The position numbers were made by a program, and so were the translations under genes. A stretch of 39,539 nucleotides of DNA. Origin: Ignavibacteriaceae bacterium (GTDB lineage: Bacteria; Bacteroidota; Ignavibacteria; Ignavibacteriales; Ignavibacteriaceae). Where the stretch lies: assembly GCA_031292455.1 (NCBI GenBank), contig JARLHC010000025.1:1-39539 (forward strand), given 5' to 3'. Positions 1 to 39,539 of the stretch are shown here, in pieces. The notes beneath the pieces were generated by a model. That model did not search any database, had not been told where the DNA came from, and saw only the letters and a program-made list of their open reading frames with translations. The stretch's first letter is position 1. Every line of letters starts with the position of its first letter.

Positions 1-2
1 GC

Positions 3-896
3 CAATGGGCAGGACAAGATTGGAATACAAGCGTTGGAGTACCTACCGGATGGTATTACTGGCTTCCTCCTATTGGTGGTAATGATGGAGTCCTGGCAAA
101 CGGTTTTGAGAATACTGTGGTTACTACTGAAGCTGCCCATACCGGTACTCATTCTCTCAAATTCAGTTTTCCTTTGGGCAGATTGTCACATGATGGTTAC
201 GTTGGTACACTCAGGTATCCGCTTAACTCAAATATTACACCCGGTACTGCTTTGAAAATAAATGTTTGGGTTAAAGCACTTAATCTATACCCCGATTCCG
301 CTAAAAAAAATCCGGGGTCCTGGTCGGTTGGTGTAACACCACTTTATTTTGCAACCAGTGGTGATAATGCTGGATATAATAATTTCCCTAATGCAAAGGA
401 TTATCCTTTTGCATTTCCGGATACTAATCATCAGTTTGATTGGACTCTGTTCACTCAGGTCGACACTGTTCCTACACCTGCTAACATTGGAGATCCTGCC
501 CCACAGTTCATGGAAGTAAGACTTCATGTCTTTGCTCAGTTTGTAGGTACGGTTTATTTTGACGATCTCACTATAAGCACTGTTACTGGTGTAAATGATA
601 AACAAGTTCTGAATCCAACAGAATTTAATTTATCACAGAATTATCCTAACCCGTTTAACCCGAGTACTTCAATTTCATATAACCTTCCAAAAGCTTCTAA
701 TGTTTCGGTTAAGATTTATGACCTTCTCGGTAATGAGGTTAAAACTCTTGTAAGCGCTAATCAGAATGCCGGTACTCATTTCACTGTTTGGAATGGTGAT
801 AATAATTTAGGCAATAAAGTAGTAAGCGGTATTTATATCTATACACTTAGATCAGATGCAGGTTTCGCTTCAAAGAAAATGATGTTGCTTAAATAA
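3..896 (+). CDS. T9SS-secreted carbohydrate-binding-like protein, 3' part
   Basis: The frame is open to the left edge, so the start and most of the protein lie outside the window; about 297 residues are visible. The visible N-terminal part is rich in Trp, Gly and Thr and reads like a jelly-roll carbohydrate-binding domain (segments such as TEAAHTGTHSLKFSF and GTVYFDDLTIST are typical of CBM4/9-like folds). The last roughly 85 residues are a T9SS type A C-terminal sorting domain: the NYPNPFNPSTSISYNLP signature, then VKIYDLLGNEV and a final GIYIYTL...KMMLLK. In this family the domain directs secretion across the outer membrane and surface attachment. An internal ATG at 117 is in frame but lies inside the domain and is not the start. 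The catalytic or binding function of the missing part is unknown. Secretion is well supported, the CBM call is an inference. Confidence 0.85.
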   Translation, partial: QWAGQDWNTSVGVPTGWYYWLPPIGGNDGVLANGFENTVVTTEAAHTGTHSLKFSFPLGRLSHDGYVGTLRYPLNSNITPGTALKINVWVKALNLYPDSAKKNPGSWSVGVTPLYFATSGDNAGYNNFPNAKDYPFAFPDTNHQFDWTLFTQVDTVPTPANIGDPAPQFMEVRLHVFAQFVGTVYFDDLTISTVTGVNDKQVLNPTEFNLSQNYPNPFNPSTSISYNLPKASNVSVKIYDLLGNEVKTLVSANQNAGTHFTVWNGDNNLGNKVVSGIYIYTLRSDAGFASKKMMLLK

Positions 897-909
897 TCTT
901 TATTGTTAT

Positions 910-935
910 AAGGGAGTCTTGATAAAGACTCCCTT
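910..935 (+). terminator. Hairpin terminator after the T9SS protein gene
   Basis: A perfect 11-bp inverted repeat (AAGGGAGTCTT, loop GATA, AAGACTCCCTT) begins 13 bases after the stop codon. The following run is only weakly T-rich (GGCTTAT), so it is an imperfect intrinsic terminator, but placement and stem strength support transcript ending or 3'-end protection. Confidence 0.65.
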
Positions 936-1046
936 GGCTTATCTCCAATATGATGAATTGTTTTTTAAGTAACAATTGATAGTTGTAATTGAGAAAATAT
1001 AGGGGAAATGTTAAAATTGATTTGATACCAATTAAATAATTGATGA

Positions 1047-1067
1047 AAAAAAGTAAATTACTTTTTT
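1047..1067 (+). promoter_or_regulatory. AT-rich hairpin in the leader of the TonB receptor gene
   Basis: AAAAAAGTAA and TTACTTTTTT form a 10-bp A/T-rich inverted repeat whose right arm ends 10 bases before the ATG at 1078. It lies in the 180-bp gap between the upstream terminator and the receptor gene, where the promoter must lie if the receptor heads the operon. It could be a leader structure limiting ribosome access. I could not identify a convincing -33/-7 promoter pair here. Confidence 0.3.
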
Positions 1068-1077
1068 AAGGCCGCGT

Positions 1078-3768
1078 ATGAAAAAAAATTACTATTTATC
1101 TCCTTACATAATGTCCTTTCTTCTGCTGCAAATATTACTTTCCTTTAAAGTTTATGCTGGTACAACAGGTAAACTTACAGGCAAGGTTGCTGATGCCATC
1201 TCAAATGAACCGCTGATTGGAACCAATGTTGTAGTTGTCGGAACTAATCTTGGTGCTGCTGCCGATATTCAGGGAAATTATTTTATTCTTAATATCCCTC
1301 CTGGAACTTACCAGGTAAAGGCTACTCAGATCGGCTACTCGCCCACAACTATAAATAATGTAAAAATTTCTGTTGACCAGACTACCAGGATAGATATAAA
1401 ACTAGGTGAACAGGTGGTGCAGCTTCAAAATGTTGTGGTCACTTCTACTCGTGGCTTTGTTCAAAAGGATCTGACTTCAACTGAGGAAAAAATAAGCGGT
1501 GATCAAATTTCTATGCTCCCGGTTGAGGATGTGAATGCTGTCGTTAACCTTCAGGCAGGAGTAGTTGACGGACATTTCCGCGGCGGAAGAATTGGTGAGG
1601 TGAAATACCTTGTCGACGGAGTCTCTGTTAATGATGTCTATTCGGGGTCTTCAACTCTGGAAGCTGATGTTAGCAGTATTCAGGAATTGCAGGTTTTAAC
1701 CGGTACGTTTAATGCTGAATATGGAGAGGCTCTTTCAGGCGTTGTTAACCAGGTTACTAAAATTGCTGGTGAGAAATATTCAGGCCGGATATCAATTTAT
1801 TCGGGTGATTATTTTACACCAAGAAGTAATGTCTTTCCAAACCTGAATAAATTAAGACCAAAGGATGTTTATAATTTCCAGGGAAATTTGAGCGGCCCTG
1901 TTCCCGGTATCGGAGATTTTCTGAAATTCTTCGTTTCTGGAAGGTACCTTAATGATAATGGATATATCTACGGTCAAAGAAAATTTAACCCATCAGATTC
2001 ATCTAATTTTTCGAATAGTGATCCCAGCAAGTGGTATGTGGGAGCTACTGGTGATAATGCTTATGTGCCTATGAATAGTTCCAAAACATTAACACTGCAA
2101 GGAAAATTAGCCATCAATGTTGGCTCTGGCAAAGGTATTGTTTTTAACGGACTTTACCAGAATAATGATTATAAGGTGTATGACCATATGTTTAGATTAG
2201 ATCCGGATGGAGATTATAATTATTATCAGAAGAGTTTTCTTGGAAGTGCAAGTTATACTCATTTGTTCAACAGTAAATCTTTTCTTGATTTTCTGGGTTC
2301 TGCCTTTCTTTCTGATTACAAACAGTATGTCTATCAGGACCCTCTGGATCCGAGGTATGTAAACCCGCAGAGATTTAGCGATGTTGGTGGCCCTGCCTTT
2401 TATACAGGCGGTACCCAAAATTGGCATTTCCTTCATAACACAAACACTTATACAGGGAAAATTGATTATACTTCCCAAATCACTAATGTTCACGAAATTA
2501 AAACCGGTTTTGAATATGACTATCACACATTAAACTATCAGGATATCCAAACCATTGTAGATGCTTCAACCGGATTTAAACCTGCTTTACCTCCTTTAGG
2601 TTCCTTTGATTATAATATTTATAAGAATCATCCTTATCAATTAGCTGCTTATTTACAGGATAAAATTGAACTTGAATATCTTATTGTTAATGTGGGTATT
2701 AGGTACGATCTTTTCCAACCAGATGCATTGGTCTTATCCGATCCGAATAATATTGCAGAACTTGATAATTATACTCCGCCTTACCCCGGCCAGTATTTCT
2801 ATAAGGCAAGTGTCAAATCTCAGGTTAGCCCCCGGTTGGGAATTTCTTACCCTATTAGCGATAAAGGGGCTGTTCATATCTCCTACGGCCATTTTTTCCA
2901 GATACCTCCGTTTGATTATTTATACCGAAACCCTAACTTCAGAATCCCTCTGTCCAATGATGTAAACCCAATTAGCCAGAATACCATTGGCAATGCTGAT
3001 CTTAAACCGCAGCAGACTGTTATGTATGAGATCGGACTTCAGCAGGAAATATTTACAAACTTTGGTATTAACGTTACTACTTATTATAAAGATATCAGAA
3101 ATCTGCTTGGTGTAGAATTATTCCTGAAAAACAATTCTAAAAGATTTGCTAAATTTATAAATACTGATTATGGTTCTGTAACTGGTATTACTCTCTCTTT
3201 TGAGAAAAGATTTTCCGATGGTTTCAGTGCAAACCTTGATTATACATATCAGGTAGCTAAGGGAGATGCTTCCGATCCAAATGATGCCTTTAATAAAGCT
3301 CAGACAACGCCCCCGGTTCAGGCAAATAAAATGCTCGTACCTCTCGATTGGGATAGAAGGCATTCTCTTAACCTTACTGCTTCAACTGGCGAACTTGAAA
3401 ATTATCTTATTAGTATGGTAGCCCGTCTTGGATCAGGATTACCATATACTCCTTCTTTCCAGCAGACTAATACTGGCATCGAAAACAGTTCTAATAAACC
3501 TGCTTTTTTCAATGTAGATGTATATTTAACAAAATACCTGAAGTTGATGGGTTTTAACCTTTCGGTATTTGCAAAAATTTATAACCTGTTCGATACTGCC
3601 AATGAAGATAATGTCTTTACCGATACTGGACGAGCTGGTTATACACTTCAACTCACTCAGCCGCAGGCTGCCCCCAGAGGTGTTAATACCTTAGCTCAAT
3701 TTTATACTAGACCCGATTTCTATTCCTCTCCTCGACAAATTATAATAGGGGCTCAAATTGATTTTTAA
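1078..3768 (+). CDS. TonB-dependent outer-membrane receptor
   Basis: The 896-residue protein starts with a signal peptide (hydrophobic SPYIMSFLLLQILLSF, then VYAG). A carboxypeptidase-regulatory-like beta-sandwich follows (residues about 30-110; GKLTGKVADAISNEPLIGTNV, GNYFILNIPPGTYQVKA), then a plug domain (about 115-230; ISGDQISMLPVEDVNAVV, VDGVSVNDVYSG) and a long beta-barrel ending in the aromatic terminus IIIGAQIDF. Family proteins take up ligands across the outer membrane using TonB energy. The architecture resembles SusC-type oligosaccharide receptors, but no SusD-like lipoprotein gene follows. The ATG has AAGG upstream (1068-1071). It appears to head the long glycan operon, with the next start only 22 bases after its stop. 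The substrate cannot be read from this sequence; a beta-mannoside is inferred from the downstream enzymes. Confidence 0.93.
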   Translation: MKKNYYLSPYIMSFLLLQILLSFKVYAGTTGKLTGKVADAISNEPLIGTNVVVVGTNLGAAADIQGNYFILNIPPGTYQVKATQIGYSPTTINNVKISVDQTTRIDIKLGEQVVQLQNVVVTSTRGFVQKDLTSTEEKISGDQISMLPVEDVNAVVNLQAGVVDGHFRGGRIGEVKYLVDGVSVNDVYSGSSTLEADVSSIQELQVLTGTFNAEYGEALSGVVNQVTKIAGEKYSGRISIYSGDYFTPRSNVFPNLNKLRPKDVYNFQGNLSGPVPGIGDFLKFFVSGRYLNDNGYIYGQRKFNPSDSSNFSNSDPSKWYVGATGDNAYVPMNSSKTLTLQGKLAINVGSGKGIVFNGLYQNNDYKVYDHMFRLDPDGDYNYYQKSFLGSASYTHLFNSKSFLDFLGSAFLSDYKQYVYQDPLDPRYVNPQRFSDVGGPAFYTGGTQNWHFLHNTNTYTGKIDYTSQITNVHEIKTGFEYDYHTLNYQDIQTIVDASTGFKPALPPLGSFDYNIYKNHPYQLAAYLQDKIELEYLIVNVGIRYDLFQPDALVLSDPNNIAELDNYTPPYPGQYFYKASVKSQVSPRLGISYPISDKGAVHISYGHFFQIPPFDYLYRNPNFRIPLSNDVNPISQNTIGNADLKPQQTVMYEIGLQQEIFTNFGINVTTYYKDIRNLLGVELFLKNNSKRFAKFINTDYGSVTGITLSFEKRFSDGFSANLDYTYQVAKGDASDPNDAFNKAQTTPPVQANKMLVPLDWDRRHSLNLTASTGELENYLISMVARLGSGLPYTPSFQQTNTGIENSSNKPAFFNVDVYLTKYLKLMGFNLSVFAKIYNLFDTANEDNVFTDTGRAGYTLQLTQPQAAPRGVNTLAQFYTRPDFYSSPRQIIIGAQIDF

Positions 3769-3790
3769 AACTCTTACTAATAGTAATTAT

Positions 3791-6700
3791 ATGAAATCAT
3801 ATAAAGTTATTCCCCGCTTATACAGTTTAATATGGATTCCCCTTTTCGTCATACTATTCTCTTCTGTTTTATTTTCTCAGAGAATTGTCGATAAGAATAA
3901 AGGAAATCCTAACAATACTAAAAAAGGTTTCATGGATGGAAATCTTGTAGGAACTATTTATTACAATTATGGCGAAATTGCTGATTGGCAGAATGAGCCT
4001 ACTCTGAGCGGTGTTTGGCCCAAAGGCACTAACCATACCTATATTGATGGAGTGGCTGTTATTGTTCAGGCTGAAGCTACTGCACCCGGTGGACAGATAA
4101 TTCATCCCCTTGAAACAAATTATTATGAATATACTAGGGTTAATCCCATTACTAAAAATACCTATGGCTGGTATGCTTTGCCCGGATATGCAAGCCCTTA
4201 TCAGACTGGAGTTGCAAGAAGCGATGATAAAAGCACTTGGCCTTCATCATGGCCGGATCAGAGATCAGACTGGGATGGACAATGGGATGGCTTCTTCGGT
4301 AAAAATATTCTTAATGCCGATCTTGAAACTTTTTTCGTTTTTGATGATGATCAAGATCGGGGTTATATCAACCAGTACAATTTCAGACCAGATGCTGATG
4401 ATTCAACTAGAGGCGGTCTGGGCTTGCAGGTTCGGGCACGTGGCTTCCAATGGTCTCAGGTGCTTGCAGAGGATGTAATCTTCTGGTATTATGAAATTAC
4501 AAATATGTCTACTACCGATTATCCCAAAACTCTTTTTGCTCAATATGTCGATTGGGGCATAGGCGGACATGATAACTCTTCAAATAATTTAGGCTCATAT
4601 GATAAATTACTCAATATCTCTTATGCCTGGTTACTTCCAGGAATTAATGGACTTCCGGGTAATTGGAGTCCAGTAGGTTATTGCGGTTATGCATTCCTCG
4701 AAAGCCCTGGCATTTCAGATGATAATATTGATAATGACCTTGACGGTTTGACTGATGAAAGAAGAGATAATAATGCCAAAGTTTTTATTACGACGCCGGA
4801 AACTGATCCTTTCCTTCGGAATCTTGGCAGGGATACCGTAAACTTTAAAAACTTTTATGGTTATTCATGGCATCCGCATTGGGATGCTGATGAAAATGAA
4901 AATTGGCGCTCCTTTACTGATCTCAATGGAAATGGAAAGTGGGATCCGGGCGAACCTTTAAACGATGATGTGGGTAGTGATGGTTTAGGTCCATATGATG
5001 AAGGTTACCCTGGACCTGATCCCGATGGTTCCGAAGGTGATGGAAAACCAGAGCAGGGGGAGCCTAATTTTGGAATACTAGATAAAGATGAATCTGATCA
5101 GCTTGGTTTAACAGGCTTTGATATTTTTGCTACTCATACATATGATCTTAACAATGATGAGCATAACTGGGGATTCCTTTCTAAAGATACTCTTATTGTT
5201 CCCCCTTCACAACCGGAAAATCTTGCTAATCTTTTCTCTTCCGGACTCTTCCCATTGGTCGGACGAAATACCTATTCCACTCAGACCGGGCAGATCCAGG
5301 AAACCGGTGCGACCCAGCGTTTTTCGATGGCACTTATTTTTGGACTAAATACTGATGACCTATTCAGGAGAAAGAAAACAGTTCAATCAATTTATAATGC
5401 TAACTATCATTTCGCGAAACCTCCCGAAAAACCGATTGTTAAAGCTATCGCTGGTGACCATAAGGTTACACTTTACTGGGATAGTCGTGCTGAAACTACA
5501 TTTGATCCTTTCTACCAAAAAGTGAATTTCGAGGGATATAGAATCTATCGCTCTACTGAACCTAATTTCATAGAGGATAAAACTATTACTGATGCCTATG
5601 GTGTTCCCGTCTTTCGTCAACCTATTGCTATTTTTGATCTTGTAGACGGTATTACCGGGCTCCATCCGATTGATATTAACGGAGCTAAGTTTCAACTGGG
5701 TACTGATTCCGGTCTCAAACATTCATATGTAGATTCCACCGTTACAAATGGAGAAACTTATTATTACGCAGTATGTTCTTATGACCAGGGGTTTATCCAG
5801 ACTAATATCCAGGGACAGGTACTTGGAATCCCTCCATCGGAAACAACTAGCATTATCAAAGTCGATATAAATGGTAATTATACAACTGATATAAACACTG
5901 CAGTTGTTAATCCTCATGCTCCAGGGGCCGGATATATCAATCCACAAATTTCAAATTTTAAAAAGATAGGACCCGCTACAGGAGATGCCAGCATTACTAT
6001 TCTGGACCCTGATTCAATGAAGGCTTTTAATACATACAGGGTTGAATTTCTAAACAATTCCGCTTACAACAACAACCCTACTCCATTGTATAGGATAGTA
6101 AATTATACTACGAACGATACTCTTGTTAAATTTACTCCCTTTTCCGGTGAAAATGTGCAAACCCTTGTCAAACAGGGATTCAGTGTCAATTTAACGAACG
6201 ATTCAGTCGTAGGTATCGATTATACTAATACTGGATGGGAATCCGGCAGCAATAGTACATATATAGTTCAGGCCGGATTTGATACAAGAGGTGTTAAAGC
6301 TTTCCAATCTAAAAAAGTAAATTTTCCGGCCGACTTTGAAATCAGGTTTACTAATCCGGGACAGGGAGATACTTCATTCTCCTATACGGGAGATGCCGGC
6401 ATACCTTCCAATATTATTGTTAAGGATTTGACAGATAATATTGATCATTTCCAGTTTGCTTTTTTTGACGACAATAATAATAATTTGTTTGATGCGGGGG
6501 ATGCGGTTTTTGTTGCTTTCGGCGATTCTACCGGTAAAAGAGCAAATGATTTTACTGACTCACATTTTAGCTGGTCCATTTCTTTAGTAAAAGATACTTC
6601 TATTAAGAATCCTAACCAGAAACTTCCGCAGCCGGGGGATGTAATTAAAATCAGAACCACTAAACCATTCCGAAATGCAGATTATGTCGAGTTTACTACT

Positions 6701-7051
6701 CAAAAAGCAGATTTCAATAGATCTAAAGCGATTTTGGATTTGAATAATATTGCTGTAGTTCCTAATCCTTATGTCGGGGCCGCTTCATGGGAACCGGCTT
6801 CCGCTACAATAGGCCGTGGCGATAGACTAGTTTATTTTATTCATCTCCCTAATAAATGTACTATTAGGATTTATACGATCAGTGGTAGTCTTGTCAAGAC
6901 CCTTGAACACGATGCGCCCCTGACTGATGGACAGCAACCTTGGGATTTGACTACTAAAGATGGTATGTCGCTTGCCTTTGGCGTTTATATTTTCCACGTT
7001 GATGCACCCGGTATAGGTCAGAAAATCGGGAAATTTGCGATTATTAAATAA
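3791..7051 (+). CDS. Large secreted protein with FnIII-like domain and T9SS-type C-terminus
   Basis: I chose ATG 3791 because it begins a clean signal peptide (MKSYKVIPRLYSLIW, then FVILFSSVLFSQ); an in-frame ATG at 3758 lies inside the receptor gene. The 1086-residue product has two acidic Asn/Asp/Gly-rich stretches resembling calcium-binding repeats (about residues 307-330, DDNIDNDLDGLTDE; and about 376-440, DLNGNGKWDPGEPLNDD and onward). A fibronectin-III-like region with GYRIYRS and GETYYYAV lies at about 540-667. The end is a T9SS-like sorting domain (VVPNPYVGAASW, then IRIYTISGSLVKTLEH, then AFGVYIFHVDAPG). It sits between a TonB receptor and a PorV-like gene, which suggests a surface partner of the receptor, perhaps replacing SusD as a glycan binder. 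No catalytic motif is recognised, and a binding role is inference. Confidence 0.82.
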   Translation: MKSYKVIPRLYSLIWIPLFVILFSSVLFSQRIVDKNKGNPNNTKKGFMDGNLVGTIYYNYGEIADWQNEPTLSGVWPKGTNHTYIDGVAVIVQAEATAPGGQIIHPLETNYYEYTRVNPITKNTYGWYALPGYASPYQTGVARSDDKSTWPSSWPDQRSDWDGQWDGFFGKNILNADLETFFVFDDDQDRGYINQYNFRPDADDSTRGGLGLQVRARGFQWSQVLAEDVIFWYYEITNMSTTDYPKTLFAQYVDWGIGGHDNSSNNLGSYDKLLNISYAWLLPGINGLPGNWSPVGYCGYAFLESPGISDDNIDNDLDGLTDERRDNNAKVFITTPETDPFLRNLGRDTVNFKNFYGYSWHPHWDADENENWRSFTDLNGNGKWDPGEPLNDDVGSDGLGPYDEGYPGPDPDGSEGDGKPEQGEPNFGILDKDESDQLGLTGFDIFATHTYDLNNDEHNWGFLSKDTLIVPPSQPENLANLFSSGLFPLVGRNTYSTQTGQIQETGATQRFSMALIFGLNTDDLFRRKKTVQSIYNANYHFAKPPEKPIVKAIAGDHKVTLYWDSRAETTFDPFYQKVNFEGYRIYRSTEPNFIEDKTITDAYGVPVFRQPIAIFDLVDGITGLHPIDINGAKFQLGTDSGLKHSYVDSTVTNGETYYYAVCSYDQGFIQTNIQGQVLGIPPSETTSIIKVDINGNYTTDINTAVVNPHAPGAGYINPQISNFKKIGPATGDASITILDPDSMKAFNTYRVEFLNNSAYNNNPTPLYRIVNYTTNDTLVKFTPFSGENVQTLVKQGFSVNLTNDSVVGIDYTNTGWESGSNSTYIVQAGFDTRGVKAFQSKKVNFPADFEIRFTNPGQGDTSFSYTGDAGIPSNIIVKDLTDNIDHFQFAFFDDNNNNLFDAGDAVFVAFGDSTGKRANDFTDSHFSWSISLVKDTSIKNPNQKLPQPGDVIKIRTTKPFRNADYVEFTTQKADFNRSKAILDLNNIAVVPNPYVGAASWEPASATIGRGDRLVYFIHLPNKCTIRIYTISGSLVKTLEHDAPLTDGQQPWDLTTKDGMSLAFGVYIFHVDAPGIGQKIGKFAIIK

Positions 7052-7073
7052 GTAGTGAATGTATGGAGCAGAT

Positions 7074-8096
7074 ATGAAAATTAAAATATTTACAATATTA
7101 ATTGTCGTTGGAATAGTTTCTGCAAACCTTTTCTCGCAGACTTCTAAAGTTGGAACTACTGCTGCTACTTTTCTTGAGATAGGACCTGGATCTGTTGCAA
7201 CAGGAATGGGTTGTGCGTTTGTCAGTGTTGCAAATGATGCCACATCACTTTATTGGAATCCGGCCGGTATTGCGAATTTTTCCAGTAATGAAGTGACTAT
7301 TTTTCATGCAAACTGGCTTGCTTCAACTAATTTTGACTATGCCGCTCTTGTCCTTCCCCTTGGCGGAGCAGGAAGCATTGGACTAAGCTTTACTTCTTTC
7401 TCAATGGCTGACGAAATGGTCAGAACCGTAGCTCAACCGGAGGGGACAGGGGAATTCTTTAGTGCAGGGGATATTGCCGTCGGTCTTTCTTATGCAAAGA
7501 GTTTAACAGATCGCTTTTCTATAGGGTTTACTGCTAAATATATTCAGGAAACAATCTGGCATGAAACAGCGAGTGCAATTGCCGTTGATGCAGGTACAAT
7601 GTTCAGAACAGATCTTTTCAATGGTCTTGTTATCGGTGCATCCATCTCTAATTTTGGTACTCAGATGAAACTTTACGGGAGCGATATTAGGTCCTTCGGT
7701 AGAGTTAATACTTCACTTCTTGGTTCAAATGATCAGATCCCATTTAACGTTGAACTTGATTCGTGGGATCTTCCGTTTATCTTTCAGATTGGTCTGTCCA
7801 CTCATATTGTTAAAAATGATGACTACAGTATTCTGGTTGCAGTCGACGCTCTCCACCCAAATGATAATTATGAAAGTATGAATGTCGGGGGTGAATTTTC
7901 GTTTCGCGATTGTGTCTTTATAAGGGGAGGCTATAAAAATCTTTTTCTGACAGATTCTGAGGGTGGTTTGTCTTTAGGTGTTGGAGTTAATTCTAAACTC
8001 CTTTTCAGCGATGATTTTGTTAGTTTTGATTATGCCTATAGGAATTTTGGAAGGCTAACTAATATTCAGACGTTATCTGTTGATATCAAATTTTGA
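7074..8096 (+). CDS. PorV/PorQ-family outer-membrane protein
   Basis: ATG 7074 is preferred over the in-frame ATG at 7059: it directly begins a signal peptide (MKIKIFTILIVVGIVSANLFSQ) and has GGAG at 7064-7067 at good spacing. The 340-residue protein has the family's typical opening after the signal (KVGTTAATFLEIGPGSVATG, then MG.AFVS.ANDATSLYWNPAG). It continues as alternating amphipathic strands and ends in an aromatic barrel terminus (TLSVDIKF). PorV is the outer-membrane shuttle of the type IX system that hands sorting-domain proteins from the translocon to the attachment complex, and the family includes many paralogues of unknown specificity. Its position right after a T9SS-type substrate gene suggests a dedicated partner. 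It is probably not the housekeeping PorV, since no other T9SS core gene is nearby. Confidence 0.85.
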   Translation: MKIKIFTILIVVGIVSANLFSQTSKVGTTAATFLEIGPGSVATGMGCAFVSVANDATSLYWNPAGIANFSSNEVTIFHANWLASTNFDYAALVLPLGGAGSIGLSFTSFSMADEMVRTVAQPEGTGEFFSAGDIAVGLSYAKSLTDRFSIGFTAKYIQETIWHETASAIAVDAGTMFRTDLFNGLVIGASISNFGTQMKLYGSDIRSFGRVNTSLLGSNDQIPFNVELDSWDLPFIFQIGLSTHIVKNDDYSILVAVDALHPNDNYESMNVGGEFSFRDCVFIRGGYKNLFLTDSEGGLSLGVGVNSKLLFSDDFVSFDYAYRNFGRLTNIQTLSVDIKF

Positions 8097-8105
8097 TGTG
8101 GATGT

Positions 8106-9620
8106 ATGAAAATTTATGCTCAATTCTTTTTCATTTGCGGTTTACTTATACTTTTAGCGTTTCAGGGATTTCCACAAAAGAAATTTATAAATATTAATGA
8201 TGCAGATTCTTCAAATGGGGAACTTATACTGGCGGAAGCTGGGAATAAGGAAATAACTGTAAGAGAGTTTATTTATGGTTATGAATTTGGGCCGGCTTTT
8301 CCTAAAAGAGTGAAAAATTCGAAGGAGGTTTACCTTAATTACCTTATTAATGAGAAACTCCTCGCTGGTGAAGGGTATTCACGCCATCTTGATACTGTTT
8401 CAATTGTAAAGGAAAATCTTTATGGCCTTGAGACTGACATGGCCACGGAGGAAATGTTTAAAGATCAGATTATGAAACAGGTTAAAATTTCAGATAAAGA
8501 AATCAGTGAAGCCGTAAATAAGAAATTAGTAAGTGTGGAATTGAAATGGCTATTTGCTCCCAACAGGGATAGTCTCAATTTTTATTTAAATAACATAAAT
8601 AAAGGGGTTAAATTTGACTCTTTATTTAATGCACAATTAATTAATTCTGTTTTTGCTGATCAGCGAAGTTGGAAAACTGATCTCTTCAATATGGAACAAA
8701 AAAGCAGCATGATAGCAGGAGTGGTTAAGAACCAGAAAGCCGGAGCAATTTCATCTCCTGTAGAAGGTCCCGATGGTTGGTATATATTTAAAATAGTTAA
8801 TGTTTGGAAAGAAGTTCTTCCAAATGAGTCTGAAATAGCAAAACTAAAAGAAGACTCTCAAAGAGTTTTGGAAAAAGACAAGATGGATTCGCTTTCGGAT
8901 AATTATATAAAACATATTTTTGTTGATCTTGATCCGCAAATAGATGGGAAGGTATTTTATATTCTTCGATTATATCTTGCCAAATATAAAGTAAGTCAGG
9001 AGAAATTTAGTGAATGGAATCTAGAGGAAAAACTAATTAATGCTCTAAGCGCACTTGATTCTGTAAAACAGGATTTGAATTCTCTTAAATTGGTTAATAT
9101 GAAGAATGGTTCATATTCAATAAAAGATTTTATCGACTGGCTGAGATACAGGGATCGGCTTCTGAAATTTAATGATTCTGATTTTAATGGTTTTTCCGGA
9201 AGTGTCGAATCTTTCGTGTGGAGAATGGTAAGGGATAACTCTCTTACAAAGATTGCTTTTGAGAAGGGATATCAGAATAAAATGGAAATTCAGGAAAAGC
9301 TTGGCTGGTGGAAAGATAAAATAATGTACGCACTTATAAGAGATAATATCATCAATTCTGTTCCTTTAAAAGATAAAAAAGAGTCGTTCAAATATGAGAA
9401 TGACCCCCTTTCCGATGATGCTAATAAAAAATTGCTGCATACAATATTAGCCCTGAAACAAAAGAACAAAATCTCTATTAATAAAGATCTTCTTAATGAA
9501 ATTAAAGTGGAGAATGAAAACGACCCCCGCGCAATTGAGGTTTACACAGTCAAAAAAGATGGAATATTTCCTCATCCTGCATATCCATCAATTGATTTGC
9601 TATGGCAGAACTGGCAATGA
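8106..9620 (+). CDS. SurA/parvulin-like periplasmic peptidyl-prolyl isomerase-type protein
   Basis: The 504-residue protein has a signal peptide (MKIYAQFFFICGLLILLAFQ). The N-terminal helical region (GNKEITVREFIYGYEF, YLNYLINEKLLAGEGYSR) matches the chaperone domain of SurA/PrsA-type foldases, and residues about 138-235 resemble a parvulin domain (VELKWLFAPN, KAGAISSPVEGPDGWYIFKIV). The C-terminal half is lysine-rich, helical and not recognised. These proteins help outer-membrane proteins fold. The gene starts 9 bases after the PorV-like gene and its stop overlaps the next start, so it is translationally coupled to the operon. It may assist the locus's own barrel and secreted proteins. Isomerase activity is uncertain because the parvulin domain looks divergent. 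Confidence 0.72.
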   Translation: MKIYAQFFFICGLLILLAFQGFPQKKFININDADSSNGELILAEAGNKEITVREFIYGYEFGPAFPKRVKNSKEVYLNYLINEKLLAGEGYSRHLDTVSIVKENLYGLETDMATEEMFKDQIMKQVKISDKEISEAVNKKLVSVELKWLFAPNRDSLNFYLNNINKGVKFDSLFNAQLINSVFADQRSWKTDLFNMEQKSSMIAGVVKNQKAGAISSPVEGPDGWYIFKIVNVWKEVLPNESEIAKLKEDSQRVLEKDKMDSLSDNYIKHIFVDLDPQIDGKVFYILRLYLAKYKVSQEKFSEWNLEEKLINALSALDSVKQDLNSLKLVNMKNGSYSIKDFIDWLRYRDRLLKFNDSDFNGFSGSVESFVWRMVRDNSLTKIAFEKGYQNKMEIQEKLGWWKDKIMYALIRDNIINSVPLKDKKESFKYENDPLSDDANKKLLHTILALKQKNKISINKDLLNEIKVENENDPRAIEVYTVKKDGIFPHPAYPSIDLLWQNWQ

Positions 9621-10906
9621 TAAAATTTAAGATTGCTGTCTTATTGGTTGTTTCCTTCTTTGTTGTATCATGCGGTAAACAGAGTACTCAAGAAGGAAAC
9701 CGTGTTATATACTGGGCTAGTAATAATACTGACGAAATAACATTTGCCCGTGCATTAGTAACTCAATGGAATAGTATTAATCCGGCTCGTGATGTATTAT
9801 TCCAGCCTGTACCGGAAGGTCAAAGCAGTGAAGAAGTAATACTTGCCGCAGTTGTTGGAGGCACGACCCCTGATCTATATTCTAATATGTGGCAGGGAGA
9901 TGTCGAACTGTATGCAAAAGCAGGGAAGTTAGTTCCCCTGGATACACTACCGGGTTTTATGGAGTTTATTAACTTACGATGCGATAGTAGTGTTGTTAAA
10001 GAGGTAACTTCTACAGATGGGCATATTTATCAGGTCCCATGGAAAATAAATCCTATAATGCTTATTTGTAATAACAATATGTTTAAAAGCTTAGGATGGC
10101 CTGTTCCTCCTAAAACATATTCTGAATTTTACAAAGCTGCTGCCCAAATTAAAAAGGAAGGATATTCTGGAAGCTATTTAACTAAATGGATCGGCTATAG
10201 TGAAGTTATTGAAACCTGGTGGCAGAGACTCTTTGATTTTTATCCTCTGTATCTTGCAGCCTCGGGAGGAGGACACCTGATTAAGGATAATAAAATTGTC
10301 TTTAATAATAAATACGCAATTGAAACTTTCCGGTTTCTCAAAACTCTATATGATAACGGTTATTTTCCACGGGAAAGACTTTCCGCAAGACAGGATCCAT
10401 TCCTTTCTTCAGATATTGCAACTAGATTTACAGGACCGTGGGAAATCATTCATGCAGATCGCTTTAAACCGGAAGGTTTTGAATATAGTTTTTCAACTCT
10501 TCCGGTGCCTGACAATAGTAAAGGCCAGTCATATACATACGGTGATACAAAAAATATAGTAATGTTTAGTACTTGCAAAAATAAGCTGGCAGCATGGGAT
10601 TTTCTTAAAAGCTTAGTCAGTGAAAAAGGAGATTATTTGCTTTTAAAAACCACTAATCAGCTCCCACGAAGAAATGACCTTACAACAAATCCTCTCTTTA
10701 TAAATTACCTTAATGATAACCCCAAAATGAAACCGTTTGCGGAACAATCAAAATATGTAAAAGGACCGGATAATTGCCCTGTTCTTAAAGAAGTATTTGA
10801 TGCCATTTCCCAAGAGTATGAAGCCTGTGTCATATATGGAAGGAAATCCCCTGAACAGGCTGTAAATGATGCCGCTAAAGCAGCTGAAATTATTTTATTG
10901 CAATAA
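9617..10906 (+). CDS. Sugar ABC transporter substrate-binding lipoprotein
   Basis: ATG 9617 overlaps the preceding stop (ATGA) and begins a lipoprotein signal, MIKFKIAVLLVVSFFVVSC, with the lipid-modified Cys at residue 19. The body is a family-1 extracellular solute-binding protein: VIYWASNNTDEITFARALV near the N-terminus, then AAVVGGTTPDLYSNMW, VPLDTLPGF, YQVPWKINPIMLICNNNMF and GPWEIIHADRF. Such proteins capture oligosaccharides in the periplasm and pass them to an inner-membrane ABC permease, here the two genes immediately downstream. At 429 residues it has normal family length. Given the GH130 and GH2 genes that follow, a short beta-mannoside is the likely ligand; this is context, not a motif. 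Confidence 0.9.
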   Translation: MIKFKIAVLLVVSFFVVSCGKQSTQEGNRVIYWASNNTDEITFARALVTQWNSINPARDVLFQPVPEGQSSEEVILAAVVGGTTPDLYSNMWQGDVELYAKAGKLVPLDTLPGFMEFINLRCDSSVVKEVTSTDGHIYQVPWKINPIMLICNNNMFKSLGWPVPPKTYSEFYKAAAQIKKEGYSGSYLTKWIGYSEVIETWWQRLFDFYPLYLAASGGGHLIKDNKIVFNNKYAIETFRFLKTLYDNGYFPRERLSARQDPFLSSDIATRFTGPWEIIHADRFKPEGFEYSFSTLPVPDNSKGQSYTYGDTKNIVMFSTCKNKLAAWDFLKSLVSEKGDYLLLKTTNQLPRRNDLTTNPLFINYLNDNPKMKPFAEQSKYVKGPDNCPVLKEVFDAISQEYEACVIYGRKSPEQAVNDAAKAAEIILLQ

Positions 10907-10914
10907 AAGGTAAT

Positions 10915-11775
10915 ATGAAGAATAATAAAATAACTCCTTACCTTATGGTCACCCCCTATATAATACATTTCCTTGTATTTATAACTTTTCCAGTGCTATT
11001 TTCGTTTTTCCTGATGTTTAATCAGTGGAATATTATAAGTCCAATGAAATTTATAGGACTACAGAATTTTTACAAATTATTAAATGATGCTCAGTTCTTT
11101 AGGTCGCTGTTAAATACGGCTTTATTCCTTGTAATCCATATACCATTGCAAATAGCGGTCGCTCTCTTTTTTGCTACAATGCTTAACCAGAAAATTAGGT
11201 TTATCGGTTTCTTTAGAGCTGCATATTTTCTACCGGTCGTTGTTTCAGGTGTAGTAATAACAATTTTATGGCAGCAGCTTTATGGATATGAAACTGGATT
11301 ACTTAATAGGATGTTAGCCGGAATGGGAATCCAGAAAATCGGGTGGCTGACTAATCCTTCTCTGGCAATGGGTTCAATAGCTGTGATGGCTACATGGAAA
11401 AATGTCGGATTATATATTGTCCTTTTCCTTGCTGGTTTGCAGACCGTTCCTCTTTATCTTTACGAATCAGCTGAACTGGAGGGAGCAAATGCTTGGCAGA
11501 AATTCAGATATATTACTCTCCCGATGATTAACCCTACAATGTTTATGGTTGTTATACTTTCAACAATAGGTGGATTTTCTTTGTTTATAGAACCTTATGT
11601 TATGACTGGCGGAGGTCCCCTTAACAGCACTTTATCCGCTGTATTATATATTTATAAGGAAGGATTCTTCTATTATCATATGGGGTATGCTTCTACGCTG
11701 GGATTCTTTTTTGCAGGGATAATACTTATTGTTATTTTCTTCCAGAAAAGATATGTCGAAAGGGGGATAAATTGA
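10915..11775 (+). CDS. Sugar ABC transporter permease, MalF/UgpA type
   Basis: The 286-residue integral membrane protein has about six hydrophobic helices, starting with PYLMVTPYIIHFLVFITFPV, which is typical of the first sugar permease. The EAA loop that contacts the ATPase is clear at YESAELEGANAWQKFRYITL, followed by PMINP. AAAAGG lies shortly before the ATG. It follows the binding-protein gene by 8 bases and overlaps the second permease. It forms a heterodimeric channel with that protein for sugar import into the cytoplasm. No ATP-binding subunit is encoded in the cluster. Confidence 0.92.
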   Translation: MKNNKITPYLMVTPYIIHFLVFITFPVLFSFFLMFNQWNIISPMKFIGLQNFYKLLNDAQFFRSLLNTALFLVIHIPLQIAVALFFATMLNQKIRFIGFFRAAYFLPVVVSGVVITILWQQLYGYETGLLNRMLAGMGIQKIGWLTNPSLAMGSIAVMATWKNVGLYIVLFLAGLQTVPLYLYESAELEGANAWQKFRYITLPMINPTMFMVVILSTIGGFSLFIEPYVMTGGGPLNSTLSAVLYIYKEGFFYYHMGYASTLGFFFAGIILIVIFFQKRYVERGIN

Positions 11776-12581
11776 AAAATATATTTATTTATATCATCCT
11801 ATTAATTGGTGCTGTAGTATTTGTATATCCTTTTATATGGATGCTAAGTGCTTCATTATCACCTGAAAGTGCAATTTCAAATCTGATATTATTTCCTTCT
11901 TCAGCATCATTAAATAATTATACACAGGTATTAGATAAAATACCGGTAGCTCGGTCATTATTCAATAGCCTCTTTGTATCTCTCATAATAACCACTGGGG
12001 TTATTTTCTTCGGATCTATGGTCGGATATGCATTGTCTCATCTTGAGTTCAAGGGAAAGAATGTTTTATTCTATATAATAATATTTACAATGACCCTTCC
12101 TTTCCAGATCACGCTTATTCCCCAGTATATTCTAATGGTACAATTCAGATGGGTTGATTCTTATCTGGCTTTAATCGTCCCTTATTTTCTTAATGGTCTG
12201 TCGATAATAATGTTTAACCAGTATTTTAAGAGTATACCGAAAGATTTGGTTGATGCGGCAAGAATAGACGGTTGCAGTGAATTTACTATTTTATTTAAGA
12301 TTCTATGGCCTAATTCAATGCCTGCGATTATTACTGTCGGTATAATTACATTTATGACTTCATGGAATGAGGTTTTATGGCCGATTATTGTTATCAGAGA
12401 TGATCACCTGATGACTATGCCTCAATTAATAACATTATTTGCAGTAGGAGGGAGAGCTGAATCTCAGCTTGGTGTAAAACTCGCTGCAGCTACAATGCTT
12501 GCTTTGCCCGTCATTGTAGCTTATGCTTTCTTCCAGAAATATTTTATCCAGAGTATGGCCTCAACAGGTATGAAAGAGTAA
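11772..12581 (+). CDS. Sugar ABC transporter permease, MalG/UgpE type
   Basis: Translation starts at TTG 11772, which overlaps the stop of the first permease (TTGA) and indicates translational coupling. The 269-residue protein has six predicted membrane helices and the second-permease signatures: VYPFIWMLSASL near the N-terminus, MTLPFQITLIPQY, and the EAA loop VDAARIDGCSEFTILFKILW followed by PNSMPA. It ends with FFQKYFIQSMASTGMKE, close to the usual terminus (GLTAGAVKG-type) of MalG relatives. It pairs with the upstream permease. The ATPase is presumably shared from elsewhere in the genome, as with MsmK-type ATPases. Confidence 0.92.
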   Translation: MKNIFIYIILLIGAVVFVYPFIWMLSASLSPESAISNLILFPSSASLNNYTQVLDKIPVARSLFNSLFVSLIITTGVIFFGSMVGYALSHLEFKGKNVLFYIIIFTMTLPFQITLIPQYILMVQFRWVDSYLALIVPYFLNGLSIIMFNQYFKSIPKDLVDAARIDGCSEFTILFKILWPNSMPAIITVGIITFMTSWNEVLWPIIVIRDDHLMTMPQLITLFAVGGRAESQLGVKLAAATMLALPVIVAYAFFQKYFIQSMASTGMKE

Positions 12582-12582
12582 T

Positions 12583-13860
12583 TTGAAACTAAATAGAACT
12601 GAAATAAAATTAGTCGCTGATCCTAAAAGAGTGATTCTGCTTCCCTTCAATCCGGGAAATGAGATCAGAATTATCAATATGATTAACAGGATTTTGTCAT
12701 TAAGTGATAGTGAAGTATCGGAGCTCCTTAAAAATATTTATAATAAATTTAAGAAACGGCATTACAATCTTGATAATAGTTTCCAGAAAAATTATTCTCT
12801 TGTCAGTAAATATGTCTCTCGAAGGGTATCTCAGGAAGAAGAACTATTGATTGGAGCCTATTTCAGTAAAGAATATTCCATTGAATCAGCCGCTTTGTTT
12901 AACCCCTCTATCGTTCCCCATCCTGATCAGTCAAACTTGAATGATGGTGAATTGAGATTCATAATAAGTCTTAGGGCAACAGGTGAGGGGCACATATCTT
13001 CAATCGAATTTTTGACAGGAATTATTGATAATAGGTTGGAAATAAGGTTTGATGAATTACCGGGATATTCTGTTCTTCCTTCTAAAAGAAATTCTAAGCC
13101 TGTTATTACTCACCTGGTAGATGCAGATATGATTGAATCTAATTATGATATTGAGTTTTCAGGAAGGGAGAAACTTTCAGAAAGAGTTATTTTCCCTTAT
13201 TCAAAAACAGAAAGCAATGGTATTGAGGATGCCCGTTTTGTAAAATTCTTAAATAGTGATGGATCCTATGTATATTATGCTACTTTTACCGCGTATGATG
13301 GGCATAGGATTATTTCAGAATTAATTGAAACTTATGATTTTTTTAAATTCAGTATAAGAACCCTTACCGGAAATGGTGCTAAAGATAAAGGGATGGCTCT
13401 TTTTCCTGAAAAAATAAATGACAAATTTTGGATGATTTCACGTCAGGACGGTGAGAATATATTTATTATGAACTCACCTAATATCTTTGAATGGAATAAT
13501 CCTGAAATCCTGAAAATACCACAGTATAGCTGGGAATTTGTTCAGGTCGGTAATTGTGGGTCACCTCTGAAAACTAAAGATGGATGGCTTCTTCTAACTC
13601 ATGCAGTGGGCACTTTAAGGACTTATGTTATTTCGGCTATACTGCTCGACTTGAATAATCCGGCTAAAGTGATTGGCCATCTTAGGGAACCCTTGTTAAT
13701 TGCTAATGATGAAGAAAGGGAAGGATATGTTCCAAATGTGGTATATTCATGTGGATCATTAATATTTAACGAATACCTTATTATTCCCTTTGCAATGTCT
13801 GATTCAGCGTCAAGCTTTGCTACTATATCAGTTTCGGATCTTTTAGGTATGATGGAATAA
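12583..13860 (+). CDS. GH130 family protein, long form (beta-mannoside phosphorylase-like)
   Basis: A TTG start at 12583 lies 1 base after the permease stop. The 425-residue protein has an N-terminal helical extension (residues about 15-90, VILLPFNPGNEIRIINMINR, LSDSEVSELLKNIYNKF) typical of the longer GH130 subgroup. A five-bladed propeller follows with GIEDARFV (candidate acid Asp 216), KDKGMALFPEKINDKFWMI, GNCGSPLKTKDGWLLLTHAV and REPLLIANDEEREGYVPNVVYSCG. GH130 enzymes phosphorolyse or hydrolyse beta-mannosides, releasing mannose 1-phosphate in the phosphorylase groups. No signal peptide is present, so it should act in the cytoplasm on sugars imported by the ABC system. Whether it is a phosphorylase or a hydrolase needs the phosphate-binding residues compared in an alignment. 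Confidence 0.85.
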   Translation: MKLNRTEIKLVADPKRVILLPFNPGNEIRIINMINRILSLSDSEVSELLKNIYNKFKKRHYNLDNSFQKNYSLVSKYVSRRVSQEEELLIGAYFSKEYSIESAALFNPSIVPHPDQSNLNDGELRFIISLRATGEGHISSIEFLTGIIDNRLEIRFDELPGYSVLPSKRNSKPVITHLVDADMIESNYDIEFSGREKLSERVIFPYSKTESNGIEDARFVKFLNSDGSYVYYATFTAYDGHRIISELIETYDFFKFSIRTLTGNGAKDKGMALFPEKINDKFWMISRQDGENIFIMNSPNIFEWNNPEILKIPQYSWEFVQVGNCGSPLKTKDGWLLLTHAVGTLRTYVISAILLDLNNPAKVIGHLREPLLIANDEEREGYVPNVVYSCGSLIFNEYLIIPFAMSDSASSFATISVSDLLGMME

Positions 13861-13883
13861 ACTATGTTAATTATAGGGAAAAA

Positions 13884-14786
13884 ATGGAAATTGAAAAATA
13901 TCTACATAATCCTGTTCTCACCTCAGAGGATGTTCCTTTTAGGGTAAACAGTATTTTTAATGCAGGTGCAATTAAATATAATAATGAATATCTGCTGCTA
14001 TGCCGCGTGGAATTGCCTGTAGGAAGATCATCTTTTGTTATTGCAAGAAGTTCAGACGGGAGATTATTTAAAGTAGAAGGCAAACCATGCCTAAGTCCTG
14101 AAAACCACGGCGAATTTAATTCCTTAACTGAATGGGGAATAGAAGATCCGAGGATTGTTCACATTGATGAAAGGTATTTAATTACTTATACTGGTTATTC
14201 AAAATACCTTCCTCTTGTTATGCTTGCCGAGACACATGATTTTAAACAATTTAATATATTGGGACCTGTTACCGAACCTTCCAATAAAGATTGCACTATA
14301 TTCCCGGAAAAAATCAATGGATATTATTGGAAAATGGACAGACCCTCGGTTGATAAAAATAATTCTATCTGGTTAAATAAAAGCAATGACCTCATTCATT
14401 GGGGTGGTTTCAAATTTATGATTGAACCAATTCAGGGAACATGGGCTTCAGATAAAATTGGCGGCTCAACTCCACCCGTTAGAACTGATAAAGGATGGCT
14501 TTTCCTTTTCCATGGAGTCAGGGGATTTGGAGTTAGTAATATTTATAAAATCGGTGTTATGCTGACCGATATTGAAAAACCATGGATTGTTAAAGGATAT
14601 TCGCGTGAACCTTTATTAGCTCCTGATAAACTTTATGAAAGAGTAGGAGACGTCCATAATGTAGTCTTTACTAATGGATGGATTATTGAAGAAAACGGTA
14701 ATGTGAAAATTTATTATTCAGGTGCAGATATGAATATCTGTCTGGCCGAAACATCCGTAGATTATTTACTCTCACTATGTAAATAA
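13884..14786 (+). CDS. GH130 family beta-mannoside phosphorylase, short form
   Basis: This 300-residue protein has the length of the compact GH130 phosphorylases. Visible family features are NAGAIKYNNEYLLLCRVE, WGIEDPRIV with candidate catalytic Asp 88, TIFPEKINGYYWKMDRPS, GGSTPPVRTDKGWLFLFHGV, SREPLLAPDKLYERVGDVHN and the end region YYSGADMNICLAETSVDYLL. Known members cleave mannosyl-glucose, beta-1,4-mannooligosaccharides or mannosyl-N-acetylglucosamine with phosphate to give alpha-mannose 1-phosphate. There is no signal peptide. AGGG precedes the ATG, 23 bases after the longer GH130 gene. The pair probably divides the work between linkage types or chain lengths; exact specificity is not readable here. 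Confidence 0.9.
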   Translation: MEIEKYLHNPVLTSEDVPFRVNSIFNAGAIKYNNEYLLLCRVELPVGRSSFVIARSSDGRLFKVEGKPCLSPENHGEFNSLTEWGIEDPRIVHIDERYLITYTGYSKYLPLVMLAETHDFKQFNILGPVTEPSNKDCTIFPEKINGYYWKMDRPSVDKNNSIWLNKSNDLIHWGGFKFMIEPIQGTWASDKIGGSTPPVRTDKGWLFLFHGVRGFGVSNIYKIGVMLTDIEKPWIVKGYSREPLLAPDKLYERVGDVHNVVFTNGWIIEENGNVKIYYSGADMNICLAETSVDYLLSLCK

Positions 14787-14790
14787 CATT

Positions 14791-16053
14791 ATGAAAATAT
14801 TTATTGCCATATTACTCTTTTATATAAATATCTCCCCTATGGAATCACTCGTTAATACTGCCTACCTTGACCATTTATACGAGGAAACCACGGTTAATAA
14901 TTCTACTATTGGGTTTGTACATATTTATGCGGAAGCACCTGACTATAAATGGGTTGAAGCAAACGGCGAAGGTATCGCTTGTATAGATGATGCTGCCAGA
15001 GCAGCCGTATTTTATATGAATTACTATAACGATACACATGATCTGAAATGTCTCAATAAAATTAAAAATTTGATTAACTTCCATCTTTATATGCAGTCTA
15101 AAAATGGATTCTTTTATAATTTCATTTGGAAAGACTATTCGGTTGACTCTACATACAGGACAAGTATCGCTGAACCTAATTGGTGGAGCTGGCGTGCACT
15201 ATGGGCACTGTCTGAAGCTCATAAATTTTATTTGAAGTCTGATCCGGTATTTGCTGATAATATTAAATCTCATTCTGATCGACTGGTCGACGTTTTATCT
15301 AAGTGGCTGAATAATGAGAATAAAAGCGTAACTTATGGTGGGTATGTACTCCCGGCATGGCTGCCTTTTGAAACAGCTTCCGATCAATCCGCTATTATTG
15401 TAAAAGCCCTTTCTTCTTATTATGGATCTGATAAATCAAAAAGAATAAGGACTATTATAGAACATCTATGCTCCGGTATGATAAAAATGCAGCAGGGGGA
15501 TAAATTGAACCCGCCCTACTGTGCTTTTCTTAGCTGGCAGAATAGTTGGCATGCATGGGGAAATAGCCAGTCCGATGCATTGATTGAAGCAGGTACAGTA
15601 TTAAATAAAAAAGAATATATCGATGCAGCTGTTAAGGAAATTAAGTATTTCTATCCATGGTTAATTAGGAATGAATTCTATTCAGGATTTACTATTATAA
15701 AAGATAAAAAGGGAATTCCGTCATTCCAGGATACTATAAGGTTCTCTCAGATTGCCTATGGCATACGGCCTATGATATTTTCTTGTATGAGTGCTTATAA
15801 TAAACTTAAGGATACTGCATACCTGAATATTGCACTTAATGCTGTCAGATGGTTCTTTAAATATAACCCGGCTGATTCTGTTATGTATGATCCTCAAAAC
15901 GGAAGAGGATATGATGGCATTATAGGATTTGGTAAAATAAATACTAACGCCGGCGCAGAGTCCACTATTGAATCCCTATTATCCATGCAAAGAATTGAAA
16001 AAGATACCCATGCGAAACAATTATTGATATCGCTGTACCTGAAATCTGGTTGA
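14791..16053 (+). CDS. Exported (alpha/alpha)6-toroid protein, putative glycoside hydrolase
   Basis: The 420-residue protein has a short N-terminal export signal (MKIFIAILLFYINISPMES). The remainder has repeated Trp/Tyr-rich helical pairs: EGIACIDDAARAAVFYMNYY, WWSWRALWALSEAHKFYL, ILNEAT-like GNSQSDALIEAGTVL, and FSQIAYGIRPMIFSCMSAYN. This pattern fits six-hairpin glycosidases and sugar epimerases. The conserved-looking acidic residues in IDDAARA and around YDPQNGRGYDGIIGFGKINT could be catalytic. I cannot assign a named family. It starts 4 bases after the GH130 gene and is followed 9 bases later by a large secreted protein, so it belongs to the glycan operon. A role in periplasmic trimming of mannosides is inference. 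Confidence 0.6.
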   Translation: MKIFIAILLFYINISPMESLVNTAYLDHLYEETTVNNSTIGFVHIYAEAPDYKWVEANGEGIACIDDAARAAVFYMNYYNDTHDLKCLNKIKNLINFHLYMQSKNGFFYNFIWKDYSVDSTYRTSIAEPNWWSWRALWALSEAHKFYLKSDPVFADNIKSHSDRLVDVLSKWLNNENKSVTYGGYVLPAWLPFETASDQSAIIVKALSSYYGSDKSKRIRTIIEHLCSGMIKMQQGDKLNPPYCAFLSWQNSWHAWGNSQSDALIEAGTVLNKKEYIDAAVKEIKYFYPWLIRNEFYSGFTIIKDKKGIPSFQDTIRFSQIAYGIRPMIFSCMSAYNKLKDTAYLNIALNAVRWFFKYNPADSVMYDPQNGRGYDGIIGFGKINTNAGAESTIESLLSMQRIEKDTHAKQLLISLYLKSG

Positions 16054-16062
16054 GTAAATTGC

Positions 16063-19000
16063 ATGAATAGATTCATTAAATATATAGTCCCTCTAATTAT
16101 GGCCGCTTCCCAGTTTATTATTCCTCAGCAGATAAATATACCCCGTATTGAATTGATGCCTGGCAAACCAACTCCTTTTTTAATGAGGAATTGGAAAAAT
16201 ACCGCTCTGGGGTATGACTCTCTTGTTTATAATTATAACCTGACAGGGCAGTACCTTCCCCTGATTACTGATTATTCTAATACTATTAATTATACTAACC
16301 ATGGCAGCTTTGGCCTTCATACTGTTGTCGGTACTACTGTTCCAACTTCATATGAGGCTATAAATATCCTACCGTCTGTAATTGGTGCATCACTTTGCGG
16401 AATAGATAAATCAAACCAGAATGGGAGAAATTACCCACTGTTTTGCGAAGAGTTTTTTAATAAGAATGATGGTGAACTGGTTTATCTTAATAACCCTACT
16501 GCTCCTACTGGTGATGACTGGTGGTATGAAACAATGCCTAATGTGTTTTTCTATCAGCTTAATTACCTCTATCCTAATACAGGTGATTTCAACTACCAGT
16601 TTACTACTGTCGCCGATAGATGGCTGCAGGCTGTTAAATCTATGGGAGGAAAATCAACTCCATGGCACGATCCATATATGTATTATCGCGCATGGAATTT
16701 AATTACTAATACACCTAATACAACAAGTGTCCCTGAACCTGAAGCATCGGGGGCTATCGGGTGGCTCCTCTATAACGCATATACCCAAACCCATAACGAT
16801 AATTATCGTATAGGCGCCGAATGGTGTCTCGAATATCTTAATAGCCTCTCTGCCAACCCTTCCTATGAACTTCAGCTTGGATATGGTGTATATGCAGCAG
16901 CAAGGATGAATGCCGAACTGGGAACAAATTATAATATCCCTAAACTTGTTAACTGGTGCTTTGATGTGGGCCCCCTACGGAATTGGGGATCAATTGTAGG
17001 TAACTGGGGAGGTTATGATGTTTACGGACTGATAGGTGAAAATTCATCCAATGATTATGCATTCATAATGAATACATTTGAATTGGCAGGGACTCTTGTC
17101 CCTATGGTGCGGTATGATGATCGGTTTGCAAGAGCTATCGGTAAATGGGTACTTAATGCATCAAATGCTGTCCGTTTATTTTATCCTGATTATTTACCCG
17201 GTACTAATCAGGATAGTTATGCATGGGCCCAGCAGTATGATCCCAATTCTTATATCTCCCATGAAGCTTTAAGAAAAACCCAGAATAATGTCTCTCCCTT
17301 TGGTACCGGTGACGCAATTAGCGGCGGATGGGGGTTAACCACTCTCACTCTTTATGGCGCTTCACATGTCGGTATTTTCGGAAGTATAATAGATACTACT
17401 AATGTTGAAGGTATATTGAAACTTGATATGCTTAAAACAGATTACTATCACGATAACGCATTCCCGACTTTCCTTTACTACAATCCCTATACTGATAGCC
17501 GATCTGTTAATATTTCTGTAGGACAGGGTCAGCATGATGTTTATGATGCTGCCAGTAATACATTTTTAATTCAAAATATTACCGGCATAAACAGTATAAC
17601 TGTACCCGGTAATTCAGCTGTTATTGCAGTGATTACTCCCGCAGGAGGTACTCTTACCTATAATCTGAACAATACTCTTTGCAATGGCATTATTATAGAT
17701 TACAACAACGGGTTGACAATCAATAACTATCCTCCTCGAATTAAAAGTCTTAGCCCGGACTCTACCGGAATCTTGATTAATAAGAACATAAATGTTTATT
17801 GCACTGCTGAAGATAAAAATAATGATACATTAAACTATACATGGTCTGCCAGCCAGGGGATAATATCAGGCATGGGTTCACAGGTTATCTATACAGCTCC
17901 TGCTTCTCCCGGTAATTATTCTATTCGCTGTATAGTTGACGATAACCACGGAGGTAAAGATACTGCACAAATATTTATTCAGGTATTCAATTCAATAAAT
18001 CATCCTCCTGTTATAAATAAAATTAAAGCTCTGCCAAGAAAGATAAATCTGAACTCAGGTTCTTCAGTTACCTGCCTTGCCTCAGATGCAGATAATGATA
18101 CACTTCATTATACCTGGAGCTCCTTATTCGGAACAATTACCGGCAGTGGTTCTTCTATTGGTTGGCAGGCCCCCTCAACTGCAGGCAACTATTATATAGC
18201 TTGTCTCGTTAGTGATAATCATGGCGGGATTGCTAAAGATAGTATTCAGGTTGAAGTCAGGGATTTGAGCATTATGCAGTCTGGTCAGTTGGTTGCATAT
18301 TATCCCTTTTCAGGTAATGCAAATGACTCTAGTGGTAATAACCTTAATGGATCACCTAACAATGTATTTACTGCATTCGACAGATTTAATAATCCTAACA
18401 GCGCCTACTCATTTAACGGTCTTACCTCTTATATTGAGGTGCCGAACAACGCATTACTCAATTTCCCCAATGCAATTACTCTTAATTTCTGGATGAAGAT
18501 AGGCTTATTCTATGGCAGGGAACAATACCCTGTCTCTCATGGCAATTGGACGTACAGATGGAAAGTGTCTATAACAAACCAGAAGATAAGATTTACTGTA
18601 AAAACTACTACAGGTGTAAAAGACCTTGATTCGGAAACAAATCTTGTCCTTGATTCTCTCTACATGGTAACCTGCTTCTATGATGGCGCTGATGATGAAA
18701 TATATATAAATGGTCAGCTTGATGCATTTACATCATTCAGCGGCACAATCTTGCCTTCACCCGTAGATTTGACTATCGGACAGGATGTCCCCGGCGATAA
18801 TAATTACGATTTTGATGGTATCCTTGACGATATAAGGATTTATAACTATGGTCTGTCTGCTGGTAAAATCGGTAGTTTCTATGATATCCCGACCGGCTTG
18901 GTTGATAATTCTAATCTGCTTTCCCCGGGTATTGATATTCTTTATGCCAATTATCCAAACCCGTTTAATCCGGTTACCACTATCAGTTATTATATGAAAA

Positions 19001-19191
19001 TAAAATCACATGTTACACTGGAGATATTTAATGTAATAGGTGAGCGCGTTGCCCGGCTCGTTAATGATGATGTCCCCTCCGGGTTTCATAAAGTAACTTG
19101 GAATGCTTCAAATCTTCCAAGCGGTGTTTATATCTGTTCTTTGAATACAGGTACTGAAGTACTTAACCAGAAACTGGTTCTGTTAAAGTAA
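16063..19191 (+). CDS. Modular T9SS-secreted protein: (alpha/alpha)-type domain, two Ig/PKD-like domains, LamG-like domain
   Basis: The 1042-residue protein begins with a signal peptide (MNRFIKYIVPLIMAASQFI). Residues about 25-550 form a Trp/Tyr-rich domain with helical-toroid character (DDWWYETMPNVFFYQLNYLY, EASGAIGWLLYNAYTQ, YGVYAAARMNAELGTNYN). Two tandem Ig/PKD-like repeats follow (about 565-735), each with D.DNDTL.YTWS and a DNHGG turn. A concanavalin-like LamG domain (about 745-930) opens with LVAYYPFSGNANDSSGNNL and ends in GQDVPGDNNYDFDGILDDIR. The last 85 residues are a T9SS type A sorting domain (NYPNPFNPVTTISYY, ending LNQKLVLLK). It should be exported to the cell surface, with the LamG region binding glycan and the N-terminal domain acting as the enzyme or a second binding unit. 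No known GH family is recognised for the N-terminal domain. Confidence 0.82.
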   Translation: MNRFIKYIVPLIMAASQFIIPQQINIPRIELMPGKPTPFLMRNWKNTALGYDSLVYNYNLTGQYLPLITDYSNTINYTNHGSFGLHTVVGTTVPTSYEAINILPSVIGASLCGIDKSNQNGRNYPLFCEEFFNKNDGELVYLNNPTAPTGDDWWYETMPNVFFYQLNYLYPNTGDFNYQFTTVADRWLQAVKSMGGKSTPWHDPYMYYRAWNLITNTPNTTSVPEPEASGAIGWLLYNAYTQTHNDNYRIGAEWCLEYLNSLSANPSYELQLGYGVYAAARMNAELGTNYNIPKLVNWCFDVGPLRNWGSIVGNWGGYDVYGLIGENSSNDYAFIMNTFELAGTLVPMVRYDDRFARAIGKWVLNASNAVRLFYPDYLPGTNQDSYAWAQQYDPNSYISHEALRKTQNNVSPFGTGDAISGGWGLTTLTLYGASHVGIFGSIIDTTNVEGILKLDMLKTDYYHDNAFPTFLYYNPYTDSRSVNISVGQGQHDVYDAASNTFLIQNITGINSITVPGNSAVIAVITPAGGTLTYNLNNTLCNGIIIDYNNGLTINNYPPRIKSLSPDSTGILINKNINVYCTAEDKNNDTLNYTWSASQGIISGMGSQVIYTAPASPGNYSIRCIVDDNHGGKDTAQIFIQVFNSINHPPVINKIKALPRKINLNSGSSVTCLASDADNDTLHYTWSSLFGTITGSGSSIGWQAPSTAGNYYIACLVSDNHGGIAKDSIQVEVRDLSIMQSGQLVAYYPFSGNANDSSGNNLNGSPNNVFTAFDRFNNPNSAYSFNGLTSYIEVPNNALLNFPNAITLNFWMKIGLFYGREQYPVSHGNWTYRWKVSITNQKIRFTVKTTTGVKDLDSETNLVLDSLYMVTCFYDGADDEIYINGQLDAFTSFSGTILPSPVDLTIGQDVPGDNNYDFDGILDDIRIYNYGLSAGKIGSFYDIPTGLVDNSNLLSPGIDILYANYPNPFNPVTTISYYMKIKSHVTLEIFNVIGERVARLVNDDVPSGFHKVTWNASNLPSGVYICSLNTGTEVLNQKLVLLK

Positions 19192-19270
19192 TTTTATCGT
19201 TATAATAATCCAATACGGCATTCTAAACTTTATATAATAAAGAATTTATAATAGAAGAATAAGGTACGGT

Positions 19271-21712
19271 ATGAATAAAATATTTAAGCTTAATGATAAT
19301 TGGGAATTCTCTCTTAATAAAAAAACAAGTAGCAATATTGATAAAATAAAATCAGGCGCATGGTTTAAAGCAGTGGTTCCCGGTACTGTCCATACTGATT
19401 TGCTTAACAATAAACTGATCCCCGATCCTTTTTACTCGGATAATGAATTGGGCCTTCAATGGATTGGCAATATGGACTGGGATTATAGAACAGAATTTGA
19501 TCTTCCTAAATCCTTCAATAATTCAAAACCTGTATTCATTAAGTTCGATGGAGTAGATACTATTTCTGATATCTTCCTAAATGATATTAAGATCGGCTCT
19601 ACACAGAACATGTTCTGTTCTTATGAATTTGATATAACATCACTTCTCAAACGAAAAAGAAATGAACTGCTTGTACGGTTTGCTTCCCCCTATACTTATT
19701 CTCTTGCCTTAGAAAATAAATATGGTAAACTCCCTGTTTCCCTAAACTCGCAGCGTGTCTATATCAGGAAAGCGCAATATTCATTCGGATGGGACTGGGG
19801 ACCCTCTCTTGCAACATCTGGATTATGGAAAGATGTTTCCCTCTGTCAAAAAGAGGATGCCCTTATTAGTCATTTCACATTTAACACTATATCTGTCTCG
19901 GATAAAAAGGGATCAGTCGAATTGAAAGCTGATATTGAAAATCCCTTGAATAAGAATCTGAAACTTGTAATTATCCTTTCACACGATAAATATAAATATG
20001 AAAGAGTGATTGAATTAAACAACAATGAAATTCTGTACAATTTTGATGTCCCTGATCCCTCATTATGGTGGCCAAATGGCTATGGTAATCCTTCCCTATA
20101 TGATCTAAATCTCCAGCTCTATGAGAATAAATATCTGTTCGACGAAAAGATCGCTAAAGTAGGTATAAGGACAATTGAACTCCAGTTAAATGATAACGAT
20201 AAAAACACCTTCCGGCTCATTGTGAACAGAAGAAAAATCTTTGCCCGCGGCGTTAATTGGATACCCGCAGACCTTTTCCTTCCCAGAGTTACTGAAGATA
20301 AATACCGGCGGCTTCTTGGCTATGCAAAAAATGGTAATATGAATATAGTCAGGGTCTGGGGAGGTGGCTTTTATGAGAACAATATCTTCTATGAACTATG
20401 CGATGAATTGGGACTCCTTGTATGGAACGATTTTATGTTTGCTTGTGCTGCCTACCCCGAATATCCGGAATTTATAGATAATGTTTCCGAAGAGTTTAGA
20501 CAGAATATCCGAAGACTGCAAAACCATCCTTCCCTTGCTGTTTGGTGCGGTAATAATGAAAATGAATGGAATTGGGCTCGGGAGCAGGGAAGCTCCTATA
20601 AAGTAATGCCCGGTTACAAAATATATCATCAGATTCTCCCCGATATTTTAAGCAGTATCGATCCGCAACGCCCATATTGGCCATCAAGTCCTTTCGGCTT
20701 TGATGATTATCCGAACTCGGAAATCAGTGGTAACAGACATCAGTGGGAATTGTGGAGCATGTGGAAAGATTATAACCGTGCTCCCGAGGATAATAGTCTC
20801 TTTATTACTGAATTCGGCTTCCAGGCACCCGCTAATCAGCCTACTCTCGAAGAAGCTATTCCCGAAAAAGACCGGAATGTTCAAAGCAGGATATTTGAAT
20901 TTCATAATAAACAGGTGGAAGGTAATGAAAGATTATTCCGGTATCTCTCTGCTCACCTCCCAGTATTAACACAATGGAAAGATTTTATCTACCTTACCCA
21001 ACTGAACCAGGGACTTGCTTTGAAGACCTGTCTCCAGCATTGGCGCGCTAATTATCCCGTAACTAATGGTACTATTATCTGGCAGCTTAATGACTGTTGG
21101 CCTGTTACAAGCTGGGCTGTTGTGGATTCTAACCTTATCCCCAAACAATCCTTTTATCATGTTAAGAATATTTTCAGCCGGCAGATCATTTACTTCAATA
21201 AGAAAGGGGAGAGCATCGAAATTATACTCCTGAATAATTCATTGGAGGTATTTAGGGGACGTGTAAAAATTCAGATCGTTAATCTCAAAAAAACTAAACC
21301 GGAATTTAATGAACAGAAAAAAATTAAATTAAAAGAGAATAGCCGGATTATTGTTAGCTCTGTGGCAGATTTCAATACGATTGTTGACGGTTCATCGGTG
21401 ATCATTGTATCTGTTTACGACTCCGAAAACAACATGGTTCATAGAAATTATTATGCCGAAAAAGAATGGAAACATATGCACCTTTCTAAAGCAGAGATTA
21501 CATTAAAAAAACATGGACGCGAATCATTCGCCGTTGAGACAAATATGCCCGCTTTCTTTATTACTCTTGATTATGACGGGATCGTCTTCAGCAATAACTC
21601 TTTTATCCTTCTTCCCGGTGAAAAGGAAATTGTTAATATCGATTACCTCAAAGATGTAAAGTTGAAGTTAAAAAACATAAATGTAAACTCATTGAATAAT
21701 TATTTAAGTTGA
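19271..21712 (+). CDS. Beta-mannosidase, GH2 family
   Basis: The 813-residue protein matches GH2 beta-mannosidases along its length. It has an N-terminal jelly-roll (LNDNWEFSLNK, AVVPGTVHTDLLNNKLIPDP, WIGNMDWDYRTEFDLP, FDGVDTISDIFLND), then QYSFGWDWGPSLATSGLWKD, then a TIM barrel with FARGVNWIPADLFLPRV and NIVRVWGGGFYE. The acid/base Glu 430 is in WCGNNENEW and the nucleophile Glu 514 is in FITEFGFQ. It hydrolyses terminal non-reducing beta-mannose residues. There is no signal peptide, so a cytoplasmic site is likely, next to the GH130 phosphorylases. AAGG precedes the start, and a 79-bp gap after the previous gene is the largest within the block, so a secondary promoter is possible. This is the gene that best defines the substrate of the locus. 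Confidence 0.94.
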   Translation: MNKIFKLNDNWEFSLNKKTSSNIDKIKSGAWFKAVVPGTVHTDLLNNKLIPDPFYSDNELGLQWIGNMDWDYRTEFDLPKSFNNSKPVFIKFDGVDTISDIFLNDIKIGSTQNMFCSYEFDITSLLKRKRNELLVRFASPYTYSLALENKYGKLPVSLNSQRVYIRKAQYSFGWDWGPSLATSGLWKDVSLCQKEDALISHFTFNTISVSDKKGSVELKADIENPLNKNLKLVIILSHDKYKYERVIELNNNEILYNFDVPDPSLWWPNGYGNPSLYDLNLQLYENKYLFDEKIAKVGIRTIELQLNDNDKNTFRLIVNRRKIFARGVNWIPADLFLPRVTEDKYRRLLGYAKNGNMNIVRVWGGGFYENNIFYELCDELGLLVWNDFMFACAAYPEYPEFIDNVSEEFRQNIRRLQNHPSLAVWCGNNENEWNWAREQGSSYKVMPGYKIYHQILPDILSSIDPQRPYWPSSPFGFDDYPNSEISGNRHQWELWSMWKDYNRAPEDNSLFITEFGFQAPANQPTLEEAIPEKDRNVQSRIFEFHNKQVEGNERLFRYLSAHLPVLTQWKDFIYLTQLNQGLALKTCLQHWRANYPVTNGTIIWQLNDCWPVTSWAVVDSNLIPKQSFYHVKNIFSRQIIYFNKKGESIEIILLNNSLEVFRGRVKIQIVNLKKTKPEFNEQKKIKLKENSRIIVSSVADFNTIVDGSSVIIVSVYDSENNMVHRNYYAEKEWKHMHLSKAEITLKKHGRESFAVETNMPAFFITLDYDGIVFSNNSFILLPGEKEIVNIDYLKDVKLKLKNINVNSLNNYLS

Positions 21713-21718
21713 ATAAAT

Positions 21719-24355
21719 ATGTACAACTCTAATTCGTTCTCTAAGTCATCCTCGTATAACCGGGGTTCATTAGCTATTTTCACTATTCTCCTCCTCCTCT
21801 TAATGAATCCTTGCTTATTCCCGCAATCCAATACTGAAAACAAATTAAAAGTTAATTATAAAGGGGATGCACAACTTGAAACGGGCAGCAGCTTCGTTGG
21901 ATTGGAATTCCATCATAATTCTCCGGTTATTGAACGGATTAGCTTTTACTATCCTGTATCGAACAGTGTCGATCTAAGCAATGACTACTGGAAACGTGAT
22001 TCCTCTTTTATTATGGCTGTTGCAATAAAAACTGATAACAGGATTGAATGGCTTAACCATGAAAAGTATTCATTCACCTCAACGCCTTACTTCGTTTCCT
22101 ATAATAGCATCGATAAAGAAAAACAGGTGCAGATCTCCTATAACTTCCTTAAAAATAAACCTGCTTATACTGTAACATATGAGATTACAAATAAATCCCC
22201 TCGGAAGAAATCATTTGATTTATATACTGATCTGGAAGCTAACCTTAAATCAAGCCATACTTATAAAATAAAAGATAAGGCATGGAGCAATTCTGAAATT
22301 ATATATGCCTCTCCATTGGATTCAGCATCTGGTGAGCTCAGGCCTTCTATAAACAGGGTAATGGGATTGTTTATTCATTACGATGATCCCGAATTGCAAA
22401 ATGTAAGCCTGTTTACAGTAAATAAATCAGAACTCCCAATGGCCTTCAGCACCCGAAGTGTATTAAACCAAATTCCGGTTACTAAAAATGATTGGTGGAG
22501 CAATAATGATCTTACTCTCAATAATGAAATAATAAATAAGGGAAAGGAAGGACTTTCTGCATTCAGATATCTCTACAGAAAAGAACTTGCACCCGGCGAA
22601 AAAATGACTGTTATTCAGATTATAGGTACCGCTAAAAGTGAGGAGGCCCATTCTATCGCCGAATATTCATTCCTGAATTGTACTAAAGAGATTACTGACT
22701 ATCGGGATTATGTCCTCGGTTATGTTAATGAAAATCATTTCACTACTGGTGATAATTATATTGATAAAACTGTTCTTTGGTCCGATGCTATGCTTGCGGT
22801 TAACAAGCATTATATCGATGGCTCCGTTCAGCCAATGCCTTGCCCCGCAGAATACTATTTCTACTTTACACACGATGTCCTTCTTACTAACCTTGCCGCT
22901 GTTAACTTCGACCTTGCAAGAGTAAAACAGGATCTCTCTTTTATTACTTCCCATGCCGATAAAAACATGGTTATCCCTCATGCCTATTACTGGATGGATT
23001 CCTCTTTCGTTACCGAGTACGCCGACTCGGATAACTGGAATCACTTCTGGTTTGTTATTGCAGCAGCTAAGTATCTCCTTCATTCAGGCGATAAGGAATT
23101 TATGGAAACGATTTTTCCATACGTCAAAAAAAGCATCAGCATGGCATTGTCTAATAAACACGATGATTTGATGTGGGCTCTTCGCCCCGATTGGTGGGAT
23201 ATCGGCAGAAATTATGGCCCGCGTGCATATATGACTATTCTTGCCGCAAAATCCCTCCGTGAATTTATCTATATCTGTTCGGTGTTAGGCAAAGAAACTG
23301 ATCAACTAACCACATATTCCCAAACATCCCTGAACCTTGAACAGGCATTAAATAATAAACTATGGAGCAACGACCAGAATTACCTCCTTAACTATTTTGC
23401 CGATGGCTCTTTGGATAAACACTATTATATTGGCTCACTCCTTGCCTCCCATTTCGGACTTCTGAATCAGGAAAGAAATGAAAAATTAAATTCTACTGCT
23501 GCTAAGATTCTTTTGGATAAGAAAACCGGAGTCTATTCGGTATTCCCAATGGATTTCCATAAGCTTATCGATTATCTTAAATTCAGCGGTAATGAAGCAG
23601 GGGACGAGTACCATTATATAAATGGTGGTATTTGGACCCACGGTAATGCGTGGTATGCATTATCCCTTATCTCCGCCGGAAAGAAAAGTGATGCCTTCAG
23701 CTTTATAAAAAGAGATATGACGTTAAATGGGATTATGGATGGACCAAATGGTCAGCCGGCTATGTATGAAGTTAGATATGGAAATTATAAAGATCAAAAC
23801 ATCTATGGACGCATCGATAAACCCCAGTTTATGTGGGCGGCAGGATGGTACCTGTATTCCCTCTATAACCTTTTTGTATTTAAAGAAAATGATTGGAATA
23901 TTTCTTTTGATCCATGGATTCCCGAGAACCAAAAAACTCTTGCACTTAACTTAACTGTAAACGGAAGTAAAACTTTTACTACAATAAAAGGGGAAGGTAA
24001 ATATATTCAATCTGTCAAATTGGATGGAAAAGAATTACCTTCGGTAGTAATCCCCGCTTCTGAAATCAATACAAAAGAAATTAAAATTATACTCGGTACT
24101 GTCCATACTCCTTACCTTAAAGAAATAAATTCAGTACTGAAAGAAATACATTACGATTCGGATAGAAAATCTCTAAAGTTCAGTCTCTCTTCTTTCATAG
24201 GAAATAAAATAACAGCACGTGTTGTTTCTACGGAAAAACCAAAATCGATAAATCCCACCTCTGCCAAAATGATTTCAGTAAAACAGGATTCTGTATATAT
24301 TACAACTTTAACCTTTACAGCATCAAATGAGGATCTGATAGAACTTATATTCTAA
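21719..24355 (+). CDS. Exported six-hairpin glycosidase (clan GH-L/GH94-like)
   Basis: The 878-residue protein has a long n-region and a strong hydrophobic core (SLAIFTILLLLLMNPCLF, then PQSN), so it should be exported; the Cys lacks a proper lipobox. Residues about 50-330 are beta-rich (GLEFHHNSPVIERISFYYP, PAYTVTYEITNKSPRKKSF). An (alpha/alpha)6 region at about 350-730 has PCPAEYYFYFTHDVLLTNLA, ALRPDWWDIGRNYGPRAYMT, KLWSNDQNYLLNYFADGS, and GGIWTHGNAWYALSLISAGK. A C-terminal beta domain follows. The layout resembles amylo-alpha-1,6-glucosidases and GH94-type phosphorylases, but an extracytoplasmic location argues for hydrolysis. It starts 6 bases after the beta-mannosidase and closes the glycan block. 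Substrate and family are not assigned. Confidence 0.72.
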   Translation: MYNSNSFSKSSSYNRGSLAIFTILLLLLMNPCLFPQSNTENKLKVNYKGDAQLETGSSFVGLEFHHNSPVIERISFYYPVSNSVDLSNDYWKRDSSFIMAVAIKTDNRIEWLNHEKYSFTSTPYFVSYNSIDKEKQVQISYNFLKNKPAYTVTYEITNKSPRKKSFDLYTDLEANLKSSHTYKIKDKAWSNSEIIYASPLDSASGELRPSINRVMGLFIHYDDPELQNVSLFTVNKSELPMAFSTRSVLNQIPVTKNDWWSNNDLTLNNEIINKGKEGLSAFRYLYRKELAPGEKMTVIQIIGTAKSEEAHSIAEYSFLNCTKEITDYRDYVLGYVNENHFTTGDNYIDKTVLWSDAMLAVNKHYIDGSVQPMPCPAEYYFYFTHDVLLTNLAAVNFDLARVKQDLSFITSHADKNMVIPHAYYWMDSSFVTEYADSDNWNHFWFVIAAAKYLLHSGDKEFMETIFPYVKKSISMALSNKHDDLMWALRPDWWDIGRNYGPRAYMTILAAKSLREFIYICSVLGKETDQLTTYSQTSLNLEQALNNKLWSNDQNYLLNYFADGSLDKHYYIGSLLASHFGLLNQERNEKLNSTAAKILLDKKTGVYSVFPMDFHKLIDYLKFSGNEAGDEYHYINGGIWTHGNAWYALSLISAGKKSDAFSFIKRDMTLNGIMDGPNGQPAMYEVRYGNYKDQNIYGRIDKPQFMWAAGWYLYSLYNLFVFKENDWNISFDPWIPENQKTLALNLTVNGSKTFTTIKGEGKYIQSVKLDGKELPSVVIPASEINTKEIKIILGTVHTPYLKEINSVLKEIHYDSDRKSLKFSLSSFIGNKITARVVSTEKPKSINPTSAKMISVKQDSVYITTLTFTASNEDLIELIF

Positions 24356-24702
24356 ATCATCACATAAATTCCATATTCAGGTAATAATAACTACCTGATA
24401 CAAAAGTATAGGAATAACGGCAGTTTTACGGCTTTTGCACGGCAAATTAACGACTTTTAGCACACTTTACCACACTTAAGCGCACTCAAATCCTTTGGAA
24501 TTAGGTAGTCAGGCAGGTAAACCAACATTAAATAATATAAAATCTTATCCTCAATTTGTCAAATTAATTCTAACATGAACTTCCTTTCTGAAATATCATT
24601 TAATGATATAAACCACCTTCAATTAGATTTGTTATCAATATTATGTGTTTGATGTTATTTTAACTTGTTAATGCAATATGATTAATTTAAAAAGGAGGTT
24701 AT
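24356..24702 (+). other. 347-bp spacer: weak hairpin, phased short repeats, strong downstream RBS
   Basis: No gene was found here. A 7-bp hairpin (TCAGGTA/TACCTGA, 24377-24398) without a T-run lies just after the glycan block and may mark its end. An imperfect direct repeat (ACGGCTTTTGCAC at 24428, ACGACTTTTAGCAC at 24450) is followed by three 10-bp-phased units beginning at 24461, 24471 and 24481 (CACACTT, CACACTT, CGCACTC). The spacer ends with AAAGGAGG at 24691-24698, the strongest Shine-Dalgarno sequence I noticed in the window. The promoter of the NmrA-like gene must lie here, but I cannot place its boxes. Confidence 0.55.
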
Positions 24703-25653
24703 ATGCCTGACAAAAAAATATTGGCCGTTGTTGGTGCTACCGGCGCACAGGGAGGTGGTCTCGCTCGTGCTGTCTTGAATGATCCAAATAGTAAATTTAA
24801 AGTCCGGGCTATTACTAGGGATGTAAATTCCGAAAAAGCAAAAGCACTTAAAAAGATGGGCGCTGATGTCGTTGAGGGTAATATTGATGAAGAAAAAAGT
24901 ATAAATAAAGCTTTCAAAGGTGCCGACCTTGCATATTGCGTTACTTTCTATTGGGCACATATGTCCCCTGAAAGAGAGGTATCCAATACTCACAATCTTG
25001 CAAAAGCTGCTAAACAGGCCGGTATTAAACATGCTATCTGGTCTACCTTTGAGGATACTCGCGAAAAATATCCCATCTCCGATACTCGTATGCCAACCCT
25101 TAATGGTAAATATAAAGTTCCCCACTTCGATGCTAAGGCAGAAGCTAATCACTATTTCACTGATCTCGGAGTTCCAACTACATTTCTTCTTACTTCATTT
25201 TATTGGGATAACCTTATCTACTTTGGTATGGGTCCTAAAAAAGGAGCTGATGGAAACTATTCTATCACATTTCCTATGGGTGATAAAAAACTTCCTGGCA
25301 TGGCTGCTGAAGATATAGGAAAATGTGCTTACGGAATTTTCAAATTAGGGAATGAATTGATAGGTAAAACTGTTGGTATCGCTGGCGAACATCTTACAAT
25401 CTCTCAAATGGCAAATATTCTCTCTAATGTACTCGGCATTCGGATTAGCTACAATTCTGTTACCCCTGATGTTTTCCGCAGCTTCGGCTTCCCCGGCGCA
25501 GACGATATGGGCAATATGTTCCAATATAAACGTGATTATGAGGAGGAATACTGCAAGGTGCGCGATCTCGGTTTCTCCAGAAAGCTAAACCCTGAATTGA
25601 TGACCTTTGAACAGTGGGCTCAGCTTAATAAGTCCCGTATCCCGCTTGCATAA
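24703..25653 (+). CDS. NmrA-like NAD(P)-binding protein (atypical SDR)
   Basis: The 316-residue cytoplasmic protein has the dinucleotide-binding loop GATGAQGG at residues 11-18 after a beta-strand (KILAVV). It continues like the NmrA/HSCARG family: VRAITRDVNSEKAKALKKMG, ADVVEGNIDEEKSINKAFKG, HNLAKAAKQAGIKHAIWSTF and HFDAKAEANHYFTDLGVPTT. The Tyr-xxx-Lys pair of classical short-chain dehydrogenases is not apparent, as expected for NmrA-like proteins, which often sense NADP(H) redox state or modify small molecules. A near-perfect ribosome site suggests strong translation. It is monocistronic, with a spacer upstream and a terminator downstream. There is no clear tie to the flanking glycan or purine loci. 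Confidence 0.88.
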   Translation: MPDKKILAVVGATGAQGGGLARAVLNDPNSKFKVRAITRDVNSEKAKALKKMGADVVEGNIDEEKSINKAFKGADLAYCVTFYWAHMSPEREVSNTHNLAKAAKQAGIKHAIWSTFEDTREKYPISDTRMPTLNGKYKVPHFDAKAEANHYFTDLGVPTTFLLTSFYWDNLIYFGMGPKKGADGNYSITFPMGDKKLPGMAAEDIGKCAYGIFKLGNELIGKTVGIAGEHLTISQMANILSNVLGIRISYNSVTPDVFRSFGFPGADDMGNMFQYKRDYEEEYCKVRDLGFSRKLNPELMTFEQWAQLNKSRIPLA

Positions 25654-25683
25654 CATAATTTCGTTATTATTATTGAACAAAAA

Positions 25684-25710
25684 AGCCTGTAAGTGTTTTA
25701 CTTACAGGCT
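25684..25710 (+). terminator. Bidirectional intrinsic terminator between convergent genes
   Basis: A perfect 11-bp stem (AGCCTGTAAGT, loop GTTTT, ACTTACAGGCT) lies between the NmrA-like gene and the convergent Spy-like gene. On the minus strand it is followed by a T-run (from AAAAA at 25679-25683), and on the plus strand by GTATAATTTTTA. It should stop transcription from both sides and is the clearest terminator in the window. Confidence 0.85.
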
Positions 25711-25736
25711 GTATAATTTTTATAAATATTTTGCTA

Positions 25737-26090
25737 TTAGTTATTGCCGGGTTTATCAGATTTGTTGTCCTGTGAGTTATTCTTTCTCTGATTCCTCGCA
25801 TCTTCCTGCATCTTCTTATATGCAACTTTCTGCTTATCAGTTAGTAAGTTCTCAATCTTTGTATTGGTTTCTACCATTACCTTACGGAATTCACTCCTGT
25901 CCTGCATGTTCTTCATCTGACCCTGCGCATCTGTAAGAATCTTTTCTACTTTAGTAGTCTGGTCTTTTGTTAAACTTAACTTCTCACTTAAAGCTTTTGC
26001 TCTTTCCTTGGGGGATAATTTAGGCTGTGCAAAAGTGCCTATTGATAGTATAAAAACTGATAGAACTGCTAACATCATAGTACGGTACAT
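25737..26090 (-). CDS. Small periplasmic Spy/CpxP-like protein
   Basis: The 117-residue protein has a signal peptide (MYRTMMLAVLSVFILSIGTFA), with likely cleavage before QPK. The mature part is a charged helical hairpin with two LTxxQ-type motifs, LSLTKDQTTKV and LLTDKQKVAYKKM, as in Spy/CpxP periplasmic chaperones and stress sensors. The tail (NQRKNNSQDNKSDKPGNN) is low complexity and probably disordered. On the minus strand GGAG precedes the ATG at suitable spacing. It is a single gene that ends at the bidirectional terminator. Bacteroidota carry many such short LTxxQ proteins of unsettled function, so the chaperone role is by family analogy only. Confidence 0.78.
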   Translation of the reverse strand: MYRTMMLAVLSVFILSIGTFAQPKLSPKERAKALSEKLSLTKDQTTKVEKILTDAQGQMKNMQDRSEFRKVMVETNTKIENLLTDKQKVAYKKMQEDARNQRKNNSQDNKSDKPGNN

Positions 26091-26464
26091 ATTAAGTCTC
26101 CATTATAATTTATTTTAAGTTAGACAATTATATATAATCTCAAGTTTAATCACTATAGTATAATATCTCAACTTTCTTCATAGATATCTCAAAATGTCTT
26201 CTTTTTAATCATTATTACCTTCTTTTTGTTCTATTCCTATGCATATTCGGCATATCCTATTGAAATTAACCTCCCATTCCAGCTCCCCTATTCTCAAACA
26301 AACCATAGATAATTCTGTGGATAGCTATCTTATTCAGTATAAATTATTTATGATCATTCTCAACCAATATTTTCCGTTAAGTAGACTTGATTTATGCTGT
26401 AATCACTTTCATAACCCGTTATGATTTATTATTTTTATTGAAACAATCACAAAAGATTATTACC
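26091..26464. other. Divergent intergenic region with the promoters of the Spy-like gene and the purine locus
   Basis: These 374 bases are A/T-rich and hold no convincing gene. They separate a minus-strand gene from the first gene of the molybdenum-hydroxylase locus, so both promoters should lie here. I could not identify matching -33 TTTG and -7 TAnnTTTG boxes. Open frames in this stretch (for example from 26239) have no family features. Confidence 0.5.
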
Positions 26465-27904
26465 GTGTTTAAGAAGATATCCTTTATTTGTAATGATAAA
26501 GAAATCATTACCGAAATTCACCCTGCAACTACTTTACTGGATTTCCTGCGCAAAAACCTCTCCCTTACCGGAACTAAAGAAGGCTGCCGTGAAGGGGATT
26601 GCGGTGCCTGTACTATTCTTGTTGGCGAATTATTAGGAGATGAAGTAGTATATAAAACAATGAATTCCTGTCTTTTACCAATTGGTTCCGTAATTGGTAA
26701 ACATGTGGTTTCTATCGAAGGCCTGAATATGGAAGGACTCTCCCCGGTCCAGATGGCTATGGTCGAAGAGGGAGGTACTCAATGTGGTTTCTGTACCCCC
26801 GGATTCATTATCTCACTGTCAGCTTATTTCCTTACTCACAAAACTTATAATCCTGAAGAAGCTGTTGAGTCTCTTGATGGAAATATATGCAGATGTACTG
26901 GACATACCGCCATTAAAAGAGCTGCTGCAAGATCAGTAGACTTCTTTAATGAGCATAAAGGTGAATCTCTCGTTTCTGCCGGTCTGCTTCCTCCATATTT
27001 CTCTGATATTCCCGCAAGATTAAAAACTTTAGCTGGTCAAATTCATTCAAACGGTGGGGAAGATATTCTCCCGCGTTATCAGGTCGGCGGCGGAACTGAT
27101 CTGTTCGTTCAAAAATGGGAAGATCTTTATCGGTCTGATGTCGGCTTTATTAATAATAAGCAGCATGATCAGAAAATTACTATTTCTGGCCGGGAGTGTA
27201 TTATAAACGCTTCTGCTACTGTTACCGATATCATGAATTCGGACATCCTTCTAAAGTACTTTCCCGGTATTAAAAGTTATTTTAGTCTCTTTGGCTCTCT
27301 CCCCATAAGGAATAGGGCAACTCTCGGAGGAAATATCGTTAACGCTTCTCCGATTGCCGATATGACAAACTTCTTCCTTGCGCTCAATTCTAAAATACTA
27401 TTGGTCAGTGCCAACTCTATGACATCTAAGAAAAAGAATGGATCACGCGGTAGGGAAGTTTATCTGAAAGATTTCTACCTTGGTTATAAAACATTGGATA
27501 AAAAACCGGATGAGATAATCAAATCTCTCTCCTTTAAATTACCTTCACCCGATTCTGTGTTCTCCTATGAAAAGGTTTCCAGGAGAACCTATCTTGATAT
27601 AGCAAGCGTTAATACATCCTTCTTTGTGGAAATTAAAAATAATATTATTAATGAAATACATATTTCCGCAGGAGGTGTCGCTCCGGTTCCCCTATATCTT
27701 ATCAAGACAAGGGAATTCCTGCTGAATAAAAAGATTGAACCCGGTATTATAGCCGAAGCTGCCCGCATAGCTGTTTCAGAATCTTCCCCTATTACTGATG
27801 CACGCGGTTCTGTCATGTATAAAAAACTTCTTCTGCGTCAATTGATATTTGCCCATTTCCTTAAGCTCTTTCCCCGTATGGTAAATTTCGAGGAGTTGAT
27901 ATGA
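26465..27904 (+). CDS. Xanthine dehydrogenase small subunit (2Fe-2S and FAD domains fused)
   Basis: I favour GTG 26465 because the ferredoxin fold begins right after it (FKKISFICNDKEIITEI); an ATG at 26387 and a TTG at 26438 are in frame but add a non-homologous leader. The 479-residue protein has a plant-type 2Fe-2S cluster (C41, C46, C49, C69; GCREGDCGACTIL) and a second cluster domain (QCGFCTPGF, GNICRCTGH). An FAD domain follows with YQVGGGTDLFVQ and PIRNRATLGGNIVNASPIADM, then a CO-dehydrogenase flavoprotein C-terminal domain. It passes electrons from the molybdenum subunit to NAD+ or another acceptor. It overlaps the next gene by ATGA, indicating coupled synthesis of the two subunits. 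Substrate is likely xanthine or a related purine by family and neighbours. Confidence 0.92.
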   Translation: MFKKISFICNDKEIITEIHPATTLLDFLRKNLSLTGTKEGCREGDCGACTILVGELLGDEVVYKTMNSCLLPIGSVIGKHVVSIEGLNMEGLSPVQMAMVEEGGTQCGFCTPGFIISLSAYFLTHKTYNPEEAVESLDGNICRCTGHTAIKRAAARSVDFFNEHKGESLVSAGLLPPYFSDIPARLKTLAGQIHSNGGEDILPRYQVGGGTDLFVQKWEDLYRSDVGFINNKQHDQKITISGRECIINASATVTDIMNSDILLKYFPGIKSYFSLFGSLPIRNRATLGGNIVNASPIADMTNFFLALNSKILLVSANSMTSKKKNGSRGREVYLKDFYLGYKTLDKKPDEIIKSLSFKLPSPDSVFSYEKVSRRTYLDIASVNTSFFVEIKNNIINEIHISAGGVAPVPLYLIKTREFLLNKKIEPGIIAEAARIAVSESSPITDARGSVMYKKLLLRQLIFAHFLKLFPRMVNFEELI

Positions 27905-30171
27905 AAAATTATGATTATGAAAAACATGTAAAAGGCGAATCACAATTCGTTGATGATCTCCTCACCCCCGCAGGACTCCTTTATGTACATATTTTTACGG
28001 CATCGGTTGCACATGCTGAAATATTAAAGCTCGATTATTCTGAAGCCCTTAAATCCCGTGGTGTTGTCGATATTATTACTGCTCAGAATATCCCTGGCGA
28101 AAACCAGATAGGCGGAATTATTCAGGATGAACCTCTGCTCGCAGATAATGAAGTCCATTTTATCGGCCAGCCTGTTGCTATTGTTGTCGCTGATACTGTC
28201 CTGCATGCTAAAGAAGCTTCCGGAAAAATAATAATTGAATATAAAAATCTTCCTGTTATAACCGACCCTCGTTTAGCTTTTCAAAAGGGAGAACTGATTA
28301 TGCCTCCGCGCCTCTTTGCGTGCGGCGATGTCGATAATACTTGGTCTCTCTGTGATCATATTATAGAAGGTACCACTGAATCTGGCGGACAGGAACATCT
28401 CTATCTCGAAACTCAGGGCGCATTCGCATACCCCCTCGAATCAGGAGGTATTAAAATCGTTTCCTCTACCCAGGGCCCCACTCAGGTTCAAAGAGCTGCT
28501 GCTAAAGTGCTCGGATTCCCCATGAATAAAGTCGAGGTTGACGTTACTCGTATCGGTGGTGGATTTGGAGGTAAGGAAGATCAGGCAAATGCTTGGGGTG
28601 CCATAGCCGCTCTCGCTGCCTGGAAAGTAAAAAAACCGGTAAAGGTTATACTCTCCCGGCAGGATGATATGAGAATGACAGGCAAACGCCACCCCTATTC
28701 ATCAGATTTTAAGATCGGCCTCTCTAAGGAAGGAAAAATACTCGCTTATCAGGCTACATTTTACCAGAATGCCGGCGCGGCCGCAGATCTGTCCCCGGCA
28801 GTCCTCGACAGAACTTTATTCCATGCTGTTAATAGCTACTATATTCCTAATGTAAGCGTAACAGCAATTTCCTGTAAAACTAATCTCCCCCCTAATACTG
28901 CCTTTAGAGGTTTCGGCGGCCCTCAGGGTATGTTCGTAATAGAAGCGGCTTTATTCAAAGCTGCTGAAATAATGGGCGTAGATTACCATAAACTTCAGGA
29001 ATTAAATCTTATGGAAGAGGGAGATTCATTCCACTATGGCCAGAAAATTGAAAACAGCACTATAAAACGTTGTTGGGATGAAACTATTAAGAAATATGAT
29101 GTGGATTCAATTCAAAAAAGAGTTGATGAATTCAATAAGAATAATAAATTATATAAAAAAGGATTCGCTCTGATGCCTGTTTGTTTTGGCATCTCCTTTA
29201 CTAACACCTTTATGAATCAGGCAAGCGCTCTGGTCCATGTCTTTTCCGATGGCAGTATTAGTGTAAGTACCGGTGCCATTGAAATGGGGCAGGGGGTTAA
29301 TATGAAAATACGGCAAACCGTTGCTTCTGTTTTCTCTGTTAATATCGATCGTGTGAAAATTGAAACTACAAATACTACAAGGACTGCAAACACTTCCCCT
29401 ACTGCCGCTAGTGCTGGCGCGGATATGAACGGTAAAGCAGCTGAGATTGCTAGCCGTAATATTCTTGATAAATTGATTAAGGTTGCTTGCGATAAATTAA
29501 ATACTAAAGATCCCTCCCTTATTACCCTTAAGAACGAAACAGTATTCTGCAATAATAAACCGGAACTTTCCTGGAATCAGCTTGTTCAGGTTGCATTTAA
29601 TACAAGAACTAACCTGTCCTCTCATGCACAGTATGCAGTACCGGATATTTACTTTGATAAAGATACTAATACTGGTAAACCATTTGCCTATTATGCAATC
29701 GGCTCTGCTGTTGTTGAGGTAACACTCGACTGCCTGCGAGGGCTGTATGAATTTGATTCTGTAAAAGTAGTTCACGATTATGGCAAATCATTTAGCTATG
29801 TTGTCGATAGAGGACAGACTGAAGGCGCCATTATGCAGGGACTCGGATGGATGACTATCGAAGAGGTCATTTATAATGAAAATGGTAAGCTTTTAACTGA
29901 TGCCCTTTCTACTTATAAAGTACCGGATATTCATTTTACCCCTAAGGAAATTAAGATTGAATTTCTTGAGACTGTAGAAAATGGAGCTGGACTTAAGGGC
30001 TCTAAAGCTATTGGCGAACCTCCGCTTATGTATGGTATCGCAGCTTTCTTTGCTATTCTTAATGCTATGAAAGCTTTTAATCCTCATAAGGAATATAAAT
30101 TATCCTCGCCTATTACTCCTGAAAAAGTATTGTGCGAGATGTATTCCGAAAATGTTACCGTTCCTGCTTGA
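27901..30171 (+). CDS. Xanthine dehydrogenase molybdenum-binding subunit
   Basis: The 756-residue protein has the hallmarks of the large subunit: a hammerhead domain (KGESQFVDDLLTPAGLLYVH, ARAVVDI-like RGVVDIITAQNIPG), GGGFGGKEDQ at about residues 218-227, RGFGGPQGMF at about 336, GAIEMGQGVNMKIRQ, and the catalytic Glu 706 in GSKAIGEPPLMYG. It binds molybdopterin cytosine dinucleotide or a related cofactor and hydroxylates a purine ring carbon. The Glu acts as base, and an equatorial sulfido ligand is required for activity. The start overlaps the small-subunit stop. The arrangement matches the bipartite bacterial XdhA/XdhB form, most like purine-oxidising enzymes. Sulfuration and cofactor insertion would need XdhC, which is encoded on the other strand near the right edge. 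Confidence 0.93.
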   Translation: MKNYDYEKHVKGESQFVDDLLTPAGLLYVHIFTASVAHAEILKLDYSEALKSRGVVDIITAQNIPGENQIGGIIQDEPLLADNEVHFIGQPVAIVVADTVLHAKEASGKIIIEYKNLPVITDPRLAFQKGELIMPPRLFACGDVDNTWSLCDHIIEGTTESGGQEHLYLETQGAFAYPLESGGIKIVSSTQGPTQVQRAAAKVLGFPMNKVEVDVTRIGGGFGGKEDQANAWGAIAALAAWKVKKPVKVILSRQDDMRMTGKRHPYSSDFKIGLSKEGKILAYQATFYQNAGAAADLSPAVLDRTLFHAVNSYYIPNVSVTAISCKTNLPPNTAFRGFGGPQGMFVIEAALFKAAEIMGVDYHKLQELNLMEEGDSFHYGQKIENSTIKRCWDETIKKYDVDSIQKRVDEFNKNNKLYKKGFALMPVCFGISFTNTFMNQASALVHVFSDGSISVSTGAIEMGQGVNMKIRQTVASVFSVNIDRVKIETTNTTRTANTSPTAASAGADMNGKAAEIASRNILDKLIKVACDKLNTKDPSLITLKNETVFCNNKPELSWNQLVQVAFNTRTNLSSHAQYAVPDIYFDKDTNTGKPFAYYAIGSAVVEVTLDCLRGLYEFDSVKVVHDYGKSFSYVVDRGQTEGAIMQGLGWMTIEEVIYNENGKLLTDALSTYKVPDIHFTPKEIKIEFLETVENGAGLKGSKAIGEPPLMYGIAAFFAILNAMKAFNPHKEYKLSSPITPEKVLCEMYSENVTVPA

Positions 30172-30238
30172 TCTTATATTTTACTTAACAGTATTATATA
30201 AATAGATGTCATAAATTCTTACAAATGACTCATTTATC

Positions 30239-30270
30239 TTGGCAGAAATGAAATAAATTTTCTATGTTTA
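30239..30270 (+). promoter_or_regulatory. Candidate promoter for the deaminase gene
   Basis: TTGG at 30239-30242 and TATGTTTA at 30263-30270 approximate the Bacteroidota sigma-A boxes (TTTG, about 19 bases, TAnnTTTG) with a 20-base gap, ending 22 bases before the ATG at 30293. This would make the deaminase the start of a new transcript after the 121-bp gap. It is a consensus match by eye only. Confidence 0.35.
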
Positions 30271-30292
30271 CAACTCTAAAAATAGGAAGTCT

Positions 30293-31666
30293 ATGGTTCT
30301 ACTTGAAAATTGTTTTTATATCGCTTCTTTTGATGAAAATAAGACTTATTCCTCTAAAGATATCTTAATTAATGGGAATAGGATCCATGCTATCGGCGTT
30401 AATCTCCGTAAACAGATAAATGAAAAAGAAGATAGAATAATTGACTGTTCTGAATGTGTGGTCATCCCTGGTCTCGTAAATACACACCATCATTTCTATC
30501 AGACTCTTACCAGAAACTTGCCCGCAGTTCAAAATGCTAAGCTTTTCGATTGGCTGATCTATCTATATGATATTTGGAAAAATATCGATGAGGATGCTGT
30601 ATATTATTCCTCACTTCTCGCTATGGGTGAACTGCTTAAAACTGGTTGCACTCTTTCAACCGATCACCATTATGTCTTCCCTCAGAATGTCAGCGGAGAT
30701 TTAATTGGAATTCAGTTCGAAGCAGCATCTAAATTAGGGATGCGCTTTTCTCCTTCAAGAGGATCAATGTCCCTCAGTAAAAAAAATGGAGGTCTCCCTC
30801 CTGATTCCGTTGTCCAGACAGAAGATAAAATTCTGAAAGATAGCATCCGTTTGATTCAGCTCTATCATAATCCTTCAGAAGATTCAATGCGTAAGATCGT
30901 CCTTGCTCCTTGCTCTCCCTTTTCTGTTACTCCTGAAAACTTGAGGGATACTGCAAAGCTGGCTCGTGAATATGGTGTCCGCCTTCACACTCACCTTGCC
31001 GAAACTTTGGATGAGGAAGAGTTTTGCAGATCAAAAACAGGGAAGAATCCCCTTGCTTTAATGGAAGAAGTTGGGTTTATTGGGGAAGATGTATTCTATG
31101 CTCATGGTATTCACTTTAATGATGATGAACTCAGGGTTCTTGCACAAACTAAAACTTCTGTAGCTCATTGCCCTTCCTCTAATATGCGCCTCGGGTCCGG
31201 TATCGCAAGAGTTAAAGAGATGAAGGAGTTGGGAATAAATGTCGGTATCGGTGTAGATGGCTCGGCTTCTAATGATTGTTCCGATATTCTGGGTGAAGTT
31301 AGAAATGCAATGCTACTACAAAGAATCAGATATGGTGCTGGAGCTCTTACCGCTGAAGGTGCGTTCGATCTGTGCATTAAAGGCGGAGCTAAAATCCTTA
31401 ATTATGATAAGACCGGCACAATTAAAGAAGGATTTTTAGCAGATGTTGCATTGTTCAATATAAATAAACTTGAATATACTGGCTCTCTTTCCGATCCTCT
31501 TGCTGCTTTGATCTTTACAGGTATAAGCCATCAGGCCGAATATACTATTGTAAATGGAAAAGTTGTTGTTGAAAAAGGTAAGCTTGTCGGGGAAGATGAA
31601 GAAGTTATTATTAAACATGGTAATGAAATAGCTGACCGTCTCCTTAAAAGCTATTCTAAAAGTTAA
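30293..31666 (+). CDS. 8-oxoguanine deaminase-like amidohydrolase (TRZ/ATZ family)
   Basis: The 457-residue amidohydrolase has the metal site of the family: His 65 and His 67 in VNTHHHFYQTL, LHTHLAETLDEEE, AHGIHFNDDEL and GVDGSASND. The segment LTRNLPAVQNAKLFDWLIYL with GCTLSTDHHYVFP closely follows 8-oxoguanine deaminases, which convert 8-oxoguanine to urate and ammonia; related members act on guanine or on triazines. AGGA precedes the ATG. The protein is cytoplasmic, without signal peptide. Being placed between two molybdenum hydroxylases, it fits purine salvage or breakdown converging on urate. Guanine or isoxanthopterin deamination remains possible, since the specificity residues cannot be tested here. 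Confidence 0.85.
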   Translation: MVLLENCFYIASFDENKTYSSKDILINGNRIHAIGVNLRKQINEKEDRIIDCSECVVIPGLVNTHHHFYQTLTRNLPAVQNAKLFDWLIYLYDIWKNIDEDAVYYSSLLAMGELLKTGCTLSTDHHYVFPQNVSGDLIGIQFEAASKLGMRFSPSRGSMSLSKKNGGLPPDSVVQTEDKILKDSIRLIQLYHNPSEDSMRKIVLAPCSPFSVTPENLRDTAKLAREYGVRLHTHLAETLDEEEFCRSKTGKNPLALMEEVGFIGEDVFYAHGIHFNDDELRVLAQTKTSVAHCPSSNMRLGSGIARVKEMKELGINVGIGVDGSASNDCSDILGEVRNAMLLQRIRYGAGALTAEGAFDLCIKGGAKILNYDKTGTIKEGFLADVALFNINKLEYTGSLSDPLAALIFTGISHQAEYTIVNGKVVVEKGKLVGEDEEVIIKHGNEIADRLLKSYSKS

Positions 31667-31701
31667 GATAATTAAGTAATTAATCAGTACAGGAATCTAA
31701 T

Positions 31702-32523
31702 ATGATGTCTCATGATCTTCAATGGTATTATCCTGAAAAGATATCGGAAGCTTTAAAACTTATAAAGAAAGATGGAATAATCCTGCATGCGGGAGGAACA
31801 AGAATTCTTAAAACTGAAGCCCGCCATCTGAAAGGACTCGTTGATATTAGCCGCCTTAAATTAAATTATATCCGTAAAGAAGGGAAAAATATTATAATCG
31901 GTTCCGGTTCTACCTTTACAGATGTAATTAATTATTGCAGAAAAACTAATAGCCTGTCTGGTCTGTGCATGGCTCTCTCTGAAGCAGCTTCTACTCCCTT
32001 AAGAAACAGAATGACTATTGGCGGTTCACTTAAAGATTTCCCTGTCTGGTCAAGCCTTTATTCCCCCCTTATCGCTCTTAATGCTCAGGTAGAACTGGTA
32101 GGAGTTAAAGAGGCCTACTCCGTTGAAGACTATGTCAGGAAAAACATAATTAAAACTAAGCATATTATAAGCCAGATTGTTATTAAGGATGAGAAGGATG
32201 TTATCTGCCATGTTCGCAGGTTTAATATTGTTAGGTTTGAATATCCGATATTCAATTTAGCGGTAGCTCTAAAAGTGAAAAATAATATTGTGGTTGATGC
32301 AAGAGTTGTAATCACTGGCGTTACAGGAAGATTTCATCGCTTCAAATCTTCTGAAAAAGCATTAATTGGCAATGCACTGACCGACGATATAATTACAAAA
32401 AGCAGTGAATATTTTACGCCTAAATTCCACTCCGATTATAAGTATTCCCCTGAATACAGGGAACATGTAGCTAAAGTATATTATAATGATATTGTCAATG
32501 AATTGAAAAAGGAAATGAAATGA
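31702..32523 (+). CDS. Molybdenum hydroxylase FAD-binding (medium) subunit
   Basis: The 273-residue protein has the FAD PP-loop region of CoxM/XdhB-type flavoproteins: DLQWYYPEKISEALKLI at the start, ILHAGGTRILK, IIIGSGSTFTDVINYC and ASTPLRNRMTIGGSLKDF. The first glycine loop is shortened and altered (AGGTRI rather than AGGTDL), and the usual IGGNI is IGGSL, so FAD contacts may differ. A C-terminal CO-dehydrogenase flavoprotein domain follows. AGGA is found upstream; ATG 31702 or the adjacent ATG 31705 could be used. It overlaps the iron-sulfur subunit gene by four bases. It is the middle electron carrier of a three-subunit enzyme. Confidence 0.87.
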   Translation: MMSHDLQWYYPEKISEALKLIKKDGIILHAGGTRILKTEARHLKGLVDISRLKLNYIRKEGKNIIIGSGSTFTDVINYCRKTNSLSGLCMALSEAASTPLRNRMTIGGSLKDFPVWSSLYSPLIALNAQVELVGVKEAYSVEDYVRKNIIKTKHIISQIVIKDEKDVICHVRRFNIVRFEYPIFNLAVALKVKNNIVVDARVVITGVTGRFHRFKSSEKALIGNALTDDIITKSSEYFTPKFHSDYKYSPEYREHVAKVYYNDIVNELKKEMK

Positions 32524-32993
32524 GACAAGTATTCAAAATAAATTCCAAAGAAAAAGAACTTCAACTTAACCCGGGCGATACTCTTCTTAAGGCATTGAGG
32601 GATAATGGGTTTACTGAAGTGAAATGCGGATGCAGTGAAGGTGAATGCGGTGCTTGTCTCGTACTACTTGAGGATATGCCTGTTAATTCATGCCAGGTTT
32701 TTGCTTTGAGCGTAAAGGATAAGGAAATTAAAACTGTAAAAGGAATAGGGACTCTTCATTATCCCCATATGTTACAAAAAGCTTTTGTGGATGCCGGTGC
32801 AGATCAATGCGGCTTCTGCACTCCGGGTATGGTTATAGCTTCTTATGCCTTGCTCCGGAAGAATCCAAACCCTTCAAAGCAGGAAATTACAGAAGCTCTT
32901 GATGGAAATCTGTGTCGTTGTACCGGATATGTAAAAATTGTTCAGGCAGTCGAAAATGCAGCTAAAGAATTGAGTGATTCAGCTAAATTATAA
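32520..32993 (+). CDS. Molybdenum hydroxylase 2Fe-2S (small) subunit
   Basis: The 157-residue protein carries both iron-sulfur domains: the plant-type cluster with C38, C43, C46 and C58 (CSEGECGACLVLLEDMPVNSC), with an extra Cys at 36, and the helical-domain cluster with QCGFCTPGMV and DGNLCRCTGY. It has normal CoxS length. The ATG overlaps the FAD-subunit stop (ATGA) and has AAGGA upstream. It transfers electrons between the molybdenum site and FAD. Its large-subunit partner is presumably the gene 340 bases downstream, after a structured intergenic element. Confidence 0.92.
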   Translation: MRQVFKINSKEKELQLNPGDTLLKALRDNGFTEVKCGCSEGECGACLVLLEDMPVNSCQVFALSVKDKEIKTVKGIGTLHYPHMLQKAFVDAGADQCGFCTPGMVIASYALLRKNPNPSKQEITEALDGNLCRCTGYVKIVQAVENAAKELSDSAKL

Positions 32994-33085
32994 ATATCAG
33001 TAATGTCCTTTTTCTCTACCTATTGTTCTTATTTAATGTTCTTAAATAAAATACGTTAAGATAATTCAGTCTTCCTTATTGAATC

Positions 33086-33212
33086 GGCCTCAAATAATTT
33101 GCGTTGAAAAAATTCAGCGGAATGAAATGGCCGCGAAGAAAACTGTCTGAGTGAAACGAGTTCTTTCTTCGCAATAGAATGGAGCTGAATTTTTAGCAAA
33201 TTATTTGCAGCC
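33086..33212. repeat. Long interrupted stem-loop element between small- and large-subunit genes
   Basis: Nested inverted repeats pair across 127 bases: CAAATAATTTGC (33091-33102) with GCAAATTATTTG (33196-33207), an 11-bp stem at 33108-33118 with 33184-33194 (AAAATTCAGC core), and GCGAAGAAA (33133-33141) with a TTTCTTCGC-type arm (33164-33172). The apex contains CTGTCTGAGTGAAACGAG. It has no reading frame of note. From memory, similar sequences occur as intergenic repeats in Bacteroidota, which I cannot confirm here. It is single copy in this window. Confidence 0.75.
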
Positions 33213-33217
33213 TTGAT

Positions 33218-33257
33218 CTTTAAGGTACTTTTGTATCAAGACAAAAGTACCTTAAAG
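33218..33257 (+). terminator. Perfect 16-bp hairpin, possible terminator/attenuator
   Basis: CTTTAAGGTACTTTTG and CAAAAGTACCTTAAAG pair perfectly around the loop TATCAAGA, immediately after the long stem-loop. No T-run follows (AAATATTCTTTT), so termination is uncertain. A third small hairpin, CTTTTCTTA/TAAGAAAAG (33274-33294), follows before the large-subunit gene. The set lies between subunit genes and could reduce read-through or stabilise the upstream message. Confidence 0.6.
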
Positions 33258-33332
33258 AAATATTCTTTTGGTGCTTTTCTTATGTTAAGAAAAGTTCAGT
33301 AATATATTTTTTCAATAGTACGTGGAGCAGAA

Positions 33333-35663
33333 ATGTCTTTTAAATATGTAAACAAAAACGAAGGAAAAATTGATGGCCTGTCTTTAGCCACAGGTGAGGA
33401 AAAGTATACGGATGATTATAACGCAAAAGATGTCCTCCATATATCAGTCCTTCATTCGGGATATGCTCACGCTGAAATTGAAGATGTCGATGACTCGGCT
33501 GCAAGAAAAATGAAAGGAGTTGTAGAGATCCTTTCCTGTAAAAATGTTAAAAGAATATTATATACTACTGCTGGACAGGGATTTCCTGAACCTTCACCCT
33601 ATGATTCTGCACTGTTTAATAATATTATGAGATTTGTCGGTGATAATGTCTGCGCTGTCGCTGCCGAATCAAAAGAAATTGCAGACGAAGCATTAAAGAA
33701 AATAAAAGTGAAATTTAAGGAGCTAACTCCTATCCTGGATCTTAGAGAGTCCGAAAACTCTCCTGTAAAGATTCATGATAATGACGGATCATTCCCAAGA
33801 ATCCCTGTGTTTTATGATGCTGAGAAAAATATTGCATCAAAGGTTGAAGCTGAAGTTGGAAATTTTGAGGTGGCATATAAGTCTTCTTCTAAGAAAATAG
33901 AAAATGAATTCTATGCACCCTATGCTTCCCATTGTGCAATTGAACCCCACGCTTCCTTTGCTTACTATGACCTGCGCGGTAGGATCGTCATCGTTACAAC
34001 AACTCAGGTCCCTTTCCATGTAAGAAGAATTGTGGCCAGATTATTGGAAATTCCTGTATCTCAAATCCGGGTTATTAAACCAAGAATTGGTGGGGGATTT
34101 GGAGGTAAACAGGAAATATTACTTGAACCGATTGCTGCTATGATGACATTAAGAACTAAACGTCCCTGCAAATTGGTATATACTAGAAAAGAAGTTTTCA
34201 AATCTACTAGAGCAAGACATGAGTATGTAACAAATTTCAGGGTGGGCTATGAACCCGATGGTAAAATAAATGCATTCCACCTCGACGCTCTTGAGAATTC
34301 AGGTGGCTATGGCTCTCATTCTTTGACTGTATTATCTAATGCAGGTTCTAAAACTCTTCCTTTATTGAATAAAATTGAGAATGTAAAATTCACTGGCAAA
34401 GGCGTATATACAAATCTTCCATGCGGCGGGGCTTATAGGGGCTATGGCGCTACGGAAGCATATTTCGGATTTGGACAGATTGTGGATATGATTTGTAATG
34501 ATACAGGCAATGATATTATCGAATATTATAAGAAATGGACCATTAAATCTGGTGAGACTTCCCCCATATTCCAGGCTCTTGGAGAAGGGAAGGAGGGTGT
34601 TGCAATGAGTATCGGATCCTGTGCTCTTGCCGAATGTATAGATGAAGGCGCGAAATTATCCGGTTGGTATGAAAAGAAAAAACTCTATTCCCCTGATTCA
34701 GAAATTAACAAAGGTAGATTTAAAAAGGGAATTGGAATGGTTGCTATGATGCAGGGCTCCGCTATCCCTGAAATAGATATGGCTTCCGCCTATATAAAGA
34801 TGAACGAAGATGGCGCATTTAACCTTTCTGTCGGAGCTACTGACCTTGGAACTGGATCTGATACCGTTCTTGCACAGATCGCATCAGAAGTTCTCGATAC
34901 TCCAGTTGATAAATTTGTCGTTTATTCATCGGATACTGACCATACTCCGTTTGATGTTGGTGCTTATGCTTCATCAACTACATATCTATCTGGCCAGGCA
35001 GTAAAGAAAGTTGCCGAGAAAGTTCGGGATCAGATCCTGCAGGTAGGCGCTGAAATTCTTGGTGTTGATATTAATAATGTTGAAATCAATAATAGTAAAG
35101 TAGCTCTGAAGAATGGTAAAGAGGATGTCTCCTATGCTGAAATTTGTCAGTATAGCTTGTACCAGAAAAATCAATTCCAGATTCAGGCAACTGCTTCCCA
35201 TGTCTCTCCTAAATCTCCTCCTCCTTTTGCCGCTCACTTTATTGAAATTGAGGTAGATACCTTTACTGGCTTGATTAAAATTCTTAATTATGTGGCAACA
35301 GTCGATTGCGGTACAGCTATAAATCCAAGAACTGCAGAAGGACAGGTAGAAGGCGCTATTGTAAATGGACTCGCATATGCTATATTCGAGAATTATTACT
35401 TCTCTAAACATGGTAGAATGCTGAATGATACATTACAAAAAATGGGTATGTATACCGCTTATGATATTCCCCCTATAGTTTGTAAGCTTATAACTTCTTA
35501 TGAAGAATCAGGTCCGTTTGGTGCTAAATCAATTTCTGAGATAAATATAAATGGCGCTTTACCCGGTATAGCAAATGCATTTTATAATGCAACAGGAAAA
35601 AGATTATTTAAGGCTCCCTTCCACCCCGAATATATCCTGGAAGTACTCGGGCCCTTATCTTGA
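33333..35663 (+). CDS. Molybdenum hydroxylase large subunit (xanthine dehydrogenase-type)
   Basis: The 776-residue protein has the hammerhead domain (LATGEEKYTDDYN, LHISVLHSGYAHAEIEDVD), GGGFGGKQE at about 253, GGAYRGYGATEAYFGFGQ at about 365, GATDLGTGSDTVLAQIASE, and a terminal cofactor loop GPFGAKSISEININGALPG with the catalytic Glu 736. The loop differs from the GEPP form in the other large subunit of this window and recalls xanthine dehydrogenases of anaerobes. GGAG stands 5 bases before ATG 33333. It is probably the partner of the FAD and 2Fe-2S subunits at 31702-32993, since no other large subunit follows them. The reaction is hydroxylation of a purine or other N-heterocycle; the exact substrate is unknown. 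Confidence 0.91.
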   Translation: MSFKYVNKNEGKIDGLSLATGEEKYTDDYNAKDVLHISVLHSGYAHAEIEDVDDSAARKMKGVVEILSCKNVKRILYTTAGQGFPEPSPYDSALFNNIMRFVGDNVCAVAAESKEIADEALKKIKVKFKELTPILDLRESENSPVKIHDNDGSFPRIPVFYDAEKNIASKVEAEVGNFEVAYKSSSKKIENEFYAPYASHCAIEPHASFAYYDLRGRIVIVTTTQVPFHVRRIVARLLEIPVSQIRVIKPRIGGGFGGKQEILLEPIAAMMTLRTKRPCKLVYTRKEVFKSTRARHEYVTNFRVGYEPDGKINAFHLDALENSGGYGSHSLTVLSNAGSKTLPLLNKIENVKFTGKGVYTNLPCGGAYRGYGATEAYFGFGQIVDMICNDTGNDIIEYYKKWTIKSGETSPIFQALGEGKEGVAMSIGSCALAECIDEGAKLSGWYEKKKLYSPDSEINKGRFKKGIGMVAMMQGSAIPEIDMASAYIKMNEDGAFNLSVGATDLGTGSDTVLAQIASEVLDTPVDKFVVYSSDTDHTPFDVGAYASSTTYLSGQAVKKVAEKVRDQILQVGAEILGVDINNVEINNSKVALKNGKEDVSYAEICQYSLYQKNQFQIQATASHVSPKSPPPFAAHFIEIEVDTFTGLIKILNYVATVDCGTAINPRTAEGQVEGAIVNGLAYAIFENYYFSKHGRMLNDTLQKMGMYTAYDIPPIVCKLITSYEESGPFGAKSISEININGALPGIANAFYNATGKRLFKAPFHPEYILEVLGPLS

Positions 35664-35701
35664 TGGCTGCTATATAAATACTATATTTACTTTGTTCTCT
35701 A

Positions 35702-36859
35702 TTATAAAGAAGTACCTACTTTCAACCTTATATTCAGAAATAATGATGTACAGGTAAATTTATTGTACCTGTCTTTTCCGAATATAGCAGTTGGACCAAT
35801 TGCAACAGCACTGAAACTCCAGCTATCAAATATTTTCTGAACGAGAAGATCAAGCACATACTCTGGTTCCCTGATATCACTATGCGGCATTGCATCAAAC
35901 CTGAAATCAAATGTGCTTCCCGCTAAAGATAATTCTCTTCCTGTATATCCAATATGCCATTCATTAAGATATTGTCCGGCATATAATTTCCCTCTTGTTG
36001 ATCCAAGTACGCTTATCGGATACCTGAATTCCCAGTTCATAGAAGAACCATCTATTATTTTTACATGGGGATCTAAAGTATCATATGCCACTCCATTAGC
36101 CCCTCTTAATATCCCTTTATATTTGTCTATTTGAGAAGATGTCGCTTTATTAAATACGTTTGTATAACTAACCTCAATAAAATTACCAAATGGTAAAACA
36201 TAACCTACCTGATATCCCCCTACAGCGTATAAATTGTTATTATGGCTCATAATTTTCATATTGGTCAGTTCGTCCAGGGAACTAAACACCCCTGCCTTAA
36301 CTCCTAGTATGTGAAAATTCGCTTCTATAAAATTAGTTTCAAGAGGACCGGAATATGGTGTACCTAAACCTGCAGAAAGGCCAATATCATTTTTAATTGG
36401 GAAACCGAATCTCTCTCCTCCAAATAGTTGCAGAAAGGGATTGATGTATTGCAGCGTTGAAGAAATTTGAAAAGCAGTTGGTGGTGATACTAATTTTTTT
36501 ATCTTTATTCTTTCGAAAACTCTTGTAAATACACTCCCGTAATTTATGCTTTCACCAAGATTAAGCTTAAATGGATATATCTGTATCTTGGCCCTTGTGT
36601 CCGGCTTGAAAGCAAGAAATGGATATATTACCCCTTTAATGGATAAAGTTTGATTATTCTGATCTCTGAGATCGGCTATTATTTCAGCTTTTGGATCAGG
36701 AGGATCTATAAATACTTCCTGCTGTATATGTATAAATAAACTGTCATCAAGCGGCTCAAGCTGAAAATAATTGATTTGTTCCTCCTGTTGCGCATATGTC
36801 TTGCCAATTGCTAAGAAAATGAACGATAAAACAATTAGTAATAGTCTGTAATTTTTCAT
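35702..36859 (-). CDS. Putative outer-membrane beta-barrel protein, unknown function
   Basis: The 385-residue protein has a clear signal peptide (MKNYRLLLIVLSFIFLAIGKTYA, cleavage before QQEEQ). The mature protein has alternating hydrophobic strands rich in Tyr, Phe and Gly (SINYGSVFTRVFERIKIKKL, NNLYAVGGYQVGYVLPFG, SMNWEFRYPISVLGSTRG, WSFSAVAIGPTAIFG) and ends in a barrel-like strand (TSLFLNIRLKVGTSL), though the last residue is Leu rather than the usual aromatic. I recognise no named family. It stands alone, convergent with the large-subunit gene and separated from the sulfur-carrier operon by 321 bases. A porin-like role in uptake of purines is only a guess from location. Confidence 0.65.
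   Translation of the reverse strand: MKNYRLLLIVLSFIFLAIGKTYAQQEEQINYFQLEPLDDSLFIHIQQEVFIDPPDPKAEIIADLRDQNNQTLSIKGVIYPFLAFKPDTRAKIQIYPFKLNLGESINYGSVFTRVFERIKIKKLVSPPTAFQISSTLQYINPFLQLFGGERFGFPIKNDIGLSAGLGTPYSGPLETNFIEANFHILGVKAGVFSSLDELTNMKIMSHNNNLYAVGGYQVGYVLPFGNFIEVSYTNVFNKATSSQIDKYKGILRGANGVAYDTLDPHVKIIDGSSMNWEFRYPISVLGSTRGKLYAGQYLNEWHIGYTGRELSLAGSTFDFRFDAMPHSDIREPEYVLDLLVQKIFDSWSFSAVAIGPTAIFGKDRYNKFTCTSLFLNIRLKVGTSL
35750..35772 (+). terminator. Possible terminator of the large-subunit transcript, inside the opposing gene
   Basis: ACAGGTA and TACCTGT form a 7-bp stem with a 9-base loop followed by CTTTTCC, about 90 bases after the large-subunit stop. It lies within the 3' coding end of the convergent membrane-protein gene. 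The convergent gap is only 38 bases, so a terminator inside the neighbour is plausible, but the stem is short. Confidence 0.3.
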
Positions 36860-37180
36860 GTAACTAACTCATTTATATTTAGAAAATAGAATTAAACTTT
36901 CGCCTTGATTCATTAATTGAACCAGACTATAATAATAATTGAATTTGATTGCATCTTTGGAATCATAATTGATGCCAATTGAATTGATTATAGTATCTTA
37001 GGATTTTCTTTTAATATCTTGACTTATTGTTCTATCTAAATAGAAGAGAATAAATTGTAAGTAAATTTTACATATTATCGGTAATTAGTGCAGGAATATT
37101 CGATGTGATGTGGTTTACATATATAAGTTAGTCCTCACTTTATTAATACTATGTGAGGTAGTTGTCGAAATGTAATCAGA
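36860..37180. other. 321-bp A/T-rich spacer with clustered AATTGA motifs
   Basis: No gene is visible. It lies between the start of the membrane-protein gene and the end of the ThiF-like gene, both on the minus strand. Five AATTGA copies occur at 36915, 36937, 36967, 36977 and 36982, within the likely promoter region of the membrane-protein gene. A weak 6-bp hairpin (CCTCAC/GTGAGG, 37133-37158) lies just past the ThiF-like stop and could end that operon. Confidence 0.5.
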
Positions 37181-37816
37181 TTAGTATATCTTACTGATAA
37201 GATTTACCGCTGCATTAGCTTGATGCCCGGCAGCTATCATTACGCGTGGTGCCATTAAGCCGTTCTTTTCATTCCCTTCATTTTGATTATCCCCGCAAAG
37301 GAATATGTTTGTGCTTAATTTCTTTGTCTTTATGAAGTTAGATGAATAATATCCGGCTAACCCAGATGCAGTAATAAGATACTTCTTGCCAAACCTTACA
37401 TCCCCAAATGCCTTCAATATCATCGACTTCTCGGACACTTTATCAAATGCTTCTATTATTATTGGACACTCGGAATAAATACTAAAAATATTTCTAAGCG
37501 TAAGTTTAATATTATGTTTTTCAATAATAATAAAAGGATTTACACACTTTATAAATTTCCCCAGTGCATCTGTCTTATATTTTCCTATATCTCTAATAAA
37601 AAATTGCTGACGGTTAAGATTAGATGGTTCTACTTTATCAAAATCTGCTATTATAAGTTTCTTTATCCCTATCCTTGCCAAAGCAATTGCAGCATTGGAT
37701 CCCAATCCTCCGCATCCTGCAATACCAACCACTGCTAGCTTAATCTTTTCTTTTATATCCGAAGAATTTCTTTCTGTAATCTGGCTATAAAAGGAAGGAT
37801 CAATTCTTTTCCCCAA
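37181..37816 (-). CDS. ThiF-family sulfur-carrier adenylyltransferase, short form
   Basis: The 211-residue E1-like enzyme starts at TTG, directly after the stop of the sulfur-carrier gene. It has the nucleotide-binding loop GIAGCGGLGSNAAIALARIG, followed by ADFDKVEPSNLNRQQFF with the conserved Arg and Asp of ThiF/MoeB proteins. The end has LCGDNQNEGNEKNGLMAPRV and AAGHQANAAVNLI, the pattern of the short ThiF subgroup of anaerobes that lacks the two zinc CxxC pairs. A Cys in FLCGD is a candidate persulfide or thioester residue. These enzymes adenylate the C-terminal glycine of ThiS/MoaD-type carriers before sulfur transfer. With no thiamine genes visible and XdhC upstream, a role in molybdenum-cofactor or another sulfur pathway is inferred. 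Confidence 0.88.
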   Translation of the reverse strand: MGKRIDPSFYSQITERNSSDIKEKIKLAVVGIAGCGGLGSNAAIALARIGIKKLIIADFDKVEPSNLNRQQFFIRDIGKYKTDALGKFIKCVNPFIIIEKHNIKLTLRNIFSIYSECPIIIEAFDKVSEKSMILKAFGDVRFGKKYLITASGLAGYYSSNFIKTKKLSTNIFLCGDNQNEGNEKNGLMAPRVMIAAGHQANAAVNLISKIY

Positions 37817-38050
37817 TTATCCTCCGCCTGTAGGTAAGAATATCTTAACTGTATCGCCTTCGTTTACTTCAGCACTCTTTCTTACTTCGTTCCCATTAAT
37901 AAATGGAATAATAAAATTCTGATGATCTCTAAGGATCTTTAATTCATTATAAATATCTGATATCGTTGAACCTTCCTGTATCTCAATAAAACTATTGTTA
38001 GCTACTCCTTTAATATGAAGCAGACCGAGCAATTCTATTTTCACTTTCAT
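37817..38050 (-). CDS. ThiS/MoaD-type sulfur carrier protein
   Basis: The 77-residue beta-grasp protein opens with VKIELLGLLHIKG and has IEIQEGSTISDIYNELKI, NGNEVRKSAEVNEGDTVKIF, and a C-terminal PTGGG tail. The terminal di-glycine is what the ThiF-like enzyme would adenylate and convert to a thiocarboxylate. The ATG overlaps the XdhC stop (ATGA) and the stop abuts the ThiF-like TTG start, so carrier and activator are translationally coupled. It could be a ThiS, MoaD or CysO-type carrier; sequence alone does not separate these, and the context points away from ordinary thiamine synthesis. Confidence 0.88.
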   Translation of the reverse strand: MKVKIELLGLLHIKGVANNSFIEIQEGSTISDIYNELKILRDHQNFIIPFINGNEVRKSAEVNEGDTVKIFLPTGGG

Positions 38051-38934
38051 TTTCCTATCTCGGCGTAATTAAGTCTTAAATGAGTCACTTGCTTATCATT
38101 AATAACAGCAAATAGTTCAGCTAATACCGCCAGCGATATATCAACGGGAGTATCGCCCCCTATATCTATTCCTACAGGTGCATATAAATTATCCAAGGAA
38201 ATTTCCTTACCGTACTTTTCCTTTAGAAATGAAACACATTCCTTGACCTTTAATTTCGAACCTATCATTCCTATATACTTAAAACTAGGATAATTATTTA
38301 GCAGATATTCTAGTACGGGAAGATCATATCTGTGAGATTGGGTAACTATAAATACATATCCCTTGTCATCTAACGTATGAGTAAACTGTGCTGGGGGATA
38401 TTCAATCAAATGCTTCTGCGAATAGGATTTTTCAGGAAGTGCATCTAATATCTCTTTCCTGTTATCAAATATTTCAACATAAAATCCGTGCCTCACTGCA
38501 AGATCTGAAACAGCTGCCCCTACGTGACCTGCACCAAATATGTACAATACATTTTGGGCTTTATAAATCTCATAAAACAACTCAACTTCACCGCCGCACC
38601 AGGCGGGAAGGACTATCTTTGTCGTTCCCGGTGAATTAGTCTCTTGTTCCTTTTTAAGATTTATCTTTTCCCCCTGCCCCTTATCATTATCAACTAATTG
38701 GATAATTTCATTATAATAAGCAGTATTACTTTTAATTAACTCTTTACATTTATCTATAGCATGAAATTCAACTGCACCGCCGCCTATTGTTCCGGTCACT
38801 CTCCCTTCTTCACCGACCAGTATCTTAAATCCGGTTTTCCCGGGTGTAGCTCCTCTGGTCCTCGTTATTGTAATCAGAATAGTAGGTCTATTCTCTTTGA
38901 TCCTTTCAGATAGTTTCCGGAATAATTCAAACAT
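38047..38934 (-). CDS. XdhC-family molybdenum hydroxylase maturation factor
   Basis: The 295-residue protein has the two XdhC/CoxI domains: an N-terminal part with TRTRGATPGKTGFKILVG and GTIGGGAVEFHA, and a Rossmann part with LYIFGAGHVGAAVSDLAVRH, FIVTQSHRYDLPVLEYLL, YIGMIGSKLKVKE and APVGIDIGGDTPVDISLAVL. In Rhodobacter, XdhC binds molybdenum cofactor, keeps it while its terminal sulfur is added, and inserts it into xanthine dehydrogenase. It is the natural maturase for one or both hydroxylases encoded at 26465-35663. It starts 1 base after the stop of the PLP enzyme and overlaps the sulfur-carrier gene, so all four share one transcript. Confidence 0.92.
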   Translation of the reverse strand: MFELFRKLSERIKENRPTILITITRTRGATPGKTGFKILVGEEGRVTGTIGGGAVEFHAIDKCKELIKSNTAYYNEIIQLVDNDKGQGEKINLKKEQETNSPGTTKIVLPAWCGGEVELFYEIYKAQNVLYIFGAGHVGAAVSDLAVRHGFYVEIFDNRKEILDALPEKSYSQKHLIEYPPAQFTHTLDDKGYVFIVTQSHRYDLPVLEYLLNNYPSFKYIGMIGSKLKVKECVSFLKEKYGKEISLDNLYAPVGIDIGGDTPVDISLAVLAELFAVINDKQVTHLRLNYAEIGK

Positions 38935-38935
38935 A

Positions 38936-39539
38936 TTAATTTATATCTTTATTAAATTCAATAATAAGTTTGTCTATTTCTGATCCTTGGGCAGCAGTCT
39001 TACTCCAATATTCATCATCGTACCATTGAGCATTTAATTCAGACAGTTCCTTTCCCTGTTGCTCAATCCAGGTAAAATATTTCAGGTTATGAATTCTTTT
39101 CTTAGCATTATAATCAAGTTCAAGCATATCTGCAGTGTTTGCCCCCATAATTGATTTATGGAAAGATATCACTGCATTATCATGCGTAAACTTGCCTTGT
39201 TTATCATTCTCCTCTTTCAATCTTGAGCCGTATAAGTCCATTGAGTCTGTAAGGATTGTGAAAATTACTTTATTCTCATTTAACTCATAATACTTCGCCA
39301 TTTTAATAGCCGAAAGCACATTAGCAATTCCTGATATACCTGCAGTTTTTAGTGTTTCTACAAATTTACTATTCAGTCCGTTGTTTTCAAGATATTTCTT
39401 CCCTTCATCTTCATTGAATAATCGCATAACTTCTATACAATCATTATCATCAATATCTATTACCATATCCATATTTTTAACATTATGTATCCATGGAACA
39501 TGCTTATCTCCAATCCCTTCTATCCTATGCCCGCCAAAC
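38936..39539 (-). CDS. PLP-dependent cysteine-synthase-like enzyme, C-terminal part
   Basis: The frame remains open to the right edge, so this is a partial gene; about 200 C-terminal residues are visible. Upstream of the internal ATG at 39472 the reading continues with GGHRIEGIGDKHVPWIHNVK, resembling the RI.GIGDG.IP segment of cysteine synthase-type fold-II PLP enzymes. Then come VIDIDDNDCIEVMRLFNEDE, GISGIANVLSAIKMAKYY and the unusual tail HNLKYFTWIEQQGKELSELN with AQWYDDEYW. The PLP lysine would be outside the window. The reaction is unknown: cysteine or sulfide chemistry is plausible by family, but threonine-synthase- or lyase-type activity is also possible. It leads the XdhC, carrier and ThiF-like genes with 1-base spacing. 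Confidence 0.78.
   Translation of the reverse strand, partial: FGGHRIEGIGDKHVPWIHNVKNMDMVIDIDDNDCIEVMRLFNEDEGKKYLENNGLNSKFVETLKTAGISGIANVLSAIKMAKYYELNENKVIFTILTDSMDLYGSRLKEENDKQGKFTHDNAVISFHKSIMGANTADMLELDYNAKKRIHNLKYFTWIEQQGKELSELNAQWYDDEYWSKTAAQGSEIDKLIIEFNKDIN

What the first reader, a model, noticed from the sequence alone, without database searches (positions are those of the whole stretch)
37181..39539. PLP enzyme / XdhC / ThiS-MoaD carrier / short ThiF operon: possible dedicated sulfur-delivery system for molybdenum hydroxylases
Four genes are joined by 1-base gaps or ATGA overlaps. XdhC is the known carrier of molybdenum cofactor for sulfuration in Rhodobacter, where a NifS-type desulfurase gives the sulfur. 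Here no desulfurase is visible; instead there is a thiocarboxylate-type carrier, its adenylating enzyme and a cysteine-synthase-like PLP enzyme, next to two molybdenum hydroxylases. A carrier thiocarboxylate could supply sulfur to XdhC-bound cofactor, or to the PLP enzyme as in the CysO-CysM pathway of mycobacteria. The gene order is seen; the mechanism is inference.
Basis: partly seen in the sequence, partly recalled or inferred. Interest (0 to 1): 0.72.

Follow-up and report, generated by a model that had tools for sequence, protein, structure and literature searches.

The report
Sulfur-carrier pair in urate-degradation operon
In an uncultured Ignavibacteriales bacterium, a small sulfur-carrier protein and its activating enzyme sit at the end of an operon for breaking down uric acid without oxygen, where they probably supply sulfur for the molybdenum cofactor of that pathway's enzymes.

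Summary
The four genes are real; the PLP gene is cut by the contig end. A same-genus relative supplies the rest: ygfK | ygeY-ygeW-thrC-like-mocA-PLP-xdhC-carrier-thiF, an anaerobic (reductive) urate-degradation operon. The PLP enzyme goes with that pathway: 22 of 30 relatives read lie beside urate- or hydroxylase-type genes, 28 of 30 without a carrier or ThiF match, which argues against a CysO-CysM reading. The carrier is MoaD-like (LPTGGG tail). The short 'family 2' ThiF keeps its adenylation residues; six XdhC-linked ThiFs form their own clade. The pair occurs in 7 of 80 family genomes, all with the urate PLP gene. The three of them screened have no strong ThiG and no AOR; another, G606, has a separate thiamine operon. 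In 4 of 7 no other ThiS/MoaD was found, and 5 of 7 lack MoaE. Best reading: a dedicated pair for molybdopterin sulfur, like WorX/ThiF or UblB. Against both: two relatives keep XdhC and hydroxylases without the pair, one carries a decayed ThiF, and two pair genomes also have a full MoaA/D/E/MoeB set. No experiment tests it. New variant of a known kind.

The parts
37181..37816 (-). short ThiF-type adenylyltransferase, family 2 (211 aa, TTG start)
   Evidence: NF006395 and TIGR02354 above cut-off; GxGGxG, NLNRQ, K81 and D125 kept; one 100/99 clade with the five other XdhC-linked ThiFs in the tree
37817..38050 (-). MoaD/ThiS-type sulfur carrier, C-terminal Gly-Gly-Gly
   Evidence: Pfam ThiS 34 bits; LPTGGG in all four aligned sequences and in G643, G642 and G606; best solved relative MoaD 1VJK, E 0.011
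38047..38934 (-). XdhC, molybdenum-cofactor chaperone for hydroxylases
   Evidence: Pfam XdhC_C and XdhC_CoxI above cut-off; NF045664 and TIGR02964 matched below their cut-offs
38936..39538 (-). C-terminal 200 aa of a 486-aa cysteine-synthase-like PLP enzyme, 5' part beyond the contig end
   Evidence: 86% identical to L002; full-length relative in L002 has Pfam PALP and cysK/CBS-like NCBIfam hits, all below cut-off
26387..27904 (+). xanthine dehydrogenase Fe-S/FAD subunit
   Evidence: TIGR02963 4.2e-97, below cut-off
27901..30171 (+). xanthine dehydrogenase molybdenum subunit
   Evidence: TIGR02965 796 bits, just below cut-off 849.5
30293..31666 (+). 8-oxoguanine deaminase-like amidohydrolase
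   Evidence: NF006055 590 bits, cut-off 532
31702..32523 (+). FAD subunit of the second molybdenum hydroxylase
   Evidence: Pfam FAD_binding_5
32520..32993 (+). 2Fe-2S subunit of the second molybdenum hydroxylase
   Evidence: Pfam Fer2, Fer2_2
33333..35663 (+). molybdenum subunit of the second hydroxylase (XdhA/XdhD-like)
   Evidence: NF043082 6e-179, TIGR03313 2e-166, both below cut-off

Best explanation
The carrier and ThiF are a dedicated MoaD/MoeB-like pair for the molybdenum cofactor of the urate-pathway hydroxylases. ThiF adenylates the carrier's C-terminal glycine, the carrier becomes a thiocarboxylate, and that sulfur is built into the pterin dithiolene; MocA and XdhC, encoded just upstream, then finish the cofactor and insert it. 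Shown: gene order and its recurrence, intact adenylation residues and GG tail, a clade of its own, and no strong ThiG and no AOR in the three pair genomes screened for them. Inferred: thiocarboxylate formation, the target step and the partner proteins. If it is molybdopterin synthesis, the partner subunit in the genomes without MoaE is unknown.
For: XdhC is followed by the carrier and ThiF in 7 of 7 pair genomes across 3 genera (window and L002; L101, L104; L136, L137, L138; ThiF cut by the contig end in L104 and decayed in L138). All 7 of 80 family genomes with the pair also have the urate PLP gene, which 29 of 80 have (hypergeometric 5e-4, ignoring kinship). ThiG: 37 of 294 class genomes have a strong match (E below 1e-100); none of the 11 ThiF genomes is among them. 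AOR: 12 of 294, none of the three XdhC-pair genomes in that sample. In G289, G257, G642 and G643 no ThiS/MoaD other than the pair's was found; the remaining matches lie in RelA/SpoT proteins; G257's own carrier fell below the threshold there. MoaE is absent in 5 of 7 pair genomes. Within the order the other family-2 ThiFs found are paired with a WorX-type carrier in genomes with a tungsten-type AOR; G226 also has moaA, moaC and moeA in that cluster (Pfam) and no MoaE. Literature: AOR-linked MoaD/MoeB proposed for tungsten-cofactor pterin synthesis (PMC1779556, passages); UblB, which TK2117 adenylates, is needed for the tungsten cofactor of GOR in Thermococcus (PMC11323500, passages).
Against: G000 and G609 also carry MoaE, MoaD, MoaA and MoeB, so they should not need a second pair for molybdopterin. 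G260 and G248 have no MoaE, no ThiS/MoaD match outside RelA/SpoT and no pair, but keep XdhC and hydroxylase genes. G606 has a decayed ThiF with the rest of the operon intact. Outside the family the most similar ThiFs found (L003 50%, L004 49%) lie in thiamine operons, and the tree's weakly supported neighbour of the XdhC clade (89/66) holds a thiamine-linked ThiF, L008; it is not the AOR clade. MoaA/MoaC in the five MoaE-less pair genomes was not searched for genome-wide, and the flanking stretches read show none. No biochemical data.
Confidence: 0.4

Rival explanations
1. One reading: the carrier thiocarboxylate gives the terminal sulfido ligand to XdhC-bound molybdenum cofactor, in place of a NifS-type desulfurase (or of the SelD/YqeB/YqeC selenium genes linked to clostridial and E. 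coli urate clusters).
For: The pair directly follows xdhC in 7 of 7 genomes; mocA lies just before the PLP gene in the six of these whose upstream part is on the contig (all but the window). G000 and G609 have a full MoaA/D/E/MoeB set, so an extra pair would fit a later step. No SelD, YqeB or YqeC model was among the NCBIfam hits of the window and L002 operon proteins scanned; the other operons and the rest of the genomes were not searched for them.
Against: In G260 and G248 XdhC and hydroxylase genes persist without the pair, and G606 has a decayed ThiF. No carrier is known to me to feed XdhC (recall). The AOR-linked ThiF-carrier pairs have no XdhC match in the stretches read.
Confidence: 0.22
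2. The pair serves another sulfur or protein-modifying task (for example tRNA thiolation or ubiquitin-like conjugation) and rides in this operon.
For: Family-2 ThiF genes also occur with neither thiamine nor AOR genes in the stretch read (L010, L015, L016, L018, L020, L021, L023, L024; the ThiH-like match in L018 is HydG). Thermococcus Ubls also serve tRNA thiolation and are conjugated to proteins (PMC11323500, passages).
Against: A fixed place after xdhC in three genera and strict co-occurrence with the urate PLP gene point to the pathway.
Confidence: 0.2
3. Thiamine: the pair is the ThiS/ThiF of thiazole synthesis.
For: The ThiF passes the NCBIfam thiamine ThiF models, though AOR-linked ThiF passes them too. 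Of the relatives L003-L026, seven lie in thi operons (L003, L004, L008, L009, L013, L025, L026), among them the two most similar ones outside the family (L003, L004).
Against: G000, G257 and G289 have no strong ThiG; their ThiG hits are partial and weak (E 7e-6 to 3e-4; the G289 one is over Pfam's cut-off but covers 60 of 247 positions). No thi genes are recognised in the XdhC-pair operons read. G606 has a separate thi operon with its own 66-aa ThiS. G609, G642 and G643 were not screened for ThiG.
Confidence: 0.04
4. CysO-CysM-like cysteine synthesis: the PLP enzyme takes sulfur from the carrier.
For: The PLP enzyme resembles cysteine synthase and CBS and is two genes from the carrier.
Against: Of 83 class genomes with a PLP relative, 72 have no family-2 ThiF at the threshold used. 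In 30 loci read, 22 have urate- or hydroxylase-type neighbours (15 of them ygeW, ygeY or ygfK) and 2 a carrier/ThiF match. No JAB-protease model was among the hits of the window and L002 operon proteins scanned.
Confidence: 0.03

Closest known systems
WorX + ThiF beside tungsten oxidoreductases (PMC13328260, passages); AOR-linked MoaD/MoeB (PMC1779556, passages); aorD and aorE of Aromatoleum (PMC6365974, passages)
   Same: Small carrier, often with a ThiF/MoeB-type protein (in the loci read here a family-2 ThiF), placed beside a pterin-metal enzyme; authors propose a role in pterin cofactor synthesis or W-cofactor maturation
   Different: Here next to xdhC, with mocA nearby, in a molybdenum-hydroxylase/urate operon; ThiF in a separate clade; carrier 77 aa ending LPTGGG, against 69-82-aa frames ending ISGG in the eight AOR-genome pairs; order carrier-ThiF, against ThiF-carrier in those eight. 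The passage on Aromatoleum says that AorD and AorE both resemble MoaD, so that operon may lack a ThiF-type partner
UblB (TK2118) + TK2117 of Thermococcus kodakarensis (PMC11323500, passages)
   Same: Carrier and E1-like enzyme in one operon; the E1 adenylates the carrier; the carrier is needed for the tungsten cofactor of one enzyme
   Different: Archaeal; sequence relation and XdhC linkage not tested here
R. capsulatus XdhC + NifS4 sulfuration (recalled)
   Same: XdhC homologue encoded near XDH-family enzymes
   Different: No desulfurase recognised among the operon genes; a carrier/ThiF pair follows xdhC
Reductive urate cluster of E. coli and C. difficile (PMC12507026, abstract and sections 5 and 9 read, other passages seen)
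   Same: YgfK, YgeY, YgeW-like, a PALP-type PLP enzyme, Mo hydroxylases, amidohydrolases
   Different: 486-aa PLP enzyme plus threonine-synthase-like protein, no YgeX model among the hits shown; carrier/ThiF pair added
CysO-CysM pathway of mycobacteria (recalled)
   Same: Carrier, adenylating enzyme and cysteine-synthase-like enzyme
   Different: PLP gene without a family-2 ThiF in 72 of 83 genomes; no JAB-protease hit among the operon proteins scanned

Membership tests
ThiF family 2 (TIGR02354/NF006395) | full-length match above curated cut-off | tested here: met
   254 bits against 159; 223.7 against 152.2
ThiF family 2 (TIGR02354/NF006395) | adenylation residues kept (GxGGxG, NLNRQ Arg, Lys, Asp; role recalled) | tested here: met
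   invariant in the four XdhC-linked rows; shared with the thiamine, AOR and MoeB types aligned; lost in the G606 copy
Thiamine ThiS-ThiF system | ThiG in the same genome | tested here: not met
   no strong ThiG in G000, G257, G289; G606 has thiG with its own thiS; G609, G642, G643 not screened
AOR-linked WorX/ThiF pair | adjacent AOR/WorL gene | tested here: not met
   G000, G257, G289 not among the 12 genomes with AOR; no AOR match in the stretches read of G606, G642, G643; G609 checked only around the operon and its moa genes
MoaD/MoeB of molybdopterin synthase | MoaE in the same genome | tested here: inconclusive
   present in G000 and G609, absent in G289, G257, G606, G642, G643; [quoted passage not shown]
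MoaD/MoeB of molybdopterin synthase | MoaD-type carrier with C-terminal GG | tested here: inconclusive
   LPTGGG tail met; MoaD rather than ThiS rests on a weak match to 1VJK and a sub-cut-off match to TIGR01687
XdhC-dependent sulfuration system | XdhC with both Pfam domains | tested here: met
   XdhC_C and XdhC_CoxI above cut-off
XdhC-dependent sulfuration system | sulfur transfer to XdhC-bound cofactor | not testable with these tools
   needs biochemistry
CysO-CysM pathway | PLP enzyme linked to the carrier | tested here: not met
   72 of 83 PLP genomes in the class sample lack a family-2 ThiF at E 1e-25
Reductive urate degradation cluster | YgfK, YgeY, YgeW and Mo hydroxylase genes together | tested here: met
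   L002: YgeY above cut-off, YgfK partial (340 of 1012 positions, below cut-off), YgeW-like below cut-off; L101 and L138 with hydroxylases as well; inferred for the window's genome from its same-genus relative
Reductive urate degradation cluster | YgeX diaminopropionate ammonia-lyase | tested here: inconclusive
   486-aa PLP enzyme: no such model among its 9 hits; thrC-like protein: none among the 25 of 42 hits shown

The most novel reading that the evidence does not exclude
The pair is the sulfur-donating half of a molybdopterin synthase that works without MoaE. In Ignavibacteria that have Mo or W pterin enzymes but no MoaE gene, the carrier with its short ThiF (XdhC-linked here, AOR-linked in the sister family) would replace MoaD/MoeB, and an unknown protein, possibly encoded in these operons, would replace MoaE.
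Probability: 0.2. Interest if true: 0.8.

Novelty: new variant of a known kind. Interest (0 to 1): 0.5.

Why it matters
Carrier/ThiF pairs beside pterin-metal enzymes are known for tungsten oxidoreductases, with their function still unproven there. Here a separate clade of the same kind of ThiF, with a carrier, is tied to XdhC and to anaerobic urate breakdown, a pathway worked out in 2025. Several of these genomes show no other MoaD and no MoaE in the searches made, so they offer a simple place to ask how molybdopterin is made without MoaE, a gap noted for acetogens in PMC5039349.

Tried and rejected
Thiamine reading: disfavoured by ThiG and neighbours. CysO-CysM reading: disfavoured by the PLP gene's distribution. 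Pair as helper of an AOR elsewhere in the genome: rejected for G000, G257 and G289. Pair as plain replacement of a missing MoaD/MoeB everywhere: rejected because G000 and G609 have both sets, and G260 and G248 show neither. Looking for moa genes beside the operons: none recognised in 11 stretches of 6 genomes. Plasmid search with the ThiF: 4 records, Cetobacterium (2), Fusobacterium and Haliovirga; three of the four matches are annotated thiF, neighbourhoods not examined. Phylum-wide sample: 5 of 395 genomes with a family-2 ThiF at 1e-30, all in the window's order and already seen. Named-genome scan: of 64 loci with a ThiF relative, only L002 also has an XdhC match; that scan used six peptide patterns of the window protein and favours close relatives. 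An XdhC tree of 12 rows, meant to show whether absence in G260 and G248 is loss, was poorly resolved. No structure predictions were run.

Limits: the ThiS/MoaD search recovered 6 of the 7 known pair carriers and missed G257's, so absences there are soft. The ThiG and AOR screens covered 294 class genomes, not G609, G642, G643 or G606. Weak partial ThiG hits (E 1e-3 to 1e-10, some over Pfam's cut-off) are widespread; I took only the 37 with E below 1e-100 as ThiG. MoaE was searched in 23 chosen genomes. Genomes are mostly draft assemblies, and the decayed ThiF of G606 could in principle be an assembly fault. Cut-offs for 'family-2 ThiF' were 1e-25 and 1e-30. The co-occurrence probabilities ignore kinship. 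Of the 64 loci, L027-L065 were not annotated and not put in the tree; of L002-L026, L013 was left out of the tree, as was the decayed G606 ThiF. Gene labels rest on BLAST to reference proteins, some of which I named by eye; MoaC, MoaA, MoeA, AOR, the WorX-type carrier, the rhodanese and Ppnp labels were afterwards confirmed on single examples, and the RelA/SpoT label on six proteins.
Full report
What is there. The window is an entire contig (C165, 39,539 bases) of a genome of 3.36 Mb in 171 contigs, 97% complete. Its right end carries, on the minus strand, a truncated PLP enzyme, XdhC, a 77-aa GG-tailed carrier and a 211-aa ThiF, with a 1-base gap, a 4-base overlap and no gap between them.

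The rest of the operon. In L002 the PLP enzyme is complete (486 aa). Upstream come a MocA-like cytidylyltransferase, a threonine-synthase-like protein, a YgeW-like carbamoyltransferase and YgeY, with YgfK divergent. These are genes of the reductive urate pathway described for E. coli and C. difficile (PMC12507026; abstract and sections 5 and 9 read). The window itself carries two molybdenum hydroxylases and an 8-oxoguanine deaminase-like gene on the other strand. The four genes of the finding are therefore most likely the tail of an anaerobic purine/urate operon; for the window's own genome this rests on its same-genus relative.

The PLP enzyme. Relatives at E 1e-40 occur in 83 of 294 class genomes. 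Of the 30 loci returned, 22 have urate- or hydroxylase-type neighbours within about 1.5 kb (15 of them ygeW, ygeY or ygfK), 8 have none of the reference genes, and only 2 have a carrier or ThiF match. It resembles cysteine synthase and CBS, but its company suggests a step of the urate pathway, perhaps in place of YgeX (inference).

The pair. A search with four XdhC-linked ThiFs found family-2 ThiF in 11 of 294 class genomes. Three are XdhC-linked (G000, G257, G289). Eight have the ThiF followed by a WorX-type carrier, and all eight genomes carry a tungsten-type AOR gene; it lies within about 2 kb of the pair in seven, and in the eighth, G199, the contig ends near the pair. All 11 genomes have the urate PLP gene (hypergeometric 5.5e-7, ignoring kinship), but no PLP match lies in the stretches read around the eight AOR-type pairs apart from a distant 25% one in L127. 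In the family, 7 of 80 genomes have the pair's ThiF and all 7 have the PLP gene, which 29 of 80 have. The order xdhC-carrier-thiF holds in all seven. In a 39-row ThiF tree the six XdhC-linked ThiFs (one cut by its contig end; the decayed G606 copy left out) form one clade (100/99). Twelve of 13 AOR-linked ThiFs fall in another clade; thiamine-linked ones are scattered. The XdhC clade's weakly supported neighbour (89/66) holds the thiamine-linked L008, and the most similar ThiFs outside the family, L003 and L004, are thiamine-linked too.

Thiamine and AOR. Strong ThiG (E below 1e-100) occurs in 37 of 294 genomes and in none of the 11; their hits are weak and partial. AOR occurs in 12 of 294: all eight AOR-type genomes, none of the three XdhC-linked ones. 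G606, a pair genome outside that sample, has a thiamine operon with its own 66-aa ThiS. G609, G642 and G643 were not screened.

Molybdopterin genes. G000 and G609 have a MoaE-MoaD-MoaA-MoeB cluster besides the pair. In G289, G642 and G643 the pair's carrier is the only ThiS/MoaD match apart from RelA/SpoT proteins; in G257 only RelA/SpoT was matched, the search missing even the pair's carrier. MoaE was found in 6 of 23 genomes searched and in 2 of the 7 pair genomes. The four AOR-type genomes tested (G039, G226, G245, G283) also lack it, although G226 has moaA, moaC and moeA in its AOR cluster. [quoted passage not shown] So molybdenum or tungsten users without a recognisable MoaE seem real, and the pair may be part of how they manage. 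But G260, G248 and G130 also lack MoaE, have hydroxylase genes and have no family-2 ThiF at the thresholds used, so the pair is not the general answer.

Loss and decay. G260, in the same genus as G289 and G257, keeps ygeY to xdhC and the hydroxylase without the pair. G606 keeps an intact carrier, but its ThiF has lost the N-terminal part with the nucleotide-binding motif. The pair is dispensable in some backgrounds.

Mechanism. The adenylation residues and the Gly-Gly tail are kept, so thiocarboxylate formation is likely. Precedents place such carriers in pterin-cofactor sulfur supply: AOR-linked MoaD/MoeB (PMC1779556), aorD/aorE, both described as MoaD-like (PMC6365974), WorX/ThiF (PMC13328260) and, with genetic evidence for the carrier, UblB with TK2117 for the tungsten cofactor of GOR (PMC11323500) (passages read). 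I therefore favour molybdopterin dithiolene sulfur (0.40) over the terminal sulfido ligand through XdhC (0.22). The fixed place next to xdhC, and the full Moa set in G000 and G609, keep the second option open.

Literature on this context. In the listings of searches I saw no paper describing a carrier/ThiF pair in an XdhC or urate operon; six of these listings were complete or nearly so for narrow terms or capped at 10 to 20 of up to 259 papers, and the library holds open-licence papers only. Clostridial regulons list yqeC-ygfJ-yqeB-xdhC, and aor-moaD separately (PMC6615313, passage). The main texts of PMC2276186 and PMC11448449, on the selenium variant, contain neither ThiF nor MoaD.

Noticed in passing
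G260, G248, G289, G606, G643, G130 (L103, L105, L101, L138, L192, L156): Genomes with molybdenum hydroxylase genes but no MoaE match; how they make molybdopterin is unclear.
   Followed up: partly
L138 8812-9282 (G606): ThiF copy lacking its N-terminal nucleotide-binding part while the carrier gene and the rest of the operon are intact: a decaying gene, or an assembly fault.
   Followed up: partly
L122 7336-7740 and L123 9442-9822: A rhodanese-domain protein (Pfam) directly after the ThiF-WorX pair near AOR in G039 and G283; none recognised in the XdhC-linked operons.
   Followed up: partly
L002 3533-4753 and 5412-6872: Two PALP-type PLP enzymes in one urate operon and no YgeX model among the hits shown; one may be the diaminopropionate lyase.
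   Followed up: no
L010 8527-8811, L015, L020: Family-2 ThiF directly followed by a Ppnp nucleoside phosphorylase (Pfam for L010; similar proteins by eye in L015 and L020) in Elusimicrobia and Aminicenantes; a further, unexplained context.
   Followed up: partly
window 35702-36859: 385-aa secreted-looking (by eye) protein of unknown function between the convergent hydroxylase and xdhC-thiF operons.
   Followed up: no
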